Shown here piece by piece: positions 1 to 64,000 of a stretch of DNA of 64,000 nt. The translations under genes were made by a program, and so were the position numbers. Origin of the DNA: Halolamina sediminis (lineage in GTDB: Archaea; Halobacteriota; Halobacteria; Halobacteriales; Haloferacaceae). How positions within the stretch are numbered: position 1 is the stretch's first letter; each line of letters begins with the position of its first letter. The stretch lies in contig NZ_CVUA01000001.1 in assembly GCF_001282785.1 (NCBI RefSeq), forward strand, positions 806,001 to 870,000, written 5' to 3'. Below the pieces are notes generated by a model. The model was not told where the DNA came from, made no database searches, and was given only the letters and a program-made list of their open reading frames with translations.

Positions 1-1
1 G

Positions 2-112
2 TTCCTGGCCGACAACCCGAAGATGATGGGCGTCCTGTTCACGATGATGCTGTTCCTCTCGCAGGCGGGTAGTGTCGTCGCTGGGCACTCAAGCCCCACC
101 GCTGGCCCCTGA
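2..112 (+). CDS. C-terminal end of a small haloarchaeal membrane peptide (DUF7503-like), 5' partial
   Basis: The first 37 codons of the window form an open frame that ends with a TGA at 110-112 and has no start inside the window. The peptide begins FLADNPKMMGVLF, continues as one hydrophobic stretch and ends in SPTAGP. Haloarchaea carry many peptides of about 40 residues with this plan (a LADNPK-type N-terminus, one membrane span, a short polar tail), annotated as DUF7503 or hypothetical. No function is known. The start codon probably lies only a few codons upstream of the window. The call rests on my memory of the family pattern. Confidence 0.6.
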   Translation, partial: FLADNPKMMGVLFTMMLFLSQAGSVVAGHSSPTAGP

Positions 113-136
113 ATCGATTTCTAAAGGAAGAACCGC

Positions 137-2233
137 TTACTGCGAAAGGTCCGATAGCCACTTGATCTCCCCATCGTAACGGACGAGATCGTCTTCAGCA
201 TCGTTGAGGAGAGTTTCGAGATCCGAATAGAATACCTCCCCCAAAACTCCTGGAGCGAGGTGTTGACGTCTGTCGTCGCCGATGTCTATCGACGCCATTC
301 CGCCGGTACTCAGATCGGAGTCGGGATACAGTTGGACCCTCGCGATATAGCCATCCTCGACCTGTTCGATATCCGTGATCGGCGCTCCGATACTCTCCCC
401 TTGCACGATGTCGACATCGCCGTCACCAACGACTGAATACTGTCCACCGACGAACGACTGCTTACTCGCAACGCTAAGCGCCGAGTGGAGTGGGAACCCG
501 TAGTTTAACAGTTTCACCATCGCTTTTCCGACCCGCGTCGCACCGCTGTTGACAACCTCGGTGAGTGTGACGACGCCGCCGACAGCGCCGTTCTTGAGCA
601 GCGCCATCCCCTGGTCGTAGGAGGCACAGCCGTTGAGGAAGAACGCGTCGACGCCAACGGAGTCGACGGTACGAGCGTCGAGTCGACCGTCGGTACACTG
701 GAAACCGTCGGATTCGACGTGGCCGACGTAGTGGAGGAACTCCCGCTCGGTCTCCAAGACGGCCTTGAGCCGCTCGGTCGTGAGGTTACGGTACACCCGG
801 AGGTCGAACGGGAACTCGGTGTCGTCGCCGTACACCTCCTCGGCGACATCGCTCTCCTCGGTCATCCCCTCGTCGTTCACGACGACGGTGACACCGATCT
901 CCTCGGAGGGGATCTGGTCGAGACGGTTGCGGTAGCCATCGACGGACGCCTTGATACCGCCGACGGGGACGCCGTCGTCGGCCCAGACCGTCTCGAACGC
1001 GCCGGTCGGTTCCGGTTCGACCAAGTCCGGCAGTGGTCCCTCGGGCGTCTGTGCCCCCCCGTCTCCCGTGCTGCGTGCAGAACTGCGCGTCGGCCCGGCG
1101 AGGGTGGCCGCGTCCGGACTGGAGCCGGTACGCGCGAAGTCGAACAGCGAGTCGGTCTGGACCTGTTCGGCGGTCGTCGCCTCCCCCGCGGGCGTCTTGA
1201 TTGTCGCGAGATCGTCGAGCAGGTACGGCAGCAGTTCGGCGTTCTCCGGCTCGGGCGCGACGTAGCCCGCTGTCTTCCACTTGGGCACGCAGTCGGCGAT
1301 CCGCTCGAAGGGGACCGAAAGGTAGGCGTCCAACTGTTCCGAGAGCGACCGGCCGTAGAGGTCGGCCCAGTCGAGGTCGACCAGTGCGTCGACGTCGTCG
1401 CGTTCGGCGAGTTCGACCTCGTAGAACCCCTCGGTCCGGGCGACGCAGTCGAACAACAGCGTCTGCTGGAGCGTCTCCGCGACGGTCTCCTCGAACCCGC
1501 CCGGCCCGTCGAGCCGGTAGCTGAACCCGTCCTCACCGACAAGTTGGGGGACGTTCCCGGGCACCACCTCGGCGCCGAGGTAGAACGCGAGCGGCGCGAC
1601 CGCGTAGACGAACCGGAGCCGCGGCGGCACCTCGATACGGACGCCCGCATCCGCGGCAACCATCGAGTCCGAGATCTCCAGCTCGTCGCCCAGTTCGATC
1701 TCCGGTGGGTGCCCGCGCAGCGCCGGGTAGGACCGCTCGACGGAGGTGGTCTTCAGCGACGAGGACATCGCCGAGACGGCGCGCATCATCTCGCGGGGCT
1801 CTTCGGTCGTCGTGATCGTCCCCGCGGGGTGGTTGTGCCGAGACCGCCCGGCGACGAACAGATCGCCGTCGGTCCCGACCGTCGTCGTCATCCCGTTGGT
1901 CTCGACGGTCAGCGAGCCTTCGACCCGCACGTACAGCTTCACCGGCTGTTCGAGTTCGATCAGGTACTCGCCCGGGGGGAGATCGACGCCGTCGGTTCGG
2001 TCCATCTGGGCGACCACGTCGCCCTCCCCGTTCCGGACGAACGTCGCGACGTAGCTCCCGAGCGTGATGCTCTCGGTGTCGATCCGTGCGGCGGCGTCGA
2101 CCGGGAAGTAGAACCGATCGCCGTCGATCGACTCCGCGGCGGCCGGTTCGGGCATCCGCAGCACGCACTGGCGCTGCTCGATACTGTCCGTGACGTGGAG
2201 GGACGTCCCGCGGGTGGCGATGTCGATGCTCAC
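137..2233 (-). CDS. CHAT-domain (caspase-like) haloarchaeal protein
   Basis: 698 residues. The last third (about 415-660) reads as a CHAT cysteine-peptidase fold. The strand LHYVGHVE places His505 after a Gly, and FFLNGCASY places Cys536 after an Asn-Gly. This is the usual His...Cys dyad order and spacing, followed by GGVVTLTEVVNSGA and a helix. The first 400 residues are a conserved haloarchaeal region rich in beta strands (FYFPVDAAARIDTESITLG near the N-terminus), with a low-complexity Ser/Thr/Gly linker around 370-400. There is no signal peptide or membrane span, so a cytoplasmic protein is likely. No neighbouring gene suggests a substrate. CHAT proteins elsewhere act as sensor-linked proteases. 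Activity here is inferred from the dyad only. Confidence 0.75.
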   Translation of the reverse strand: MSIDIATRGTSLHVTDSIEQRQCVLRMPEPAAAESIDGDRFYFPVDAAARIDTESITLGSYVATFVRNGEGDVVAQMDRTDGVDLPPGEYLIELEQPVKLYVRVEGSLTVETNGMTTTVGTDGDLFVAGRSRHNHPAGTITTTEEPREMMRAVSAMSSSLKTTSVERSYPALRGHPPEIELGDELEISDSMVAADAGVRIEVPPRLRFVYAVAPLAFYLGAEVVPGNVPQLVGEDGFSYRLDGPGGFEETVAETLQQTLLFDCVARTEGFYEVELAERDDVDALVDLDWADLYGRSLSEQLDAYLSVPFERIADCVPKWKTAGYVAPEPENAELLPYLLDDLATIKTPAGEATTAEQVQTDSLFDFARTGSSPDAATLAGPTRSSARSTGDGGAQTPEGPLPDLVEPEPTGAFETVWADDGVPVGGIKASVDGYRNRLDQIPSEEIGVTVVVNDEGMTEESDVAEEVYGDDTEFPFDLRVYRNLTTERLKAVLETEREFLHYVGHVESDGFQCTDGRLDARTVDSVGVDAFFLNGCASYDQGMALLKNGAVGGVVTLTEVVNSGATRVGKAMVKLLNYGFPLHSALSVASKQSFVGGQYSVVGDGDVDIVQGESIGAPITDIEQVEDGYIARVQLYPDSDLSTGGMASIDIGDDRRQHLAPGVLGEVFYSDLETLLNDAEDDLVRYDGEIKWLSDLSQ

Positions 2234-2301
2234 CGGGAAGCCACCCCTGACGGAACCGCCTGCCCGGATTTCGCCATCTACGTATCAGTGTTGATGCTTC
2301 A

Positions 2302-2310
2302 GGTATAAAG
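2302..2310 (-). promoter_or_regulatory. TATA-like box upstream of the CHAT gene
   Basis: On the minus strand this reads CTTTATACC, a good haloarchaeal TATA box. It lies about 70 nt before the CHAT start at 2233, so the transcript would have a leader of some 40-45 nt rather than being leaderless. Confidence 0.5.
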
Positions 2311-2352
2311 GCTTCGTCGCCCGGGGCGGAGCAGCGCCGTCGACGCGCCGGC

Positions 2353-3123
2353 TCAGTCCGCCCGCTCGCTCGCCTCGCGGTGCCAGCGCTGGAGGTGATC
2401 TCGGGGGATCCCGGTCACGTCGGACAACAGCTCGGGGCTGGCGGTCGCGAGCGACCGGACCGAGGTGACGCCCGCCTCCGCCAGCCGCTCGGCGTAGCTC
2501 TCCCCGATCCCCGAGATGTCGGTCAGCGGCGTCGGCTTCGACCGCTCGCGCCAGGCCGCCTCGGCCGCCAGCGGGTCGCCGCTCCCGTCGGCGGTCGCCG
2601 AGTCACCGCCGCTCGTGGCGTCCGCGACCCACGCCGCCTCGTCGTCGGTATCGTCTCCGTCGTCAGCTTCCACCTCGTCGAGGGTCTCGGGCCTCCCGGC
2701 CGACTCGTCGATCCACGCCGCCTCCTCGTCGAATTCGCCGTCGTTCGTTTCTCCCGCGTCGCCGGTCGTCTCCCCGTCGTCTTCGCCGTGGCTGGAGGCC
2801 ACCCACGCGGCCTCCTCGTCGCCGAGCCCGCGGACCTGCTCGGACCGCCGGTCCAGATCCCCGTCGTTGTCGAACGACCACGAGAGCGAGTGGTGGCGGC
2901 GGATCTTCGCGGCAACGCCGGGATTGACCCCCGCTTCGAGCAGCATCCGGTAGGACACGTCCTTCTCGAGGATGTCCTGTGCGGAGAACCCGGCCGACTC
3001 GACGGCGTCGGCGGTCGCCGGGCCGACGAACTTCAGGTCGGTCGGCGCGTCGACCGAGCGCCGCTCCTCCTCGTCGACGTCGGCCATCAGATGCTCTAGC
3101 AGGCGGGTCACGTTGGCTCGCAA
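2353..3123 (-). CDS. Helix-hairpin-helix protein with an acidic linker and repeated EAAW motifs (DUF7409-like)
   Basis: 256 residues. A helix-hairpin-helix-like segment (about 28-80, LKFVGPATADAVESAGF) is joined to a second one at the C-terminus (about 198-245, ISGIGESYAERLAEAGV) by a very acidic, low-complexity linker. The linker holds four copies of a short motif: DEEAAWV at 102, DEEAAWI at 132, DEAAWV at 160 and AEAAW at 187, spaced 26-30 residues apart. HhH pairs usually bind DNA non-specifically or mediate protein contacts. A role in DNA repair or replication is possible but not shown. The gene stands alone, convergent with nothing, and begins about 150 bp from the divergent 3-hydroxyacyl-CoA dehydrogenase. 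Confidence 0.7.
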   Translation of the reverse strand: MRANVTRLLEHLMADVDEEERRSVDAPTDLKFVGPATADAVESAGFSAQDILEKDVSYRMLLEAGVNPGVAAKIRRHHSLSWSFDNDGDLDRRSEQVRGLGDEEAAWVASSHGEDDGETTGDAGETNDGEFDEEAAWIDESAGRPETLDEVEADDGDDTDDEAAWVADATSGGDSATADGSGDPLAAEAAWRERSKPTPLTDISGIGESYAERLAEAGVTSVRSLATASPELLSDVTGIPRDHLQRWHREASERAD

Positions 3124-3275
3124 TCGTTCCCAAAGGCACTTGAAGCTTTGTGTGATCCGACCGCCGAGGACAGGACGTAGAGCGCTTCTACCCTGCGATC
3201 CGTGGTAGAGAGCGGGAGCGATGCAGTCCGGCGGTTGTCGCTACCCTTACGGTGCTGCCGGGCCCAGCGCCGACT

Positions 3276-4142
3276 ATGTACGGACTGGACGACGTGGAGA
3301 CGGTCGGAGTCGTCGGCGCCGGGACGATGGGCGCCGGGATCGCACAGGTCGCCGCGACCGCGGGCTACGACGTGGTGATGCGGGATATCGAGCAGTCGTT
3401 CGTCGAGCGCGGCTTCGAGACGATCGACGACTCGCTCTCGCGGCTGGTCGGCCGCGACGCGCTGAGCGAGCAGGAGGCCGAGGACGCGAAGGCGCGCATC
3501 ACGGGGACCACGGAGCTCGACGATCTCGCGGGCGCGGAGATCGTCGTCGAGGCCGCGCCCGAGGAGATGGAGCTCAAACAGTCGATCTTCGCCGACCTCG
3601 ACGACGCGCTCGACGACGGGACGCTGCTCGCGACCAACACGTCGACGCTGTCGATCACGACGATCGCGAGCGCGACCGAGCGCGCGGACGCCGTCGTCGG
3701 CCTCCACTTCATGAACCCCGTCCCGATCATGGACGGCGTGGAGGTCGTCACCGGCGAGCGCACTGCCGACGAATCCACGGACCTCGCGCACGCGTTCGCG
3801 GAAGATCTCGGGAAGGAGACGTGGGAGTCCGACGACAAGCCCGGGTTCGTCACCAACCGCATCCTGATGCCCTGGATCAACGAGGGGATCCGCGCGTTCG
3901 ACGAGGGCGTCGCCGAGAAGGAGGACATCGACCGCGGGATGACGCTCGGCACCAACGTCCCGATGGGCCCGCTCGAGCTCGCCGACCACATCGGCCTCGA
4001 CGTCTGTCTCCACGCCAGCGAGACGCTTCACGAGGAGCTCGGCGACCGCTACACGCCCGCGTACCTGCTGAAGCGGAAGGTCGAGGCCGGCGATCTCGGG
4101 AAGAAGACCGGCCGCGGGTTCTACGAGTACGGCGACGAATAA
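3276..4142 (+). CDS. 3-hydroxyacyl-CoA dehydrogenase (NAD+)
   Basis: 288 residues from the ATG at 3276. A longer reading frame begins 24 nt upstream, but the Rossmann strand VGVVGAGTMGAGIAQ lies normally from residue 9 with this start. Family landmarks are ATNTSTLSIT, LHFMNPVP (the catalytic His in GLHFMNPVP), KPGFVTNRI and a C-terminal domain ending GRGFYEYGDE. It oxidises L-3-hydroxyacyl-CoA to 3-ketoacyl-CoA in beta-oxidation, or works in reverse in hydroxybutyrate metabolism. It has the short stand-alone form, not the crotonase fusion. The neighbouring carboxyltransferase gene begins 85 nt downstream on the same strand, so both may respond to acyl-CoA supply. Confidence 0.93.
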   Translation: MYGLDDVETVGVVGAGTMGAGIAQVAATAGYDVVMRDIEQSFVERGFETIDDSLSRLVGRDALSEQEAEDAKARITGTTELDDLAGAEIVVEAAPEEMELKQSIFADLDDALDDGTLLATNTSTLSITTIASATERADAVVGLHFMNPVPIMDGVEVVTGERTADESTDLAHAFAEDLGKETWESDDKPGFVTNRILMPWINEGIRAFDEGVAEKEDIDRGMTLGTNVPMGPLELADHIGLDVCLHASETLHEELGDRYTPAYLLKRKVEAGDLGKKTGRGFYEYGDE

Positions 4143-4227
4143 CCGACAGTACGGCGACGAGCAGTCGGTTCAGCCGACTGACTCCATTTTCGGACCCTTT
4201 TTGCCCCGTTCGGCCGACGACTCCCGT

Positions 4228-6021
4228 ATGCACGTCCGCATCGGCGACGGTGCCACCGACGAGGAGGCGTCGGCGGTCGCCGCCGCGCTGGCCGAACATC
4301 TCGGCGCCGACATCGAGGTGCTCGTCGGCGACGCCGACGAACCGGCGGCCACCGCCACGGCCCCCGAGACGGAGTACCCCCTCGACGACGACCTCGGACC
4401 GACCGAGCGCGAGGAGAAACTCCGCGAGGAGATCGAGGAGATCCTCGGGGGCGGTCCCGAGAAGTACAAGGAACGCCTGCCCGAGCAGGGCAAACTGTTC
4501 GTCCGTGACCGGCTGGACCTCTGGTTCGGCGAGGGCGGCGAGGGCGGCCCCGGTGACGCCGACCGCGAGGGCGCCGCCGACGGGGTCCAGTTCGAGGACG
4601 GGAAGTTCGCCGCGTTCGACGAGTGGCACCCCGACTCCCCCGAGGTCGAGGAGTACGACGAGAACACCCGACTGCCTGGCGACGGCCTCCTGACGGGGGC
4701 GGCGACGTTCGAGGACCGGGACGTCCACTGGATGGCCAACGACTTCACCGTCAAGGCAGGATCGATGGCGGGTCGCGGCGTCGAGAAGTTCCTCCGGATG
4801 CAGCAGCGCGCGCTGAAGTCCGGCAACCCCGTGCTCTACCTGATGGACTCCTCGGGGGGCCGGATCGACCAGCAGACCGGCTTCTTCGCCAATCGGGAGG
4901 GGATCGGGAAGTACTACTACAACCACTCGATGCTGTCGGGGTACGTCCCGCAGATCTGCGTGCTGTACGGCCCCTGCATCGCGGGCGCCGCCTACACGCC
5001 CGTGTTCGCGGACTTCACGATCATGGTCGAGGGGATGTCCGCGATGGCGATCGCGTCCCCGCGGATGGTGAAGATGGTGACCGGCGAAGAGATCGACATG
5101 CAGGACCTCGGCGGCCCCGCCGTCCACGCCAAACACTCCGGCAGCGCCGACCTCGTCGCGAAAGACGAGCGGGAGGCCCGCGCGATGGCCGCGAAGCTGA
5201 TGACGTACCTCCCGGACAAGGCCGGCGAGAAGCCGCCCCGATCCGAGCCCGAGAACCCCACGTTCTCTCCGGAGGGGATCGACGAGGTCGTCCCGGACAA
5301 CCCGAACAAGGCGTACGACGTCCACGACCTGCTCGACCGGATCTGCGACGCCGAGTCGGTCATGGAGATGAAACCCGAGTACGGACAGGAGATCGTCACC
5401 GCCTTTGCCCGGATCGACGGCCGGCCGGTCGGCGTCGTCGCGAACCAGCCCAACCACCGCTCGGGCGCGATCTTCCCCGACGCCGCCGAGAAGGCCGCGG
5501 AGTTCATCTGGACCTGCGACGCCTACGAGATCCCGCTGCTGTACCTGTGTGACACGCCGGGGTTCATGGCGGGCTCGGAGGTCGAGAAGGACGCGATCCT
5601 CGAGAAGGGGAAGAAGTTCATCTACGCCACCTCCTCGGCGACCGTCCCGAAACAGACCGTCGTCGTCCGGAAAGCCTACGGCGCCGGCATCTACGCGATG
5701 GGCGGCCCCGCCTACGACCCCGAGAGCGTGCTCGGGCTCCCCTCCGGCGAGATCGCGATCATGGGGCCCGAGGCGGCGATCAACGCGGTGTACGCCAACA
5801 AGCTCGACGCCATCGACGACCCCGAGGAGCGCAAGCAGCGCGAGCAGGAGCTCCGCGAGGAGTACCGCCAAGACATCGACGCCCACCGGATGGCCAGCGA
5901 GGTCGTGATCGACGACGTGGTGCCGCCGTCGACGCTCCGGCAGGAGTTGGTCAACCGCTTCGCGTTCTACGAGGACGTCGACAAGGACCTGCCGGACAAG
6001 AAACACGGCACCGTCCTTTAA
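4228..6021 (+). CDS. Acyl-CoA carboxylase carboxyltransferase (beta) subunit with an epsilon-like N-terminal domain
   Basis: 597 residues from the ATG at 4228. The body (about 80-597) is a complete biotin-dependent carboxyltransferase: GSMAGRGVEKFLRMQQ, SSGGRIDQQTGFF, GPCIAGAAYTP, the second-half CDTPGFMAGSEVEK, YGAGIYAMGGPAYDP and a C-terminal DDVVPPSTLR. It transfers carboxyl from biotin to acetyl- or propionyl-CoA. It is longer than the usual 510-530 residues because of the N-terminus. Residues 1-35 (MHVRIGDGATDEEASAV, then AAALAEHL) resemble the short epsilon/PccX accessory subunits that are separate proteins in actinobacteria and some haloarchaea. The biotin carboxylase/BCCP subunit is not in this window. 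Substrate choice (acetyl versus propionyl) cannot be read from the sequence. Confidence 0.9.
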   Translation: MHVRIGDGATDEEASAVAAALAEHLGADIEVLVGDADEPAATATAPETEYPLDDDLGPTEREEKLREEIEEILGGGPEKYKERLPEQGKLFVRDRLDLWFGEGGEGGPGDADREGAADGVQFEDGKFAAFDEWHPDSPEVEEYDENTRLPGDGLLTGAATFEDRDVHWMANDFTVKAGSMAGRGVEKFLRMQQRALKSGNPVLYLMDSSGGRIDQQTGFFANREGIGKYYYNHSMLSGYVPQICVLYGPCIAGAAYTPVFADFTIMVEGMSAMAIASPRMVKMVTGEEIDMQDLGGPAVHAKHSGSADLVAKDEREARAMAAKLMTYLPDKAGEKPPRSEPENPTFSPEGIDEVVPDNPNKAYDVHDLLDRICDAESVMEMKPEYGQEIVTAFARIDGRPVGVVANQPNHRSGAIFPDAAEKAAEFIWTCDAYEIPLLYLCDTPGFMAGSEVEKDAILEKGKKFIYATSSATVPKQTVVVRKAYGAGIYAMGGPAYDPESVLGLPSGEIAIMGPEAAINAVYANKLDAIDDPEERKQREQELREEYRQDIDAHRMASEVVIDDVVPPSTLRQELVNRFAFYEDVDKDLPDKKHGTVL

Positions 6022-6141
6022 ATAGGATCACGGGAGCACGCCTCCCGTGCCCTGACTTTCCGACCGCGGCGGCGCTGGGCGTGAGTGCGATCCCCCACCG
6101 CGGCGCCGTTCGATCGCCTGTTCGCCAGCGTCGCCGCCACG

Positions 6142-6564
6142 TCACTCCGCCCCAAGCGCGTCGAGCAGCACTACCCACGCGAGCGCGGCCAGCCCCACGT
6201 CCCGGATCAACACGTCGACGAACCGACCGTCCGTGGCGGCGACGACCGCGAGGTAGAGGATCGTCACTGGAAGCGACACGGCGGCGACGGCCGTCGCGGG
6301 CGCCACGTAGCGGTCCGCGAGCAGCAGGGCGCCGACGAGCACCTCCGGCGGCCCGTTCGCGAGCATGAACAGCCGCGGGCTCACGACAAGCCACGGCGCC
6401 AGCCAGTCGGTGACGTAGACGGCCCACGCCGCCGGGGCCAGCAGCTTGTGTACCCCGGCGAGCACCAGCATCACGCCGAGTCCGAGTCGTGCGACCGTCG
6501 CGGTGTCCGCGGCCGCGATCATGGGGGAGAGCCACGCCCGGAGCCGCTCGGTGACTGGGTCCAT
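6142..6564 (-). CDS. DoxX-like integral membrane protein
   Basis: 140 residues with four predicted membrane spans. RLGLGVMLVLAGVHKLLAP near residues 26-45 matches the start of DoxX-type proteins, and the later segment NGPPEVLVGALLLADRY fits the second helix pair. The family is linked to thiosulfate:quinone oxidoreductase or redox stress in some organisms, but most members have no known role. It lies 7 bp downstream of the MaoC gene on the same strand, so the two are probably cotranscribed. Confidence 0.75.
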   Translation of the reverse strand: MDPVTERLRAWLSPMIAAADTATVARLGLGVMLVLAGVHKLLAPAAWAVYVTDWLAPWLVVSPRLFMLANGPPEVLVGALLLADRYVAPATAVAAVSLPVTILYLAVVAATDGRFVDVLIRDVGLAALAWVVLLDALGAE

Positions 6565-6571
6565 CCGCGCC

Positions 6572-7039
6572 CTACTCGGCGTGTTCGCGCTTCAGGCTCA
6601 GCGCCGTCCGGTCGAACTCACAGACGAGCGTATCCTCCCCGTCAGACTCGACTTTGAACGCCTCGACGTGCATCTCCACGATCCCGCGCTCGCCGTCGCT
6701 AGTCTCGTTTTTGTCGGTCACGGTCGTCCGCGCGTAGATCGTGTCGCCGTGGAACACGGGGTTGGGATGTTCGACGTTGTCGTAGGAGAGGTTCGCGACG
6801 ATGGTGCCGTCGGTGGTGTCGGGGATGGAGAGGCCGACCGCCAGCGACATCGTGTACAGCCCGTTGACCAGCCGTTCGCCGAACTGCGTCTCCCCGGCGA
6901 AGTCGGCGTCGAGGTGGAGCGGCTGCTGGTTCATCGTCATGTCACAGAACGCCTGGTTGTCCGACTCCGAGACGGTGCGGCGCTTCTCGTGGTCGATCGT
7001 CTCGCCGACTTCGAACTCCTCGTAGTAGCGTCCCGTCAT
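6572..7039 (-). CDS. MaoC-type hotdog-fold dehydratase
   Basis: 155 residues, the size of a single hotdog domain. YYEEFEVGETIDH at the N-terminus and the segment FCDMTMNQQPLHLDADFA (hydratase motif with Asp/His) are typical of MaoC enoyl-CoA hydratases. LVNGLYTMSLAVGLSIPDT follows. It probably hydrates an enoyl-CoA-type substrate. It stands head to head with a CitE-type lyase gene about 100 bp away. Mesaconyl-CoA hydratase of the haloarchaeal methylaspartate cycle is a larger two-domain MaoC protein, so this one is not clearly that enzyme. Confidence 0.88.
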   Translation of the reverse strand: MTGRYYEEFEVGETIDHEKRRTVSESDNQAFCDMTMNQQPLHLDADFAGETQFGERLVNGLYTMSLAVGLSIPDTTDGTIVANLSYDNVEHPNPVFHGDTIYARTTVTDKNETSDGERGIVEMHVEAFKVESDGEDTLVCEFDRTALSLKREHAE

Positions 7040-7136
7040 ACCCGCGGGGTCGGCCGGTCAGCGCAAAACGCTGCCGACTCCTCCGTGCGGGAAGACTCCC
7101 CGACCAGTTATACTCCGCGCCGACCCAACCACGGGT

Positions 7137-7988
7137 ATGGCACGTAGAAGCCTCCTGTTCTCGCCGGGCGACCGCCCGGAACTGATGCGGAAAGCGCCGG
7201 AGTCGGGCGCCGACACCGTCTGTTTCGACCTCGAAGACGCCGTCGCGCCGAGCCAGCGCGGCGCCGCGAGGGAGTCGGTCCGCGAGGTGCTGTCCGATCC
7301 GGCGTTCGATCCCGACTGTGAGGTAGCCGTCCGGGTGAGCGTCGACGCCGCCGCCGACCTCGACGGGCTGCTGGACGACGCGCCCGACTCGCTGCGCCTC
7401 GACAGCGTGATGGTGCCGAAAGTTGCCGAGCCCGAGGACGTGCAGTGGGTGGCCGACCTGCTCGACGAGCACGACGCCGAGCCCGCGCTGCTCGCGCTGG
7501 TGGAGACCGCCCGCGGCGTGCTTCGCGCCGAGGACATCGCCGACGCGCGGGCGACTGACGCGCTGGTGTTCGGCGCCGAAGATCTCGCCGCTGACGTGGG
7601 TGCGACCCGGACCGACGAGGGGACCGAGGTGCTGCACGCCCGCCAGCAGGTAGTGCTGGCCGCGAGCGCCGCGGGGATCGACGCCATCGACACCGTGTTC
7701 ACCGACTTCGAGGACGAGGCGGGGCTGCGGGAGGCCACCGAGTTCGCGCTCCAGTTGGGGTACGACGGGAAGATGGCGATCCACCCCGCACAGGTGCCCG
7801 TGATCAACGACGCCTTCAGGCCGGCGCCCGGACGCGTCGAGTGGGCCGAGCGCGTGCTGGACGCGCGTGACGAGGCCGAACGCGAGGGTCGTGCGGTGTT
7901 CAGCGTCGACGGCGAGATGATCGACGCGCCGCTGATCGCGCAGGCCGAGCGCGTGCTGGAGCGGGCAGCCGCGGACGACGAGCCGTAG
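7137..7988 (+). CDS. HpcH/HpaI-CitE family CoA-ester lyase or thioesterase
   Basis: 283 residues. [17 protein letters not shown], the metal-site motif [38 protein letters not shown] and [14 protein letters not shown] match CitE-like enzymes that cleave or form malyl-, methylmalyl- or citramalyl-CoA. The length is that of the short CitE2/malyl-CoA thioesterase-type members rather than the roughly 320-350-residue lyases. With MaoC on one side and glutamate dehydrogenase about 70 bp downstream, a role near the methylaspartate or glyoxylate pathway is plausible but not proven. Confidence 0.85.
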
Positions 7989-8022
7989 TTCTTCACAAAC
8001 GTTCCGCCGGGACTTCGGCAGG

Positions 8023-8029
8023 CTTATTC
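8023..8029 (+). promoter_or_regulatory. TATA-like box for glutamate dehydrogenase
   Basis: CTTATTC is centred 30 nt before the ATG at 8056, the usual distance for a leaderless haloarchaeal transcript. It gives the dehydrogenase its own promoter despite the short gap after the lyase gene. Confidence 0.5.
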
Positions 8030-8055
8030 GAGCTACGGGCGAATTTCGTGTCGGA

Positions 8056-9309
8056 ATGTCAGACGAAGTAAACCCGTTCGAGAGTCTGCAGGAGCAGATC
8101 GACGACGCGGCCGCCTATCTCGACGTCGACGACGACGTCATCCACCGGCTCAAGTACCCCGAGCGCGTGCTCGAAACGAACCTCTCTGTGGACATGGACG
8201 ACGGGTCGATCCAGCGCTTCAAGGCGTTCCGATCGGAGTTCAACGGCGACCGCGGCCCCTACAAGGGCGGCATTCGCTACCACCCCGGCGTCACCCGTGA
8301 CGAGGTCAAGGCGCTGTCCGGGTGGATGGTGTACAAGTGCGCCGTCGTCGACATCCCCTACGGCGGCGGGAAAGGGGGGATCGTGATCGACCCCTCGGAA
8401 CACTCCGCGAACGAGATCGAGAACATCACCCGGTCGTTCGCCGAAGAGCTGCGCCCGTTCATCGGCGAGGACAAGGACGTGCCCGCGCCCGACGTGAACA
8501 CGGGCCAGCGGGAGATGAACTGGATCAAGGACACCTACGAGACGCTGGAGAACACGACCGAGCCCGGCGTCGTGACCGGCAAGTCCCTCGAAGCCGGCGG
8601 GAGCGAGGGGCGCGTCGAGGCGACGGGCCGATCGACTGCGATCACCGCTCGCGAGGCGTTCGACTACCTCGGCAAGGACATCGTCGGCGCCGACGTGGCC
8701 GTCCAGGGGTACGGCAACGCGGGCTGGATCGCCACGAAGCTCATCGACGAGCTCGGCGCCAACATCGTCGCCGTCTCCGACTCCTCCGGCGCCGTCCACG
8801 ACCCGAGCGGGCTCGATCCCGTCGACGTCAAGGAGTTCAAGCGTGACACCGGCTCCGTCTCCGGCTACGAGGACACCGAGGCGCTGACCAACGAGGAACT
8901 GCTCACGATGGACGTCGACCTGCTGGTGCCTGCGGCCCTGGAGAACGCCATCGACGGCGACCTCGCCGAGGACGTCAGCGCCGACGTGATCGTCGAGGCC
9001 GCCAACGGCCCCCTCACGCCCGACGCCGACGACGTGCTGACCGAGAAGGACGTCCACGTGTTCCCGGACATCCTTGCCAACGCCGGCGGGGTGACCGTGA
9101 GTTACTTCGAGTGGGTCCAGAACCGCCAGCGCTTCTACTGGGACGAGGAGCGCGTCAACGAGGAGCTGGAGGCGGTCATCACGGAGGCGTTCGACGACCT
9201 CACCGACGCGTACGCGAGCTTCGACCTGCCGAACTTCCGCACCGCGGCGTACGTCGTCGCGATCCAGCGCGTCGTCGACGCGTTCACCGACAACGGCAAC
9301 TGGCCGTAG
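8056..9309 (+). CDS. gdhB: Glutamate dehydrogenase (Glu/Leu/Phe/Val family)
   Basis: 417 residues, normal for hexameric GDH. The substrate region has [14 protein letters not shown] and the catalytic-lysine region [18 protein letters not shown], followed by VPAPDVNT. The Rossmann domain has [26 protein letters not shown] and [12 protein letters not shown]. It interconverts glutamate with 2-oxoglutarate and ammonia. Haloarchaea carry several paralogues (gdhA, gdhB and others), and the symbol is a best guess from resemblance. The acidic N-terminus ([16 protein letters not shown]) is typical of the group. Confidence 0.93.
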
Positions 9310-9433
9310 AGGCCTTCGTCGTTCCGGACTGCGCCGCCCGCTGTGTGTTTCTCCGCGTCCCCCACCCGCGAGCCCCGGCTATCGTGACTGCCCGCTTCGG
9401 TAGTTCTTTCTTCGCCGGTGCCGAGGATCGCGT

Positions 9434-9838
9434 ATGGTGAATCTCGGACTCGTGGTAGCGGAGTTCAACGCCTCCGTCACCGAGCGGATGGCGGAGGCGG
9501 CGGCAGACGCCGCCGTGGATCGGGGCGTCGAGATCGGCGAGACCGTGCGCGTACCGGGCGTGTACGACAGCCCGCTGGCCGCAGACCGGCTCGCCCGACG
9601 GGAGGAGATCGACGCCGTCGCGGTCGTCGGCGCGGTCGTCACGGGCGATACGGACCACGATCAGGTGATCAGCGACGCGACCGCGGAGTCGCTCCAGTCG
9701 GTCGGGATCGATCGGGACACGCCGGTCACGTTCGGCGTCACCGGGCCGGGACAGAGCGGCGCTGAGGCCCGGGAACGTGTCGAAAAGGGTGCAGCCGCCG
9801 TCGACGCTGCGGTCGACATGGTGGAGGTGCTGCCATGA
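9434..9838 (+). CDS. ribH: 6,7-dimethyl-8-ribityllumazine synthase
   Basis: 134 residues, compact as in other haloarchaea. GLVVAEFNASVTERM, the segment RVPGVYDSPLAADRLA (altered from the bacterial VPGafElP), and VGAVVTGDTDHDQVI with the catalytic His all fit RibH. It condenses the ribitylamino-uracil with 3,4-dihydroxy-2-butanone 4-phosphate in riboflavin synthesis. The stop overlaps the start of the aminotransferase gene by 4 nt (ATGA), so the two are translationally coupled even though the pathways differ. Confidence 0.93.
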   Translation: MVNLGLVVAEFNASVTERMAEAAADAAVDRGVEIGETVRVPGVYDSPLAADRLARREEIDAVAVVGAVVTGDTDHDQVISDATAESLQSVGIDRDTPVTFGVTGPGQSGAEARERVEKGAAAVDAAVDMVEVLP

Positions 9839-11001
9839 GCGAGCGCGAGTGGGAGTTCGCCGAGCGCGTCGGTCGCGTCGAGCCGTCGGCGACGGTCGCG
9901 GTCGGCAACAAGGCCAGCGAACTCCAAGAACAGGGCGTCGACGTGGTCGACCTCTCCGTGGGCGAGCCGGACTTCCCGACGCCCGAACGCATCCGAGAAG
10001 CCGGTCGGCAGGCGATCGACGACGGCCACACGGGGTACACCTCCTCCAGTGGTATCCCGGAGCTCCGAAAGGCGATCTCGACCGATCTGAAGGGGAAAGG
10101 CGTCGCCTGCGAGCCCGGCAACGTCGTCGTCACGCCCGGCGCGAAGCAGGCGCTGTTCGAGACGGTGCAGGCGCTGGTCGACGAGGGCGACGAGGTGATC
10201 CTGCTCGACCCGGCGTGGGTCTCCTACGAGGCGATGGTGAAACTCGCCGGGGGTGACCTCACGCGGGTCGATCTGGGTCAGCACGACTTCGATCTCGAAC
10301 CCGCGCTGGACGATCTGGCGGCCGCGATCTCCGACGAGACGCAGCTGCTGCTCGTGAACTCCCCCTCCAACCCCACGGGTGCGGTGTTCTCCGACGCCGC
10401 ACTCGAAGGCGTCCGCGATCTGGCGGTCGAGCACGACGTGACCGTCGTCGCCGACGAGATCTACGACCGGATCACCTACGACGCCGACCCTACCTCCCTC
10501 GCGTCGTTCGACGGGATGGCCGAGCGGACGGTGACGGTCAACGGGTTCTCGAAGGCGTACTCGATGACCGGCTGGCGGCTGGGCTACCTCGCCGCGCCCG
10601 AGCCCCTGGTCGATCAGGTGTCGAAGATCCACGGCCACTCGGTGACGTGTGCCCCCAACTTCGTCCAGCACGCCGGCGTCGAGGCGCTGCGCAGTGTGGA
10701 GAGTGAGGTCGCGACGATGGTGAAGGCGTTCGAGCGCCGGCGCGACCTCGTGGTCGACCTGCTCGCGGATCACGGGACGGAGATCCCGAAGCCCGAGGGG
10801 GCGTTCTACGCGATGATCCCGACTGATTCGGGACCGAGCGACGACGTGGCGTGGGCCGACGCGGCCATCGAGGACGCCCACGTCGCCACGGTCCCCGGGA
10901 GCGCGTTCAACGCTCCGGGGTACGCCCGGGTCTCCTACGCCGCCAGCGAGGAGCGACTGAAAGAAGGGTTCGAACGGCTGGCTGCGGAAGGGCTCATCTG
11001 A
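9835..11001 (+). CDS. PLP-dependent class I/II aminotransferase (aspartate-aminotransferase type)
   Basis: 388 residues. VVDLSVGEPDFPTPERI, the pyridine-binding SPSNPTGAVF, ADEIYDRITYD and the Schiff-base lysine in NGFSKAYSMTGWRLGY mark a class I fold, subgroup I-gamma (AspC/AraT-like). The likely reaction is transfer of the aspartate or aromatic amino group to 2-oxoglutarate, with substrate undetermined. The start overlaps ribH by 4 nt, which fixes the ATG at 9835. Confidence 0.9.
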   Translation: MSEREWEFAERVGRVEPSATVAVGNKASELQEQGVDVVDLSVGEPDFPTPERIREAGRQAIDDGHTGYTSSSGIPELRKAISTDLKGKGVACEPGNVVVTPGAKQALFETVQALVDEGDEVILLDPAWVSYEAMVKLAGGDLTRVDLGQHDFDLEPALDDLAAAISDETQLLLVNSPSNPTGAVFSDAALEGVRDLAVEHDVTVVADEIYDRITYDADPTSLASFDGMAERTVTVNGFSKAYSMTGWRLGYLAAPEPLVDQVSKIHGHSVTCAPNFVQHAGVEALRSVESEVATMVKAFERRRDLVVDLLADHGTEIPKPEGAFYAMIPTDSGPSDDVAWADAAIEDAHVATVPGSAFNAPGYARVSYAASEERLKEGFERLAAEGLI

Positions 11002-11050
11002 CTCGTCGCGCGATCTGACTTTTGGCTCCCGAGCGACCGGGACGGCTCGC

Positions 11051-12028
11051 TTACTCGTGGCCTGAGACTTCGACCGGCTGGTACGGCTCCTCCAGATACT
11101 CGATCTCCGAGGCGCTCAGTGACACCGAGAGCGCCTCGACGGCGTCCTCGAGGTGTTCGACGCTGGTGGTGCCGACGATGGGGGCGTCGACGGCGTCCTT
11201 CTGCAGCAGCCACGCCAGCGCGATCTGGGCCATCTTCAGGTCCTTCTCCGCGGCGAGCTCCTCGACGCGTTCGTTCACCTCGCGCCCCCCGTTCGCCAGA
11301 TACGGATGGCGGTCGGCCTCGGCCTCGCTCCGCCCGCGGGTCGTCGTTTCCAGCTCCTCGTGCGGGCGCGCGAGGAAGCCGCGAGCCAGCGGCGACCACG
11401 GGAGCACGCCGACGTTCTCCCGCCCACACAGCGGCAACATCTCCCGCTCCTCCTCGCGGTAGAGGAGGTTGTAGTGGTTCTGCATCGTGACGTAGCGCTC
11501 CAGCCCCTCGCGGTCGCTGGTGTGCAGCGCGTCGGCGAACTGGTGGGCCCACATCGACGACGTGCCGACGTGTCGAGCTTTCCCGCGCCGGACGGCGTCG
11601 TCGAGTGCGCGCATCGTCGTCTCGATCGGCGTGTCGTCGTCCCAGCGGTGGGTCTGGTAGAGGTCGACGGTGTCCATCCCGAGCCGGTCGAGCGAGTCGT
11701 CGAGCTCCTGCTCGATTGCCTTCCGGGAGAGCCCGCCCGAGTTCGGGTCGCCCTCGCGCATCTGGAAGTACCCCTTCGTCGCGACAACCATCTCGTTGCG
11801 GTCGTACTCCGCCAGCGCGTTCCCGAGGATACGCTCGGACTCGCCCTTCGAGTACATGTTCGCGGTGTCGAAGAAGTTGACCCCGAGCTCGACCGCGCGG
11901 TCGATCAACTCCCGGCTCTCCTCCTCTTCGAGCACCCAGTCGCGCCACGAGGGGTCGCCGAAGCTCATGCAGCCGAGCGCGATACGTGACACCTGCATCC
12001 CGGTGTCGCCGAGCGTGGTGTACTCCAT
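11051..12028 (-). CDS. Aldo/keto reductase
   Basis: 325 residues from the ATG at 12028; the open frame runs further upstream without family similarity. MEYTTLGDTGMQVSRIALGC begins the barrel, and the catalytic tetrad is visible as Asp and Tyr in FFDTANMYSKGESE, Lys in VVATKGYFQ and His in YQTHRWD. The C-terminal NADPH-binding part ends IVGTTSVEHLEDAVEA. It belongs to the AKR group of general NADPH-dependent carbonyl reductases (YajO/Tas-like). The physiological substrate is unknown. Confidence 0.92.
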   Translation of the reverse strand: MEYTTLGDTGMQVSRIALGCMSFGDPSWRDWVLEEEESRELIDRAVELGVNFFDTANMYSKGESERILGNALAEYDRNEMVVATKGYFQMREGDPNSGGLSRKAIEQELDDSLDRLGMDTVDLYQTHRWDDDTPIETTMRALDDAVRRGKARHVGTSSMWAHQFADALHTSDREGLERYVTMQNHYNLLYREEEREMLPLCGRENVGVLPWSPLARGFLARPHEELETTTRGRSEAEADRHPYLANGGREVNERVEELAAEKDLKMAQIALAWLLQKDAVDAPIVGTTSVEHLEDAVEALSVSLSASEIEYLEEPYQPVEVSGHE

Positions 12029-12078
12029 GGAGAATCGTTGTGCTGGTGTGACAAAAACCCACGTGCGCCGCGAACGCC

Positions 12079-12285
12079 TCAGTCCCGGAAGCTCGCAGTG
12101 TAGACGAGGAACGCGCCGGTGATCAGGACGAACGCGAGGAACGTCACGAGCGCGAGCACGACCACCAGTGGCTCCAGAATCCCGAGGTACGATTCGCCCG
12201 CGGGCGTCGTCGACAGCGCGATCGCCGCCAGCAGCGCGGCGATCAGCCCCAGCAGCCAGTCTCGAAGGACGTTTTCGTACTCCAT
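12079..12285 (-). CDS. Small two-span membrane protein
   Basis: 68 residues from the ATG at 12285 (MEYENVLRDWLLGLIAALL). Two hydrophobic helices (about 9-28 and 38-62) are separated by a short loop with ESYLGILEP, and the C-terminus is polar. The reading frame stays open upstream, but that part overlaps the divergent photolyase promoter and looks non-coding. Similar small proteins are common in haloarchaea and have no known role. Confidence 0.6.
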   Translation of the reverse strand: MEYENVLRDWLLGLIAALLAAIALSTTPAGESYLGILEPLVVVLALVTFLAFVLITGAFLVYTASFRD

Positions 12286-12412
12286 ACGGGACGGTCCCGC
12301 CCCAGCAGGGAAACTCCACCGGCCGACGACTGGCCGGTCGAACTTTACGCCATCCCGCCGACACCGCGCCCATGGAACCGCCCCGCGTCCCAGCCCACCA
12401 TCCAGTCCCACG

Positions 12413-13930
12413 ATGACGCTGTGGCTGCTCGGCACTCACCTCGATCGCACCGCCGACTACCTCGACGAGCACGACCGCGTCCTCCTGATCGAGTCGACGG
12501 CGTTCGCGGAGCGCCGCCCGTACCACCCCCACAAGCTGACGCTCGTCTTCGCCGCGATGCGTCGGTTCCGTGAGGACCTGCGACACCGCGGCGTCACGGT
12601 CGACTACCGACGGGCCGAGACGTTCGGCGACGCCCTCGACGATCACTTCGAGGCGCACCCCGAGGACGACCTGACGATGCCACGGCCGGCCGCACACGGG
12701 GCCGCGGACCGACTCCGGGAGCTCGTCGACGGCCGTGGCGGGCGCCTCTCGTTCGTCCCGAACCCGACTTTCCTCCTCACTCCCGACGAGTTCGACGGGT
12801 GGGCAGAGCGTCGGGAAACGAGCGATTCGGCCACCTACCGCTTGGAAGACTTCTACCGATGGATGCGTCGTCGGTCGGGCGTGCTGATGGACGGTGACTC
12901 ACCCGAGGCCGGCGACTGGAACTACGACGAACAGAACCGCGAGACGCCCCCCGACGACTGGGAGCCGCCGGCGCCGCCGCTGTTCGAGCCCGACGAGACC
13001 ACCCGGGAGGTGGCGTCGTGGGTCGACTCGGCGTTCGAGACGTTCGTCGGCGTTGACGAGGCGGCGCCGTTCCGGTGGCCGGTCACCCGGGAGCAGTCGC
13101 TCGAGGCGCTGGAGCGGTTCGTCGACGCGCGGTTCGCCGAGTTCGGCCCCTATCAGGACGCGATGCTCGAGGGCGAGTGGGCGATGTCTCACTCGCTGCT
13201 GTCGGCGTCGATCAACCTCGGGCTGCTCCGCCCGACGGAGGTGATCGAACGGGCCGAGCGCGCGTACGAGGCCGGGGACGCGTCGATCAACAGCGTCGAG
13301 GGGTTCGTCCGGCAGGTGCTGGGGTGGCGGGAGTTCATGCGGCACGTCTACCGGCGCTCGATGCCCGCGATGGCCGACGCGAACCAACTCGGGCAGACGG
13401 AGGCGCTGCCGCCGGCGTACTGGACCGGCGAGACGGAGATGACCTGTCTTTCCGAGGCCGTCGGGCACGTCCGGAAGCGAGGCTACGCCCACCACATCGA
13501 GCGCCTGATGGTGCTCTCGAACTTCGCGCTCGTCTACGGCGCCGACCCCGACGAACTCAACGAGTGGTTCCACCAGGGGTTCGTCGACGCGTTCCACTGG
13601 GTCACCACGCCCAACGTCGTCGGGATGGGCTCGTTCGCAACCGACGCACTCTCCTCGAAACCCTACGCCTCGTCGGGGAGCTACGTGAACCGCATGAGCG
13701 ACTACTGCTCGTCGTGTCCCTACGCGGTCTCGCGGGACACCGGCGAAGGGGCGTGTCCGTTCAACAGCCTCTACTGGACGTTCCTCCGGGAGCACGAAGA
13801 GACGCTCCGGGGGACGGGGCGAATGGGGCTGATGTACTCCCACGTCGACGACAAAAACGAGGACGAGTGGGCAGCGCTGGAGGAGCGGGCCGAGACGGTC
13901 CGGCAGATGGCCCGGAACGGCACACTCTGA
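12413..13930 (+). CDS. FeS-type photolyase/cryptochrome (FeS-BCP, PhrB/CryB class)
   Basis: 505 residues from the ATG at 12413. The N-terminal Rossmann part starts MTLWLLGTHLDRTADYLDEH and reads like deoxyribodipyrimidine photolyase-related proteins. Four cysteines at 345 (MTCLSEA), 432 and 435 (YCSSCPY) and 448 (GACPFNS) occur at the spacing of the four ligands of the 4Fe-4S cluster in bacterial PhrB. The FAD-binding C-terminal region includes WREFMRHVYRRSMP and HHIERLMVLSNFALVYG. The class repairs (6-4) photoproducts or acts as a blue-light receptor, which makes sense in a sun-exposed halophile. Confidence 0.9.
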   Translation: MTLWLLGTHLDRTADYLDEHDRVLLIESTAFAERRPYHPHKLTLVFAAMRRFREDLRHRGVTVDYRRAETFGDALDDHFEAHPEDDLTMPRPAAHGAADRLRELVDGRGGRLSFVPNPTFLLTPDEFDGWAERRETSDSATYRLEDFYRWMRRRSGVLMDGDSPEAGDWNYDEQNRETPPDDWEPPAPPLFEPDETTREVASWVDSAFETFVGVDEAAPFRWPVTREQSLEALERFVDARFAEFGPYQDAMLEGEWAMSHSLLSASINLGLLRPTEVIERAERAYEAGDASINSVEGFVRQVLGWREFMRHVYRRSMPAMADANQLGQTEALPPAYWTGETEMTCLSEAVGHVRKRGYAHHIERLMVLSNFALVYGADPDELNEWFHQGFVDAFHWVTTPNVVGMGSFATDALSSKPYASSGSYVNRMSDYCSSCPYAVSRDTGEGACPFNSLYWTFLREHEETLRGTGRMGLMYSHVDDKNEDEWAALEERAETVRQMARNGTL

Positions 13931-13982
13931 CCCCGGCGCCGCCGCTGGGAGACGGTGAAATGCGGTGAGAACGGGAGCGACG

Positions 13983-14267
13983 TTAGTGCTGGTGGCCCAT
14001 CGCGTCGGCCAGCGAGATACCGAAGCGGTCCTCGAACAACTCTTCGAGCGTCTCGTTTGCGTCCTCGATCTCGTTCGCGACGCCGCCCTCGGCGTGGTGG
14101 ACGCGGGCGTGAGCCTGCTGGGCGAACGCCTGCAGCACGATGTCCGCGAGGATCTCGGCGTCGGGCTCGTCGCCGTCGCGCATCAGCTCGAGCATCACGG
14201 GCGGCACGTCGACACTGTCGGTTTCGCCGTCGGGGCCTTCGACCGTGAACGTCTTCGTATCGGTCAT
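13983..14267 (-). CDS. Conserved acidic haloarchaeal protein (DUF7545-like)
   Basis: 94 residues from the ATG at 14267. It starts MTDTKTFTVEGPDGETDSVDV, is strongly acidic, and has a helical middle (ILADIVLQAFAQQAHARVHH) and a C-terminus ending ADAMGHQH. It has no signal peptide, membrane span or metal motif that I recognise. It lies 76 bp downstream of the thioredoxin reductase gene on the same strand. I recall haloarchaeal proteins of this size and opening but no function. Confidence 0.7.
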   Translation of the reverse strand: MTDTKTFTVEGPDGETDSVDVPPVMLELMRDGDEPDAEILADIVLQAFAQQAHARVHHAEGGVANEIEDANETLEELFEDRFGISLADAMGHQH

Positions 14268-14343
14268 ACTGAAGAGTCGAGGGTCGGACGTAAGGCTCTG
14301 TGGGTCTCGGCTCGTCGGTGAGAGCTCTCCTCGCCGGTGATCG

Positions 14344-15438
14344 TTAGTCGTCGCCCGTGGCGGCCTCGGGCGTTGCGTCGACGCCGAGTTCGCCGGCGCG
14401 TTCCCGCTGTTCCAGCCAGTCGTCGGCGTCGAGTGCGGCCTCGCTCCCCATCCCGGCGGCGGTGACCGCCTGCTGGTAGTGGTGGTCGACCACGTCGCCG
14501 GCGCCGAACAGCCCCGCCACGCCGGTCGCGGTCTGTCCACCGTCACGCCCGCCCTCGGTGACGATGTACCCCTCGTCGTCGAGTTCGACGCCCGTGTCGT
14601 CGAGGTAGTCCGTGTTCGGCGTGTGGCCGATGGCGTAGAACACCGCGCCCACGTCCATCTCGAACGCCTCGACGCTGTCGTCGCCGGCTTCGAACTTCTC
14701 CTTTGGGTGGCCGTCCGGGTGGCGGACGAGGCTGGCGTGGTCGATCCCGTCGTCGGGGGTGCCGTGGAGCTCCGTCAGTTCGGTGTTCCAGAGGATCTCC
14801 ACGTCGCCGTCGTCGACCTTGTCCATGATGCGGTCGATCCAGTAATCCTCGGCGCGGAACTCCTCGCGGCGGTGGGCGATGTAGACGGTGTCGGCGAACT
14901 TGGTGAGGAAGTTCGCCTCCTCCATCGCGGCGTCGCCGCCGCCGATCACGAGCATGTCCTCGTCGCGGAAGAACGCGCCGTCGCAGGTGGCACACGTCGA
15001 GAGCCCGTACCCCATCAGTTCGTCCTCGCCGGGGACGCCAAGCGTCCGCGCGGAGGCGCCCGAGGCGGCGATGAACGCGTCGCAGGTGTACACGTCGCCG
15101 TCGCGCATCTCCACACGGAACGGCGAGCCGTCGGTGCCGTCCGCCTCGCCCAGCGGCGTCACGTCGACGACGATCCCGTGATCGAGTTCGGCGCCGAAGC
15201 GCTCGGCCTGCTCCTTCATGTTGTTCACGAGGTCGGGCCCGGAGATCCCCTCGGGGAATCCGGGGTAGTTATCGACCTCGGTGGTGAGAGTGAGCTGGCC
15301 GCCCGGCTCGTCCCCCTCGAACACCAGCGGTTCGTTGTTCGATCGGCCGGCGTAGATCGCCGCGGTCAGCCCCGCGATCCCCGTACCGGCGATGATCAGG
15401 CGACGGTGTTCGGCCGCTTCCTCGACGGTGTCGCTCAT
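14344..15438 (-). CDS. trxB: Thioredoxin-disulfide reductase (FAD, NAD(P)H)
   Basis: 364 residues from the ATG at 15438. FAD site IIAGTGIAGLTAAIYAG (14-30), the FAD-binding GGQLTLTTEVDNYPG, the redox-active CATC (Cys149 and Cys152, followed by DGAFF), and the nucleotide site VIGGGDAAMEEANF give the full TrxR layout. VAGLFGAGDVVD near the end is the second FAD contact. The second site is GGGDAAMEE, close to the usual GGGNSAxEE. It reduces thioredoxin-like proteins. The C-terminal tail is about 30 residues longer than in E. coli TrxB. Confidence 0.93.
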   Translation of the reverse strand: MSDTVEEAAEHRRLIIAGTGIAGLTAAIYAGRSNNEPLVFEGDEPGGQLTLTTEVDNYPGFPEGISGPDLVNNMKEQAERFGAELDHGIVVDVTPLGEADGTDGSPFRVEMRDGDVYTCDAFIAASGASARTLGVPGEDELMGYGLSTCATCDGAFFRDEDMLVIGGGDAAMEEANFLTKFADTVYIAHRREEFRAEDYWIDRIMDKVDDGDVEILWNTELTELHGTPDDGIDHASLVRHPDGHPKEKFEAGDDSVEAFEMDVGAVFYAIGHTPNTDYLDDTGVELDDEGYIVTEGGRDGGQTATGVAGLFGAGDVVDHHYQQAVTAAGMGSEAALDADDWLEQRERAGELGVDATPEAATGDD

Positions 15439-15558
15439 GTGGGAACCTACGAAGTTCGGGGGTATGTACGTTATGCTGTTGTTGTGTCGTCCGTGCAATA
15501 CCAATCGGGAGTGCCCGCGCTCCGATAGCCTTACCGCCGGCGCGCCGGACCCCCGACT

Positions 15559-15858
15559 ATGCCCGCCGACCTCGCGGAGAAGACCGACCGCTACGGCGAG
15601 ATGCTCGCGGATGCCCTCGACGCCGCCGAGCCCGCGGCGCCGCCGGGCACGCCGCTGGGGGAAGCCGCCGCCGAGACGTACGAGATGGCCGACTCCTACC
15701 TCGACGACGGCCGGCACTTCCGCGAGGCCGACGACCCCGTGAACGCGCTGGCGTCGTTCTCCTACGGCTACGGCTGGCTCGACGCCGGCGTCAGGTTCGG
15801 TCTGTTCGAGATTCCGGAAGACACGGAGTTGTTCACGACCGACGCGGGCGGTGAATAG
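15559..15858 (+). CDS. DUF357 family protein
   Basis: 99 residues. The family signature is clear: EMADSYLDDGRHFREADD followed by VNALASFSYGYGWLDAG. DUF357 proteins are short, all-helical and nearly universal in archaea; no function is established. The gene is divergent from trxB (120 bp) and ends 20 bp before the convergent cysS stop. Confidence 0.85.
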   Translation: MPADLAEKTDRYGEMLADALDAAEPAAPPGTPLGEAAAETYEMADSYLDDGRHFREADDPVNALASFSYGYGWLDAGVRFGLFEIPEDTELFTTDAGGE

Positions 15859-15878
15859 CTACTCGGAGCGAGACGCCG

Positions 15879-17357
15879 CTACTCGAAGCGGTACGCTGCC
15901 CCGTCGTCGCCGTCCTCGACTTCGACGCCCAGCGCCGCCAGTCGGTCGCGGAGGTCGTCGGCGCGTTCGTAGTTCCCGGCATCGCGCTCCGCCTCGCGCA
16001 CGTCAAGCACTAGTTCCACGAGGTCCTCGGCGATCTCGGCCTCTCCCTCGGTCACGTCGCCGAACTGGAGACCGAACACGCCCTCGCCGTACTCCTCGAA
16101 GAACTCGATCGCGTCACGGAGCGCACGGTAGTCGTAGGGAGCGCCTGCCTCGACGTGGCGGTTCACCGCCGTCGCGACTTCGAGCAGTTCCGCCATCGCC
16201 TCCCGGGCGTTGAGGTCGTCGTTCATCGCCGCCTCGAAGCCCGCGCGGGCCGCGGCGAGGTCGTCGCGGAACTCCTCGTCCGCCGTCTTGGTGACTGCGT
16301 CGGCGCTGTCGGCGTGGGCGACGGCGGTCTCGTAGGCCCGCGCCAGTCGCTCCCAGCGCCGGCGGGCCTCCTCGATCGTCTCCTCGGTGTACGCCTGCTG
16401 GGAACGGTACTCCGCGGAGGCGTAGAACGTCCGGAGGACGTTGGTACCGAACTCGCGGACGGCGTCGCCGACGGTGAAGTAGTTGCCCAGCGAGGAGGAC
16501 ATCTTCTCACTGCCGGCCTGCATGAAGCCGACGTGGAGCCAGTAGTTCGCGAAGCGCTCCCCGGTCGCGGCCTCGCTCTGGGCGATCTCGTTCTCGTGGT
16601 GGGGGAAGACGAGGTCCTGCCCGCCCATGTGGATGTCGAGCGTGTCGCCGAGGTGGGTCATCGACATCGCGGAGCACTCGATGTGCCAGCCGGGACGCCC
16701 CTCGCCCCACGGCGACTCCCACGTCTGGCCATCGGGGAGTTCGCCGTCGTGCTCGTGCTTGCGGTGTTCCTCGACCGCGTCGGTGCCGACGCCGCCGGCC
16801 TTCCACAGTGCGAAATCCGCGGGGTTGCGCTTCTCGCTGCGCTCGTCGGGGTCGCCCTGCTCCTCGAGCTCGCCGACGGTCTGGTTCGAGAGCTTCCCGT
16901 ACCCCTCGAACTCGCTCACGTCGAAGTACACCGAGCCGTTGGACTCGTAGGCGTACCCCTGCCCGATCAGCGTCTCCACGAGCTCGACGATCTCCGGAAC
17001 GTGCTCGGAGACGCGGGGGTACACCTCCGCGCGCAGGAGGTTCAGGTCCCGCATCCGGGAGAGCACCTCGTCGGTGTAGTGGCGGGCCACGTCGGCCTCG
17101 CTCTCCCACTCTTCGCGCTCGCCGACGCGGGCCGTGATCTTCTCGTTCACGTCGGTGACGTTCTCGACGTGGCGCACGTCGTACCCCTCGTGGGCGAGCC
17201 AGCGGTGGAGGATGTCCGCCTGCACCCAGAGACGGGCGTGGCCGAGGTGGGGGTCGTCGGAGACCGTCAGCCCGCAGACGTACAGCAGAACCGCGTCGCC
17301 GCTCGGCTCGAACTCCTCGCGATCGCCCGACAGGGTGTCGGTCAACGACAGGGTCAT
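15879..17357 (-). CDS. cysS: Cysteinyl-tRNA synthetase
   Basis: 492 residues. YVCGLTVSDDPHLGHAR holds the first zinc ligand (Cys28) and the HIGH motif in the form HLGH (37-40). The other zinc ligands are Cys228 in GWHIECSAM and His253 in LVFPHHENE. KMSSS lies at 285-289. The C-terminal DALR-like anticodon-stem domain ends in a basic-acidic helix. The gene is convergent with DUF357. A small conserved gene lies upstream on the same strand. Confidence 0.96.
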   Translation of the reverse strand: MTLSLTDTLSGDREEFEPSGDAVLLYVCGLTVSDDPHLGHARLWVQADILHRWLAHEGYDVRHVENVTDVNEKITARVGEREEWESEADVARHYTDEVLSRMRDLNLLRAEVYPRVSEHVPEIVELVETLIGQGYAYESNGSVYFDVSEFEGYGKLSNQTVGELEEQGDPDERSEKRNPADFALWKAGGVGTDAVEEHRKHEHDGELPDGQTWESPWGEGRPGWHIECSAMSMTHLGDTLDIHMGGQDLVFPHHENEIAQSEAATGERFANYWLHVGFMQAGSEKMSSSLGNYFTVGDAVREFGTNVLRTFYASAEYRSQQAYTEETIEEARRRWERLARAYETAVAHADSADAVTKTADEEFRDDLAAARAGFEAAMNDDLNAREAMAELLEVATAVNRHVEAGAPYDYRALRDAIEFFEEYGEGVFGLQFGDVTEGEAEIAEDLVELVLDVREAERDAGNYERADDLRDRLAALGVEVEDGDDGAAYRFE

Positions 17358-17423
17358 GGAGGAGCGTTCTCCAGCCGGCGGTTTGAAGCCGTCGGAACCG
17401 GGACTCCCGCCGGCGGCGCCGGT

Positions 17424-17927
17424 TCAGGCGGGCACCCGGGCGAGCGCGTCCTCGACCGCTCGGAGCGCCGCCACCCCCTCCCGTCGATCGACGACGACCA
17501 GCAGCGTCCCCTCGGCGACTGCCGCCGCCGCGGCGTCGATCGCCTCGGCGTCGAGACGAGCACAGACTGCCCCGAGCACGGTCGTGCCGACCTCACCCGT
17601 CGCGACGACGGCCGTCATCGACCCCGCGTCCGGGCTGACGGCGACGCCGCCGAGCGAGAGCAACGGATCTGTGGCCTCCTCGTTGCCCGAGTCGACGACG
17701 CCGACGCCGCTCTCCATCCGGACGCGGGCGTCGTTGTCGGCCGTTTCGAAGTCGGGGAGCTCGTCGGCGAACCGTCGGAGCGCAGTCGCGACGGCGTCGG
17801 TGTCGTCGGCGCCCTCCACGTCGAGGAACTCGGCGGCGGCGGTGTAGTTGAGCACGCCGGCACGGAGCGAGAGCAGGAGGAACGGCTGCTCGCGGACCGC
17901 GTCGCGGGTGGCGGCTGCGGTGGACAT
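17424..17927 (-). CDS. Conserved haloarchaeal protein next to cysS (DUF7523-like)
   Basis: 167 residues from the ATG at 17927; a start 39 nt upstream is possible but adds only a Pro/Ser stretch. The N-terminal part (AVREQPFLLLSLRAGVLNYTAAAEFLDV) resembles a short helical region that opens a family found beside cysS in other haloarchaea. The C-terminal half (TGEVGTTVLGAVCARLDAEAID) has an alpha/beta, ACT-like feel. A regulatory role is conceivable, but I do not recognise a ligand site. It is 66 bp upstream of cysS and probably cotranscribed. Confidence 0.7.
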   Translation of the reverse strand: MSTAAATRDAVREQPFLLLSLRAGVLNYTAAAEFLDVEGADDTDAVATALRRFADELPDFETADNDARVRMESGVGVVDSGNEEATDPLLSLGGVAVSPDAGSMTAVVATGEVGTTVLGAVCARLDAEAIDAAAAAVAEGTLLVVVDRREGVAALRAVEDALARVPA

Positions 17928-18061
17928 GGCCGGAACTGGCGACGGCGACGGCAAAAGTCCATCCACCCGGAGCCACCCGGAGTGGGGTGGCTGGCAGTGT
18001 CGTCGCGCGCGTCGGCCGGCATCGCGATGCGGTGGCGGTTGCGGTGCGGTGGCGGTGGACG

Positions 18062-18092
18062 CCGCGGCCTCGCACCGGTCGCGAGGCCGCGG
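18062..18092. repeat. Perfect 12-bp inverted repeat, 7-nt loop
   Basis: CCGCGGCCTCGC at 18062-18073 is the exact reverse complement of GCGAGGCCGCGG at 18081-18092, with loop ACCGGTC. It could fold as a very stable RNA hairpin on either strand. The core GGCCTCGC...GCGAGG is also present in the 29-bp repeat at 47214. Confidence 0.9.
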
Positions 18093-18115
18093 GGGAGGGG
18101 TGGGGACTCGGTACT

Positions 18116-18151
18116 GTGCCGGACCCTGTGTCCGGCACCTTGCGGTCGCAA
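18116..18151. repeat. Two further perfect inverted repeats
   Basis: GTGCCGGAC (18116-18124) pairs with GTCCGGCAC (18130-18138) across CCTGT. Immediately after it TTGCG (18140-18144) pairs with CGCAA (18147-18151) across GT. With the hairpin at 18062 they make three consecutive stem-loops in 90 bp. A T-run that would make a classical terminator is missing. Confidence 0.85.
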
Positions 18152-18156
18152 GTTGT

Positions 18157-18246
18157 CAACGATAGAGCTGTTGTTGCGAGAGCTGTCTCAGTCGCCAACG
18201 ATAGAGTTGCTGTCGCGGTTGCTGTCCCAGTACCCAACGATCGAGG
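18157..18246. repeat. 39-bp tandem repeat, 2.3 copies
   Basis: Copies begin with CAACGATAGAG at 18157 and 18196, and a third partial copy begins CAACGAT at 18235. The two full copies are the same length with diverged interiors (AGCTGTTGTTGCG versus AGTTGCTGTCGCG). The period is a multiple of three, but neither strand gives a recognisable protein. Confidence 0.85.
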
Positions 18247-18271
18247 AAAAGCCCTGACTCTCGATAACCGA

Positions 18272-18817
18272 TCACATCAACGCCACGACGACCCCGACGA
18301 CGGTGACGAGCGCCACCAACGCCGCGGCGGCGACGACGATCGAACTCTCGATCAGCACCGCGACGCCGACCGCCGCGAGCAGCGCGCCGCCGGCGAGCAC
18401 CAGCAGGCCGACCGACTCGGCGTCGAGCGCCTCCCGGATCGACGGCTCGGACTGCGGCTGCCCGAGATCCTCGTCGACGTCGATCCCGTACCCCTCGGCA
18501 CGGGACGGTTCCACCCGGAGCTCGATATGCTCGCTCTCGTTCCCGTAGCCCGTCGACACCGTGAGCGTCCCCGTGACTGGCTCGTCGAGGTCGGCGACTT
18601 CCACCCCGACGCTGGCCGTCGTCTCCCGGTCGACGTACTCCGTCTCCGTCCGGAGCCGAGCCGCTCGCGCCAGCGGCTCGTCGAGCGCGAGGTGGACGTG
18701 GGCCCCGCCGCCGTGGTTCACGAGCGCCACGTCGAACGGGCCGTCGGCCACGAACGACCCCGGCGCGTCGATGACCCGGGGGCGCTCCCGGTTGAGGTGG
18801 ATCTCGAGTGCCGACAC
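18272..18817 (-). CDS. Haloarchaeal protein with extracytoplasmic-type domain and two C-terminal membrane spans (DUF7524-like)
   Basis: 181 residues from a GTG at 18817 (VSALEIHLNRERPRV); an ATG 27 nt upstream would add nine residues without similarity. Residues 1-120 look like a beta-sandwich of the kind that binds or presents ligands outside the cell (FVADGPFDVALVNHGGGAHVH, then TGTLTVSTGYG). Two hydrophobic helices near 137-158 and 160-181 anchor the C-terminus. There is no N-terminal signal. Function unknown. Confidence 0.65.
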   Translation of the reverse strand: MSALEIHLNRERPRVIDAPGSFVADGPFDVALVNHGGGAHVHLALDEPLARAARLRTETEYVDRETTASVGVEVADLDEPVTGTLTVSTGYGNESEHIELRVEPSRAEGYGIDVDEDLGQPQSEPSIREALDAESVGLLVLAGGALLAAVGVAVLIESSIVVAAAALVALVTVVGVVVALM

Positions 18818-18943
18818 GTTCGTGGGTGAGACGCCGGGAAGCAAAAGCCTTCACCCTACTCCGGGGGGCAAAGAACTCGACTCACACGACCGCTACCGGG
18901 GGTTCGGGAAAGACTTATCTCGATTGCCTCGAACCATCTACGC

Positions 18944-19147
18944 ATGGGTACGAGTAGCACACCGCCCGTCGTTCGCGACGAGGCGTCGCGCGACCACGGG
19001 CCGGACCTGTCGCCGGTCGGCACCGACCTCGTCATCGTCGACGGCGAGGTGATGACCTACGCCGAGTACCGGCGACGGGAGGCGGACGATCGCGACCCGG
19101 CGATCGAGGTCGACCGCCGCAAGACGGCGCTCACGCTCGACCGCTGA
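18944..19147 (+). CDS. Small soluble hypothetical protein
   Basis: 67 residues, starting MGTSSTPPVVRDEASRDHGP. The middle (LVIVDGEVMTYAEYRRREA) resembles short conserved motifs in haloarchaeal small proteins, and the rest is acidic and polar. A TATA-like ACTTATCTC lies about 30 nt before the ATG, which supports transcription as a leaderless gene. Convergent with the OsmC gene, 9 bp between stops. Confidence 0.6.
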   Translation: MGTSSTPPVVRDEASRDHGPDLSPVGTDLVIVDGEVMTYAEYRRREADDRDPAIEVDRRKTALTLDR

Positions 19148-19156
19148 ATCGTCGTC

Positions 19157-19552
19157 TCAGAACGCGTCGCCTTCGAACGTCGTCTCGGCGTGGAGGTCGC
19201 TCTTGAGCGCGTCGTGGACCTTACAGAGGTCGAACGCGCGGTCGATCGCCTCCGCGCCCTCCTCTTCGGTCACGTCGGCGCCGACGGCGATGTCGAACTG
19301 GACGCTTTCGAGCTTGTCGTCGTCGTTGAGTTCGCCCGTGATCGAGAGCTCGATCTCGCCGAGTTCGCCCACGTCGCGCTGCTTGGCGCCGACGCGCAGC
19401 GCCGGCACGTAGCAGGCGCCGTAGGAGGCGAGCAGCGACTCGAGCGTGTCGGGCGCGGACTCGCCGCCGGGGTCGATGTCGACGGAGAAGTCGCGGATCT
19501 CGGTTGTCGACGCGTACCCGTCCTCGGAGACAGTGGTGACTTGTTTGCTCAT
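19157..19552 (-). CDS. OsmC/Ohr family peroxiredoxin-like protein
   Basis: 131 residues. The two family cysteines are in SYGACYVPAL and DLCKVHDALKS, at the OsmC spacing, and ESAPDTLESLLASYGAC is the central helix. OsmC/Ohr proteins reduce organic hydroperoxides with the Cys pair. This member is of the short OsmC-like type; substrate not determined. Confidence 0.9.
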   Translation of the reverse strand: MSKQVTTVSEDGYASTTEIRDFSVDIDPGGESAPDTLESLLASYGACYVPALRVGAKQRDVGELGEIELSITGELNDDDKLESVQFDIAVGADVTEEEGAEAIDRAFDLCKVHDALKSDLHAETTFEGDAF

Positions 19553-19635
19553 CGCGGCCGACGGTTGGACCGTTCGGGGCCTAAACCTTACTGCCCCGGC
19601 CGGCCCGGACCCCGCCGCCCCTCGTTCCGGTACCG

Positions 19636-20358
19636 CTACTCGGCTAGCGTGTAGCGCTCGTCGCCGCCGAGGACGACTACTTCGGTGTCGCTGCCCGTCG
19701 CTTTCACTTCGCGAACGAACTCGTCGGTGTCGATCTCGATCGGCGGGAACGTGTCGTAGTGCATCGGGAACGCCACGTCGGGGTTGATCCAGTCGACCGC
19801 GATCGCGGCCTGTGCCGGCCCCATCGTGAAGTGGTCGCCGGCGGGAACCGCGGCGGCGTCGGGTTCGAGGAACGGCGCGATCACGTCTTTCATCTCGGAG
19901 TGGAGCGACGTGTCGCCGGCGTGGTAGAACGCCGTGCTGTCGGCGTCGGCCTCCTGTGTCGGCTTCTTGTCGCTGATCACGAAGCCGGCGGGCATGCCCC
20001 CGGAGGCGCCGTACCCAGTGTCGAGCCCGTTAGTGTGGTCGGCACGCACCATCGTGACGAACGCGTCGCCGAGCTCGACCGTGCCGCCGAGGTTCATTCC
20101 CGTCGAGTCCTCGATGCCGTAGTTGTCCGCGAGATAGCCCGTGATCTCCGGCGTCGAGACGAAGTGGCTCCCCCCGAAGCGGTCGGCGTCGCCGATGTGA
20201 TCGGCGTGGCCGTGCGTGATGAGGACGTGATCCGGGTCCAGCTCCTCCGGATCGGTGTCGGTCTTGGGGTTGTCGAAGAACGGGTCGATCAGGAGTTCGG
20301 TGTCGTCGACGGTCACTGCCCAGGTCGAGTGGCCGTGCCAAGCGAGTTCGAAGGTCAT
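19636..20358 (-). CDS. UPF0173 metal-dependent hydrolase (MBL fold)
   Basis: 240 residues from the ATG at 20358 ([15 protein letters not shown]). The metallo-beta-lactamase core has [19 protein letters not shown], and later [11 protein letters not shown] and [10 protein letters not shown]. The C-terminus ([20 protein letters not shown]) matches UPF0173. These enzymes are widespread hydrolases of unknown substrate. The longer upstream frame is not supported by similarity. Confidence 0.9.
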
Positions 20359-20477
20359 TACGACAGTACGTACGGCCTCGTCCATCCTGAATGTTACTGC
20401 CGTGCCGGAAAGTCAGGCTTCCTGAGACGAATGTTCCCGCCACGCACGAACCGCCGCCGGGAAGGGGCCGGTGCTGC

Positions 20478-21932
20478 TTACTCGACGACCACAGCGCCCT
20501 TCATCCCCATCGTCTTGTGGGGCATGCAGTAGTACTTCGTCGTCCCGGTGTTGTCGAACGTGTGGCTGAACGTGTGGCCGGCCTCGTCGGTCAGCTCACT
20601 GGCGAAGCTGCCGTCGTCGGCCTGCACGTCGTGGCTGCCGCCGTCGCCGGTCCACTCCCAAGTGACGGTCGTTCCGGAGGAGACCGAGATGGCGGCCGGG
20701 CCGAAGCCGAACGCGCCGTCGTTGGCCTGCGAGCCGACCTGGACGGTCACTTCGTCCTCGCCCGTCCGGTCGACGACGCCGTCGTAGTTCCCGACGCCGT
20801 CGAACCAGCCGCCGAAGTCGGCGGTGCCGGAAGAGCCGCTGCTCCCGCTTTCGGCGCCGGGGTCGAACACGTCGGGGTTGGGATCGCCCGTGCGGTTGAT
20901 CACGGCGAGCATCCCCTTGCGCGCGACCCGGGAGAGGGCGTGGTCGACCAGCTTGATCGGCCCGGGTACCTCCGCGTGCAGTGTCGCGATCGCACAGGAG
21001 CCGGGCTTGACCGGCGTCGTCTGGACGTACTTGTTCGGCGGGCCCGCGATAGCGCCCTGCTGCCAGACCTCATCCCAGACGTTCCCGATCGGGTGGAAAC
21101 TACTGTCGAGGTTCGGGCCGCCGGTGACGAAGAACACCCGTGCGGTCTCGCCGACTTCGAGGCTCGGGGCGCCGTAGCGGTCCGGCGTGATGGCGTACTT
21201 CTCGCCGTTCATCAGGACGTACGTCGGGTCCTCGGCCTTCATGGCCTCGAAGTCGAAGTCGTGGTGGCCCTCCTCGCCGGCGTCGCCGGTAGTGTAGAGC
21301 TCGTGCTGGCCGAAGTAGAACTCCTTGTCCACCTCGGGCAACCCCTCCTCGGGCTCGACGAGGATCGCCCCGAACATGCCGCTGGAGATGTGGTAGTCCA
21401 GGTTGGGGACCGCACAGTGGTAGATGAACAGGCCGGGGTAGGTCGCCTTGAACGTGAACGTCTCCGTCTCGCCGGGGGCGACCATCGACGCCTCCGCGCC
21501 GCCGCCAGGACCGCGAACTGCGTGGAGGTCGATGTTGTGGGGCATGGAGTTCCCCTCGTCGTTGGTGATCGTCATCTCCACCTGGTCGCCGACTCGGGCC
21601 CGGATCATCGGCCCGGGAATCCGGCCGTCGAAGGTCATGTACGTGTAGGTGACGCCGGGTTCGACCTCCGCCACCTGTTCGAGCGTGGTCATCTCCACGC
21701 TCACAGCCTTCGGGCTGTCGCGTTCGATCGGACCCGGGATCGCAGTCGGGTTCGCTGCGACGCGTTCGGTGTCGAGAGAGTTCTGTCCGTTCATCTTCGG
21801 GGATTGGGGGGTCGTCTCCGTCGTTTCTTCCTCAGCCGCGGGGGCCGAGATACAGCCGGCCGCGGCCGTCGCGCCGGCCACGCCGAGGCTTTGCAACACG
21901 CGCCGTCGGGTCGCGGTTGGAATAGAGGCCAT
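20478..21932 (-). CDS. nirK: Copper nitrite reductase NirK fused to a C-terminal halocyanin domain
   Basis: 484 residues. An N-terminal Tat-type lipoprotein signal (RRRVLQSLG, lipid-site Cys27) is followed by a complete two-domain NirK. Type 1 copper ligands are His132, Cys173, His181 and Met186; type 2 ligands are His137, His172 and His331; catalytic Asp135 and His280 are present. After a Gly/Ser-rich linker (about 355-372) comes a blue-copper domain with His434, Cys469, His472 and Met477 (YYCMPHKTMGM). NirK reduces nitrite to NO outside the membrane, normally with electrons from a separate halocyanin. Here the donor is attached. No nitrite or NO reductase partner gene is nearby. Confidence 0.93.
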   Translation of the reverse strand: MASIPTATRRRVLQSLGVAGATAAAGCISAPAAEEETTETTPQSPKMNGQNSLDTERVAANPTAIPGPIERDSPKAVSVEMTTLEQVAEVEPGVTYTYMTFDGRIPGPMIRARVGDQVEMTITNDEGNSMPHNIDLHAVRGPGGGAEASMVAPGETETFTFKATYPGLFIYHCAVPNLDYHISSGMFGAILVEPEEGLPEVDKEFYFGQHELYTTGDAGEEGHHDFDFEAMKAEDPTYVLMNGEKYAITPDRYGAPSLEVGETARVFFVTGGPNLDSSFHPIGNVWDEVWQQGAIAGPPNKYVQTTPVKPGSCAIATLHAEVPGPIKLVDHALSRVARKGMLAVINRTGDPNPDVFDPGAESGSSGSSGTADFGGWFDGVGNYDGVVDRTGEDEVTVQVGSQANDGAFGFGPAAISVSSGTTVTWEWTGDGGSHDVQADDGSFASELTDEAGHTFSHTFDNTGTTKYYCMPHKTMGMKGAVVVE

Positions 21933-21964
21933 CGTCGATCACATCTGGAAGATGGCACCGGAGG

Positions 21965-21971
21965 GATATAG
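21965..21971 (-). promoter_or_regulatory. TATA-like box for nirK
   Basis: On the minus strand it reads CTATATC and lies 33-39 nt before the nirK ATG, giving a leader of a few nucleotides. A palindrome lies farther upstream at 22019-22037. Confidence 0.45.
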
Positions 21972-22018
21972 GGGGGTGTGCCGATTCTCAATTTCTTAAA
22001 AACCGGGAGATAGAGGCG

Positions 22019-22037
22019 CCCTATTGGGCAAATAGGG
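22019..22037. promoter_or_regulatory. Candidate operator: 7-5-7 palindrome between nirK and xdhC
   Basis: CCCTATT (22019-22025), spacer GGGCA, then AATAGGG (22031-22037): a perfect inverted repeat in an otherwise AT-rich stretch. It is about 50 bp upstream of the nirK TATA box and about 115 bp upstream of the divergent xdhC start, where an activator site would sit. It does not look like the CGAA-N4-TTCG motif described for the nitrate regulator NarO. Confidence 0.5.
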
Positions 22038-22151
22038 ATAAACCACCCACGGTATATGCGGCCCGGAAATGGGGGTGTCGACAGCCTCACGAGACGATCA
22101 GCTATCGCCGCGTACGACACGCCTAAGTCCCGAGCGTCGCGAGTACGCCCA

Positions 22152-22925
22152 ATGGGAGTCCACCGACGGGCGGCCGACCTCACCGACGAGGGGGAGACGG
22201 TGGCGATCGCCACGGTGACCGAGGTCGAGGGCAGCGCCCCCCGCGGGCCCGGCGCGACGATGCTCGTCCGGGAGAACGGCGAGATCGAGGGCACCATCGG
22301 CGGCGGCACCGTCGAGGCGCTCACGAAGGAGGCCGCCCTCGAAGCGATCGCCGAACGGGAACCGCGGACCGAACGCTGGGAGCTCACCCGCGACGGCAAC
22401 ACGGGGATGGTCTGCGGGGGCGAGATGGCCGTGTTCATCAACGTGCTCGTCGGTGCGCCGGAACTCGTGATCGCGGGAGCGGGCCACATCGCCGTTCCCC
22501 TCTCGCGGCTGGCCGACGAGATGGGGTACGACACGTTCGTCGTCGACGACCGGGAGGGGTACGCCGACCCCGAGCGCTTCCCCGCGGCCGAGACGTTCAC
22601 TGGCGACTACGACGAGGGGATCGCGGCGTTCGGCGTCGGCTCGAATACCGCGGTCGCGATCGCCAGCCGGAGCGGCACGTTCGACCGGATCGCCGCGGCC
22701 GAAGCGCTCGAACGCGGTGCGTACTACGTCGGGCTCGTGGCCTCCGAGGAGAAGGCCGAACACGTCCGGGAGGGGCTCCGTGAGGACGGGATCGACGACG
22801 ACGCGATGGAACGCCTCCACGCCCCCGTGGGGATCGAGGTCGGCGGTGGCGCCCCCGAGGACGTGGCGCTGTCGATCCTCGCACAGCTCAACCGCGTCCG
22901 GCACGGGCTCCCCGCCGAACTCTGA
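22152..22925 (+). CDS. xdhC: XdhC/CoxI family protein (molybdenum-hydroxylase maturation)
   Basis: 257 residues from the ATG at 22152. The N-terminal XdhC domain has ATVTEVEGSAPRGPGATM, IEGTIGGGTVEALT and MVCGGEMAVFIN. The C-terminal Rossmann-like domain opens ELVIAGAGHIAVPLSRLADEM. XdhC binds molybdenum cofactor, protects it, and helps sulfurate and insert it into xanthine-dehydrogenase-type enzymes. It is convergent with the MocA-like gene (18 bp), which belongs to the same pathway. The hydroxylase subunits it would serve are 8 kb away at 30392-34217. Confidence 0.92.
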   Translation: MGVHRRAADLTDEGETVAIATVTEVEGSAPRGPGATMLVRENGEIEGTIGGGTVEALTKEAALEAIAEREPRTERWELTRDGNTGMVCGGEMAVFINVLVGAPELVIAGAGHIAVPLSRLADEMGYDTFVVDDREGYADPERFPAAETFTGDYDEGIAAFGVGSNTAVAIASRSGTFDRIAAAEALERGAYYVGLVASEEKAEHVREGLREDGIDDDAMERLHAPVGIEVGGGAPEDVALSILAQLNRVRHGLPAEL

Positions 22926-22943
22926 TGGGGCGCCCGAGGCGGG

Positions 22944-23585
22944 CTACGTGTACGTCTTGACTGCCTCCCAGTACTCTGCGGGCGTGTCGATATCCACGAA
23001 TACGCGCTCGTCGTCCACGTCGACCGTCCGCGTGTCGGTGCCGTCGGCGTAGACGACCGCTCGTGCTCCCCGTTCCTCGGTCGCCGGATCGTTCAGCAGC
23101 GCGTCGAACGTCGAGGCGGCGAACAGCGGCGGGTGCCCGCGCTCGCCGTCGGTGGCCGGCTGGATTACGTCCGCCTCGGGGTCGGCGGCGAACGCCTCGG
23201 CGACGGAGCGGACGGCCGCTGCCGGGATCAGGGGATAGTCGACCGGCGAGAGCAGCAGGCCGTCGGCGTCGCGTGCCCGCGCCTCGCGGACGCCGGCTCG
23301 GACCGACGTGAGCATCCCCGCCTCGTACCGATCGTTCTCGATCACCGTCGCACCCGAGAGATCTGCCCGGGCTCGGACTTCCGCAGCCTCGTACCCCACC
23401 ACGACCACCGGCTCGACGCCGACTCGCTCGTACTGCTCGATCAGCCGCTCGACGAACCGCTGGCCGTCGACCGTCAGTAGCGGCTTCGGGAACCCCCCCA
23501 TCCGTGTCGACGCCCCCGCGGCGGTGATCACTCCGAGCAGGTGAAGCGCCTCGGCGCCGCGCTCGTCGGGGTGAACGGTCATCAC
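22944..23585 (-). CDS. MocA-like molybdenum cofactor cytidylyltransferase (nucleotidyltransferase family)
   Basis: 213 residues. ITAAGASTRMGGFPKPLL is the CTP/GTP-binding loop and LLLSPVDYPLIP carries the metal-binding Asp. The segment QPATDGERGHPPLF matches the MocA/MobA family. MocA makes the cytosine dinucleotide form of Mo cofactor used by xanthine-dehydrogenase and CO-dehydrogenase-type hydroxylases. The start could be either of two adjacent Met codons. It is next to xdhC and 0.15 kb from the transporter operon. Confidence 0.88.
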   Translation of the reverse strand: MMTVHPDERGAEALHLLGVITAAGASTRMGGFPKPLLTVDGQRFVERLIEQYERVGVEPVVVVGYEAAEVRARADLSGATVIENDRYEAGMLTSVRAGVREARARDADGLLLSPVDYPLIPAAAVRSVAEAFAADPEADVIQPATDGERGHPPLFAASTFDALLNDPATEERGARAVVYADGTDTRTVDVDDERVFVDIDTPAEYWEAVKTYT

Positions 23586-23661
23586 GACGACAGACGAGCC
23601 GGGAGGGCGTTAAACGCTCGGCTGTCGTCCCGTCTGGGTGTTTGGCGGCGATATGGAGGCG

Positions 23662-23689
23662 GTACCCATGAGTAAAGCAACCATGGTAC
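23662..23689. promoter_or_regulatory. Imperfect inverted repeat upstream of the ABC transporter operon
   Basis: GTACCCATG (23662-23670) faces CATGGTAC (23682-23689) with one unpaired base, 11-12 nt apart. It lies directly upstream of the TATA box at 23700, where haloarchaeal regulators bind. Confidence 0.4.
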
Positions 23690-23699
23690 TGAACGACAG

Positions 23700-23708
23700 T
23701 TTTATATT
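23700..23708 (+). promoter_or_regulatory. TATA box for the solute-binding protein gene
   Basis: TTTTATATT is centred 30 nt before the ATG at 23734, a strong box in this GC-rich DNA. It decides the start: the transcript would be leaderless or nearly so, and the longer upstream reading frame would not be transcribed. Confidence 0.65.
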
Positions 23709-23733
23709 GGGTTTCCGGCAATACGCAGAGCAC

Positions 23734-25629
23734 ATGTCTGACCTTACCAAGCAAGGCGACAACGGCCACCCGAAGATGAACCGACGACGGTGGCTCCAGG
23801 GACTCGGAATCGCGGGAGCAGCCGGCCTCGCCGGCTGTACGGGCGGGCAGGACACTGATACGCCGACGGCGACCTCGACCGAGCCGGACCCGAACGCCAC
23901 GGAGCCGGACACCCCGACGGCGACCGAGCGCCAGGAACTGCCCGAGCGCACGGGGCCGTACCAGCGGACGATCGCCAACGCGGCGTCGACGCTCAACCCC
24001 CTCTACAACAACGTGGACGGGGTCGGCACCCTGATCGGCTACACGATGGACATGGGCTATACGTTCATGCCCGGCACGGAGTTCCTCCCGCAGCTCTACG
24101 ACCTCAGCTCCGACAACGGTGAGGTCTGGGTCGCGGAGGTCCGTGACAACCTCATGTTCGGCGGCGAGTACGAGCGCCAGGTGACCGCCGAGGACTTCGT
24201 CTACCAGGTGCAGGAGATCCACCAGGGCGGCTGGGCCGGGACGCCCGACGCGCCCAACTGGCCCTCCGAGTACAACATCGAACAGACCGGCGAGCTGGAG
24301 TTCCAGATCGAGCTCCCCGACGCGAACGTGCTCTACCCCGAGTCGTACGAGCCACTCCTCTACGCGATCCCGAAGGAGATCATGGAGCCGTACGTCGCCG
24401 AGGAGGACGCCGAAGGGCTCCAGCAGGACGACGACCTGCTCGAGCTCACGTTCACCGGGAACCTCGGCGCCTACGAGCTCGACGAGTGGGACCGTGGCAG
24501 CGCACAGATCTTCTCGCGCAACGACGAGTACTACCTGCGCGATGCGACCGACGTGGATCCGCTGTTCGAGGAAGCGCCGTACTTCGAGGGGATCGAGTCC
24601 GAAGTCGTTCAGGAGGAGGCCTCCCGCCTCGGCGCGCTCGAGACGGGCGAGTCCGACGTGGCCGGCCTCCCGCCGAACCGCGTCTCGGAGTTCCAGCAGA
24701 TGGAGAGCGTCGACGTGAACATCACGCCGACGCCGTTCCAGAGCCTCATCACCTGGAACATGCGTGACAACGGCTGGAACACCGGTCCGGGCAACCTCTT
24801 CCGCGAGCAGTCGTTCCGCCAGGGGCTCGCCTGCGCCGTCAGCAAGGACCAGATCGTCGAGGGTATCTACCGTGGCTTCGCCGACCCGGCGTACACGTTC
24901 CAGCCCGAGTGGTCCACGTTCTACCCGGAGGACGACTCCGCGATCGAGCAGTTCGGAACCGGCGACCTCTACGGCGGCGAGCCCGCGCGGAGCCGCATCC
25001 GCGACGCGATCGAGGACACCGACTACAGCTACGACGGGCAGGGTCGCCTGCTCAACCCCGACGGGGACCAGTGTACGATCACGCTGCACCACTCGGCGTC
25101 GTCGAACACCAACCAGTCCCTCGCGGAGTTCATCGCTCAGGAGTACGAGGAGAACGCGGGGATCGTCGTCGAGACGACCGCGACCCAGTCCTCGCAGTTC
25201 CTGACCAACTACTTCCAGCAGGAGGCGCCGGAGGGCGAGACCGAGTGGAACGCCGGTCCGTTCAACCGTGGCCCGCGTGACGTGACGAGCGCGGAGTCGT
25301 GGGACATGAGCGTCATCTACGGCTACAACACCTACCCGCTCAACCCGACCGTCAGCGACGTGTTCTTCCTGCAGGACGGGAGCACGAACCCGCAGGGGTA
25401 CTACCCGCAGTGGGACGCGGAGGGCCTGTACCAGCAGGCGAACAACGCGACGAGCCGGGACGAGCTCGCCGACGCGATGAAAGAGATCTTCGTCAATCTC
25501 AACCAGGCCCAGCCGATCGGGATGCTGACGTTCAGCGCCGACACGGTCGGGTACGCGGCCGACATCGAAGGTCCCATCGAGGACTTCTTCAGCGGCTGGG
25601 ACTTCCCGGCCTGGTACCGAGACAACTAG
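23734..25629 (+). CDS. ABC transporter solute-binding lipoprotein (SBP family 5, peptide/oligopeptide type)
   Basis: 631 residues from the ATG at 23734. A Tat lipoprotein signal is clear: RRRW at 17-20, hydrophobic GLGIAGAAGLAGC, lipid-site Cys35. A Thr/Pro/Glu-rich linker follows, then a long family-5 binding domain (EDFVYQVQEIHQGGW, LEFQIELPDANVLYP, FREQSFRQGLACAVS). Family 5 members bind di- or oligopeptides, nickel complexes or other small ligands; the ligand here is unknown. It heads the transporter operon and is separated from the first permease by 179 bp, which would let it be made in excess. Confidence 0.9.
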   Translation: MSDLTKQGDNGHPKMNRRRWLQGLGIAGAAGLAGCTGGQDTDTPTATSTEPDPNATEPDTPTATERQELPERTGPYQRTIANAASTLNPLYNNVDGVGTLIGYTMDMGYTFMPGTEFLPQLYDLSSDNGEVWVAEVRDNLMFGGEYERQVTAEDFVYQVQEIHQGGWAGTPDAPNWPSEYNIEQTGELEFQIELPDANVLYPESYEPLLYAIPKEIMEPYVAEEDAEGLQQDDDLLELTFTGNLGAYELDEWDRGSAQIFSRNDEYYLRDATDVDPLFEEAPYFEGIESEVVQEEASRLGALETGESDVAGLPPNRVSEFQQMESVDVNITPTPFQSLITWNMRDNGWNTGPGNLFREQSFRQGLACAVSKDQIVEGIYRGFADPAYTFQPEWSTFYPEDDSAIEQFGTGDLYGGEPARSRIRDAIEDTDYSYDGQGRLLNPDGDQCTITLHHSASSNTNQSLAEFIAQEYEENAGIVVETTATQSSQFLTNYFQQEAPEGETEWNAGPFNRGPRDVTSAESWDMSVIYGYNTYPLNPTVSDVFFLQDGSTNPQGYYPQWDAEGLYQQANNATSRDELADAMKEIFVNLNQAQPIGMLTFSADTVGYAADIEGPIEDFFSGWDFPAWYRDN

Positions 25630-25808
25630 ACACCCAACGCGGTGAATTTTTCGGGAGTCACGGACCGACTACCGAAACACACATTGTTCGAGATGCGATA
25701 CACAGACACACCCAGTGTGACAACCGACACCAGTGTCCGGGCGGCGGTGGCGGTTGGCACCAGCGGAGACAGAAACTTCGGAGACAGATGCACATGAGGA
25801 TATAAGCT
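25630..25808 (+). other. Intercistronic region with T-run and paired palindromes
   Basis: After the stop comes GAATTTTTCGGG, a weak terminator-like T-run. Then CACAC-CCA-GTGTG (25707-25719) and GACAC-CA-GTGTC (25726-25737), two similar palindromes 19 bp apart. Near the end GGATATAAG (25798-25806) sits too close to the permease ATG to be its own TATA box. A partial terminator or processing site here would favour the binding protein over the membrane subunits. Confidence 0.5.
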
Positions 25809-26783
25809 ATGGGAATGGAATGGTACATCGTCCGACGGGTCGCCTGGGCGGCCATCGTGACGTTCATCATCGTCTCGATCACGTGGGGGCTGCTCATGGC
25901 GGCCCCGAACCCCAACGTTCAGCAGGCCGTCACACAGGCAGCGATCGGCGGCGACGACCCCGAGGAGGCGAGGGAGGCAGCACGCGAACGGTTGGGCCTC
26001 GACCGTTCGCCCGCCGAGCGCTACATGGACTACGTCGTCGGTATCTACACGCTCAACTGGGGGTGGTCAGACAGTCGTAACCAACCAGTAACGGCGGCAC
26101 TGATCGAGTCGCTCTACTACACCGCCCAGTACTCGGTCCCCTGGACGATCCTGACGATCCTGATCGGGCCGATCGTGGGGCTGTACTCGGCTGCCAACCA
26201 GTACAGCTGGAAGGACCACGTCGCGACAGGCTTCGCCTTCTTCGGCTATGCAATCCCGAACTTCTTCTTCGGGATAATCCTGTTACTGATATTCGGGGTG
26301 ACGTTGGAGTGGATCCCCGTGATATACAACACCGACGTGCCGGTGTTCAGCCTCGCGAACGTGAACCAACTGGTGATACCGGTGTTCGTGCTGGTCACGG
26401 GCTCGATCGGCGGGATCATGCGCGTCTCGCGGAACGAGTCCGCGGAGTTCGTCAACGCCGACTTCGTCAAGACCGCGCGGGCGAAGGGGGTCTCGACGTA
26501 CAAGATCTACTTCCAGCACATCCTCCGGCCGACGATGGTACCGCTGTCGACGACGATGGTAAGCCAGCTGCTGGCGCTGTTCACCGGCGCCTCGCTGCTG
26601 GTCGAGGTGGTGTTCAGCATCCCCGGGCTCGGGACGACGCTGTTCCGGGCGATCACCTCACAGGACACGAGCCTCGTGCTCGGCTCGACCCTGTTTTTCA
26701 CCTTCGTCGCGACCATCGGGAACCTGCTCCAGGACCTGGTGTACACAGTGCTTGACCCGCGGATCAGCTTCGAGGACCGATAA
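25809..26783 (+). CDS. ABC transporter permease, DppB type
   Basis: 324 residues with six predicted spans. The cytoplasmic EAA loop is recognisable as NADFVKTARAKGVSTYKI, and the N-terminus MEWYIVRRVAWAAIVTFI is typical of DppB/OppB. A second ATG two codons downstream is an alternative start. The stop codon shares one base with the next permease start (26783), so the permeases are translationally coupled. It forms the channel with the DppC-type protein. Confidence 0.92.
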   Translation: MGMEWYIVRRVAWAAIVTFIIVSITWGLLMAAPNPNVQQAVTQAAIGGDDPEEAREAARERLGLDRSPAERYMDYVVGIYTLNWGWSDSRNQPVTAALIESLYYTAQYSVPWTILTILIGPIVGLYSAANQYSWKDHVATGFAFFGYAIPNFFFGIILLLIFGVTLEWIPVIYNTDVPVFSLANVNQLVIPVFVLVTGSIGGIMRVSRNESAEFVNADFVKTARAKGVSTYKIYFQHILRPTMVPLSTTMVSQLLALFTGASLLVEVVFSIPGLGTTLFRAITSQDTSLVLGSTLFFTFVATIGNLLQDLVYTVLDPRISFEDR

Positions 26784-28006
26784 TGGCGACGGACAGATCC
26801 ACCTTCGACCGAGTCGACTGGGAGCAGATCACCGAGGAGTCGAACCGTGAGCTGTCGCCGAACTTCATCGGCATGGCTGCCGGGATGGCGGTGCTCACGC
26901 TGCTGATCCTGTACGACTACTTCCTGGTGACTCGGACCTACGACCAGATGCTCGGGCTCGACCTGGGCGGGCAGTACACGCCGACGTTCGCGCCGATCGG
27001 CTGGGAGTACGACGTGACCCAGCTCGACTGGCTGTTCGCCGTCTCGCTGCTTTTGTTCGGGTTCTACGTCGTGCTGCCGCTGTACCAGAACTCGCGGATG
27101 ACGAAGTACTACTGGCGGGAGATGAAGCGCAACCGCCCGGCGATGGTGAGCCTGGGCTGGCTGATCTTCATCTTCGTCGTCGGCGTGCTGGGGCCGGTCG
27201 TGATCCCCGCGCCGACCTCGGAGCTGTTCCTGAAGTACCAGCCGCCGATGTTCCTGGAGATCTCCCAGAACTACCCGATCAACTGTGTCGGTCCCATCGT
27301 CGACGGCGCCTGCCAGGGCACGATGCAGTACCCGCTGGGGACGACCCAGAACGGGCGGGACATCTTCAAGATCATCATCTACGGGATGCAGATCAGCATG
27401 AAGATCGGCTTCATCGCGACGCTGATCGTCATCACCATCGGCACCGGGGTCGGGACGGTGTCGGCGTACGCGGGCGGCCTCGTCGACGAGGTGCTGATGC
27501 GCTGGGTCGACATCCAGCAGTCGTTCCCGACGTTCATCCTCTACCTGCTGATCCTCTACATCTGGGGCGGCGGGCTGTTCCTGTTCATCGTCCTGTTCGG
27601 GCTGTTCTCTTGGGAGGGGACCGCACGCTACGTGCGGAGCAACGCGCTCGCGAAGACCGAAGAGGAGTACATCAAGGCGACACAGCTCAGCGGCGCGAGC
27701 ACGTACCGGATCATCCGGGCCCACATCGTGCCCAACAGCGCGAGCAGCATCATCACAAACATCACGCTGCTGATCCCGGCGTTCATCCTCGCGGAGGCTC
27801 AACTCGCGTTCCTCGGTCTCGGTGACTCGGCGATCCCCTCCTGGGGACAGCTGATCTCCGCGGGCCGCTCGGATCTCGGGTTCGCCCCCTGGATCACGCT
27901 GGCGCCCGGGATATTCCTCTTCTTCACCATCTTGGCGTTCAACTTCCTCGGGGACGCCCTCCTCGACGCACTGAACCCCGAAGCTGACGCGGAGTCAGAA
28001 CAATGA
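26783..28006 (+). CDS. ABC transporter permease, DppC type, with long N-terminal part
   Basis: 407 residues, about 110 more than bacterial DppC. The extra length is at the N-terminus, which has two added hydrophobic spans (about 32-50 and 81-100) and an insert with paired cysteines (INCVGPIVDGACQG). The conserved part has PLGTTQNGRDIFKI and the EAA loop TEEEYIKATQLSGASTYRI. The stop overlaps the next gene by 4 nt (ATGA). Confidence 0.92.
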   Translation: MATDRSTFDRVDWEQITEESNRELSPNFIGMAAGMAVLTLLILYDYFLVTRTYDQMLGLDLGGQYTPTFAPIGWEYDVTQLDWLFAVSLLLFGFYVVLPLYQNSRMTKYYWREMKRNRPAMVSLGWLIFIFVVGVLGPVVIPAPTSELFLKYQPPMFLEISQNYPINCVGPIVDGACQGTMQYPLGTTQNGRDIFKIIIYGMQISMKIGFIATLIVITIGTGVGTVSAYAGGLVDEVLMRWVDIQQSFPTFILYLLILYIWGGGLFLFIVLFGLFSWEGTARYVRSNALAKTEEEYIKATQLSGASTYRIIRAHIVPNSASSIITNITLLIPAFILAEAQLAFLGLGDSAIPSWGQLISAGRSDLGFAPWITLAPGIFLFFTILAFNFLGDALLDALNPEADAESEQ

Positions 28007-29046
28007 CAGACGAGCCACTACTCACGGTCGAAGGACTCACGACGGAGTTTACCACGGACAAAGGAACGCTGATCGCCGTCGACGGTATCGACTTCGAGAT
28101 CCCCCGCGGCGAGACGGTCTGTCTCGTGGGGGAGTCGGGGTCGGGGAAGACCGTCGCCAGCGAGTCGATCACCCGCATCGTCCCCACGCCCCCGGGAGAG
28201 GTCTCCGGGAGCGTGACGTTCGACGGACGGGAGGTCACGACGATGAGCGAGTCCGAGTTGGAGGAGATCCGCGGCGGGCGGATCGCCCACATCTTCCAGA
28301 ACCCACAGGACGCGCTCAACCACTGCTACACGGTCGGCTGGCAGATCGTCGAGGCAGTCCAGACCCACGAGCCCGACGTCTCCAAACAGGAGGCCCGCGA
28401 GCGCGCGGTCGAACTGCTCAACGACGTTGGCGTCGCAAACGCCGCCGCGCGGTTGGACGACTACCCCCACGAGTTCTCGGGCGGGCAGAAACAGCGCGTG
28501 ATGATCGCGATGGCGCTGGTCACCAACCCCGACCTGCTGATCGCCGACGAGCCGACGACCGCGCTCGACGTGACGGTGCAGGCCCAGATCCTGAACCTGC
28601 TCGAAGATCTCCAGGACGAGTACGACATGTCGATCCTCTTCGTCACCCACGACCTGGGGGTCGTCGCCGGCATCGCCGACCACGTCGTCGTGATGTACGC
28701 CGGGAAGGTGATGGAGCGGGGCACCGTCTCTGAGATCTTCGAGGACCCCTCTCACCCCTACACGCGTGCGCTGCTCGAGTGTCTGCCCGGGCAGGCCCGC
28801 GCCGCGGAGGGGATCCCGGGGACGCTCCCCTCGCCGATCAACCCACCAGACGGCTGCCGGTTCGCGCCGCGGTGTGACTACGCGGTCGAGGAGTGCACCG
28901 CCGGCGAGCAGCCCCCCGAGGAGCCGCTGTCGGACACCCACGCCGTCTCGTGTGTCCACTACCAGCAGGGGTACGACGCCTCGACGGTGAAAGAGGAAGT
29001 CGTCCAGGACGACGGCGCGACCACCGGAGGTGTCACCAGTGACTGA
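28003..29046 (+). CDS. Peptide-type ABC transporter ATP-binding protein, DppD type
   Basis: 347 residues. Walker [13 protein letters not shown], signature [15 protein letters not shown], Walker [15 protein letters not shown] and switch His in FVTHDLG. The C-terminal oligopeptide/dipeptide region carries the cysteine cluster [14 protein letters not shown] seen in the family, which often holds an iron-sulfur cluster. It powers the two permeases with the DppF-type partner. Confidence 0.95.
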
Positions 29047-30382
29047 CGAACCCCTGGTCTCCGTCCGGAACCTGCAGAAGCACTACCCGATCACCCAGGG
29101 GATCCTCTCCCGGCAGGTCGGCGCCGCCAAGGCCGTCGACGGGATCAGCTTCGACATCGCCGAGGGGGAGACGCTGGGGCTCGTCGGTGAGTCCGGCTGT
29201 GGGAAGTCGACCGCGGCGTCCTCGATCATCCGGCTGGAGGAAGCCACCGACGGCGAGGTCATCTTCAACGGCGGCGGTCGCGCCGGCCGCGAACGGAACG
29301 CCGACGGCACCCACCCCAACGACGTGACGAAGTTCGACGACGAGGAGCTCAAGTCGTTCCGCCGGGACGCCCAGATGATCTTCCAGGACCCGTCCTCGAG
29401 TCTCGACCCGCGGATGACCGTCGGGCGCTCGGTCGCGGAGCTGCTGATGGTCCACGGGATGACCGACAAACAGCGCCGCCGGGAGATCGTCGAGGATCTG
29501 CTCGAACGCGTCGGGCTCGAAGCGGACTACTACGACCGCTACCCCCACGAGTTCTCCGGCGGGCAGAAACAGCGCATCGCGCTGGCCCGCGCGCTCGTGC
29601 TCAACCCCGAGTTCATCGTGGCCGACGAGCCCGTCTCCGCGCTCGACGTGTCGATCCGTGCGGAGATCCTCTCGCTGCTGAACGACATTCAGGAGGAGTT
29701 CGGCCTCTCGATGCTGTTCATCAGCCACGACATGAGCGTCGTCCGGGAGGTCTGTGACCGCGTCGCGGTGATGTACCTCGGCGAGATCGTCGAGATCGGC
29801 GACACCGACGAGGTGTTCACCAACCCCCAGCACCCCTACACCGAGGCGTTGCTGTCGGCGATCCCGCGGCCGGACCCCTCCGACCAGCGCGAGAACATCG
29901 AACTGAAGGGGACCGTCCCCAGCCCCATCTCCCCGCCGTCGGGCTGTAAGTTCCACACGCGCTGTCACATGGTGATCCAGTCCGACGAGTACGACGTCGA
30001 GCAGGAGGACTGGCGCGCGTTGCTGACGTTCCGGGACAAGGTTCAGGCCGGCGAGATCGACCCCGAGGGGATCCGACAGGCGCTCGCGCCGCCGGACGAG
30101 GAGCCCTCGGTCGTCGACGACGAGACCGTCGAGTCACAGATCCGGATCGAGTTCGACCTGCCCGAGACGCTCGCGGACGACGAAGCCGAGGCGATCGTCG
30201 ACCGCGCGCTCGACGCGCTCACGAGCGGCGACGTCGAGACCGCCGAAAACGAGCTGTCGACGTTCACCACGCCCTGCGAGAAGGACGAGCCCGAGGAGAC
30301 CGACCACGGGAACGGCCACCTCTCGGCGTGTCTGCGAAACAAGCCCGAAACCGAACACGGCGCCCCGCTCGCCGACGACTGA
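29039..30382 (+). CDS. Peptide-type ABC transporter ATP-binding protein, DppF type
   Basis: 447 residues from a GTG at 29039 that overlaps the upstream stop; a Shine-Dalgarno-like GGAGG at 29026-29030, 8 nt before it, decides this start over the GTG at 29030. Walker [13 protein letters not shown], signature [15 protein letters not shown] and Walker [15 protein letters not shown] are complete. After the C-terminal [10 protein letters not shown] segment there is an acidic extension of about 120 residues ending [11 protein letters not shown], as in other haloarchaeal paralogues. It ends the operon, 10 bp before the convergent hydroxylase large-subunit stop. Confidence 0.94.
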
Positions 30383-30391
30383 GCGGCGCGC

Positions 30392-32722
30392 TCAGCCCTC
30401 TTCTGCCGCCCGGACCCGCTCCGGCGTGAGCGGCATGTCGAGGTGGTCGACGCCGACCGCGTCGGCGACCGCGTTCACCAGCGCCGGCGGCGCCGCGATC
30501 GTGCCGGCCTCGCCGATGCCTTTCACGCCCAGCTCGTTCTCCGGGCTCGGCGTCTCCCTCGCCCGCGTCTCGATGTCGGGCAGGTCACCAGCCCGCGGGA
30601 GCGCGTAGTCGAGCATCGTCGCCGCCGCCAGCGTGCCGTCCGCGCCGTACGTCGCCCGCTCGGACTGGGCCTGCCCGAGCCCCTGTGCGACGCCGCCGTG
30701 GACCTGTCCCTCGACGATCCGGGGGTTCACTCGGACCCCGCAGTCGTCGACTGCGACGTAGCGTTCGATCTCGAACTCGCCGGTCTCGGGATCGACCGCT
30801 ACCGCGACCGCGTGGCTACCGAACGTGTAGGCAGTGTCGTCGAGTTCGTAGAACGTCGTGGCCTCCAGCCCCGGCGAGAGCCCCGCGGGGAGCCCTCGGC
30901 CGTAGGCGGCGTCGGCCACGTCGGCGAACGAGCAGCGGTCGCCGTCGGCACGGAACCCCGACTCGGTCTGCTCGATTTCGTCGGGCGCGGCGTCGAGCTC
31001 GTGGGCGGCGATCCGTTCGGCCTTCTGCAGCACGTCGGCGGCGCTCTCGGCCACCGCGTTGCCGCCGACGACCGTGCTCCGGGAGCCGAACGTCCCCGTC
31101 CCGGTAGGAACTTTGTCGGTGTCACCCTCGACGACCTCGATCTCTCCCGGTCCGACCGGGAGCTCCTCGGCGACGATCTGGGCGTAGATCGTGCCGTGAC
31201 CCTGTCCGTGGTCGTGGGTGCCCGCCGAAACCGTCACGCCGCCGTCTGGGTGGACGCGCACGACGCCGCTCTCGAAGCCGCCGCCGGTGCTCTCGACGTA
31301 GCCCGCGACGCCCACACCCCGCAAGCGTCCGTCGTCGTCGCGCTCGCCGCCGCTCGGGTGTTCCGAGACCGCCTCGGCCGCCTCGTTGAGCGCGGGCTCG
31401 TAGTTCCCGCTGTCGTACGTCGCGCCGACCGCGGTCTCGTGGGGGAAGTCGTCGGCGTCGATCAGGTTCCGCCGCCGGAGCTCGATGGGGTCGACGCCCA
31501 ATTCGTCGGCGGCCACGTCCACGAGGCGCTCGGTGACGTACACCGCCTCGGGCCGGCCCGCGCCGCGGTAGGAGTGGACCGGCGCCGTCGTCGTGAACAC
31601 GCAGCGCGACCGGCAGTAGATCGCGGGAACCTCGTACTGGCTCGCGAGCAGCCGGCCGTACCAGCCCGGCATCGCGCCGCCGCCGCCGAGTGCGTAGCCG
31701 CCGATCCCGGCGTACGTGTCCGCCCGCAGGCCGAGAAAGCGACCGTCCGAATCGAGCGCGAGTTCGGCGGTCGTCCGATGGTCGCGACCGTGGGCCCCCT
31801 CGCGGTAGTTCGCCGAGCGCGTGGCGGTCCACTTCACCGCCTCGCCGAGTTCGCGGGCGGCCCAGGCGGCCATCGCTTCGCCGGGGTGGTGGTGGCCCTT
31901 GTGCCCGAACCCGCCGCCGACGTCGGGCGAGATCACCCGTATCTGGCGTTCCGGCTCCCCGAGCGTGTGCGAGAGCTTCCGCCGGTGGCCGTGGGGCGAC
32001 TGGCTGCTCATCGTCACCGTGAACCCCTCGGTGCGATCGTACTCGGCCATCGCCGCGCGCGGTTCGAGCGCGCTGGGGATCAGGCGGTTGTTTTCCAGAT
32101 CGACGCTGACGATCTCCGCGGCCTCGGCGAACGCGCGGTCGGTCGCTTCCCGGTCGCCGAGTTCGCCGACCGCGGCGACGTTGTCCGGCGCCTCGTCGAA
32201 CAGCGTCGGGGCGTCCTCGTCGGCGGCGGCGCGCGGGTCGGTCTCCACGCCGAGGGGATCGTACGCCACGTCGACTGCCTCGACGCCGTCGGCGGCGGCG
32301 TAGCGGTCCCGCGCGACCACCGCGGCGACGGGCTGCCCGTCGTAGCGAACGCGGTCGGCGGCGAGGACGGGATGACCCGGCACCTCGCAGTCCAGCGGCT
32401 CCGTCCGGACCGGAAGTCGCATCGGCGCGTCGCTGTCGGCCAGATCCGTCCACGTGTAGACAGCAACCACGCCGTCGACCGCCTCAGCCGCGTCGGTGTC
32501 GATTTCCTCCACGCGTGCGTGAGCGTGCGGGCTCCGGACGAACGCGAGCGCGGCGGCCTCCTGCCCGAAGTCGTCGGTGTACGTCGTCTCCCCGCGGAGC
32601 GCGCGGGCGTCCTCGCGACGCAGCGGGCTGTGGCCGATCCCCTCCCCGCCTTCTGCTGTGCCGGCGTCGGCGGTCGTCGGCACCGACCCCTCGGCCTCGA
32701 TGACGCTCTCCTCGCCGCTCAT
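30392..32722 (-). CDS. Molybdenum hydroxylase large (Mo-cofactor-binding) subunit, xanthine dehydrogenase/CoxL family
   Basis: 776 residues from the ATG at 32722. The N-terminal a/b-hammerhead begins at about 45 (ARALRGETTYTDDF). The substrate-side loop is SYRGAGRPEA (Tyr385 to Ala393), the form seen in CoxL form II and related hydroxylases; true CO dehydrogenases have AYRCSFR. The catalytic glutamate is Glu738 in KGIGEAGTIAAPPA. The enzyme hydroxylates a carbon next to nitrogen or an aldehyde. The substrate is unknown, but CO oxidation can be largely excluded by the loop. The start overlaps the FAD subunit stop by 4 nt. Confidence 0.93.
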   Translation of the reverse strand: MSGEESVIEAEGSVPTTADAGTAEGGEGIGHSPLRREDARALRGETTYTDDFGQEAAALAFVRSPHAHARVEEIDTDAAEAVDGVVAVYTWTDLADSDAPMRLPVRTEPLDCEVPGHPVLAADRVRYDGQPVAAVVARDRYAAADGVEAVDVAYDPLGVETDPRAAADEDAPTLFDEAPDNVAAVGELGDREATDRAFAEAAEIVSVDLENNRLIPSALEPRAAMAEYDRTEGFTVTMSSQSPHGHRRKLSHTLGEPERQIRVISPDVGGGFGHKGHHHPGEAMAAWAARELGEAVKWTATRSANYREGAHGRDHRTTAELALDSDGRFLGLRADTYAGIGGYALGGGGAMPGWYGRLLASQYEVPAIYCRSRCVFTTTAPVHSYRGAGRPEAVYVTERLVDVAADELGVDPIELRRRNLIDADDFPHETAVGATYDSGNYEPALNEAAEAVSEHPSGGERDDDGRLRGVGVAGYVESTGGGFESGVVRVHPDGGVTVSAGTHDHGQGHGTIYAQIVAEELPVGPGEIEVVEGDTDKVPTGTGTFGSRSTVVGGNAVAESAADVLQKAERIAAHELDAAPDEIEQTESGFRADGDRCSFADVADAAYGRGLPAGLSPGLEATTFYELDDTAYTFGSHAVAVAVDPETGEFEIERYVAVDDCGVRVNPRIVEGQVHGGVAQGLGQAQSERATYGADGTLAAATMLDYALPRAGDLPDIETRARETPSPENELGVKGIGEAGTIAAPPALVNAVADAVGVDHLDMPLTPERVRAAEEG

Positions 32723-33624
32723 GGTGCCACCCCCTCCCGGCCGACGGCGCGAGCGACCGCCTCGGTAACGGCATCCTCGGCACACGCTGACAGCAGTGTC
32801 CGGCGCTGCTCGGCCGAGACGACGTGATCCTCGCGAACGGGACCGTCCACGCGATCGCCCGCCTTCGCCGCGGCGTCGGTAACGCTGTCGACCGGCGAAC
32901 CCGCATCGGCACCGTCGAGTTCGCGCTCGACCGCCCTGAGCCGGACCGGCGCGTCACACAGGCCCACGGCCGCGACCCGTGGGTCGGCTACGCTGCCGTC
33001 GACGACCCGGAGCCGCGCGGCGACGCCGACCGACGCGTACCCCGTCGAGGGGTGGGTCTCCCGCGCGTAGCCGCCACTAGCGTCGGAAGCGAGCGGGATC
33101 GAGATCCGAGTCAGCAGTTCGTCGTCCTCCCGGACGGTCTCGTGGTCGCCGGTCGCGAACCCCTCGGCTGGGACTGTTCGGTCGCCGTCAGGGCCGACGA
33201 GGTGGAGCGTGGCGTCCGCGGCGACGGTCGCCGCCGGGATGTCGCTCGCGGGGTGGGCCGCGGCGAGGTTCCCGCCGACGGTGCCGCGGTTGCGGATCTG
33301 GGCGTCGCCGACCGCCGCCGTGGCGTCGAGCAGCACGTCGATGCCCGCCGGCTCGGCGTCGAGCAGCTCGGCGTCGGTCGTGAGCGCGCCGATCGAGATT
33401 CGTTCGGTCGCGCCGTCGGCGTCGTCCACGGCGACACGCCCGACGCCGCGAAGTTCCCCGAGCCCCCCGAGATCGACGACCGTTTCGGGGTCGCGTTCGC
33501 GGGCCTTGAGCAGCGGAACCAGGTCGTGTCCGCCCGCGAGCGGGACCGCGTCGGGGGCCGCGAGCGCGTCGAGGGCGTCGTCGAGCGAGTCGGGGCGCTC
33601 GTAGTCGAACCGCGGCGGGAACAT
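32719..33624 (-). CDS. Molybdenum hydroxylase FAD-binding subunit (CoxM/XdhB type)
   Basis: 301 residues. FDYERPDSLDDALDAL and PLAGGHDLVPLLKAR form the first FAD site, and DAQIRNRGTVGGNLAAAHPASD carries the second. DELLTRISIP and the C-terminal CO-dehydrogenase flavoprotein domain follow. It passes electrons from the iron-sulfur subunit to an acceptor. It shares 4 nt with the large-subunit gene and 1 nt with the small-subunit gene, so the three are one operon read from 34217 to 30392. Confidence 0.94.
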   Translation of the reverse strand: MFPPRFDYERPDSLDDALDALAAPDAVPLAGGHDLVPLLKARERDPETVVDLGGLGELRGVGRVAVDDADGATERISIGALTTDAELLDAEPAGIDVLLDATAAVGDAQIRNRGTVGGNLAAAHPASDIPAATVAADATLHLVGPDGDRTVPAEGFATGDHETVREDDELLTRISIPLASDASGGYARETHPSTGYASVGVAARLRVVDGSVADPRVAAVGLCDAPVRLRAVERELDGADAGSPVDSVTDAAAKAGDRVDGPVREDHVVSAEQRRTLLSACAEDAVTEAVARAVGREGVAP

Positions 33625-34217
33625 CAGTCCCCACCCCCAGATGCCGGGTCGTCACCGTCTCCCGCCGACTCGCACCTGGCGCCGTCGGTTTCGATCGGTT
33701 CGAGCTTCGCCGCGGCGGCCTCGACGGCGTCGACGACGTTCTCGTAGCCCGTGCAGCGACAGACGTTCCCCTTCAGCCCCTCGCGGATCTCCTCGCGGTC
33801 GGGGTCGGGGTTGTCCGCGAGCAGGTCGCGGCTCCGGAGCACCATCCCCGGCGTGCAGTAGCCACACTGGAGCCCGTGCTCCTCGTGGAAGCTGCGCTGG
33901 ACCGGGCCCAAGTCGGCGTCGGCGCCGGGTTCGGGAGCGGTCTCGTCGGTCTCGCTGAGCCCCTCGGGTGCCCCCTCGATCCCGCCGACAGTGGTGATCT
34001 CGGCGCCGTCGGCCTGCACCGCGAGCACGCAGCAGGACTTGGCGATCTCGCCGTCCAGCTCGACGGTGCAGGCGCCGCACTTCCCGGACTCGCAGCCGAC
34101 GGTGGGCTGGGTGTACCCCCAGTCCTCCCGGAGCGCGTGGACCAGCAGCCGTCTGGCCTCGACGGTCGCCGTCTCGGTCGTCCCGTCGACGGTCGCCGTC
34201 ACCTCGTGTTCGGACAT
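33624..34217 (-). CDS. Molybdenum hydroxylase 2Fe-2S subunit (CoxS type)
   Basis: 197 residues from the ATG at 34217. The plant-type cluster ligands are Cys42, Cys47, Cys50 and Cys62 ([10 protein letters not shown]), and the second cluster ligands are Cys118, Cys121, Cys153 and Cys155 (CGYCTPGM and NVCRCTGY). Between them is an acidic insert of about 20 residues (82-104) not usual in bacterial CoxS, and a polar tail follows residue 170. It is the first gene of the operon. The longer upstream frame has no similarity. Confidence 0.94.
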
Positions 34218-34340
34218 ACCCGTCGGTTGGGTCGGAGGACCATATTGGTTGGTACGGACCGGCACGGTTGCCGGTGAGTCGCCGTCGCTTCCCCACCGCC
34301 ACCGTGAGGCGTATGCCCGTCGAGGCGCTAACGGCGCCTG

Positions 34341-34715
34341 ATGCTTCCTCCGCTGGCGGCCGGCGTCCACGGGCAGGACCCCACGATGTTCGTCCTGCTC
34401 TCAGTGGCCGCCGCGCTGACTGCCGTCGTCGCCGGCCTCGCGATCGCGGCGTTCGTCCGGCGGCGCTCGCGGCGCTACCTGCTGGTCGCGCTGGCGCTGT
34501 CGACGCTGCTCGCCCGCAGTGCGATCGGCGTGGGCGCCTACCTCGGCGCCGTCGGCCCGGGGCTCCACCACACGCTGGAACACGCACTCGACGTGTCGAT
34601 GGCGGCACTGGTGATCGCGGCCGTCTACCTCGTCGGCAAGCCGGCGTACTCGGACGCGATCCGTGCCGACGGGGGCGAGCGCGACGGGGACCGGAACGGA
34701 GGGGACGAGCGATGA
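34341..34715 (+). CDS. Small membrane protein with three spans (DUF7471-like)
   Basis: 124 residues. Three hydrophobic helices (about 16-38, 45-68, 82-99) are joined by short basic loops (FVRRRSRRY), and the C-terminus is hydrophilic and acidic. Its stop overlaps the start of the winged-helix regulator by 4 nt (ATGA), so the two are made together; such membrane protein-regulator pairs are frequent in haloarchaea, often beside copper or redox loci. The start could also be the Met at codon 16. Confidence 0.75.
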   Translation: MLPPLAAGVHGQDPTMFVLLSVAAALTAVVAGLAIAAFVRRRSRRYLLVALALSTLLARSAIGVGAYLGAVGPGLHHTLEHALDVSMAALVIAAVYLVGKPAYSDAIRADGGERDGDRNGGDER

Positions 34716-35221
34716 GCGAGGTCCGTGAGCGACTGCTCGAGCACGTCCGGAACCACCCGGGCCGGCACGCCAGCGCGCTGGGCCGGGAGCTCGATCTCGC
34801 GACCGGCCAGCTCCAGTACCACCTGCGTCGGCTCCGTCGTTCGGGCAGCGTCGTCGCCGACGAGTGGTACGGCCGCACCCACTACTTCCCCCCGGGGTAC
34901 GACGAACGCGAACGCGAGCGGATCGCGCTGGCCCGGCGGGAGACCGCCCGAGCGATCCTCGCGGCGCTGCTCACGGGAGAGACGCCCGCTGCGGCGCTGG
35001 CGGACCGGCTCGACGTCGCCCGGAGCACGCTCTCCTACCACGTCGATCGCCTCCGCGACGCCGGGCTGGTCGAACAACGCCGCGACGATCGCGGCCGGGT
35101 CCACCTCTCGCTCGTCGATCCCGAGCGCACGCGGTCGCTGCTCGCGACGGTCGACCCCGACGCGAGCGACCGACTCGTCGACCGCTTCACGCGACTGGTC
35201 GACGAGCTACTCGACGGATAG
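34712..35221 (+). CDS. Transcription regulator with two winged-helix domains
   Basis: 169 residues from the ATG at 34712. Two winged-helix modules in tandem: residues 3-60 (LLEHVRNHPGRHASALGREL, then QLQYHLRRLRRSG) and 74-130 (TARAILAALLTGETPAAALA, then STLSYHVDRLRDAGL). It has no ligand-binding domain beyond these. This architecture is common among haloarchaeal ArsR/MarR-like regulators. It could control the molybdenum operon (divergent, start at 34217), the iron-like pair downstream, or its own partner gene. Confidence 0.85.
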   Translation: MSEVRERLLEHVRNHPGRHASALGRELDLATGQLQYHLRRLRRSGSVVADEWYGRTHYFPPGYDERERERIALARRETARAILAALLTGETPAAALADRLDVARSTLSYHVDRLRDAGLVEQRRDDRGRVHLSLVDPERTRSLLATVDPDASDRLVDRFTRLVDELLDG

Positions 35222-35289
35222 CGCCGGTCTCCGCGCCGTTTCGAGAGCCGCACCAGAACCCACTTTCCCGTCGATCCCTTACCGTGAGT

Positions 35290-36594
35290 ATGAGCGACTC
35301 CCACGGGATCGACCGCCGCGAGTTCGTCAAGTCCGCCGTCGCGATCGGCGGCGCGGCGGCGCTGTCGGCCTGCCTGAACCGGGGGCCGGAGATCGACGTG
35401 CCGCGAGGACCCGAGGAGCCCGACGCCGCGTTCCCGGCGCGCCAGCACGCTTGGAACGAGTTCCTCCCGACCACCGACGAGGGGAACAACCACCACCCGC
35501 GCCACCGCGTGCTGCTCCCGCTGGACTACGGTGAGGGGACGCCGACCGACGCCGAGCGCGAGGCCGTCGAAACGGCGCTTGCCGGCGTCGAGCGCGCCTA
35601 CGAGCGCTCGGCTGCAGGGCTGCTGCTGACGGTCAGCTACTCGCCGTACTACTTCGACCGCTTCGACGCCGACCTACCAGAGAGCGTCGACTTACCCGAG
35701 CCGCGGGCGCTCGCCTCCTTCGAGAACCCGAACCCCGACGACCCCGACGCGATCGTGCACCTCGCGAGCGATTACGGCGAGGTCGTGATGGGCGCCGAGG
35801 AGGCGCTGAAGGGCGAGATCGACGAGCTCAACGGCGTCTCCCAACCCGACGCCGCGCTGACCGACGCGTTCTCGATCCGGGAGCGCCGCACCGGCTTCAT
35901 CGGTGACGGGCTGCCCGCCGAGAATCAGGACGTCGACGGCGTGCCCGACGACGGACCGGTGCCCGAAGACGCCCCGCTGTACATGGGGTTCGAGTCCGCC
36001 TACGAGGGGAACCAGCCCACCGAGGATCGCGTGACGATCCAGGAGGGCCCCTTCGCCGGCGGCACGACCCAGCAGCTCTCGACGCTGACGCTGAACCTGA
36101 ACCAGTGGTACGAGCAGGACACCCGGAAGCAGCGCGTCGCGAAGATGTTCTGCCCGCACCACGCGAACAACGACGTGGTCGAGGACGCCGGCGAGAACCT
36201 CGGCACCGATCCGCGGATGGACGACTGCGCCGACCCGATGGACAGCGCCCGGAGCGACGGCGTCGTCGGCCACGGGCAGAAGATGGTCGACGTCCGCGAG
36301 GACGACGCGCCGATCATCCTGCGCCGGGACTTCGACTCGACCGATCAGGGCCGCGCCGGGGTCCACTTCCTCTCGCTGCAGCGCGAGATCGCCGACTTCG
36401 TCACGACCCGCGAAGCGATGAACGGCGAGGAGGTCGACCGCAACTCCGCGGTCGGCCAGCGCACGAACAACGGGATCCTCCAGTACATCAACACGGTTCG
36501 CCGGGGGAACTACCTCGTGCCGCCGCGCTCGCTGCGCGCGCTCCCGCCCGCGAACCCCGAGCCCGCCGAGGACGCGGAGGTGGCGCATGCGTAG
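35290..36594 (+). CDS. Dyp-type peroxidase-like Tat lipoprotein (DUF7405-like)
   Basis: 434 residues. An N-terminal Tat signal (DRREFVKSA) has a lipobox-like LSAC at Cys28. The rest aligns in pattern with Dyp-type peroxidases such as EfeB: a TGFIGDGLPAEN segment where Dyp proteins have GFxDG, a candidate heme-ligand His in VVGHGQKM, IILRRDFDS, and VHFLSLQREIADFV matching the family's LLFVxYQRD strand. EfeB peroxidases act with iron importers, removing iron from heme or oxidising ferrous iron. The gene overlaps the next by 8 nt. Confidence 0.7.
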   Translation: MSDSHGIDRREFVKSAVAIGGAAALSACLNRGPEIDVPRGPEEPDAAFPARQHAWNEFLPTTDEGNNHHPRHRVLLPLDYGEGTPTDAEREAVETALAGVERAYERSAAGLLLTVSYSPYYFDRFDADLPESVDLPEPRALASFENPNPDDPDAIVHLASDYGEVVMGAEEALKGEIDELNGVSQPDAALTDAFSIRERRTGFIGDGLPAENQDVDGVPDDGPVPEDAPLYMGFESAYEGNQPTEDRVTIQEGPFAGGTTQQLSTLTLNLNQWYEQDTRKQRVAKMFCPHHANNDVVEDAGENLGTDPRMDDCADPMDSARSDGVVGHGQKMVDVREDDAPIILRRDFDSTDQGRAGVHFLSLQREIADFVTTREAMNGEEVDRNSAVGQRTNNGILQYINTVRRGNYLVPPRSLRALPPANPEPAEDAEVAHA

Positions 36595-37657
36595 GCCGTC
36601 CCGCCGGTCGTTCCTCGCGGGTATCGGCGCCGCCGGCGCCGTCGGTACCGCCGGCTGTCTCGGGTTCGAACTCCAGTCGGGCAACCGCGAGCCGCCGCTG
36701 GTGGAGAACCGCCCCGACGGCGTCTACTATCCCACCCACACCGAGGGGATGCTGATGGGTGGGATGGCCAGCGACGGTGGCTACAGCTGTGCGCTCACGT
36801 ACAGCTACCCCCACCGCTTCTGGACGATCACCGGCAGCGACACCACGCAGGTCGAGGTGGGCTCGGACGACGCGCTCCACCTCATGCCGTTCGTCTGGCA
36901 CAGCGAGACGGGGGTCGTCCCCTCAGACGTGAACCCCTCGGTGGAGGTGACCCGCGACGGCGAGTCGGTCGTCAGCGGGCTCAACCCCTGGGCGATGCTC
37001 TCCCAGAACATGGGCTTTCACTTCGGCGACAACGTCGAACTCCCCGAGCAGGGCGAGTACGACGTGACCGTCACGGTCGGCGAGGGGAGCAGCCGCCGTA
37101 CCGGCTCGCTGGCGGAGGCCGGCTCGGCCGAGTTCGAGTTCACGATCGACTACCAGCGCTCCGAACTGCAGGAGGTGCCGTTCACCGACATCCCCGAGGC
37201 CAAACAGGGGAGCCTCGGCGCCGTCAAGCCGATGGAGATGGAGATGGTGCCCATCAGGCAGGCGCCGGCCGTCGAGGATCTGCCCGGGACGAGCCACGGG
37301 AGGACCGAGAGCGGCGACGCCGTAATGGCGGTCCAGCGCCTCGACGACGCAGCGCGCTTCGAGGCCGACGAGGATCAGCAGTATCTCGCCGTCTCGCCAC
37401 GCACGCCGTACAACCGCTTTCCGCTGCCGCTGATGTCGCTGTCGGCGACGCTGTCCCGCGACGGCGAGACGGTGTTCGACGACTACCTCTACAAGTGGCT
37501 CGACCCAGATTTCGGCGTCCACTACGGCGCGGTCGTCGACGGCGTCGCGTCCGGCGACGAACTCACGATCAGCGTCGGCACGCCGCCGGCGGTCTCCCGG
37601 CACGAGGGGTACGAGACCGCGTTCCGGAACATGCCCGACGCGACGCTGACGCTCTGA
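36587..37657 (+). CDS. P19-like iron/copper-binding Tat lipoprotein (DUF7350-like)
   Basis: 356 residues. Tat lipoprotein signal: RRSFLAGIG at 6-14 and Cys24 in GTAGCLG. Residues about 60-160 follow the P19/Tpd fold: a Met/His-rich EGMLMGGMA, HLMPFVWHSE, and NMGFHFGDNVELPEQGEYDVTV, which corresponds to the GPHYGDNVKL-type strand of P19. A second, beta-rich half (170-350) seems specific to haloarchaea. P19 proteins bind Cu and Fe outside the membrane and accompany FTR1-type permeases. No permease gene is in the window. Confidence 0.75.
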   Translation: MRRPSRRSFLAGIGAAGAVGTAGCLGFELQSGNREPPLVENRPDGVYYPTHTEGMLMGGMASDGGYSCALTYSYPHRFWTITGSDTTQVEVGSDDALHLMPFVWHSETGVVPSDVNPSVEVTRDGESVVSGLNPWAMLSQNMGFHFGDNVELPEQGEYDVTVTVGEGSSRRTGSLAEAGSAEFEFTIDYQRSELQEVPFTDIPEAKQGSLGAVKPMEMEMVPIRQAPAVEDLPGTSHGRTESGDAVMAVQRLDDAARFEADEDQQYLAVSPRTPYNRFPLPLMSLSATLSRDGETVFDDYLYKWLDPDFGVHYGAVVDGVASGDELTISVGTPPAVSRHEGYETAFRNMPDATLTL

Positions 37658-37688
37658 ACGGCCGCAAAGTTACCTTCTCGGATCCGCG

Positions 37689-39665
37689 CTACTCCACCCG
37701 CCGAACCGAGCGCTGCCCCTCGTGGAGCTTGATCTCGGGGATCTCGTCGGCTGGCTCGAAGCCGAACGTCTCCCCGTAGAACGCGAGTTCGAGTTCGAGC
37801 GCCCGCCGACTCGCTTCCGCGGTCCGGAAGCCGTGACGCTCCTCGGGGAACAGCGCGTAGGCGTAGGGTGTCTCGGTCTCCACCAGCGCGTCCACCATGT
37901 CCTCGGCCTGCTCTTGGGGGACCACGCGGTCCTCGCCGCCCTGCAGCAGCAGCAGCGGCGCGTCGATCTCCGTGGCGTGGAACGCCGGCGAGCGGTCCTC
38001 GTAGATTTCCCGCGCCTCGGGCAGCGGGCCGACCAGCCCGTCGAGGTAGCGCGACTCGAACTTGTGGGTGCCCGTCGCGAGCGCTTCGAGGTCGGCGACG
38101 CCGTAGTGGCTCGCGCCGGCGTCGAACGTGTCGTGGAACGAAAGCGCACAGAGCACCGCGTAGCCGCCGGCGCTGCCGCCGGTGATCGCGAGGCGGTCCG
38201 GGTCCGCACGGCCGGTCTCTGCGAGGTACTCCGCGGTGTCGACCACGTCGGCGGTGTCGAGCACGCCCCACTCGCCCTGCAGCGCGTCGCGGTAGTCGCG
38301 GCCGTACCCCGTCGAGCCGCGGTAGTTCACGTCCGCGACTGCGAAGCCCCGGGTGGTGTAGTACTGGATCGCGAGGTTCGCGACGGGCAGGGTCTGGCTC
38401 GTCGGACCGCCGTGGACCATCGTCACCAGCGGCGGATCTTCGCTCTCGGGCGCGCGTTCGTCGGCGTTCGTCGGCGGATAGTAGTAGGCGTGGGTCGTCT
38501 CGCCGTCCCGCGTGGGCACGTCGACGTGTTCGGGCTCGGCGACCATTCCCGCGTCGAGGTCGAGCGAGAACGACTGCTGGAGGGCGGTTGGCTCGCCGTC
38601 GCCGGGCGTCCAGCGGGCGACCGTCCCGGGCGTCGTCGGTCCGCCGGCGACGAACGCCAGCGCCCCGCCGTCGGTCGCGATCCGGGCGTGGGGGTACGCC
38701 GAGAACGGGAGATCGGCCGCTCGCAGTTCGTCGTCCTCGTCGAGCAGGCAGAGCGACCACTCGCCGTCGCTGTTGCGGAGCACCGCGACGCGGCCGTCTT
38801 CGAGGAACGCGTACGTCGCCGAGCCGAACGACCACTGCGGGACGCCGAACTCCGCGTCCTCGGGCGTTCGGTTCCGGGGCTCGTCGTCGCCCGCGGCGTC
38901 GAGTTCGTAGAGGTTCCACCAGCCCGTCCGGTCCGAGACGGCGTGGAGCCGACCGTCCGGGCTCCAGCCGGGCTGGAACACCGACTCCTCGGGGCCACCC
39001 ATGACCACGCGCTCCCCGGAGAGGGAGCTGTCGTCGCCCACGTCGGCGACGTGGAGTTCGGTGCCGTCCCACGGCATCCGCGGGTGGTCCCACGTCGTCC
39101 ACGCGAGGCGCTCGCCGTCGGGGTCGAGCCGCGGGAACGAGTAGAAGTCGTGGCCCGACGCGACGACCGCGGGCGCCTCGCTGCCGTCCGCGGGCAGCGT
39201 GACGAGCTCGTTGACCACGTCCTCGGCGTCGTCACCTTCGTGGCGCTCCCGGACCGCGTAGAGGCGCTCGCCGTCGGGGGATACCTCCACGTCGGCGTAG
39301 CGCTGACCGCGTTCGGTCTCCGGCTCTGGGGTGATCGGTTCGGGCTCGCCGTCGGGATCGAGCCGGTAGAGTCGCTGATCGTCGAACGCGGCGTAGAACA
39401 CGGTGCCGTCCTGCACCGCGAAGTCGCCGCCGCCGTACTCGTGGACCAGCGTGCGCACGTCGGCGTCGTCCGGGGTCACTTCGACGGGATCGCTGCCGTC
39501 GCCGTCCGCCCGGACGACGACACCTCTTCCTTCCTCGTCGGGTCGTCGTTCCAGCCAGTAGACGCTGCCGTCGTCCACTGCGACGGGGCCGAAACGGAGC
39601 GTGTCGGCGGCCACGTCGGCCGCGGCGACGGGAGAGTTCCACTCGCCGTACGGTGTGTCGGACAT
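37689..39665 (-). CDS. S9 family prolyl-oligopeptidase-type peptidase
   Basis: 658 residues from the ATG at 39665. An N-terminal seven-bladed beta-propeller built of YWLERRPDEEG-like blades is followed by an alpha/beta hydrolase domain. The catalytic triad is Ser498 (GGSAGGYAV), Asp579 (GGEDRVVP) and His611 (EERHGFRTAE). The oxyanion region HGGPTSQTLPV precedes the nucleophile. It cleaves short peptides, probably in the cytoplasm as there is no signal. The frame upstream of 39665 is open but shows no propeller sequence. Confidence 0.93.
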   Translation of the reverse strand: MSDTPYGEWNSPVAAADVAADTLRFGPVAVDDGSVYWLERRPDEEGRGVVVRADGDGSDPVEVTPDDADVRTLVHEYGGGDFAVQDGTVFYAAFDDQRLYRLDPDGEPEPITPEPETERGQRYADVEVSPDGERLYAVRERHEGDDAEDVVNELVTLPADGSEAPAVVASGHDFYSFPRLDPDGERLAWTTWDHPRMPWDGTELHVADVGDDSSLSGERVVMGGPEESVFQPGWSPDGRLHAVSDRTGWWNLYELDAAGDDEPRNRTPEDAEFGVPQWSFGSATYAFLEDGRVAVLRNSDGEWSLCLLDEDDELRAADLPFSAYPHARIATDGGALAFVAGGPTTPGTVARWTPGDGEPTALQQSFSLDLDAGMVAEPEHVDVPTRDGETTHAYYYPPTNADERAPESEDPPLVTMVHGGPTSQTLPVANLAIQYYTTRGFAVADVNYRGSTGYGRDYRDALQGEWGVLDTADVVDTAEYLAETGRADPDRLAITGGSAGGYAVLCALSFHDTFDAGASHYGVADLEALATGTHKFESRYLDGLVGPLPEAREIYEDRSPAFHATEIDAPLLLLQGGEDRVVPQEQAEDMVDALVETETPYAYALFPEERHGFRTAEASRRALELELAFYGETFGFEPADEIPEIKLHEGQRSVRRVE

Positions 39666-39824
39666 GCGCGTCGCTTCGGCGGACGACGGCTTGACAGTTC
39701 GGGTGGGCGAGGGTGTCGCCGATTCGGCGAAATCAGTCACCCACGCCGGCTGGCTGCGTGCCGTCACCAGAACGCTCCGCGTTCTGGTTGGCGAACGAGA
39801 GCTCCGCTCTCGTAAACGACGGGA

Positions 39825-40847
39825 TCAGTCGCCGTCGGTCCGGAGGTGGTGGAACACGTACGTCTGGGCGTAGCCCGCGTACGCGTCGGGGCCGCTCTCG
39901 CCGAACGGCTCTTCGCGCTCGGCCAGCCCGGCGCCGAGGCGGTCCCGGATCGCCCGCGAGGTCTCGGCGTAGTTGCCGCCCTCGCAGTCGGGGAAGTAGT
40001 CGCCGATCGCCGTCTGGATCCACGTGTCCAGCGGGATCGCCTGCAGGTAGCCCAGAGAGAACAGCAGCACGCAGTCGGCCACCTTGTCGCCGACGCCGAC
40101 GAACTGGGTGAGCGCCTCCCGGGCCTCCTCGTACGGCAGGCCGCGCGCGTCGTCGGGGTGGGCCTCGCCCGACGCCACCATCTCGGCGGTGCGCTGGACG
40201 TACGGCGCGCGGTAGCCCAGACTCAGCTCCCGCAGTTCGTCCTCGGTCCGCGCGGCCAGCGCCTCGGGCGTCGGGTAGGCGTACAGCGTTCGGTCGCCCA
40301 GCTCGACCGGCGTGCCGTAGCTCTCCCGGAGCGACCGCTGCATCCCGAAGATCCGGCTCACGCGCATCTGCGCCGAACAGATGAACGAGATCAGGCAGGG
40401 GAAGGCAGGGTCCCGGACGAGCCGCAGCCCGCGGTAGCGGTCGTACGCCCGCGAGAGCAACGCGCCGTCGTCGGTCGCGTCGTAGATCGCCGTGAGGTCG
40501 TCGTCGAGCCGGAGCAGGTGCGTGAGGATCGACTCGCCGTCGACCGACTCGGTCGGCGCCGCGGGCCCGTCACCGCCTGCGTCCGCCGGAACGCCGCCGG
40601 CCTCCCACTCGATCGTCCCGGCGTCGACACTGCCGCGCTGCCGGGCGCGGACGACCGTGGGCTGGTCGACCAGCCCGGGCGTCGACGGGAGGACGGTTTC
40701 GTACCACGCGTCGCCGCCGTGGGCGGCGGACTCGGTGTAGCCGTCGCCGTCGGCGCGCTCCCAGAGGTAGCTCTGCCCGCTCTCCAGGGTCGACTGCAGG
40801 TCGAACGGTCCGTCGAGTGTCGAAACGTCGATCCGGCCCGACTCCAT
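39825..40847 (-). CDS. ogg: 8-oxoguanine DNA glycosylase/AP lyase (Ogg family, HhH-GPD)
   Basis: 340 residues. The N-terminal OGG domain (FDLQSTLESGQSYLWER) precedes the HhH-GPD fold. The hairpin and catalytic Lys255 are in VGVGDKVADCVLLFSLGY, and the activating Asp274 is in AIPLDTWI. The middle holds SFICSAQMRVSRI, the helix that corresponds to the ISSNNN loop of human OGG1. It excises 8-oxoguanine and nicks the strand. An insertion around 75-100 is typical of haloarchaeal extension. Confidence 0.92.
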   Translation of the reverse strand: MESGRIDVSTLDGPFDLQSTLESGQSYLWERADGDGYTESAAHGGDAWYETVLPSTPGLVDQPTVVRARQRGSVDAGTIEWEAGGVPADAGGDGPAAPTESVDGESILTHLLRLDDDLTAIYDATDDGALLSRAYDRYRGLRLVRDPAFPCLISFICSAQMRVSRIFGMQRSLRESYGTPVELGDRTLYAYPTPEALAARTEDELRELSLGYRAPYVQRTAEMVASGEAHPDDARGLPYEEAREALTQFVGVGDKVADCVLLFSLGYLQAIPLDTWIQTAIGDYFPDCEGGNYAETSRAIRDRLGAGLAEREEPFGESGPDAYAGYAQTYVFHHLRTDGD

Positions 40848-41045
40848 TATCGGGCGGAGGCCGGCGGCGGGTTTCGGGGTTTCGGTCCCGTCAGTGAGGG
40901 GGCGACCATGCGTTCGGTCGCACAGCCCCGAACGGCTGCTGTGGCTCCGCAGCGTCGACCGCGGGGCTCAGCGTCCCGGTGAGTCGAAACCGAGGCTCCC
41001 TGGAGTCGCTCTCGGCGTGTCCCGAGCGGCAAAGTCGAGTGGGGG

Positions 41046-41156
41046 CTACCCGTCGAACAGCTCCCGGCCGGCGCCGTCGGCGACGGCGCCCGCGGCGTGC
41101 TCCATGGCGTGGCACATCTCGGCGAACGCGGCGGTGTCGCGTGTGGAGGGTCGCAT
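41046..41156 (-). CDS. Possible 36-residue protein
   Basis: The open frame begins with an ATG at 41156 (MRPSTRDTAAFAEMCHAMEH) and ends TAG at 41046. The peptide is predicted to be one helix with a Cys and His pair (MCHAMEH). It begins 84 bp from the divergent lactonase-like gene. A weak TATA-like GATACTC lies about 29 nt before the ATG on this strand. It is too short to be sure; proof would come from a conserved homologue or a ribosome-footprint. Confidence 0.4.
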   Translation of the reverse strand: MRPSTRDTAAFAEMCHAMEHAAGAVADGAGRELFDG

Positions 41157-41240
41157 GATACGAAATCACACGGTCCGCCCTTGAGTATCTTCGGGGGGTG
41201 TGGCACAACGGCTATGGGACGCCCGGCCCCATTCCCGCCC

Positions 41241-42074
41241 ATGACTACGAGCGACTGGGGCGACTGGCTCCCTCGCGCGATCGAGTCGGCCGACCCGAAC
41301 TCCGTCGCAGTCTGGTATCTCGGCTGTAACGGGTTCGTGTTGAAGGGGAGCGAGGGGACGACACTGTTCGTCGACCCGTACCTCGGCACCGGCGACCCAC
41401 CGCGGACGGTTCGGATGATTCCCGTCCCGTTCGATCCCGCGGACGTGACCGACGCCGACGCGGTGTTCGCGACCCACGAGCACAGCGACCACGTCCACGG
41501 CGAGTCGCAGGCGCCGATCCTCGAAGCCACGGGCGCGCCCTTCGTCGCCCCCGACGCGTCGCTCGCGGCCGCACGCGAGAACCAAACTTGGGAGGATCGC
41601 TGGGCGCTCGACGGCGATCAGTTCCAAGAGGTCGCCGAGGGCGACGTACTGGAGGTGGGCGAGTTCACGGTCCACGTCGTCGAAGTGAACGATCCCGACG
41701 CCGAGCACCCGGTGGGGTACGTGTTCGAACACGACGCCGGGACGGTGATCCACCCCGGCGACTCCCGGCCGGCGGACTCCTTCGAGCGGTTGGGTCGGGA
41801 GTTCGACATCGACCTCGGGATCGTCGCGTTCGGGAGCGCGGGGATGATCCCGGACAAGGAGACGCGGGAGCCCAAGTACACCAAGTGGTACAACGACGAG
41901 GGGGAGGCCGTCGAGGCCGCGAGCGCGCTCCGGGTCGACCGACTACTGCCGACCCACTGGGACATGTGGAAGGGGCTCACCGCCGACCCGACCGCGCTCC
42001 ACGAGCACGTCGACTCCTTCGAGCACCCGCGAGCGCTGGAGCTGGTCGAGATCGGCGACCGCGTCGATCTCTGA
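41241..42074 (+). CDS. UlaG/L-ascorbate-6-phosphate-lactonase-like MBL-fold hydrolase
   Basis: 277 residues from the ATG at 41241 (MTTSDWGDWLPRAIES). VAVWYLGCNGFVLKG, the metal motif ATHEHSDHVHGESQ, IHPGDSRPADSFE and LLPTHWDMWKGL match the UlaG subgroup. These enzymes open lactone or cyclic phosphate substrates, but haloarchaeal members have not been characterised as far as I know. The upstream open frame has no similarity. Confidence 0.88.
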   Translation: MTTSDWGDWLPRAIESADPNSVAVWYLGCNGFVLKGSEGTTLFVDPYLGTGDPPRTVRMIPVPFDPADVTDADAVFATHEHSDHVHGESQAPILEATGAPFVAPDASLAAARENQTWEDRWALDGDQFQEVAEGDVLEVGEFTVHVVEVNDPDAEHPVGYVFEHDAGTVIHPGDSRPADSFERLGREFDIDLGIVAFGSAGMIPDKETREPKYTKWYNDEGEAVEAASALRVDRLLPTHWDMWKGLTADPTALHEHVDSFEHPRALELVEIGDRVDL

Positions 42075-42086
42075 TCGTTTTCGGAC

Positions 42087-42767
42087 TCAGTACGTCCAGA
42101 GCCGGTCCACCCGCGAGTCGATCGCCGGGTGGCGATCGCGGAGGCATTCGGGGTCGGTCTCGCCGTCGACGTTGATCACGTGGACCTCGCCCCGTCGGCC
42201 GTCGTACACGTCTTGGAAGTCGTACACCGCGCCGACGACCTGCACGCTCCCGTCGACGTCGTCGCTGTCGAGCAGGAACTCGACCTGCCGATCGACGTTG
42301 TACTCGACGAGCCGGTTCACAGCCTCGTCGTTCTCCAGCCCGTCCGGGAGCGTCTCGACGCCCGGCTCCAGCCCCGGCGCGAGCAGGTCGATGCAGTGTT
42401 CGATCCCTGCCGGCTCCGAGACGCCGTCGGTGAGGTGGTCGTACGTCGCCGTCACCGCCCCGCAGCCAGTGTGGCCGAGCACGACGGCGAGGTCAGTGTC
42501 GGTGTGTGCCAGCGGGTAGAGCACGTCGCCGGAGACGCGCGGGCCGGCGTCGGTCCGCTGGACGACGCGGTTCCCGATGTTGCCACAGCTGAACAGGTGG
42601 CCCGGCTCGTCGTTCCCCCAGATGTGGTCCTGTAGCACCCGGGAGTCCGAACAGCAGACCGTCACCGCGTCCGGCTGCTGTCCGTGCTGGAGCTCGTCGA
42701 ATCGGTCGTCGAACGCCGCGGCGTGGTCGGCGTTGCGGTCCAGCATGTCGAGGAACGTCTCGTCCAT
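42087..42767 (-). CDS. Beta-class carbonic anhydrase
   Basis: 226 residues. Zinc ligands are Cys39 with the CSDSR motif (Asp41-Arg43 dyad), His99 and Cys102 (LGHTGCGAV). LFSCGNIGNRVV completes the active-site wall. It interconverts CO2 and bicarbonate, and would feed the carboxylase in this window as well as others. No signal peptide. Convergent with the lactonase-like gene (12 bp). Confidence 0.93.
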   Translation of the reverse strand: MDETFLDMLDRNADHAAAFDDRFDELQHGQQPDAVTVCCSDSRVLQDHIWGNDEPGHLFSCGNIGNRVVQRTDAGPRVSGDVLYPLAHTDTDLAVVLGHTGCGAVTATYDHLTDGVSEPAGIEHCIDLLAPGLEPGVETLPDGLENDEAVNRLVEYNVDRQVEFLLDSDDVDGSVQVVGAVYDFQDVYDGRRGEVHVINVDGETDPECLRDRHPAIDSRVDRLWTY

Positions 42768-42854
42768 GTTCGGCCCCCCGGCCCGTCGTCAAATAGCTCC
42801 GACGATCCACACCGGCCCGAAACAGTTAGGGTACTGACTGAACGATTCAGTGAC

Positions 42855-43325
42855 GTGTCTCGGTCCACGGGGCTCCCCACGCGGGTCACGCTCGCGTTCG
42901 TGGGAGCGACTGCGGTCGTGGCTGCCGAACTCGCCGCGATCGCGCTCTCGGTCGGGCTCTCCGCTGCGGCGGTCGGCCCGGACTCCGCGTCACCGCTCCC
43001 GGTCGCGGCCGTCAGCCTCGCGGCGGTCGGGCTGGTGCTCGCGGTTCGTCGCCGCGCCGGTGAGAAGGCGTCGCTCGCGGTCTCGGGGGTCGTGCTGGTC
43101 GTCGCGGCGCCGGTCACGGCGTTCGGCGGGGGCTGCGGGCTGGCCGACCGGGGTGTGGGCGTGTTCCGGAGCGGCGTCCGCATCGGCGTCACCGTCGGCG
43201 ACTGTGTGACGTTCTCCAACGGCGCGTTGCTGGTGCTGGGGTACGCGCTGCTGTCGGCCGGACTCTGGCTCGCAGCGGACGAACTATGCGTCGGCCGGTT
43301 CTGGATCCCGGGCCGTCCCGACTAG
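42855..43325 (+). CDS. Hypothetical four-span membrane protein
   Basis: 156 residues from a GTG at 42855. Spans are predicted near 10-33, 46-62, 71-90 and 121-142, with polar loops between. There are few family clues; CGLADRGVGVFRSGVRIGVTVGDC lies in the extracytoplasmic loop and has two cysteines that could form a disulfide. Its stop overlaps the end of the convergent METTL5-type gene by 4 nt. I do not recognise the family. Confidence 0.6.
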   Translation: MSRSTGLPTRVTLAFVGATAVVAAELAAIALSVGLSAAAVGPDSASPLPVAAVSLAAVGLVLAVRRRAGEKASLAVSGVVLVVAAPVTAFGGGCGLADRGVGVFRSGVRIGVTVGDCVTFSNGALLVLGYALLSAGLWLAADELCVGRFWIPGRPD

Positions 43326-43942
43326 GCCCACTCGATCCGGAATACCTCGACCTCGATCTCCGCCCGCTCGCGCTCGTGGTGGTCGTACAGCCGGGGGATC
43401 TCGAACTCCGCGGCGAAGGCGTGGGTCACGTCGCCGCCCTCGTCGGCGGCGAAGGACTCGACGAACGCCTGGCTCCCGGCGTTGTGGATCGAGTAGGAGA
43501 CGCCCGCGACCGACGCCGCGGTCCGGAGAAACGCCCGGTCGGCGCCCTCGTTGCCCGACTGGGCGCCGAACGGCGGGTTCGTCACGACCGTCGAGACAGA
43601 GTCCGCGGGGAGTGGCGGGTGGGTCGCGTCGGCGCGGAGCCAGTCGACGGGCGTTCCGGCGGCGACTGCGCGCTCGTTCTCGCGGGCGACCGCGAGCGCG
43701 TCGGCGTCGCGTTCGAGCCCCACCACGCGGGTGGGATCGCGACAGGCGGCCGCGAGTGCGAGCAGTCCCGTGCCGGCGCCGAGGTCGAGTACTGTCCGGC
43801 CGGCGATGTCGCCCTGGAGACCCGCGAGGTGGAGAAGGTGTGCTGCGAGATCCGGCGGCGTCGGGTACTGTTCGAGGGTCACGTCGGGGTCGCGAAAGCC
43901 CGCGAGCCCGTGGAGTCGTTCGGCCAGCGCCCGTTTGCCCAT
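43322..43942 (-). CDS. METTL5-type RNA adenine methyltransferase
   Basis: 206 residues. SAM-binding VLDLGAGTGLLALAAA and the catalytic NPPF motif in VVTNPPFGAQSGNEGADRAF are those of METTL5/N6-adenine methyltransferases; QYPTPPDLAAHLLHLA is the family N-terminus. METTL5 methylates one adenosine of small-subunit rRNA in eukaryotes; archaeal homologues are taken to act on 16S rRNA. The start is immediately adjacent to the stop of the upstream gene. Confidence 0.9.
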   Translation of the reverse strand: MGKRALAERLHGLAGFRDPDVTLEQYPTPPDLAAHLLHLAGLQGDIAGRTVLDLGAGTGLLALAAACRDPTRVVGLERDADALAVARENERAVAAGTPVDWLRADATHPPLPADSVSTVVTNPPFGAQSGNEGADRAFLRTAASVAGVSYSIHNAGSQAFVESFAADEGGDVTHAFAAEFEIPRLYDHHERERAEIEVEVFRIEWA

Positions 43943-44338
43943 TCAGGCCGCCACGTCGAGGCCGTCGACCGAAAGGCTGACGCCTTCCCGGCGGGCGCGC
44001 TCTTCGAGTGCCTCCAGCGCCGGGCGGACTTTCCCGGGGTCGCTCACGTCCTCGATCTCGACGCGGACGACGCCGACGCCGAGGAACGCGCCCGCTCGAA
44101 TCACGTCGCGGAGCCGGTCGGCCTCCTGCTGTGTCGCCAGCGAGCAGTCCTCCGCGAAGCAGGCCGAGACGGTGAGCTCAGCGGGCTGGTAGCCTTCGGC
44201 GGCGAGTTCGGCCTTCAGCTCCCGTAGGTACTCCGGGGCAGTCGTCGACAGCGACGACGCCGCGAGTTCGACGGGCTCGACGTTCGACGGGCGACAGGAG
44301 TCGACTGCCGATTCGACGCGCGTGGGGCTCGTGCTCAT
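43943..44338 (-). CDS. Conserved haloarchaeal protein paired with METTL5
   Basis: 131 residues from the ATG at 44338. It has an alpha/beta composition (YLRELKAELAAEGYQPAEL, VEIEDVSDPGKVRPALEAL) with two Cys in VSACFAEDCSLATQQEAD, and no membrane span. The stop and the METTL5 start touch, so the two are cotranscribed. I do not recognise the family; an accessory or RNA-related role is a guess from context. A TATA-like GCATAACC lies about 25 nt upstream. Confidence 0.7.
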   Translation of the reverse strand: MSTSPTRVESAVDSCRPSNVEPVELAASSLSTTAPEYLRELKAELAAEGYQPAELTVSACFAEDCSLATQQEADRLRDVIRAGAFLGVGVVRVEIEDVSDPGKVRPALEALEERARREGVSLSVDGLDVAA

Positions 44339-44504
44339 ACGTCTCAATAGCTACTGGTTATGCAAAAATCTTTCTCAATACGCAGTAGTAATCACAAACC
44401 GTCGACTACCGCCCCTTCCGGCCGAGGGGTGAGATGCGGCGAGAATCTCCGGACGGCGCTCCGTCTATCGATTAGTTCTGTGCCCAGAACGAGGACGGAA
44501 AAAG

Positions 44505-44511
44505 TCTTATC
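44505..44511 (+). promoter_or_regulatory. TATA-like box for the TFB gene
   Basis: TCTTATC is centred 29 nt before the TFB ATG at 44537, fitting a leaderless start. The 44339-44504 stretch between the two divergent genes holds no gene. Confidence 0.5.
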
Positions 44512-44536
44512 TGTCGGGGTCACCAGAAACCTTTTA

Positions 44537-45493
44537 ATGGAACGTCCCAGCCGGGAGCGACAGCGGGAGTCCGAGGAGGAGGACGAGTCGGCCGACGAGG
44601 TTCTCACCTGCCCGGAGTGTGGGTCCGACGAGGTCGTCACCGACGACGACCAGGGCGAACTTGTCTGCGACGATTGCGGGCTGGTGCTCGACGAGCGCCA
44701 GATCGACCGCGGCCCGGAGTGGCGGGCGTTCAACCACTCCGAGCGCCAGAGCAAGTCCCGAGTGGGCGCGCCGATCACGGAGACGATGCACGATCGCGGG
44801 CTGACGACGACGATCGACTGGAAGGACAAGGACGCCTACGGTCGGTCGCTCTCCTCCGAGAAGCGCAGCCAGATGCACCGCCTGCGGAAGTGGCAGGAGC
44901 GCATCCGGACGAAGGACGCCGGCGAGCGGAACCTCCAGTTCGCGCTCTCGGAGGTCGACCGGATGGCCTCCGCGCTGGGCGTCCCCCGCTCCGTCCGCGA
45001 GGTCGCGTCGGTGATCTATCGCCGCGCGCTCAACGAGGACCTGATCCGCGGCCGGTCGATCGAGGGCGTCGCGACCGCGGCACTGTACGCCGCCTGTCGG
45101 CAGGAGGGGATCCCGCGCAGCCTCGACGAGGTCGCGGAGGTCTCTCGCGTCCCACAGAAGGAGATCGGCCGCACCTACCGCTACATCTCCCAGGAGCTCG
45201 GTCTCGAACTCAAGCCCGTCGACCCCAAGCAGTTCGTCCCGCGGTTCGCCTCCGAACTCGGCCTGAGCGAGGAGGTCCAGTCGAAGGCCACCGAGATCAT
45301 CGACGTCTCCGCCGAACAGGGGCTGCTCTCGGGCAAATCCCCGACCGGGTTCGCTGCCGCGGCCATCTACGCCGCCTCGCTGCTCTGTAACGAGAAGAAG
45401 ACCCAACGCGAAGTTGCCGACGTAGCGCAGGTTACGGAGGTCACCATCCGGAACCGCTATCAAGAACAGATCGAAGCGATGGGCTTCCGGTAG
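44537..45493 (+). CDS. tfb: Transcription initiation factor TFB (TFIIB)
   Basis: 318 residues from the ATG at 44537. N-terminal zinc ribbon Cys-x2-Cys and Cys-x2-Cys ([10 protein letters not shown] and [10 protein letters not shown]), the B-reader/linker region [18 protein letters not shown], then two cyclin folds (about 119-210 and 215-310) ending in a helix-turn-helix with [20 protein letters not shown]. It recruits RNA polymerase to TBP-bound promoters. Haloarchaea have several TFBs and I cannot tell which paralogue this is. The acidic N-terminus ([10 protein letters not shown]) is typical. Confidence 0.96.
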
Positions 45494-45528
45494 CCTATCA
45501 CGACCCGCTCGGACGTTCTCCCCCCGTT

Positions 45529-47181
45529 TCAGGCCGCAACGAACACGATCAGCCGTCGGTTCGTGAGCCCCTGTTCGATCGTGTACGACTCGTAGCCCGA
45601 CAGCCGGTCGTCGACCGCGAGCCGGTGTTCGGACGTCGTGACGACCACCGGCGGCGCCGAGGCGGACATCGCCGACGGCGAAGCGACGCTCTCGGTCCCC
45701 GCGCCGGCGCGTTCGACGTACCACGACAGCGGGAGCCGGGTGCTGAACGCGTCGCGTGCCCGCTCAGGCACCGGCGGCTGATCGAGCACCGTCTCGTCGT
45801 CGACGGTGAGCGACTCACCGACGTAGAGCACGTTCGTCCCGTCGCTTCCGGCGACAGCCCCCTCTATCGCGCTCAGGCCCGTCCGGTACTCGGCCCCCGG
45901 CTGGGCGCCCCCCGGGAGCGCGTCGCCGGCCGCGGGGTCGTCGTACACCTCGCCCGCGATCACGGCGCCGGAGTGGACGCCGACGGCCGAGAGGAGCAGT
46001 AGCGCAGCCGCGACCCGGGCGGCGTCGCCGACGGTGACGCTCTCGGCTGCCGTCCGCCACAGCGCCGCCAGCCCGACGGCGGCGGGGATCGTCGCCGGCG
46101 CGAGGACGTGAACCGCGAGCCACGGTTCGTTCACCTCCGACGCGACGGGGAACAGTAGCAGCCCCGCGCCGGCCCAGTAGGCGGCGAAGTTCACCAGCGG
46201 CCGCGACCGCCCGGCGTAGCGCTCCCGGAAGAACCCCCAGACGGCGAGGGCGACGACCGGTAGCGCCGCCGCCAGCAGCACCTCGGCAGTCCCGGCGACG
46301 AACGGGAGCAGCGCGTGGTCGTTGGTGTACGTCGGCGGCGCGTGCCGGCCGAGGACGCGGACCGAGAGGAACCGCTTTCCCGCGCCGACGGTGCCGGCTT
46401 CGAGCGCCGTCAGCAGCGTCGCCGGATCGCCGAGGTCGATCCGCCCTCGCGGGAGGTAGAACGCGATCGTGACGACGACCGTGATCGCGGCGGCGCGGAG
46501 CAGCGCGACGGACCCCGACGCGATCCTGTCGGCGACCGAGCGGACGCGCTCGCGGAGTGCGCCCGAACCCTCGCCCCGGACGCGTGCCTCGTCGAGCGTG
46601 AGAACGGCAGCGAGCAGCCAGCAGCCGAGCACCGCGACCACGAACCCCGAGGTGGTGAGTGCGAGCCCGACCGCCGCGGCCGCGGCGTACAGCGAACGGT
46701 GGCTGTCCCGGTCCCACGCGCGCCACGCGAAGCCGACGGCGGCCAGCGAGAACGCCGCTAGCGGCAGGTCGCCCCGGAGGACGCGAGAGTAGTACAGCAG
46801 CGGCGGCGCGAACGCGAGCAGCCCCGCGAGCGCGACGCTCTCGGTCCCGGAGAGGCCGCCGTGGGACTCCCGATCCGTCGCCCGCCGGAACAGTAACGCG
46901 GCGAGCGGGAGCAGGCCGCCGATCAGCGCGACGGGGAGTCGGGCGGCGGCGTCGCTCGTGAGCCCGAGCGCGAACAGCTGTCGGCCGACGACGTAGAGGA
47001 ACGGCCCGCCGGCGACGGGACGGTACTCGTAGACGCCCGTTTCGAGCGAGCGGAGCGTCCAGTAGCCGACCCGGGCCTCGTCCCAGTGGAACGGGCGCGC
47101 CCCGATGCCGACCAGCCGGGCGAGGACGGCCAGCGCCGTCAGCGCGACGACGGCCCGCTCGACCCGATCGAGTCGGCGCAT
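45529..47181 (-). CDS. Flippase activity-associated protein Agl23-like (TIGR03663) membrane protein
   Basis: 550 residues from the ATG at 47181, with about ten hydrophobic spans. The early loop RPFHWDEARVGYW, with its Asp-Glu, resembles the catalytic-type loop of GT-C glycosyltransferases, and the whole matches TIGR03663 proteins called Agl23. These are associated with flipping or handling of lipid-linked glycans for S-layer and pilin glycosylation. The C-terminal 150 residues are extracytoplasmic. No other agl gene is in the window. Confidence 0.8.
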   Translation of the reverse strand: MRRLDRVERAVVALTALAVLARLVGIGARPFHWDEARVGYWTLRSLETGVYEYRPVAGGPFLYVVGRQLFALGLTSDAAARLPVALIGGLLPLAALLFRRATDRESHGGLSGTESVALAGLLAFAPPLLYYSRVLRGDLPLAAFSLAAVGFAWRAWDRDSHRSLYAAAAAVGLALTTSGFVVAVLGCWLLAAVLTLDEARVRGEGSGALRERVRSVADRIASGSVALLRAAAITVVVTIAFYLPRGRIDLGDPATLLTALEAGTVGAGKRFLSVRVLGRHAPPTYTNDHALLPFVAGTAEVLLAAALPVVALAVWGFFRERYAGRSRPLVNFAAYWAGAGLLLFPVASEVNEPWLAVHVLAPATIPAAVGLAALWRTAAESVTVGDAARVAAALLLLSAVGVHSGAVIAGEVYDDPAAGDALPGGAQPGAEYRTGLSAIEGAVAGSDGTNVLYVGESLTVDDETVLDQPPVPERARDAFSTRLPLSWYVERAGAGTESVASPSAMSASAPPVVVTTSEHRLAVDDRLSGYESYTIEQGLTNRRLIVFVAA

Positions 47182-47213
47182 GGGCGTCCCTGCCGCGCGC
47201 TGTGGCAAGAAGT

Positions 47214-47282
47214 TTCGGAAGCGGCCTCGCCGCGAGGGAACGTTCGGAAGCGGCCTCGCCGCGAGGGAACGTTCGGAAGCGC
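47214..47282. repeat. 29-bp tandem repeat, 2.4 copies
   Basis: TTCGGAAGCGGCCTCGCC begins copies at 47214, 47243 and 47272. The first two copies are identical over 29 bp and the third breaks off after about 11 bp. Each full copy contains a hairpin CCTCG-CCG-CGAGG and, across the copy junction, the palindrome GAACGTTC. It lies between the start of the Agl23-like gene and the ATG at 47310. Confidence 0.9.
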
Positions 47283-47309
47283 CTTCTGGACGAGCCCGTA
47301 CTGTCGACC

Positions 47310-47597
47310 ATGAGCGTGCTGGACTCCCTCCCGGATCGCCCGCTGACCGACGCCGAGCTCGCCTCGTTGAACCGCTCGGACGCGCTCGAGATCGCCGTCG
47401 ACGTGGCCGACCGCGAGGGCGCTGGCGAGGGGGCGATCGTGGGGCTGCTCCTCGCCACCGAGGGCTGGGTGAAGGGGCTGGTATACGAACGCGACGGCTG
47501 GCGCGTCGCGGAGACGGTCACGCTGGGCGACGACGAGAACGCGCGCTACGAGGGGATGCAGACGTGTGAGTCGGCGGTTCGGACGGCGCTGGACTGA
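47310..47597 (+). CDS. Conserved haloarchaeal protein (DUF7964-like)
   Basis: 95 residues from the ATG at 47310. It begins MSVLDSLPDRPLTDAELASL and has an alpha/beta pattern with GWVKGLVYERDGWRVAET. It ends with a helix holding QTCESAVRTAL. I recall haloarchaeal proteins of this length with the same opening but no function. The tandem repeat directly upstream may influence its expression. Confidence 0.65.
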   Translation: MSVLDSLPDRPLTDAELASLNRSDALEIAVDVADREGAGEGAIVGLLLATEGWVKGLVYERDGWRVAETVTLGDDENARYEGMQTCESAVRTALD

Positions 47598-47641
47598 CCC
47601 CGGTCCCCGCCCGTAATCTCCGGATCACCTGACCCGTGGTA

Positions 47642-47649
47642 CTTTATTC
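47642..47649 (+). promoter_or_regulatory. TATA box for the universal stress protein gene
   Basis: CTTTATTC is centred 29 nt before the ATG at 47675, so the transcript starts at or just before the ATG. Confidence 0.55.
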
Positions 47650-47674
47650 TTTGCCGGCCCACAGCACGAACGAG

Positions 47675-48115
47675 ATGTACGACGACATCCTCGTTCCCAC
47701 CGACGGAAGCCCCGCCGCGACCGACGCGATCGACCACGCCGTCTCGCTGGCGGAGACGTACGACGCCACTATCCACGCGCTGTACGTCGTCGACGCCAGC
47801 GCGTTCTCCTCGATCGAGTCCGGCTCCGAACTCGTGATCGACGCGCTGGAGGAGGAGGGCCAGCGCGCGGTCAACGAGGTCGTCGACGCCGCCGAGGCCG
47901 CGGGCGTCGAAGTGAAGACCCACGTCGTCTCCGGCACCGCCTACCGCCGCATCCTCGACTACGTCGACAGCGAGGGCGTCGATCTAGTCGTGATGGGCAC
48001 CCACGGCCGCAGCGGCGTCGAGCGGTTCCTGCTCGGCAGCGTCACCGAGCGCGTCGTCCGCACGTCGGACGTGCCCGTGCTCACGATCCGACACAAGGCC
48101 GAGGAGGAGGCCTAG
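47675..48115 (+). CDS. Universal stress protein UspA family
   Basis: 146 residues from the ATG at 47675. DDILVPTDGSPAATDAIDHA is the N-terminal nucleotide-fold signature, and the ATP-binding motif GTHGRSGVERFLLGSVTERV (G-x2-G-x9-GS type) is complete. It probably binds ATP and acts as a dimer in stress adaptation. The reading frame starting 39 nt upstream would ignore the TATA box, so this ATG is preferred. Confidence 0.93.
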   Translation: MYDDILVPTDGSPAATDAIDHAVSLAETYDATIHALYVVDASAFSSIESGSELVIDALEEEGQRAVNEVVDAAEAAGVEVKTHVVSGTAYRRILDYVDSEGVDLVVMGTHGRSGVERFLLGSVTERVVRTSDVPVLTIRHKAEEEA

Positions 48116-48162
48116 GGCGGATCGGGAAACGCTTTTCTCGGCTCCCCACCCAGCCTCGGAGG

Positions 48163-48498
48163 ATGACCGAGCACACCGTGGAGTTCGTCGGTACCGGCGA
48201 GACCATCGAGGTTCCCGAGACCCGGCCGATCCTGCAGGTCTGCATGGAGGAGGGGATCGCTCAGGAGTACTCCTGTCGCGTGGGGATGTGTCTGGCCTGT
48301 TCTGCGGAGATTATCGAGGGCGAGGTCGAGCAGACCGTCGTCGAACAGCGCGCGCTCACCGAGGAGGAGGCCGAGAACTACGCGCTGACGTGTATGGCCC
48401 GCCCCAAGTCTGACCTCAAACTCGACCGCGGGAGCTACCCGCCGAGCATCGAGGACGCCGAGGCCGACGCTGTCGACGCCGCAGCGGACGACGACTGA
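48163..48498 (+). CDS. 2Fe-2S ferredoxin, plant type
   Basis: 111 residues. The cluster motif is Cys-x5-Cys-x2-Cys (YSCRVGMCLACSAEI) with the fourth Cys in ALTCMARPKSD; the first spacing is longer than the usual Cys-x4-Cys. The N-terminal beta-grasp strand is EHTVEFVGTGETIEV and the acidic C-terminal tail is polar. It carries single electrons. The 3' end overlaps, on the opposite strand, a truncated rhodanese frame. Confidence 0.92.
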   Translation: MTEHTVEFVGTGETIEVPETRPILQVCMEEGIAQEYSCRVGMCLACSAEIIEGEVEQTVVEQRALTEEEAENYALTCMARPKSDLKLDRGSYPPSIEDAEADAVDAAADDD

Positions 48499-48710
48499 GG
48501 CGCGGCCGGGACGCGCTCGTCGGTCGTCCCTCTCGCCCGCGCGGCGATGAACTGCTGGTGGGGGATCTGGATCGCCTCGGCGTCGACGTGCCACGCCTCG
48601 AACTCGTCGCGGTTTCGCACGTCGAGCACGGTGAACGACCGACCGTCGCGCTGCCACGCCGCGAGTTCGGCGGCGTCGACCGCCGGCGCGTCGGCTTGGC
48701 TCTCGGTCAT
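48435..48710 (-). pseudogene. Truncated rhodanese-like gene, remnant
   Basis: The frame from the ATG at 48710 starts MTESQADAPAVDAAELAAW and is clearly rhodanese to about residue 65 (FTVLDVRNRDEFEAWHVDA, then QIPHQQFIAARARGTT). Beyond that the frame runs antisense through the ferredoxin C-terminus as Ala/Ser-rich sequence to a stop at 48435. The active-site Cys loop and the C-terminal half of the domain are absent. Either the 3' half was lost or the protein is now a non-catalytic fragment. Confidence 0.6.
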
Positions 48711-48790
48711 GGCCCGTCTGGGGTAGGCGCGGGCAAAACGTCGGCGCCCGGGCCGGGAGACCTTTCCTCGCACCGGTCGAACGATCGATC

Positions 48791-49423
48791 ATGGACGGCG
48801 CGACGTTCCGCGAGCAGGTGACCGAGGCGAAGGCGACTCAACTGAACCGGCTCGGCTCGAACAAGCTCCTGGTCGCGCTCACGGACGCCGACCTCACGGC
48901 CCGGCGCGTGCTCGAAGCGGCCGCGGACTCCGAGCACGCCGCCCACAACACCTTCGCGGCGTGGGCAGAGGACGAACCGAACGACCGAGCCCACGAGGCG
49001 TTCGTCGACGTGGCAGACCGGGAGGCCGACCACCGCCAGCGCGTGTTCGACGCGATGGACGACGAGTACGAACCCAACGACGGCGGCACGCTCCACGAGT
49101 ACCTCCGCGGGCGTGACGGCGCGGTGCTGCGCGTGGCTGCGGGGATGGTCGGGCGCGGACTGGTCGCCGATCGGACCCACCAGCAGGTGGTCTCCTTCTT
49201 CGTCAACGAGGCGGACAACGCCCGAGCGGACCTGTTCCGCGAGCTTCGCGAGGAAACCGGGTCGGGGACCCAACGTGGGCTGGCGCTACTGGAGACGCTG
49301 TGTGAGTCCGAGACGGACTGGACCGACGCCCGCGACGTCGCCGAATACACGGTTCAAGTCGCGTACGACGACTACGCCGACGCACTGCAGGGGATGGGCG
49401 TCGACCCAAAGCCCGTGTGCTGA
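48791..49423 (+). CDS. Rubrerythrin-like ferritin-fold protein
   Basis: 210 residues, all helical. ADSEHAAHNTFAAWAED and VADREADHRQRVFDAMDDE hold the Glu/His residues of the first di-iron half, and a matching second half is likely around 125-175 (ADRTHQQVVSFFVNEADNA). There is no rubredoxin domain. Haloarchaea carry proteins of this type under the name rubrerythrin; a role in peroxide or iron handling is inferred. Confidence 0.7.
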   Translation: MDGATFREQVTEAKATQLNRLGSNKLLVALTDADLTARRVLEAAADSEHAAHNTFAAWAEDEPNDRAHEAFVDVADREADHRQRVFDAMDDEYEPNDGGTLHEYLRGRDGAVLRVAAGMVGRGLVADRTHQQVVSFFVNEADNARADLFRELREETGSGTQRGLALLETLCESETDWTDARDVAEYTVQVAYDDYADALQGMGVDPKPVC

Positions 49424-49485
49424 GTCGACGGCTCACGGTGACCGGCCCAACTTTGAAACGGCTCGCGGAACGAGGAAAGAGGGCA

Positions 49486-49671
49486 ATGAGCGTGGGGCTG
49501 CTGAGTTCCATCTCGGACGCGATCTCCGGCGGGTCCGACGGCGGCGACGACGTGTTCACCTACCGGTGTGCGTCGTGTGACGCCGAGTTCGACCTGCCGA
49601 AGACGCGGATGATCGGCGTCCGCTGTCCGGACTGTCGCTCGATGGACGTCCGGGACGCTTCCGAGAGCTGA
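49486..49671 (+). CDS. Small zinc-ribbon protein
   Basis: 61 residues from the ATG at 49486 (MSVGLLSSISDAISG). Two Cys-x2-Cys knuckles, YRCASCDAEF and VRCPDCRSMD, form one zinc ribbon after a flexible Gly/Asp stretch. The reading frame upstream overlaps the end of the preceding gene and is not needed. Haloarchaea have many such single-ribbon proteins; the partner is unknown. Confidence 0.75.
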   Translation: MSVGLLSSISDAISGGSDGGDDVFTYRCASCDAEFDLPKTRMIGVRCPDCRSMDVRDASES

Positions 49672-49798
49672 GGCCGGCTGGTCGGGCGGGCGCCGGCCGG
49701 CTGTTCTCCCAGTTTTCGCGAACGCGGCGCGACGCCGACGCGCTGGGCCCGTGCCCTGCGATGGACAGCCATATGCGGACCCACACCCAAGCCGGCGT

Positions 49799-50545
49799 GT
49801 GCAGTTCGTGGGCTACGATTCGGGCGATGGAGGGCTGCTACTGGCCGACGAGGGCGGGGTGCAGTACGTCGACCTGACGCCCGGAACCGAACTCGCGTAC
49901 ACGCTCGGCGACCGCCACTGTGCGGGCGTCGTCGACGACGGCGAGCACGTCGCCTGCGACGCCGACGCCGCGCCGTACTGCGAGCAGCACAGCCACGTCT
50001 GGGTGTGTGCGCGCTGTACCGGCGAGTGTCTGAAAGACGAGATGGACTGCTTCGAGGACCACGCGGTGTACCTCGCGGCGTTCGCCCCGAATACGTTCAA
50101 GGTCGGCGTCACCCGCGAGTGGCGCCTTGAGACGCGGCTGCTGGAGCAGGGCGCCGACCGCGCGGCCCACGTCCGGACCGTCGACGACGGCCGCGCCGCC
50201 CGGCGGATCGAGGCCGGCATCGCCGACCGCATTCCGGACCGCGTCCGCGTGCCCACGAAGATCGACGGGCTCGCTCGCTCGGTCGACAGTGACGCGTGGC
50301 AGGACCTGCTCGACGAGTTCGACCCCATCGAGACGTTCGACTTCGACTACGGCTTCGATCTCGCGGACCGCCCGGTCGCCGAGACGATGGCCACCGGGAC
50401 GGTTCGCGGCGTGAAGGGACGGATCCTGCTGCTCGATCGCGGCGGGAGCACGTACGCCGTCGACCTGCGCGAACTGGTCGGGTACGAGGTCAGCGAGGGG
50501 GCGAGCGAGCGCGAGATGCAGTCGAGCCTGGGCGCGTTCGGCTGA
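49799..50545 (+). CDS. DUF2797 family protein
   Basis: 248 residues from a GTG at 49799 (VQFVGYDSGDGGLLL). A TATA-like CCATATGC centred 27 nt before it supports this start over an ATG upstream. A zinc-binding Cys-rich middle (RHCAGVVDDGEHVACD, CEQHSHVWVCARCTGEC) is followed by AFAPNTFKVGVTREWRLETR, a hallmark of DUF2797. The family is predicted to carry a GIY-YIG-like fold in that part; its function is not known. Confidence 0.82.
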   Translation: MQFVGYDSGDGGLLLADEGGVQYVDLTPGTELAYTLGDRHCAGVVDDGEHVACDADAAPYCEQHSHVWVCARCTGECLKDEMDCFEDHAVYLAAFAPNTFKVGVTREWRLETRLLEQGADRAAHVRTVDDGRAARRIEAGIADRIPDRVRVPTKIDGLARSVDSDAWQDLLDEFDPIETFDFDYGFDLADRPVAETMATGTVRGVKGRILLLDRGGSTYAVDLRELVGYEVSEGASEREMQSSLGAFG

Positions 50546-50559
50546 TCAGAGGGCGACGG

Positions 50560-50567
50560 TTTATAGG
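50560..50567 (+). promoter_or_regulatory. TATA box for the SBDS gene
   Basis: TTTATAGG is centred 27 nt before the ATG at 50590, so the SBDS transcript is probably leaderless. Confidence 0.55.
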
Positions 50568-50589
50568 CCCGGCCGTGGAACCCTGAAGC

Positions 50590-51315
50590 ATGATTCCGCT
50601 CGACGACGCCGTCACCGCCCGGCTCGAGTCACACGGCGAGCGCTTCGAAGTACTCATCGACCCCGACGCCGCCCTCGAGATCAAGCGCGGCGAGTTCGAG
50701 GGCGACCTCGAGGACGTGATCGCCGCGGAGGACGTGTTCGAGAACGCTTCGCGGGGGGACCGCCCCGCCGAGGCCGACCTGGAGGAGGTGTTCGGCACGA
50801 CCGACCCGCTGGAGATCATCCCCGAGGTCGTCGAACGCGGGGAGATCCAGATCACTGCCGAGCAGCGCAAGGAAATGGAGGAGCAGAAGCACAACGCGCT
50901 GATCAACAAGATCGCGCGGAACGCGGTCAACCCCCAGATGGACAACGCGCCCCACCCGCCCGAACGGATCGAGCGGGCGCTTGAGGAGGCAGGCTTCTCC
51001 GTCGATCCGATGGAGCCCATCGAGTCACAGGTCGACGACGCGCTCGACGCGCTCCGGCCGGTGATCCCCATCCGCTTCGACGAGATCACCGTCGCGGTGA
51101 ACGTCCCCGCGGACTACGCGGGCAGCGCACAAGCCAAGATCCGGCAGTACGGCGATCTCGAACGCGAGGAGTGGCAGGCCGACGGCTCCTGGATCGGCGT
51201 GGTCACGTTCCCCGCCGGGATGCAGAACGATTTCTACGACCTCGTCAACGAGGAGACAAGCGGCGAGGCGGAGACGAGCATCGTCAAGGAGAAAGACGAC
51301 CTGAAGACGCGCTGA
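50590..51315 (+). CDS. Ribosome assembly factor SBDS/Sdo1
   Basis: 241 residues, the normal archaeal size. Domain I has RFEVLIDPDAALEIKRGE and DVFENASRGDRP; domain II is the helical hinge with IQITAEQRKEMEEQKHN; domain III has RPVIPIRFDEITVAVNVP and YADY-type DYAGSAQ. SBDS helps release the anti-association factor aIF6 from the large ribosomal subunit. Both ends fit the family, so the assignment is firm. Confidence 0.95.
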   Translation: MIPLDDAVTARLESHGERFEVLIDPDAALEIKRGEFEGDLEDVIAAEDVFENASRGDRPAEADLEEVFGTTDPLEIIPEVVERGEIQITAEQRKEMEEQKHNALINKIARNAVNPQMDNAPHPPERIERALEEAGFSVDPMEPIESQVDDALDALRPVIPIRFDEITVAVNVPADYAGSAQAKIRQYGDLEREEWQADGSWIGVVTFPAGMQNDFYDLVNEETSGEAETSIVKEKDDLKTR

Positions 51316-51343
51316 CTGCAGTCGACGCGTTCTTTCTCGACCG

Positions 51344-51679
51344 TTAGGCCCGCCGCCAGCCGACGTAGAAGCCGGCGGTGAAGCCCGCGGAGACCGACAG
51401 CGTCGAGAGGATCGTGTCGAGCCACGACGGCGGCGTCCCGCTGGCGGCGTTCTGACCCGCGCCCATCAACCCGGAGGTGAGCTTGTCCCAGTCGACGGAG
51501 ATGATCTCGCGGGACTCGAGGAACTTGAACAGCGCCAGCTCGATGCCGACCAGCACGGCGATGATCTTGGCGACCTTCTTGGCGGCGAAGCCGACCAAGG
51601 CGCCGATCAGGCCACCGGAGCCGGCCTCCACCCCGAGCTGCTGGAAGTCGATGTTGAACTGTAACGCGACGGGATCCAT
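51344..51679 (-). CDS. FUN14-domain membrane protein
   Basis: 111 residues from the ATG at 51679. GGLIGALVGFAAKKVAKIIAVL is the FUN14 first helix with its conserved Gly and Lys pattern, and a second helix is LSVSAGFTAGFYVGW at the C-terminus. The open frame continues upstream without FUN14 features. The family is the mitochondrial FUNDC type in eukaryotes; archaeal members are uncharacterised. The region upstream holds the repeats at 51740-51936. Confidence 0.82.
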   Translation of the reverse strand: MDPVALQFNIDFQQLGVEAGSGGLIGALVGFAAKKVAKIIAVLVGIELALFKFLESREIISVDWDKLTSGLMGAGQNAASGTPPSWLDTILSTLSVSAGFTAGFYVGWRRA

Positions 51680-51739
51680 AGACGCTACTGCGTCGCTCTG
51701 GGTTAAGTCGTTTGTGGGACGACAGGCTGACCATCTTGG

Positions 51740-51790
51740 CCGTGACACGGCGGTCACGATCGGTCGCGCGCAGCGGTCTCGGTACGTCAC
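51740..51790. repeat. 51-bp direct repeat, copy 1, with an internal palindrome
   Basis: CCGTGACACGGCGGTCACG begins it and GGTACGTCAC ends it. It matches the copy at 51886-51936 at about 46 of 51 positions. Within it GTGAC and GTCAC make an inverted repeat. Confidence 0.85.
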
Positions 51791-51814
51791 ACCCGATCGC
51801 GGCGGTCGCTCCGG

Positions 51815-51838
51815 GTCGACGACACGGCGGTCGTCGAC
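51815..51838. repeat. Perfect 9-bp inverted repeat between the two 51-bp copies
   Basis: GTCGACGAC (51815-51823) and GTCGTCGAC (51830-51838) flank ACGGCG. Its centre, GACACGGCGGTC at 51821, is the same 12-mer as in copy 1 of the flanking repeat (51744) and nearly the same as in copy 2 (51890, GACACAGGGGTC). Confidence 0.85.
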
Positions 51839-51885
51839 GGTCGCGTCCTGTTGCGTCGCCCACGACCGCGGCATCCGCTCCTCGA

Positions 51886-51936
51886 CCGTGACACAGGGGT
51901 CACGGTCGGTCGCGCGCCGCGGTCTCGATACGTCAC
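51886..51936. repeat. 51-bp direct repeat, copy 2, near the uppS promoter
   Basis: CCGTGACACAGGGGTCACG begins it and GATACGTCAC ends it, 35 bp before the uppS ATG. The GATAC at its end is the best TATA-like element for uppS, so the repeat probably covers the promoter. Confidence 0.85.
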
Positions 51937-51970
51937 AAGACTCATGGCCGACGCCGGCACACTGCCACCC

Positions 51971-52900
51971 ATGAAGCAGTGGCTCCGGGAGCAGGTCGCA
52001 CGCGCCTACCAGCGCCTGCTCCGCCGCGAGGGCGACGGCGGCCCGTCCCACGTCGCGATCATTCAGGACGGGAACCGCCGCTACGCCCGGGAACAGGGCG
52101 ACGACGCCACCGAGGGCCACCGCGCCGGCGCTGAGACCACCGAACAGGTGCTGGAGTGGTGTCAGGACCTCGGCGTGAAGGAGCTCACGCTGTACGCGTT
52201 CTCCACGGAGAACTTCAAGCGCCCGCCCGAGGAGCGGGAACACCTCTACGACCTGCTCGAGGAGAAGCTCACCTCCATCGCGGACAACGACCGCATCCAC
52301 GAGAACGGGGTTTCGATCCGCGCGATCGGCGAGACCGACCGCCTGCCCGACCGCGTCCGGGAGGCGATCCGCTACGCCGAGGACCACACCGCGGACTACG
52401 ACTCGTTCCGGCTCAACGTCGCGCTCGCGTACGGCGGTCGGAACGAACTCCTCCGGGCCGCCCGGGACGTGCTGGCGGACGTCGAGGCCGGCGAGCTCGA
52501 CCCCACGGCGATCGACATCGACCTCGTCGACGACCGCCTCTACGGCCGGGAGGTCCGGGACGTGGACCTGATCATCCGCACCGGCGGCGACGAGCGCACC
52601 TCGAACTTCCTCCCGTGGCACGCCAACGGCAACGAGGCTGCGGCGTACTTCTGTGCGCCGTACTGGCCGGAGTTCTCGAAAACCGACTTCCTGCGCGGCA
52701 TCCGTACCTACCAGTCCCGCGAACGCTCGTGGCAGCGCACCCGCCGGGAGCGGGCGGCCGCGATCGTGCGCGCGGTCGCCGAGACCGAACTCGCGGAGGC
52801 CCGAACCGTCGCGGGCCGCCTCCGCGAGAAGCTGCCCGGCGGGGCGGCGCCCGAACTCGACGCCGAACTCGACGGCTCGACTGCGGAGTCGGCAGACTGA
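51971..52900 (+). CDS. uppS: Cis-prenyltransferase (UppS), catalytic-type subunit
   Basis: 309 residues from the ATG at 51971; an upstream ATG at 51944 is possible. The catalytic Asp33 is in IIQDGNRRYA, followed by the Glu81 and Asn81-type segment YAFSTENFKRP. IIRTGGDERTSNFLPW binds diphosphate. At residues 245-255 the family's C-terminal RxG (as in RRFG) is replaced by TYQSRERSWQ, and a long Ala/Glu tail follows. The enzyme adds cis-isoprene units to make the polyprenyl lipid carrier. The adjacent convergent homologue has the missing motif. Confidence 0.9.
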   Translation: MKQWLREQVARAYQRLLRREGDGGPSHVAIIQDGNRRYAREQGDDATEGHRAGAETTEQVLEWCQDLGVKELTLYAFSTENFKRPPEEREHLYDLLEEKLTSIADNDRIHENGVSIRAIGETDRLPDRVREAIRYAEDHTADYDSFRLNVALAYGGRNELLRAARDVLADVEAGELDPTAIDIDLVDDRLYGREVRDVDLIIRTGGDERTSNFLPWHANGNEAAAYFCAPYWPEFSKTDFLRGIRTYQSRERSWQRTRRERAAAIVRAVAETELAEARTVAGRLREKLPGGAAPELDAELDGSTAESAD

Positions 52901-52933
52901 CTCGGCACGCGGGCAGCCGAGTCGGCGGACTGA

Positions 52934-53542
52934 TCACTCCCCGAACCGCCGCTGGCGGTCCTCGAACTCCCGCACTGCCCGGAGGTAGTCACGCTTCCGG
53001 AAGTCCCGCCAGTTCACGTCGGTGAAGTACAGCTCCGAGTACGTCGACTGCCAGATCAGGAAATCGGAGAGCCGCTCGGCGCCGGTTTTGATCAGCAGGT
53101 CCGGCTCCGCCGGGAACACGAGATGATCCGTCACCGTCTCCTCGTCGACCGCCTCGGGGTCGAGCTCGCCGGCCGCCACGTCCTCGGCCATCTCCCGGAC
53201 CGCGCGGGCGAACTCCCCGCGGCCGCCGAGGCCGACGTTGATCCGGATCGGGGCGTCGGCGCGTTCGGCGCTGTCCGGGCCGCGGACCGCGACCGCTCTG
53301 GGGGCGTCGATCCCGCGGAGCTCCCGGACGAGCGTCGGCACGACCGCCTCGTCGAGCACCGACACCGAGACGGTCACCCGTTCGGCGCCGTAGTCGAACG
53401 CCCAGCCGAGCGTCCGTTCGAGCGTCTCGTAGGCGCCCTGTTCCAGCAGGTCCCGTTCCGTCAGCACGAGCGCGACGTGGGCGGGGCCGTCGGCGTCGGC
53501 GAGGCGGTGGCGGAGGGCGAGGTAGGCGTCGTACGCTCCCAC
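52934..53542 (-). CDS. Cis-prenyltransferase paralogue lacking the catalytic motif, NgBR-like
   Basis: 202 residues from a GTG at 53542 (VGAYDAYLALRHRLADADG); an open frame continues 84 nt upstream. The C-terminal half is a textbook UppS end: DLLIKTGAERLSDFLIWQ, TYSELYFTDVNWRDFRKRDYL, and the final RQRRFGE with the RxG motif at 199-201. The N-terminal catalytic DGNRR motif is missing: the corresponding strand reads ALVLTERDLL. It cannot be a normal catalytic subunit alone. It ends 33 bp from uppS, tail to tail. A TATA-like CTTTTCG lies about 27 nt before the GTG. Confidence 0.85.
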   Translation of the reverse strand: MGAYDAYLALRHRLADADGPAHVALVLTERDLLEQGAYETLERTLGWAFDYGAERVTVSVSVLDEAVVPTLVRELRGIDAPRAVAVRGPDSAERADAPIRINVGLGGRGEFARAVREMAEDVAAGELDPEAVDEETVTDHLVFPAEPDLLIKTGAERLSDFLIWQSTYSELYFTDVNWRDFRKRDYLRAVREFEDRQRRFGE

Positions 53543-53674
53543 GGCTTCCTCTGGGTGGGGCGTGCTCGAAAAGCCTTCGCTGGGCGCTCCACCCCCGGAA
53601 CCACACCACAGTGGCGCGGTCGGCACCGGCGTGGTGTCGGGACCGTTAAGTGGGCGTCGGGGGTAGCCGACGAC

Positions 53675-55030
53675 GTGAACCGGAGGCTCAGGCGTGACGC
53701 GGCCTTCGCCGCGGTCTCCCTGCTCGCGCTCGCAGCGCCGCTGCTCGGTCGGGCGACGGCGCTACCGTTCCTCGCCGTCGCCGGCGCCGCGGCGCTGCTG
53801 ATCGAGGACGGCCCGTTGTTCGAACTGTTCGCCCGCCCGCGGGACCGACAGGCCGGCCGCCTCTACGGCCTCGCGGCGTTCTCGCTGTCGGCGGCCGTCC
53901 TCGCCGTCCTCGCGGCGCCGCCGGTCGCCGCCACCTACACGATGCCGTTACCGGCCTTTGCCGCCAGCGTCGTCACCGTCGGCGTCGGCAACCTCGGCGC
54001 CACGGCTGTCCGCGACCGCTTCGACGAGCAGTTCCTCGTCGTCTCGACGTTCGCCGTCGTCGCGTTCGCCGCGGCGCTGTTCGCCCAACTGGCCGTCGTC
54101 GCGCTGGCGGCGATGCCGTTCGCCTCCGGGAGCGTCGACGCCGGCCTCGTGGCGGCCGCGCCGACGTTCACGTTCCACGCCGCGACCGCGGCGCTGGTAG
54201 CCGCGATCACCCGCTCGATGCTCTCGCCCGGCGACGCCGGCGCGGTGACGTTCGCCGTCGGCGCGGCGATGCTCGTCGTCGGCGCGCTCGCGCCCGCGGT
54301 CCACGTCCTCGATGTGGGGCTCGCGCTGGGGGTCGCGCTGTTCCTCGGCGGCGTCACGTACGCCACCGGCACCGCCTCCGTCGAGGGGATGCTCTCGGGC
54401 GTGCTGCTCTGTCTGGCCGCCATCGGGCTCGGCGGGCCGGGCTGGTTCGTCATCCTACTCACCTTCTTCGGCGTGGGCTCGCTCTCGACGAAGTTCCGCT
54501 ACGAGGAGAAAGCCGACCGCGGCGTCGCCGAGGGGAACGACGGCGCCCGGGGGCTAGGCAACGTGCTCGGTAACGCCGGCATCGCCCTCGTTGCCGTCGT
54601 CGGCTTCGCGGCTGCGGGCGATCTCCCGGTGGATGCCGAGCTGTTCCGGCTGGCGTTCGCTGGCTCGCTCGCGACGGCGACGGGGGACACGCTCTCCAGT
54701 GAGATCGGCGGCTTGTTCGACATGCCGCGGCTGGTCACGACCGGCGAGCGCGTCCCGCCGGGCACCGACGGCGCGGTCACTTGGCAGGGCGAGCTCGCGG
54801 GCGTCGTCGGCGCGGCGCTAGTCGGCGTGCTGGCGGTGGCGCTGCTCGGCGTCACCCGCTCGCCGCCGGTCGTGGTCGCTCTCGTGACCGCCGGGGGGGT
54901 CGCCGGGATGACGGCCGACAGCCTGCTCGGTGCCACCGTCGAGGGCGACCGCCTCGAGAACGAGACGGTGAACCTCCTCGCGACGCTGTCGGGGGCGCTG
55001 GCGAGCGTCCTGCTCGCGTTCGTGCTGTGA
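53675..55030 (+). CDS. DUF92 family membrane protein (VTE6/TMEM19-related)
   Basis: 451 residues from a GTG at 53675 (VNRRLRRDAAFAAVSLLA), with about ten spans. A TATA-like CGTTAAG lies about 28 nt before it. The conserved DUF92 core has GVGSLSTKFRYEEKADRGVAEG (a lysine/arginine-rich loop), ARGLGNVLGNAG, and the motif TGDTLSSEIGGLF. The plant member VTE6 phosphorylates phytyl phosphate, so polyprenyl or isoprenoid-phosphate kinase activity is plausible here. It is divergent from the cis-prenyltransferase paralogue. Confidence 0.85.
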   Translation: MNRRLRRDAAFAAVSLLALAAPLLGRATALPFLAVAGAAALLIEDGPLFELFARPRDRQAGRLYGLAAFSLSAAVLAVLAAPPVAATYTMPLPAFAASVVTVGVGNLGATAVRDRFDEQFLVVSTFAVVAFAAALFAQLAVVALAAMPFASGSVDAGLVAAAPTFTFHAATAALVAAITRSMLSPGDAGAVTFAVGAAMLVVGALAPAVHVLDVGLALGVALFLGGVTYATGTASVEGMLSGVLLCLAAIGLGGPGWFVILLTFFGVGSLSTKFRYEEKADRGVAEGNDGARGLGNVLGNAGIALVAVVGFAAAGDLPVDAELFRLAFAGSLATATGDTLSSEIGGLFDMPRLVTTGERVPPGTDGAVTWQGELAGVVGAALVGVLAVALLGVTRSPPVVVALVTAGGVAGMTADSLLGATVEGDRLENETVNLLATLSGALASVLLAFVL

Positions 55031-55431
55031 TTCGCGAGGGGCGTTCCGAGGACCGGGCGGCCGTTCGCCGCCTCCAGCAGTACCTCCCCGAACCGGTCCC
55101 GGAGCTGCTCGACCCGGTCGCCGGCGGCGAACTGCTCGTCGCGACCGACGGCGAGAGCGTGGTCGGCTACCTGCTGTGGTTGCCGGGCGAGCCGGTGTAT
55201 GTCGCCGAACTCGTCGTCCACCCCGACTACCGGCGGGCGGGCCGGGGTCGCGCCCTGTTCCGTTCCCTGTTCGACCGGCTCGACGACGGGACCGCGGTGA
55301 CGCTGCGGGTCGCCGCCGCGAACGAAGGGGCACGGGCGCTGTACGCGGAACTGGGGTTCGAACGCGTCGCCGTCGACCCAGATGCATACGACGACGGGAC
55401 TGGCTACCTGCTGCGTGCCGTCGTCGACTGA
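55027..55431 (+). CDS. GNAT family acetyltransferase
   Basis: 134 residues from a GTG at 55027 that overlaps the DUF92 stop (GTGA). The acetyl-CoA site is VHPDYRRAGRGRALFRSL, and the C-terminal strand-helix AANEGARALYAELGFERV is typical of GNAT. The N-terminus IREGRSEDRAAVRRLQQYL is the alpha1 helix. The substrate is unknown. Coupling to DUF92 suggests the two may be needed together but not that they share a pathway. Confidence 0.85.
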   Translation: MIREGRSEDRAAVRRLQQYLPEPVPELLDPVAGGELLVATDGESVVGYLLWLPGEPVYVAELVVHPDYRRAGRGRALFRSLFDRLDDGTAVTLRVAAANEGARALYAELGFERVAVDPDAYDDGTGYLLRAVVD

Positions 55432-55473
55432 ATATCTGCCACGAAGCGTACGTATACAGGGGAGGAGCTACGA

Positions 55474-55962
55474 GTGGTGTGTGAACCCATGGCGAAGGAG
55501 CCGTCCGACTCGCGAGCAGTCAGGTATCTTGCCGAACACGGACCGTCGCCGCGGGAGGAACTGCCGGTACAGCATCTCACGACGAACGTGCGGACGCTGA
55601 TCGGGACGCTCAACATCTCGGGCGGCCCCGGCGGCGGCGGGTCGACGGCGGGCGTCGCCGGCGGCCTGACGGGGATCGCGTACCTCCGCGAGGAGCACGA
55701 CCTGTCGACCGTCGTCGAGGCGTGGCTCGCGGTGAACGAGGAACAGATCGAGCAGCTCCCCCCGGACTCGATCCGGCGACGGCTCCGCGCATCGGTGTCC
55801 CACGACAAGCGCGACGTGGTCAGCGACGTGCTCTCGGCGGCCGGCTACGAGGTGGACTACGCTGACCGCGGCGGGCGACAGACCGACCCCTTCGAGTGTA
55901 GCCTCTGTGGCTCGTCGGTGCCCGACATCGCCTCCCACCTGCAGAGCTGTCCGGAACGGTAG
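55474..55962 (+). CDS. Hypothetical protein with C-terminal zinc finger
   Basis: 162 residues; the start at 55474 (a GTG) or the ATG at 55489 are both possible, and a TATA-like CGTATACAG about 33 nt before 55489 favours the latter. A glycine-rich stretch (NISGGPGGGGSTAGVAGG) follows residue 45, and a helical part (LSTVVEAWLAVNEEQIEQLP) follows it. The C-terminus has ECSLCGSSVPDIASHLQSC, a Cys2-His-Cys zinc finger. Similar proteins occur across haloarchaea; no function is known. It ends 4 bp from the convergent dnaG stop. Confidence 0.7.
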   Translation: MVCEPMAKEPSDSRAVRYLAEHGPSPREELPVQHLTTNVRTLIGTLNISGGPGGGGSTAGVAGGLTGIAYLREEHDLSTVVEAWLAVNEEQIEQLPPDSIRRRLRASVSHDKRDVVSDVLSAAGYEVDYADRGGRQTDPFECSLCGSSVPDIASHLQSCPER

Positions 55963-55966
55963 CCGA

Positions 55967-57352
55967 TCAGGAGAGGAACCCTTCGACCGGCCGGACGTGC
56001 GGAGTCGCGGGCTGTTTGACGAACTCGCCGGTCGTGCGGGCGACCGCGTGCTGGAGGTCCCGGTCGGCAGCGGCGTCGAGGACACGCTGGTCGAGTTCGC
56101 CGTCGAGCACCAGCGCGTGGGCGCCCTCGGCGTCGTCGACGGTCTCGTAGGCGTCGCTCGCGGGTGCCTCCGTCAGCGTCGAGAGTTCCTCGTCGAGCAG
56201 CCTGACAGTGCCGGCGTTCTCCCCGACCACTTCGCGGACGTGCTCGCCAAGCGTCGGCGTCGTCGGCTCGTCGGACTCCTCCGCCGTCCCTTCTGCTGCC
56301 TCCGTCGTGCGGTCGACCTGCTCGACGAGTGACTGCTCGGTGATCGCTGCGCCGTCGGTCACGGCCGTCTTCGACGACTCCTCGGTATCGGTCGAGCCGT
56401 CTGCCCGATCGGGCTCTCCTGCCACCTCGTCGTGGATCGACACCCCGTCGCTGCCGACGATCGGGGACTCTTCCGTGTTTCCGGCGTCGCGGACCGTGCT
56501 GCCGGTCGCGACCTCGCGGGCCGACTCGGCGTCGCCGGCCTCCCGGGCCCGCTCGTACACCTCGTAGGGGGTTTTCTCCCGCAGTGCGGCGAGCAGTTCG
56601 CCGCGGGGGAGCTCCTCGACGGACTCGCCGTCGGGGGCGAACGCGACGAAGTCGACGTCGCCGACCTGTCCGAGTTCCCGGAGGATCAGCTGGCCGCCCC
56701 GATCGCCGTCGAGGAACGCGGTCGTGGTCCGCTCCCGGGTGAGCGCCGCGACTTCCTCGGGGACGTTGGTCCCTTCGACCGCGACGGCGTTTTTCACGCC
56801 GAACTCCAGTAGGCGGGAGACGTCGGCCCGCCCCTCGACGACGACGACGGCGTCGCCGTCGGCGACGTTCGGGCCGGCCGGGTAGCCCTCGTACTCGGCC
56901 ATCTCGCCGGCGCGGACCGACTCGCGGACCTCCTCGTGGAGCTCGTCGCTCGTCAGGACGCTCTCCTCGAAGGAGTTCGCGAGCAGTTCCTTGGCGCGCT
57001 GGACGACGATCCGGCGCTTGGCGGCGCGGATGTCCTCGATGTCGGTGACCTCGATCCGGGCCTGACAGGGGCCGACCCGAGAGATCGTTTCGAGCGACGC
57101 CGCGAGGATCGCGGTCTCGACTTTGTCGAGCGAGGAGGCGATGGTCACGTCGCCGAAGGACTGCCCGCCCTCGGTCTCGACGCTCACGTCGATCCGGCCG
57201 ACCTTCGAGGAGTCCTGCAGGTCACGCAGGTCCATCTCGTCGCCGAGCAGGCCTTCGGTCTGCCCGAACACCGCGCCGACGACGTCGCTTCTCTCGATGA
57301 CACCGTCCGCCGACAGTTTCGCGTGGATGAGATATTTCGCTGTGTCTTGCAT
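55967..57352 (-). CDS. dnaG: Archaeal DnaG primase-like protein
   Basis: 461 residues. The Toprim domain has Glu173 in AVVVVEGRADVSRLL and the Asp pair in FLDGDRGGQL (215-220). The N-terminal archaeal part is QDTAKYLIHAKLSADGVIERSD, and the C-terminal 200 residues are acidic and repetitive up to about 380, then a conserved domain ends VKQPATPHVRPVEGFLS. Archaeal DnaG is linked to both primase activity and the RNA exosome. A TATA-like GGTATAACC lies about 75 nt upstream of the start. Confidence 0.95.
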   Translation of the reverse strand: MQDTAKYLIHAKLSADGVIERSDVVGAVFGQTEGLLGDEMDLRDLQDSSKVGRIDVSVETEGGQSFGDVTIASSLDKVETAILAASLETISRVGPCQARIEVTDIEDIRAAKRRIVVQRAKELLANSFEESVLTSDELHEEVRESVRAGEMAEYEGYPAGPNVADGDAVVVVEGRADVSRLLEFGVKNAVAVEGTNVPEEVAALTRERTTTAFLDGDRGGQLILRELGQVGDVDFVAFAPDGESVEELPRGELLAALREKTPYEVYERAREAGDAESAREVATGSTVRDAGNTEESPIVGSDGVSIHDEVAGEPDRADGSTDTEESSKTAVTDGAAITEQSLVEQVDRTTEAAEGTAEESDEPTTPTLGEHVREVVGENAGTVRLLDEELSTLTEAPASDAYETVDDAEGAHALVLDGELDQRVLDAAADRDLQHAVARTTGEFVKQPATPHVRPVEGFLS

Positions 57353-57425
57353 AGTGAGTGCCCGATCCGGGCTGAATGGTGATGTGAGGCGGTCGCTCCG
57401 CTCGTTCGAAACGAAGCGACACGAT

Positions 57426-57435
57426 AGGTTATACC
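57426..57435 (-). promoter_or_regulatory. TATA box for dnaG
   Basis: On the minus strand this reads GGTATAACCT, about 75-80 nt before the dnaG ATG, implying a leader of about 50 nt. The leader contains CTTCGTTTCGAACG, a small inverted element of unknown role. Confidence 0.5.
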
Positions 57436-57502
57436 TGTCGTCGGGCGGGCTCCCGCTGCGATCTCACCAAACGGACGACTGCGCTTCGCCGCCGACTGCC
57501 GA

Positions 57503-57880
57503 CTACGGCGCGACCGTGGCCTCGCCGAACAGCGGAATCGAGAACAGGTACAGCAGTACCGCCCCCGCGCCGGCGAGGATCGCCCAGCTCCGGCCGCGCG
57601 TACTCCCCTCCCGTAGCACGACGACACCCGCCAGCATCAGTAGCGCCAGCTGGAGGATGCTCTCGACGTGGCTGACGGTGATACCGAACGTCCCGCGCAG
57701 GATGCCGACCGTGAGGACCGTCGACGCGACGGTCAGCGCGCCGCCGGCCACGACCCCGAGCACCGATTCCGACGCCTCACGGATCGCCGCCGTCAGCCCG
57801 AGGTTGCAGAGCGTCCGGGTGACGACCAGCGCGGTCAGCACCCCCGGGGCGGTCCAGCCCGGAAACAGCCAGTCGAACAC
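57503..57880 (-). CDS. Hypothetical four-span membrane protein
   Basis: 125 residues with spans at about 11-27, 41-59, 67-89 and 95-118. It begins MFDWLFPGWTAPGVLTALVV and ends in FGEATVAP. It follows the OCD-family gene by 4 nt on the same strand, so the two are in one operon. I do not recognise the family. Confidence 0.65.
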   Translation of the reverse strand: MFDWLFPGWTAPGVLTALVVTRTLCNLGLTAAIREASESVLGVVAGGALTVASTVLTVGILRGTFGITVSHVESILQLALLMLAGVVVLREGSTRGRSWAILAGAGAVLLYLFSIPLFGEATVAP

Positions 57881-57884
57881 GGCC

Positions 57885-58883
57885 TCACTCCCCGGTGAGT
57901 GCCTGACTCGCCGGCGAGAACTCGATCGTCTCCCCGAGCCCCCGCTCGACGGCCTTCTCGTACAGCAGGTACGCGCCGGCGACCGTCTCGATCCCGGTGC
58001 CGCCGGAGTCGAACACGGTTATCTCCTCGTCGTCGGTCCGCCCCTCGGCCTCGCCGGCGACGACCCCGCCGAGTTCGGCGTGGATGTGGTCCTCGTCGAC
58101 GACGCCCTCTTCGAGCGCGTGGAGGAAGGAGCCGGCGTCCGTCGTCGCCCGGTCGCGGAGGTCCGGCACGTATTTCGCCCGCTCGATCGTCGTCGTGTCG
58201 AGCTCGCGCTTCTCGGGGTCGTACTGCCCCATCGCGGTGACGTGGGTGCCGGGTTCGAGATCGTCGCCGTCGAACACCGGCTCGGCGGCGGTGGTCGCGG
58301 TGATCACCACGTCGGCGTCCTCGACGGCCGCCGCCGGCGAAGCGACCGCGGCGACGGCCGCGTCGAGGCGCTCGTTCATCTCACCGGCGAAGCCCTCGCG
58401 GGACTCCTTCGTCGGGGAGAACACCCAGACGGTTTCGAGGTCGCGGACTTCGGCGGTACAGCGGAGCTGTCCGCGCGCCTGCGCACCGGCGCCGATGAGG
58501 GCGACGCTGTCGGCGTCTTCGCGGGCGAGCGCGTCGACGCCCACCGCGCCCGTCGCGCCGGTTTTGAACGGGTTCATCGACGCGCCGTCGAGCATCGCCA
58601 GCGGCTCGCCGGAGTCGGCGTCGAACAGCGGCGTGGTGAACCACGCGTCCTCGGCGCCGAAGCCCGCGCTGTACATGTAGCCGCCCATCGCGCCGGTGTC
58701 GGGCAGGATCGCGCCGTAGCTGGTGAGCATCCCCGGCGGGTCGCCGCTGCCGAGTTTGGTGCGCGGTTCGGCGGCGGCGCCCTCGCCGCGCTGGCGGTAC
58801 CCCTCGCGGACGGCGTCGACGTACTCCGCGGGGTCGGCGAGGTCGTCGACGTCGTCGCTCCGCAGGAACAGCGTGTCGGTCAT
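57885..58883 (-). CDS. Ornithine cyclodeaminase/mu-crystallin family protein
   Basis: 332 residues. Rossmann motif ALIGAGAQARGQLRC, the substrate-side PRTKLG with a catalytic-type Lys, GGYMYSAGF and TAMGQYDPEKRELD, FDSGGTGIETVA. The family includes ornithine cyclodeaminase, alanine dehydrogenase (archaeal Ala-DH) and ketimine reductase; haloarchaeal members could be any of these. The N-terminal DTLFLRSDDVDDLAD is the subunit-swap strand. It leads an operon with the small membrane protein downstream. Confidence 0.88.
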   Translation of the reverse strand: MTDTLFLRSDDVDDLADPAEYVDAVREGYRQRGEGAAAEPRTKLGSGDPPGMLTSYGAILPDTGAMGGYMYSAGFGAEDAWFTTPLFDADSGEPLAMLDGASMNPFKTGATGAVGVDALAREDADSVALIGAGAQARGQLRCTAEVRDLETVWVFSPTKESREGFAGEMNERLDAAVAAVASPAAAVEDADVVITATTAAEPVFDGDDLEPGTHVTAMGQYDPEKRELDTTTIERAKYVPDLRDRATTDAGSFLHALEEGVVDEDHIHAELGGVVAGEAEGRTDDEEITVFDSGGTGIETVAGAYLLYEKAVERGLGETIEFSPASQALTGE

Positions 58884-58933
58884 ACCCCGACAGTCGGGGG
58901 CGAGCGCCTAAACAGTACTTGCCGGACGCCGAC

Positions 58934-59164
58934 TCAGTCCGCGTTCGTCCCCGGCGGCTCAGAGCGGGCAGGGGGCTCCGACCGGGACCGCTCGTCGACC
59001 GCCGGTGTGCGGACGAACAGGGCGTGGCAGACTACGACCATCGACGCCCCGGCCCCGAGGAACAGTGCCCCGCGCAAGGGGACCCCGAGGAGCGAGAGCG
59101 CTGCCGTCACTCCGACCAACACACCCGGAATCAGGGCGAGTACGTAGTCGTAGTAGCCAGTCAT
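58934..59164 (-). CDS. Small two-span membrane protein (DUF7536-like)
   Basis: 76 residues: MTGYYDYVLALIPGVLVGV is the start of the first span and a second follows at about 31-49; the tail is polar with RSRSEPPARSEPPG. It sits alone between two minus-strand genes and has AT-rich DNA upstream. Function unknown. Confidence 0.55.
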   Translation of the reverse strand: MTGYYDYVLALIPGVLVGVTAALSLLGVPLRGALFLGAGASMVVVCHALFVRTPAVDERSRSEPPARSEPPGTNAD

Positions 59165-59365
59165 ACTCCATCCGGACGTTACATAGTATCCGTATTAACT
59201 GTTTCCCGTAGCCCAGGCGTAATCCGAACGATGGTCACTGATACTCTTTTTTGAAATTTTGTGGAACCATCCCGGTGAATCTCTATAACTTATCAACCCC
59301 TATAGCGTCGGATCAGTCGGGCAATCGCGACGGGTCGTCGGCAGAAAACGGGAGAAACAGCGCCG
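59165..59365. other. AT-rich intergenic region
   Basis: This 200-bp stretch is the most AT-rich in the window (CTTTTTTGAAATTTTGTGG around 59249-59267 and CTATAACTTATCAACCCCTATAG at 59282-59304). No gene-like frame crosses it. It contains a promoter-like TACTATGTAAC for the minus-strand gene ending upstream and a T-run that could terminate the minus gene at 59366. Confidence 0.5.
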
Positions 59366-59770
59366 TCAGCGGAGCTTGAACGCGATCCAGCGCCAGCCCG
59401 CCAGCGCGACGCCGCCGGTGACCAGCATCACGGCGAGAAAGATCAACAGCCCCTGATCGAGGTTGGTCTGCAGCAGGCCGCGGAGGAACACGCCGATCAC
59501 CGCCGCCGGCACCCACGAGCGGACCGCCAGCGGCACCGCGGCCTTCGCCGACTCGGCGGCGCCGGCGGAGTAGGCGCCGACGAGGACGCTCGCGACCGCC
59601 CAGCCGACCAGGAACGGTGCGGCGGTCTCCAGCAGCGCGACCGGCCCGGTCAGCGTGCTGTGTCCGTAGCGCATGCCTATCGCGATCACTGCGACGATCG
59701 TGATCACGTCGCCGACCGCCAGCGGCGCGGCCGACCCGTCGACCCGTTTCGAGAGGAACGACTCGCTCAT
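59366..59770 (-). CDS. DUF3054 family membrane protein
   Basis: 134 residues with four spans. The family start is visible as APLAVGDVITIVAVIAIGMRYGH, followed by ETAAPFLVGWAVASVLVGAY and the final span with GGVALAGWRWIAFKLR. DUF3054 occurs in actinobacteria and haloarchaea; no function is known. Confidence 0.78.
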   Translation of the reverse strand: MSESFLSKRVDGSAAPLAVGDVITIVAVIAIGMRYGHSTLTGPVALLETAAPFLVGWAVASVLVGAYSAGAAESAKAAVPLAVRSWVPAAVIGVFLRGLLQTNLDQGLLIFLAVMLVTGGVALAGWRWIAFKLR

Positions 59771-59815
59771 AGCTTCGGGTTCCCCCTCCCCCCTACTGAC
59801 TCCTTCGCTCCCGAC

Positions 59816-60406
59816 TCACTCGGCGGGGACACGCCCGGCGACCGTGTACACCGTTCCGCGGTCGAGCACTCGGGACTGCAGGCCGGCACGTGTCAGGTCC
59901 TGCGCCGCCGCGTCGACGGCGACGAACTGGGAGTCCATCCCGAGCAGCGACTCGCCCATCATGATCCCCCGCCCCGGCAGCGTCGTCGGGTCGAAGTCCC
60001 GGATCACCACGACGCCGCCGGGCGCGACGACGCGCGCCGCCTCCCGAACCGCGGCCTCGCGATCGGGCAGATGGTGGTAGGCGTCGACGACGACCGCGGC
60101 GTCGACCGCGCCGTCCCGGAGCGGCAGCCCCCCGGCGTCCGCACGAACGGCCGAGAGCCCGCGCTCTCGTGCGCGGTCGAGCATCCTCGCCGACACGTCG
60201 GCGACGACGGGGTCGTACTCGGAGGCGAGTGCGGCCGCGACCCGGCCAGTCCCGCCGGCGAGGTCCAGCACGGTCTCGACCGGGCGCTCCGCGAACGCGA
60301 ACGCCTCGGTCGCCCAGTCGGTCCGCGAGGGAGGCATCGCCACGTCGTAGAGCCGCGCGACGCGATCGAAAAAGCGCACGTCGCCACGGCCGAGCCAGCC
60401 GGTCAT
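59816..60406 (-). CDS. Class I SAM-dependent methyltransferase
   Basis: 196 residues from the ATG at 60406 (MTGWLGRGDVRFFDRVARLY). SAM site VETVLDLAGGTGRVAAAL, then AVRADAGGLPLRDGAVDAAV and DAYHHLPDREAAV are typical of the UbiE/Methyltransf_11 group. Substrate unknown; a quinone or lipid methylation role is possible but there is no supporting context. Confidence 0.85.
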   Translation of the reverse strand: MTGWLGRGDVRFFDRVARLYDVAMPPSRTDWATEAFAFAERPVETVLDLAGGTGRVAAALASEYDPVVADVSARMLDRARERGLSAVRADAGGLPLRDGAVDAAVVVDAYHHLPDREAAVREAARVVAPGGVVVIRDFDPTTLPGRGIMMGESLLGMDSQFVAVDAAAQDLTRAGLQSRVLDRGTVYTVAGRVPAE

Positions 60407-60483
60407 GGGCGGAGAGTGGACGGCCGTAGGGATCAACCCGGCGACGGCGAACGCTCATAAGGATCCAGCCGTTTCGATCCGGT

Positions 60484-61119
60484 ATGGAGTTCGCGCTGCT
60501 GGGCTGGCCGGTCGCGGGGCCGACGCTCCGCCTGGACTTCCGGGAGTTCAGCTACGCGGGGAAGTTCGTGATGAGCAACACGGGTAAGGCCGTCGCCCGC
60601 GACCCGGGCGGCCCGCGCGCCGAGCCCCGGAGTGTCGACGCCGACGTCGAGCGCCACGAGCCGGGAAGCGAGAGCGACCCCTTCGAGCGCGACGTCGTCG
60701 CCGCCGCCGCGTTCAACGAGGACCGCACCGACCCGGGCGTGCTGTGGATCCGGTACATCACCACCCGCCACGACCGGCGCGGCGAGGGGATCGGCGCCCG
60801 ACTCGCTGCGTTCGTCGCCGACCGCGCCGAGGAACGAGGGTACCGCCGCTGCCGGATCGCGGTCAACAACCCCTTCGCGTACCACGCGCTGTACAAGGCC
60901 GGCTTCGTGTTCACCGGCCGGGAGACCGGGCTGGCGGAGCTGGTGCTCGAATGCCCGGGCCAGCGCGACGCCGCGACCTACCAGTGCGGGCTGGACACGT
61001 TCCGGACCGACGAGGAGCGCGACCTGAGCGACGACGAGCGCGCGTTCCTCGACCGCCACGAGGGCGACGACGCGCCGCCGCTCGTCTCGGCTCCGGAGGA
61101 GCCGGCGCCGGAGCCCTGA
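60484..61119 (+). CDS. GNAT family N-acetyltransferase, haloarchaeal
   Basis: 211 residues. RYITTRHDRRGEGIGARLAA is the acetyl-CoA pyrophosphate loop and NNPFAYHALYKAGFVFTGRE is the C-terminal part of the fold. The N-terminus (MEFALLGWPVAGPTLRLDF) is a beta strand pair rather than the usual helix. A TATA-like GCTCATAAGG lies about 27 nt before the ATG. Substrate unknown. It lies 48 bp before fen on the same strand. Confidence 0.85.
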   Translation: MEFALLGWPVAGPTLRLDFREFSYAGKFVMSNTGKAVARDPGGPRAEPRSVDADVERHEPGSESDPFERDVVAAAAFNEDRTDPGVLWIRYITTRHDRRGEGIGARLAAFVADRAEERGYRRCRIAVNNPFAYHALYKAGFVFTGRETGLAELVLECPGQRDAATYQCGLDTFRTDEERDLSDDERAFLDRHEGDDAPPLVSAPEEPAPEP

Positions 61120-61167
61120 CCGGCCGCGATCCTCCACCTTCAAGCCCGCGCGTCGGCTACCCGGCCC

Positions 61168-62148
61168 ATGGGCAACGCGGATCTCCGCGACGTGGCGGCC
61201 ATCGAGGACGTCCCCTTCGACTCGCTGTCGGGGAGCGTCGTCGCCGTCGACGCGCACAACTGGCTCTACCGCTACCTCACGACGACGGTGAAGTTCACCG
61301 CCGACTCGGTGTACACGACCGACGACGGCGAGGAGGTGGCCAACCTCGTCGGCGTCGTGCAGGGGCTGCCGAAGTTCTTCGAGGCCGACGTGACCCCCGT
61401 GTTCGTGTTCGACGGCGGCGTCACCGACCTCAAGAGCGACGAGGTCGAGCGCCGACGGGCGCAGCGCGAGAACGCCGAGCAGCGCCGACAGGAAGCCGAG
61501 GAGGCCGGCGAGGCCGTCGAGGCGGCGCGGTTGGACGCCCGGACCCAGCGTCTCACGGACACTATCCACGAGACCACCCGCGGGCTGTTCGATCGCCTCG
61601 ACGTGCCGTACATGGAGGCGCCCGCCGAGGGGGAGGCTCAGTGCGCGCACATGGCCGCGGTCGGCGACGTGGACTACGCCGGCAGCGAGGACTACGACAC
61701 GATGACGTTCGGCTCGCCCCTGACGCTCAGACAGCTCACCTCGAAGGGCGACCCCGAGCTGATGGACCTGCAGAAGACCCTCGAGAAACACGACATCACC
61801 TACGAGCAGCTCGTCGACGTGGCGCTGCTGATGGGGACGGACTTCAACGAGGGCGTCAGCGGCTACGGCCCCAAGACGGCCGTCAAAGCCGTGAAGGAAC
61901 ACGGCGACGTCTGGGGCGTGATGGATGCCGACGACGTGTACGTCGAGAACGCCGACCGCGTCCGGGAGCTGTTTTTCGACCCGCCGGTCACCGACGAGTA
62001 CGAACTCGACCTCGACGTGGATCCGGAGATCGACGCCGCGAAACGCTACGTCACCGAGACGTGGGGGGTTGACGCCGACGAGGTCGAGCGCGGCTTCGAA
62101 CGCATCGAGGAGTCGCTGGTCCAGACCGGGCTCGACGACTGGACGTAG
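61168..62148 (+). CDS. fen: Flap endonuclease 1 (FEN1)
   Basis: 326 residues. Metal and catalytic residues lie in [14 protein letters not shown] (Asp28), [39 protein letters not shown] and [19 protein letters not shown]. It removes 5' flaps in Okazaki-fragment maturation and repair. The C-terminal QTGLDDWT looks like a PCNA-interacting peptide whose last aromatic residue is changed to Thr and lacks the usual tail. The family length is about 325-345, so the protein is complete. Confidence 0.95.
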
Positions 62149-62242
62149 CCGGGCCTCTCGCAGGGAGTCATTTCTTCCTGACAGTTCCCAATTCGAGAAG
62201 AACCCCGGCTCAGTCGTGTGATCGTCGCGTTGCTGACGATAG

Positions 62243-62250
62243 ACTTATCA
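62243..62250 (+). promoter_or_regulatory. TATA box for the membrane protein-DUF7504 operon
   Basis: ACTTATCA is centred 27 nt before the GTG at 62273. It supports that start codon and a leaderless transcript for the three genes. Confidence 0.55.
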
Positions 62251-62272
62251 GGAAAGAGTAGTAGAAACTGGT

Positions 62273-62557
62273 GTGCCAATCGAGCGCGCACTCACGGTCG
62301 GCACCACGCTCGCGCTGCTCGGGTCGTTCGCGTTCTCGCTGGTCGCCGTTCGGGGGTACTGGAACGCCCCGTTCGGCGACGTGCTCCGCCCGCTACCGGT
62401 CGCCTTCGGTGGCTTCCTCGCTGCCGCAGTCCCCGGTGCGCTCGGAGTCGCAGTCCCGCTCCGCTACCGTGCAGTCGTCGCAAGCGCCGCCGTCCTCGCC
62501 GCGTTTGTCGCCGCCACCCAGGGTGTGGTCCTGCTCACGGGGTGGCGCCGCGTATGA
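62273..62557 (+). CDS. Small membrane protein, first gene of a three-gene operon
   Basis: 94 residues from a GTG at 62273 (VPIERALTVGTTLALLG). Three hydrophobic helices (about 6-25, 42-61, 64-88) with short polar ends. Its stop overlaps the start of the next gene by 4 nt (ATGA). Related proteins occur with DUF7504 members in haloarchaea but have no known function. Confidence 0.65.
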   Translation: MPIERALTVGTTLALLGSFAFSLVAVRGYWNAPFGDVLRPLPVAFGGFLAAAVPGALGVAVPLRYRAVVASAAVLAAFVAATQGVVLLTGWRRV

Positions 62558-62901
62558 CTGCTGTCACGCCCGTCGGGCTGCTGGCGCTGCTCGACGCGCT
62601 GACGCTGTCGGTCACGAGCGCGTTGCTCGTCTACCCGATCGTTCGTTACTCCAGCCACGTCGCCCACACGGCGGGGTTCCTCGCGCTCGCGACGGCGTTC
62701 TTCCTGCTGACGGCGGCCGCGGTCGACGTGCTCCTGTTCGGCGGGAGCCTCCGCGTGTCGGCGCTCGTGCTGTTGGCGTCGCTCGCCGCCCTCGTCGGTA
62801 CCGTGTCGTTCGCCCGGCCGTTCCTGGCCGTGCCGACGGCGGACGACGAACCGGAGCCGGCGGCGTTCGAAGGCCGGTTCGAGGGGGGTGGTGGACAGTG
62901 A
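62554..62901 (+). CDS. Second membrane protein of the operon (DUF7521-like)
   Basis: 115 residues from the ATG at 62554 (MTAVTPVGLLALLDALTLS). Three spans (about 12-34, 40-63, 68-90) are followed by a charged tail with PTADDEPEPAAFEGRF. The stop overlaps the next start (GTGA). Function unknown; the tight packing suggests a complex with its neighbours. Confidence 0.65.
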   Translation: MTAVTPVGLLALLDALTLSVTSALLVYPIVRYSSHVAHTAGFLALATAFFLLTAAAVDVLLFGGSLRVSALVLLASLAALVGTVSFARPFLAVPTADDEPEPAAFEGRFEGGGGQ

Positions 62902-63485
62902 GCTTCGGCAGCCGGTCGATGCTGTCCTCGCCCGAAGTCGGCCAGGAGCGCCCGGCGAACGAGGTTCCGGGGGACACGGCGACGCTGCCCGAGGAGCCCG
63001 GGCGGCAGTCGCTGGTGACGATCCCGTCGATGAGCACCGGGCTGACGGCGCTACCCGAGCGGGGCTGTGAGAACCTCCTCGTCGTCTCGCCGTGGGCGCC
63101 CGATCGGATCGAGTCCGCGCTTCGGGATCGCGGCGTGCCGGTGGGCAACTGCGGCCTGATCCCGGTCAACGGCTCGCCGGTGCGCTACGACGGGCCGCTC
63201 TGGACGACCGAGGCGGTCTCGCCCGCGGACCTGACCGGCCTGTCGATGCGGTACTGCGAAGCGATGCGACACGTCGAGCCCGGCGAGGGCTGGGTGCTGA
63301 TCGACAACGTTCAGGTGTTGCTGATGTACGTCGACGCCGACCGGGCGGTCCGGTTGTTGCGCCGCCTCACCCGGCAGGCACACGAGCGCGACGTGACGGG
63401 CGTGGTCTCGGTCGACCGCAGCGCCGTCGAAACGCGGACGATCGCGACGCTCGGCCAACTCGTCGGCACGGTCGTCGAGCGCTGA
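62898..63485 (+). CDS. DUF7504-like KaiC-related protein without a P-loop
   Basis: 195 residues from a GTG at 62898 (VSFGSRSMLSSPEVGQERP). The segments LLVVSPWAPDRIESALRDRG, LSMRYCEAMRHVEPGEGW and VLIDNVQVLLMYVDADRAV follow the RecA/KaiC fold (Walker-B-like VLIDN), but the Walker A loop is absent. Haloarchaea use proteins of this kind next to sensory or regulatory genes. Here the partners are two membrane proteins, so a membrane-linked signalling role is the best guess. Confidence 0.7.
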   Translation: MSFGSRSMLSSPEVGQERPANEVPGDTATLPEEPGRQSLVTIPSMSTGLTALPERGCENLLVVSPWAPDRIESALRDRGVPVGNCGLIPVNGSPVRYDGPLWTTEAVSPADLTGLSMRYCEAMRHVEPGEGWVLIDNVQVLLMYVDADRAVRLLRRLTRQAHERDVTGVVSVDRSAVETRTIATLGQLVGTVVER

Positions 63486-63586
63486 CGGCGAAGCGGGGAC
63501 AGTCGGCCCCGACAGCGTCGATGGCTCCCGCATTCTCGACGGTCACCACCGACTCCCTTTTCAGCGCGCACGACCGGGGGTAGCGT

Positions 63587-63859
63587 ATGGAGACGGACGA
63601 ACTCGAAGCGACGATCGAGGCCGAGATTCGCGACGCGGAGGCCACCGTGAGCCTCCCGCGTGCTCACCACGACCGGAACCACCAGGACGCCCACTTCGCG
63701 GCGGTCGTCGTCTCCCCCGCGTTCGAGGGAGAGACGCTGGTCGAACAGCACCAGATGGTGTACGACGCCGTCGGCGACGAGATGACTGACAGCGTCCACG
63801 CGCTGGAGATCGAGACGTACACGCCCGAGGAGTACGCCGAGCGCGAGCACGACGAGTAG
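63587..63859 (+). CDS. BolA family protein
   Basis: 90 residues. LEATIEAEIRDAEATVSLP, then HFAAVVVSPAFEGETLVEQHQ and MVYDAVGDEMTDSVHALEIETYTPEE are the complete BolA/IbaG fold with its His cluster. BolA proteins bind 2Fe-2S clusters together with monothiol glutaredoxins and take part in Fe-S delivery. No glutaredoxin gene is close. Confidence 0.93.
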   Translation: METDELEATIEAEIRDAEATVSLPRAHHDRNHQDAHFAAVVVSPAFEGETLVEQHQMVYDAVGDEMTDSVHALEIETYTPEEYAEREHDE

Positions 63860-63908
63860 TCACGCCGACATCGGAGGGTTTTACGCCGCACCGGCCGATC
63901 GGCCGGGC

Positions 63909-64000
63909 ATGAGCGAAGAGGACTACCGAACCGAAGCGGACAGCCTCGGCGAAGTGCAGGTGCCGGCGGACGCCTACTGGGGCGCCCAGACCCAGCGCGC
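63909..64000 (+). CDS. fumC: Class II fumarate hydratase, 5' partial
   Basis: The first 30 codons of a gene cut by the window edge. MSEEDYRTEADSLGEVQV and PADAYWGAQTQR are the highly conserved start of class II fumarase/aspartase (SLGEV then YWGAQTQR). Class II fumarases interconvert fumarate and malate in the citric acid cycle. Aspartase begins similarly, but the Tyr-Trp-Gly-Ala-Gln motif and the haloarchaeal context favour FumC. Confidence 0.85.
   Translation, partial: MSEEDYRTEADSLGEVQVPADAYWGAQTQR

Follow-up and report, generated by a model that had tools for sequence, protein, structure and literature searches.

The window, that is, the whole 64,000-nucleotide stretch of Halolamina sediminis DNA analyzed here, carries a gene that joins a copper nitrite reductase (NirK) to a C-terminal halocyanin, and this fusion is real, rare among haloarchaea, and maintained by selection. 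A halocyanin on the same chain is probably the electron feeder of nitrite reductase in some salt-loving archaea, and we consider it likely that the product is a three-copper NirK whose tethered halocyanin would feed the type 1 copper of the core. The window belongs to a 2.84 Mb single-contig genome (G000). The coding frame is on the minus strand, and the plus strand over 20478-21932 holds only a shadow frame. The features are as follows.

20478..21932, minus strand: nirK-halocyanin fusion gene, 484 aa (open frame and domain matches; architecture and gene order recur in other Halolamina)
21852..21932, minus strand: Tat signal and Cys27, residues 1-27, lipobox-like (sequence)
20853..21773, minus strand: NirK core, residues 54-360, two cupredoxin domains (TIGR02376, 444 bits)
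21375..21539, minus strand: residues 132-186, with type 1 ligands His132, Cys173, His181, and Met186, type 2 ligands His137 and His172, and catalytic Asp135 (sequence and invariance)
20892..21188, minus strand: residues 249-347, recombinant segment resembling the unfused g29 NirK, with catalytic His280 and type 2 ligand His331 inside (site pattern and trees)
20811..20864, minus strand: linker, residues 357-374, Gly/Ser-rich, without Tyr (sequence; variable, dN/dS 0.37-1.31 over 17 codons)
20481..20810, minus strand: halocyanin domain, residues 375-484 (TIGR03102, 152 bits; dN/dS 0.16-0.41)
20631..20633, minus strand: His434, halocyanin copper ligand (sequence, invariant)
20502..20528, minus strand: residues 469-477, with halocyanin copper ligands Cys469, His472, and Met477 (sequence, invariant)
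20396..22104, no strand: stretch missing, along with nirK, in two Halolamina genomes that match the window on either side (L203 and L206 compared with the window)

The 484-aa product matched TIGR02376 (NirK) over residues 54-360 with 444.4 bits (cut-off, 296.3; E 2.6e-133) and TIGR03102 (halocyanin) over residues 374-484 with 152.2 bits (cut-off, 93.8; E 5.3e-45); given these E-values, the matches are not due to chance. The NirK core has its full type 1 (His2-Cys-Met) and type 2 (His3) ligand sets and the catalytic Asp and His, and the halocyanin domain has a complete His-Cys-His-Met type 1 set; these 13 residues do not vary between the window copy and those of two named Halolamina. An initial annotation had called the product a NirK with a tethered halocyanin, an identification borne out by both curated cut-offs and by the retention of all ligands. 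It had placed the NirK ligands at His132, His137, His172, Cys173, His181, Met186, and His331, the catalytic residues at Asp135 and His280, and a second blue-copper site (His434, Cys469, His472, and Met477) after a Gly/Ser linker, and we found every one of them there. Its coordinates, 20478-21932, were also correct, but it missed the minus strand, as well as the occurrence of the architecture on two NirK lineages and the recombinant nature of the window copy. The N-terminal signal of the window copy includes RRR and Cys27, with Ala at position -3 versus Val in the other intact Halolamina copies; the haloarchaeal Tat lipobox consensus is given as [LVI][ASTVI][GAS]C (PMC8301774). AlphaFold2 run on three sequences gave a pLDDT of 34.6, too low for use.

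Across six pairs, dN/dS was 0.12-0.18 for NirK residues 54-248 and 0.16-0.41 for the halocyanin domain; the halocyanin tail is under purifying selection. The linker (only 17 codons) gave 0.37-1.31 and is under looser constraint, as expected of a flexible tether. NirK-family enzymes are homotrimers with the type 2 copper between subunits, and they reduce nitrite to NO. The Halolamina protein would be a three-domain nitrite reductase exported by the Tat pathway and probably lipid-anchored outside the cytoplasmic membrane, with its NirK core presumably forming the usual trimer. The halocyanin domain, on its short flexible tether, would take electrons from the respiratory chain, directly or via free halocyanin, and with copper in each predicted site these would pass to the type 1 copper of the core and then to the type 2 copper for the reduction of nitrite to NO.

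The fusion belongs among the known three-domain NirKs. Like TsNirK of Thermus scotoductus, it consists of a NirK core followed by a C-terminal cupredoxin with a His2-Cys-Met copper, but in TsNirK the type 1 copper of the core is bound axially by Gln and the catalytic residue is Ser, whereas the fusion has Met186 and Asp135, and the Halolamina tail is a halocyanin on a shorter, Gly/Ser-rich linker (PMC6400189). In TsNirK the extra domain packs against the core of its own subunit with the type 1 coppers about 14 Å apart, and a putative path from T1CuC through T1CuN to T2Cu spans 14.1 Å and 12.6 Å within one subunit (PMC6400189). RpNiR and PhNiR, which end in a cytochrome c, also tether an electron-carrier domain C-terminally to the NirK core, but they have a heme and a gating Tyr in the linker, whereas the fusion has copper, and its residues 357-374 include no Tyr; the tethered domain of RpNiR has the further function of regulating access of the substrate (PMC13324648, PMC7201279). 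HdNiR of Hyphomicrobium denitrificans likewise carries an extra blue copper domain, but that domain is N-terminal, the enzyme is a hexamer, and the distal copper lies about 24 Å from the core copper (PMC7201279), which is described as too far for effective transfer (PMC7201279, PMC13324648). The fusion shares the Tat signal, the clade II motif SSFHP, and the same ligands with two-domain haloarchaeal NirKs (e.g., that of Haloferax mediterranei), but those end at about residue 360, and their halocyanin, if any, is a separate gene (PMC8301774). In the halocyanin-CbaD of haloarchaeal ba3 oxidases, too, halocyanin is fused to part of its electron acceptor, there a heme-copper oxidase and here NirK (PMC3128077, PMC8305020, PMC3403918). 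By sequence match only, the halocyanin domain is weakly similar (E 4.6e-10) to the C-terminal cupredoxin (318-406) of PDB 9cck, a copper-containing nitrite reductase of 409 aa. The surprise is moderate, since bacterial NirKs with a C-terminal cupredoxin are already known.

The donor of haloarchaeal NirK is called unknown, or halocyanin is proposed, in PMC8301774, PMC9240420, PMC11218638, and PMC7754194. PMC8301774 names nearby halocyanin as a candidate donor and describes the haloarchaeal NirKs analyzed there as two-domain; the Halolamina fusion runs counter to a two-domain form for all haloarchaeal NirKs. Our search, which covered open-access literature, found no description of a NirK-halocyanin fusion. 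The gene fusion is direct genomic evidence for the NirK-halocyanin pairing, parallel to halocyanin-CbaD for oxidases, and it offers a single polypeptide for measuring donor-to-enzyme electron transfer in high salt.

We favor electron donation by the tethered halocyanin because both domains exceed their cut-offs with full ligand sets, because dN/dS is low in both and higher in the linker, and because the same architecture occurs on two NirK lineages (see below). Gene neighborhoods argue the same way. Among 120 nirK loci sampled, 119 were unfused, and 46 of these had a halocyanin gene (E <= 1e-12) within flanks of about 2.5 kb. In 40 of them the halocyanin gene lies upstream and is encoded on the opposite strand, no more than about 520 bases from the NirK core in 26 cases; in 3 it follows nirK on the same strand, and 3 have another arrangement. 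Chance would give roughly 2 of 119, judging from the approximately seven other halocyanin-like genes in G000, although the comparison is informal, the loci being related to one another. G000 also has halocyanin fused to an oxidase subunit, a COX2-like protein of 326 aa that ends in a halocyanin domain and is encoded beside a COX1 gene (L004:1495-2475, minus strand, equivalent to L213:1898-2878), and the halocyanin-CbaD fusion is taken in the literature as evidence for a halocyanin-oxidase link (PMC8305020, PMC3403918, PMC3128077). Finally, TsNirK has the same domain order and copper distances fit for transfer (PMC6400189), and by this bacterial structural precedent the suggestion of the initial annotation that a halocyanin tether would alter the electron route is plausible. 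In G000 there is also a tandem halocyanin protein with hydrophobic C-terminal stretches, encoded directly before oxidase subunit genes (L002:1426-2631), which resembles the published halocyanin-CbaD fusion.

Two points stand against donation by the tethered domain. The first is that tethers can serve otherwise, as the bacterial analogues indicate: the tethered copper of HdNiR is too distant, and the RpNiR tether gates substrate (PMC7201279, PMC13324648). The second is that 73 of the 119 unfused nirK loci had no halocyanin gene nearby, and these include close relatives of the fused core. The tethered halocyanin could instead be a docking or gating module that shields the type 1 copper of the core, stabilizes the trimer, or regulates the entry of substrate, with free halocyanin still supplying electrons to the core. 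The retention of other halocyanins in G000 would suit such an arrangement, as would the RpNiR gate and the wide separation of the coppers in HdNiR (PMC13324648, PMC7201279); we nevertheless regard it as unlikely, as the halocyanin domain retains every copper ligand and evolves under purifying selection, and the linker is poorly conserved and lacks a gate Tyr of the RpNiR type.

A further alternative concerns the role of the enzyme and not its electron route, so that it can hold together with donation by the tethered halocyanin. From its gene content, the source organism seems to reduce nitrite and N2O, with the intervening step apparently missing: nosZ is present in G000, with a halocyanin near it (L008), and the NorB-type domain PF22085 is absent from the three full-length COX1-family proteins of G000, unlike proteins of G089 and G452, in which it was found. 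Where both nitrate reductase and NO reductase are lacking, a solitary, accessory nirK might serve nitrite or NO handling and not energy-yielding denitrification, which the missing PF22085, the lack of any narG match in G000, and the absence of nirK from three of seven Halolamina genomes would all favor. However, nosZ is present, nitrite can come from neighbors, and other fusion-bearing genomes have either NarG-like proteins, matched below the cut-off (G324 and G172), or a qNor (G089 and G452), and we think this role improbable. An assembly or annotation artifact joining two genes, which the initial annotation had raised and for which we found nothing, is refuted to the point of being negligible by seven other genomes with stop-free frames of the same architecture (G089, G279, G324, G172, G234, G452, and G427), by the same locus and gene order in related Halolamina, and by reading conserved through both domains.

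The initial annotation had proposed counting domain architectures and had allowed that the fusion might be the common haloarchaeal form. Over five haloarchaeal families, NirK was present in 249 of 476 genomes and the fusion in 9 of the 249, which rules this out, although contig ends cutting NirK frames could conceal a few fusions. By family, NirK and the fusion were found, respectively, in 82 and 5 of 170 genomes (f1), 70 and 1 of 125 (f4), 6 and 1 of 9 (f7), 9 and 2 of 26 (f2), and 82 and 0 of 146 (f3). NirK-bearing genomes were those with a match at E <= 1e-60; among the matches listed, the best halocyanin-only one was 2e-52, with G129 (4e-57) set aside. The class outside these families was covered by one search of 391 genomes, among the matches listed. 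Among 155 distinct NirK cores (187 loci), 8 had a C-terminal extension of more than 60 residues, and in all 8 it contained halocyanin; in every unfused locus (155 loci, some of them duplicates) the extension was at most 18 aa, in keeping with the annotation's view that haloarchaeal NirK normally stops soon after the core. The fused frame of G427 shows no visible signal sequence. Three plasmid records were examined among the best 40 of 520 matching, and two held broken fused nirK copies, one resembling the Halolamina group (Halorussus vallis, L207) and one the second group (Haloarcula sp. JP-L23, L208); in Haloferax larsenii, nirK and halocyanin are separate genes side by side. In G452, qNor, the fused nirK, a directly adjoining unfused nirK, and a halocyanin gene all lie within 8 kb (L215:934-8975).

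Within Halolamina, nirK was found in four of seven genomes, fused in all four, and the fused frame of H. pelagica CDK2 (G391, 79% complete) is interrupted. The gene order around nirK (window positions of about 14-29 kb) is common to three named Halolamina records (L038-L040), among them H. pelagica CDK2 with its broken frame. In nirK-less G190 (L203) and G073 (L206), matching to the window ends at about 20358-20395 and restarts at 22105-22112, a clean absence with both flanks kept; nirK in Halolamina is an accessory gene at a fixed place. In the third nirK-less genome (G240), the region is also rearranged. The nearest neighbors of nirK encode a metallo-beta-lactamase-fold protein, an OsmC-like protein, and a MobA-like transferase, with no denitrification cluster among them. 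The published denitrification promoter motif had four one-mismatch matches in the window versus 2.3 expected, and none near nirK. Upstream, window positions 22944-34370 include the MobA-like transferase, a family 5 solute-binding protein of a peptide-type ABC transporter, and, by eye only, frames resembling molybdenum hydroxylase subunits.

The fusions fall into two groups, group A with Halolamina, G324 (f7), and G172 (f1, a different genus) and group B with G234 and G452 (f2) and G427 (f4). In core trees of 50 NirKs chosen from the 155, group A came together with a support of 90 over residues 51-248, and a clade of all fusions was rejected for this segment (p-AU 6.3e-53) and for residues 249-347 (p-AU 6.3e-10), which rejects one common origin of all fused cores. 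Fused cores therefore sit in two separate NirK lineages, and the tail was gained at least twice or moved between NirKs. Since the halocyanin domain alone (86 domains, 113 columns) allows a single fusion clade (p-AU 0.31), one tail could have moved between cores. An early FastTree placed the group B halocyanin near the COX2-fused type, a placement dropped when a later tree gave no clear repeat. The G324 and G172 loci (about 4.4 kb) showed no match to the Halolamina flanks, which suggests that their fused nirK was transferred. Stop-codon loss between adjoining nirK and halocyanin genes finds no support as the origin in Halolamina, as no halocyanin lies within the 1.5 kb flanks of the nearest unfused NirKs (L013-L037); in some other lineages (L122, L131, and L169), halocyanin is immediately downstream of nirK on the same strand. 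Our broader interpretation, to which we give somewhat less than even weight, is that NirK acquired tails on two or more occasions, or that a cassette moved between lineages by homologous recombination, with the catalytic half also swapped with unfused NirKs; if so, the recurrent or mobile tail would be an electron-supply solution marking halocyanin as the physiological electron donor for haloarchaeal NirKs generally.

The window copy itself is, on its site pattern and trees, a mosaic within the fused gene, with residues of about 249-347 resembling the g29 NirK lineage (unfused, from another family), the breakpoints and direction of exchange being approximate. At sites where 5 rows of unfused g29 NirK differ from 4 rows of other group A fusions, the window copy was g29-like at 26 and fusion-like at 19; 22 of the 26 fell inside residues 249-347, versus none of the 19. 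Control copies L009, L010, and L012 had 2, 5, and 7 scattered g29-like sites versus 47-49 fusion-like ones. For residues 51-248, the nearest row to the window copy was the Halolamina fusion L009 (90%). For residues 249-347, it was a g29 NirK (92% identity), and a clade of the window copy with group A was rejected (p-AU 1.6e-4). Over the whole core, the window copy is 84-85% identical to the unfused g29 NirKs, and the exchanged segment includes both the catalytic His280 and the type 2 ligand His331.

What the first reader, a model, noticed from the sequence alone, without database searches (positions are those of the whole stretch)
51971..53542. Two cis-prenyltransferase homologues with complementary motif loss: a possible archaeal NgBR-DHDDS-like heteromer
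UppS (51971-52900) keeps the catalytic DGNRR motif with Asp33 but lacks the C-terminal RxG motif: at residues 245-255 it reads TYQSRERSWQ. The neighbour (52934-53542) ends with the canonical RRFGE but its N-terminal catalytic strand reads ALVLTERDLL, with no DGNRR. In eukaryotic cis-prenyltransferases DHDDS supplies catalysis and NgBR supplies the C-terminal RxG, and two-subunit enzymes have been reported in some archaea as far as I recall. The two genes lie tail to tail, 33 bp apart, so one locus encodes both halves. The motif loss is seen directly; complex formation is inference.
Basis: partly seen in the sequence, partly recalled or inferred. Interest (0 to 1): 0.85.

Follow-up and report, generated by a model that had tools for sequence, protein, structure and literature searches.

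The report
Haloarchaeal two-subunit cis-prenyltransferase gene pair
Two neighbouring genes in this salt-loving archaeon very probably encode the two halves of one enzyme that makes the long lipid carrier used to build surface sugars: one half does the chemistry and the other lends its tail to the active site, as in the human NgBR-DHDDS enzyme, and the same split is found across this whole archaeal phylum.

Summary
UppS (51971-52900, +) keeps every catalytic residue tested but one variable arginine, and has no in-register C-terminal RxG. Its convergent neighbour (52934-53542, -) has lost DGNRR and the other N-terminal catalytic residues and ends RRFG plus exactly one residue. This is no quirk of one genome: in 58 haloarchaeal genera, 67/67 catalytic orthologues lack RxG, and 63/63 partners lack DGN and end RxG plus one residue. 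144 of 145 haloarchaeal genomes hold both genes; the 112 linked pairs are all convergent. The split runs through almost all other families of the phylum, including Methanosarcina mazei, whose only other two cis-prenyltransferases, MM_0618 and MM_1083, are reported to form a heteromer. In human NgBR the terminal carboxylate one residue after RxG touches the DHDDS active site, and adding or removing one residue reduces activity; the archaeal partners keep exactly that length. So this is a new member of a known kind (heteromeric cis-prenyltransferase). Complex formation in this organism is inferred, not shown. Less expected are the phylum-wide universality, the fixed convergent arrangement, and a DUF92 gene that travels with the accessory subunit.

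The parts
51971..52900 (+). uppS, catalytic subunit (DHDDS-like): active site kept (D33 G34 N35 R36 R37, H50, S78, E80 N81 R84, R203, R209, S211, E222; only the E. coli Arg39 position differs, Ala46), no C-terminal RxG, C-terminal extension of about 54 residues
52934..53542 (-). accessory subunit (NgBR-like pseudoenzyme): DGNRR replaced by LTERDLL, active-site and tunnel segment shortened, ends RRFG plus one residue
52901..52933 (.). 33-bp convergent intergenic spacer, holding most of an inverted repeat (GACTCGGC ... GCCGAGTC) that could serve as a terminator hairpin for both genes; its folding energy is not unusual (z -0.9)
53675..55030 (+). DUF92 (PF01940, arCOG02245) membrane protein, divergent from the accessory gene; predicted isoprenoid kinase-like enzyme; a homologue lies within 700 bp of 50 of 63 haloarchaeal accessory genes. 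The GTG start at 53675 is my choice

Best explanation
The two genes encode the subunits of one heteromeric cis-prenyltransferase that makes the long (probably C45-60) polyprenyl diphosphate from which the glycosyl carrier lipid is made. UppS binds both substrates and catalyses IPP condensation (supported by family and residue conservation). Its cis-prenyltransferase domain pairs with the catalytically dead partner as in the family's normal dimer (inferred). The partner's C-terminal tail R-R-F-G-E-COOH crosses the interface into the UppS active site, where backbone NH groups of Phe and Gly hold the IPP phosphate, the RxG arginine lies between the two diphosphate sites, and the terminal carboxylate meets UppS Arg36 and Arg84 (all inferred by homology to human R290-L291-G292-K293 and DHDDS R37 and R85). 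Neither half has a complete conventional site, so the cell should need both.
For: (1) Complementary motif loss is invariant: 67/67 haloarchaeal UppS have DGNRR and no RxG; 63/63 partners have T/S/A in place of the catalytic Asp, lack the R39, H43, S71 and R77 equivalents, and end RxG plus exactly one residue. (2) The same holds in the other Halobacteriota families sampled: 25/26 partners end RxG+1, the other KFG+1. (3) Co-occurrence: 145/145 haloarchaeal genomes have the partner and 144 have UppS. Across the phylum sample every genome at least 90% complete with UppS also has a partner, including short divergent ones in G153 and G162, and one family (f17) lacks both. (4) Linked pairs: 112/112 convergent in haloarchaea and 40 of 41 in other families. 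(5) M. mazei-level genome G276: its MM_0014 gene is over 99% identical to PDB 7caq, and its only other PF01255 genes are one UppS-type and one partner-type gene, which by elimination are MM_0618 and MM_1083, reported as a heteromeric enzyme making C45-50 products (PMC8131916). (6) PMC7573591: the NgBR C-terminus crosses into the DHDDS site, its carboxylate contacts R37 and R85, and deleting K293 or adding one residue diminishes activity; the UppS equivalents R36 and R84, and also E80 and N81, are invariant in haloarchaea. (7) The top Foldseek hits of the UppS model are DHDDS chains; the partner model aligns end to end with NgBR, Z 13.8, rmsd 4.3, 180 of 197 residues.
Against: No direct evidence of a complex in any haloarchaeon. 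The genes are not co-transcribed, and in 33 of 145 haloarchaeal genomes they are not seen linked (one of these because UppS is missing from the draft). MM_0014 of M. mazei lacks RxG but is an active homodimer (PMC8131916). Two methanogen UppS-type proteins (L195, L203) carry an out-of-register R-S-G or R-A-G near the C-terminus. Haloarchaeal partners keep R200, S202 and E213 equivalents, of which NgBR keeps only the Glu, so the partner is not an exact NgBR analogue. Some genomes have a second UppS copy but only one partner.
Confidence: 0.91

Rival explanations
1. UppS works alone as a homodimer without RxG, like M. mazei MM_0014, and the neighbour is an unrelated or merely regulatory pseudoenzyme.
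For: MM_0014 is an active RxG-less homodimer (PMC8131916); the pair is unlinked in some genomes.
Against: The partner is universal and its RxG+1 tail is invariant, which is unexplained if it never enters an active site. MM_0014 keeps a substitute TLGG tail, whereas UppS here continues into an extension of median 54 residues. The M. mazei orthologues are reported as a heteromer.
Confidence: 0.05
2. The partner forms a catalytically inactive homodimer that binds IPP or diphosphate and acts as a sensor or carrier, using the retained K194/R200/S202/E213-equivalent residues.
For: Haloarchaeal partners retain K, R, S and E at the E. coli R194, R200, S202 and E213 positions.
Against: It does not explain the reciprocal RxG loss in UppS or the exact C-terminal length; except for E213 these positions are not conserved in partners from other families.
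Confidence: 0.03

Closest known systems
Methanosarcina mazei MM_0618 + MM_1083 heteromeric cis-prenyltransferase (cited in PMC8131916)
   Same: Orthologous pair: catalytic subunit without RxG (44% identity to window UppS) plus accessory subunit ending RRYGK (41% identity to the window partner).
   Different: Unlinked in Methanosarcina; tail to tail, 33 bp apart here. Which locus tag is which subunit, and that these two genes are that pair, was inferred by elimination.
Human DHDDS-NgBR (NUS1) cis-prenyltransferase
   Same: Division of labour; accessory subunit with a hydrophobic strand plus T-E in place of D-G (LVITE in NUS1, LVLTE here); RxG plus one residue at the C-terminus; catalytic subunit with a C-terminal extension after the core.
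   Different: Here the partner has no N-terminal membrane segment; partner-NUS1 identity is only 18.5%; products are presumably shorter; equivalence of the DHDDS helix-turn-helix is unproved.
Archaeoglobus fulgidus heteromeric cis-prenyltransferase (from memory: Sompiyachoke and colleagues, 2022; not in the held library)
   Same: Archaeal two-subunit enzyme in the same phylum.
   Different: Not compared by sequence here.
Bacterial homodimeric UppS (E. coli IspU)
   Same: Fold and catalytic residues of the UppS subunit.
   Different: E. coli carries both DGN and RRFG in one chain; here they are split between two proteins.

Membership tests
Heteromeric cis-prenyltransferase (DHDDS-NgBR kind) | Catalytic subunit with DGNRR and the substrate-site residues but no C-terminal RxG | tested here: met
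   67/67 haloarchaeal orthologues
Heteromeric cis-prenyltransferase (DHDDS-NgBR kind) | Accessory subunit of cis-prenyltransferase fold lacking DGNRR and the other N-terminal catalytic residues | tested here: met
   63/63; fold in model m12215054ac1f
Heteromeric cis-prenyltransferase (DHDDS-NgBR kind) | Accessory subunit ends in RxG followed by exactly one residue | tested here: met
   63/63 in haloarchaea, 25/26 elsewhere with one KFG+1; requirement in human NgBR from PMC7573591
Heteromeric cis-prenyltransferase (DHDDS-NgBR kind) | Both subunits always occur together | tested here: met
   144/145 haloarchaea with both; exceptions are drafts
Heteromeric cis-prenyltransferase (DHDDS-NgBR kind) | Orthology to an archaeal pair shown to be heteromeric | tested here: met
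   M. mazei-level genome G276, by elimination plus PMC8131916; tree groups
Heteromeric cis-prenyltransferase (DHDDS-NgBR kind) | Physical complex, activity dependent on both subunits | not testable with these tools
   needs co-purification, assay, or a multimer prediction that the tools do not offer
Eukaryotic NgBR/NUS1 orthologue group | N-terminal transmembrane segment | tested here: not met
   partner is 202 aa and begins about 20 residues before strand 1
Eukaryotic NgBR/NUS1 orthologue group | Specific common ancestry with NUS1 | tested here: inconclusive
   NUS1 falls beside the archaeal partners, but on a very long branch with weak support, 68/77; profile match to NUS1 E 8e-6 over the full length
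Eukaryotic DHDDS | C-terminal helix-turn-helix that mediates tetramerisation | tested here: inconclusive
   C-terminal extension present and predicted helical; phmmer alignment extends to DHDDS chain residue 287 but the structural alignment stops near DHDDS 268
Homodimeric UppS | DGNRR and RxG in the same chain | tested here: not met
   neither protein has both

The most novel reading that the evidence does not exclude
The heteromeric cis-prenyltransferase is an ancestral feature of the phylum Halobacteriota that never reverted to a homodimer there, kept as a convergent gene pair since the ancestor, and the archaeal accessory subunit and eukaryotic NgBR descend from one common pseudoenzyme (shared T-E replacement of D-G and RxG+1 end), so that the split in the human dolichol enzyme would have an archaeal origin.
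Probability: 0.22. Interest if true: 0.72.

Novelty: new member of a known kind. Interest (0 to 1): 0.47.

Why it matters
It says that the dolichol-type carrier of haloarchaea, and of nearly the whole phylum, is made by a two-part enzyme built on the same active-site-sharing principle as the human NgBR-DHDDS complex, in which mutations cause disease. The database name 'undecaprenyl diphosphate synthase' for either gene alone is then misleading. It offers archaeal models without a membrane anchor on the partner, in which the role of the C-terminal carboxylate, and the origin of the split enzyme, can be tested genetically.

Tried and rejected
Chance or annotation error for the motif loss: rejected by the orthologue survey. 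Possible partnerless genomes G153, G162 and G171: each proved to have a short divergent partner ending RRFG plus one residue; in G171 it is again convergent with UppS. An RxG missed by alignment in UppS: none in 67 haloarchaeal proteins; two methanogen cases are out of register. A natural fusion of the two genes (a Rosetta stone) was not seen in the genomes read. A class-wide loss of the E. coli Arg39 diphosphate ligand looked special at first but the position is variable in methanogen orthologues too, so I do not count it. A shared terminator hairpin in the 33-bp spacer: present but not more stable than shuffles. A heterodimer prediction could not be run, because the tool folds single chains. 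Asgard and other archaeal phyla were not reached by the searches made. The primary M. mazei heteromer paper was looked for by a DOI recalled from memory and is not held; a search for Archaeoglobus fulgidus cis-prenyltransferase papers found none.

Full report
What was checked. The two genes are exactly as described: UppS 51971-52900 (+) with D33-G34-N35-R36-R37 and TYQSRERSWQ where RxG should be, and a 202-aa paralogue 52934-53542 (-) with ALVLTERDLL in the catalytic strand and a terminal RRFGE; the stops are 33 bp apart. Both are PF01255, the second only over its C-terminal half, and they are the only two cis-prenyltransferases of this 2.84-Mb haloarchaeal genome.

Is it a quirk or a rule? 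A class survey (145 haloarchaeal genomes, 58 genera, 10 families) found the paralogue in all 145 and UppS in 144 (the missing one is a 120-contig draft). In 112 genomes the two are within 20 kb, always convergent; 50 of these are within 400 bp. I read both proteins from representatives of all 58 genera: 67 of 67 UppS keep D26, G27, N28, R30, S71, N74, R77, R194, R200, S202 and E213 (E. coli numbering) and none has RxG in register; 63 of 63 paralogues have T/S/A at D26, nearly always E at G27, L at R30, no counterpart of R39, H43 or (62 of 63) R77, and end R-R-F/Y-G plus exactly one residue. The paralogue's segment between strand 1 and the second half of the fold is 67 residues (median), against 111 in UppS, 109 in E. 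coli UppS and 78 in human NUS1: the part that carries the allylic site and tunnel is cut down, as in NgBR.

Beyond haloarchaea. Profiles of both proteins over 148 genomes of the phylum find the pair in nearly every family. Of 26 partner sequences read from other families, 25 end RxG+1 and one KFG+1. Three genomes that seemed to lack the partner have a short divergent one (G153, G162, G171). Only two MAGs of 87-89% completeness have UppS alone; one family (f17, five genomes) has no PF01255 gene at all, and one 76%-complete MAG has none either. By the automatic count the pair is convergent in 40 and same-strand in 1 of the linked cases outside haloarchaea, and unlinked in 72; G171 adds a further convergent case. 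A conserved convergent pair is unusual; the simplest reading is an ancestral arrangement retained in part of the phylum. In a tree the catalytic subunits form one group (99/88); the accessory subunits fall together except for three very long branches.

Link to a proven heteromer. One Methanosarcina genome (G276) encodes a protein over 99% identical to the crystallised M. mazei MM_0014. Its only other PF01255 genes are a UppS-type protein without RxG and a partner ending RRYGK. PMC8131916 states that the other M. mazei paralogues, MM_0618 and MM_1083, form a heteromeric enzyme making C45-50 products. By elimination these are the orthologues of the window pair (44% and 41% identity). That the two locus tags map to these two genes is my inference.

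Mechanism. In the human enzyme (PMC7573591) the NgBR tail R290-L291-G292-K293 crosses the dimer interface. Backbone NH groups of L291 and G292 bind the IPP-site phosphate, the G292 carbonyl contacts N82 and R85, and the K293 carboxylate contacts R37 and R85; deleting K293 or adding one residue reduces activity. The haloarchaeal partner has the same end, one residue after the glycine in every case, and the UppS residues it would meet (R36, E80, N81, R84) are invariant in all 67. E. coli UppS, a homodimer, runs nine residues past its RRFG. [quoted passage not shown] Equivalence to that domain is not shown: the sequence alignment runs to DHDDS chain residue 287, but the structural alignment stops near 268. 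The best Foldseek matches of the UppS model are nevertheless DHDDS chains, and the partner model matches NgBR end to end (Z 13.8, rmsd 4.3 over 180 residues), although equally good matches to homodimeric enzymes exist.

Shown: motif pattern, conservation, co-occurrence, gene order, folds, orthology. Inferred: heterodimerisation, tail insertion, need for both subunits, product length, role in dolichyl phosphate supply.

Limits. Lack of RxG alone does not prove a heteromer: MM_0014 lacks it and is an active homodimer (PMC8131916). Two methanogen catalytic subunits have an out-of-register RSG or RAG. No multimer prediction, assay or genetics was possible here. Both models are of moderate confidence (mean pLDDT 80 and 79; the partner's last four residues are under 50), so they speak for the fold and not for the tail's place.

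Context. A DUF92 membrane protein gene (53675-55030, +) diverges from the partner gene; PMC5898192 had noted that DUF92 (arCOG02245) sits with uppS (HVO_2318 in H. volcanii) in archaea and suggested a kinase step in isoprenoid metabolism. In my set 50 of 63 partner genes have a DUF92 homologue within 700 bp, including several where UppS is elsewhere, so the constant neighbour of DUF92 appears to be the accessory subunit.

Verdict. The finding is real and its reading is right: a haloarchaeal heteromeric cis-prenyltransferase, a new member of a known kind. Its interest lies in universality across a phylum, the exact tail length that makes the human-like mechanism testable, and the possible archaeal origin of the eukaryotic split, which I could not test.

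Noticed in passing
53675-55030 (+): DUF92 (PF01940) gene diverges from the accessory subunit gene; a homologue accompanies that gene in 50 of 63 haloarchaeal representatives, even where uppS is elsewhere; a candidate polyprenol-related kinase.
   Followed up: partly
L137, 689-2074 (-): A third, divergent cis-prenyltransferase-like protein (LIPDGHRRYADERG, ends LRRNEGR) in one haloarchaeon (G002), unlike both subunits.
   Followed up: no
L130, L133, L134, L135 (whole loci): Second UppS copies in genomes G060, G097, G067 and G104, all also without RxG, with only one accessory gene per genome, suggesting that one partner may serve two catalytic subunits.
   Followed up: partly
51971-52900, residue 46: The E. 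coli Arg39 diphosphate-ligand position is mostly Ala (or T, P, K) in haloarchaeal UppS, in an acidic loop; it is also variable in methanogen orthologues.
   Followed up: partly
phylum family f17 (genomes G151, G160, G169, G178, G185): Five related genomes (75-91% complete) without any PF01255 gene: apparent joint loss of both subunits.
   Followed up: partly
52895-52935: Inverted repeat GACTCGGC...GCCGAGTC spanning the two converging stops; possible shared terminator, folding energy ordinary.
   Followed up: yes
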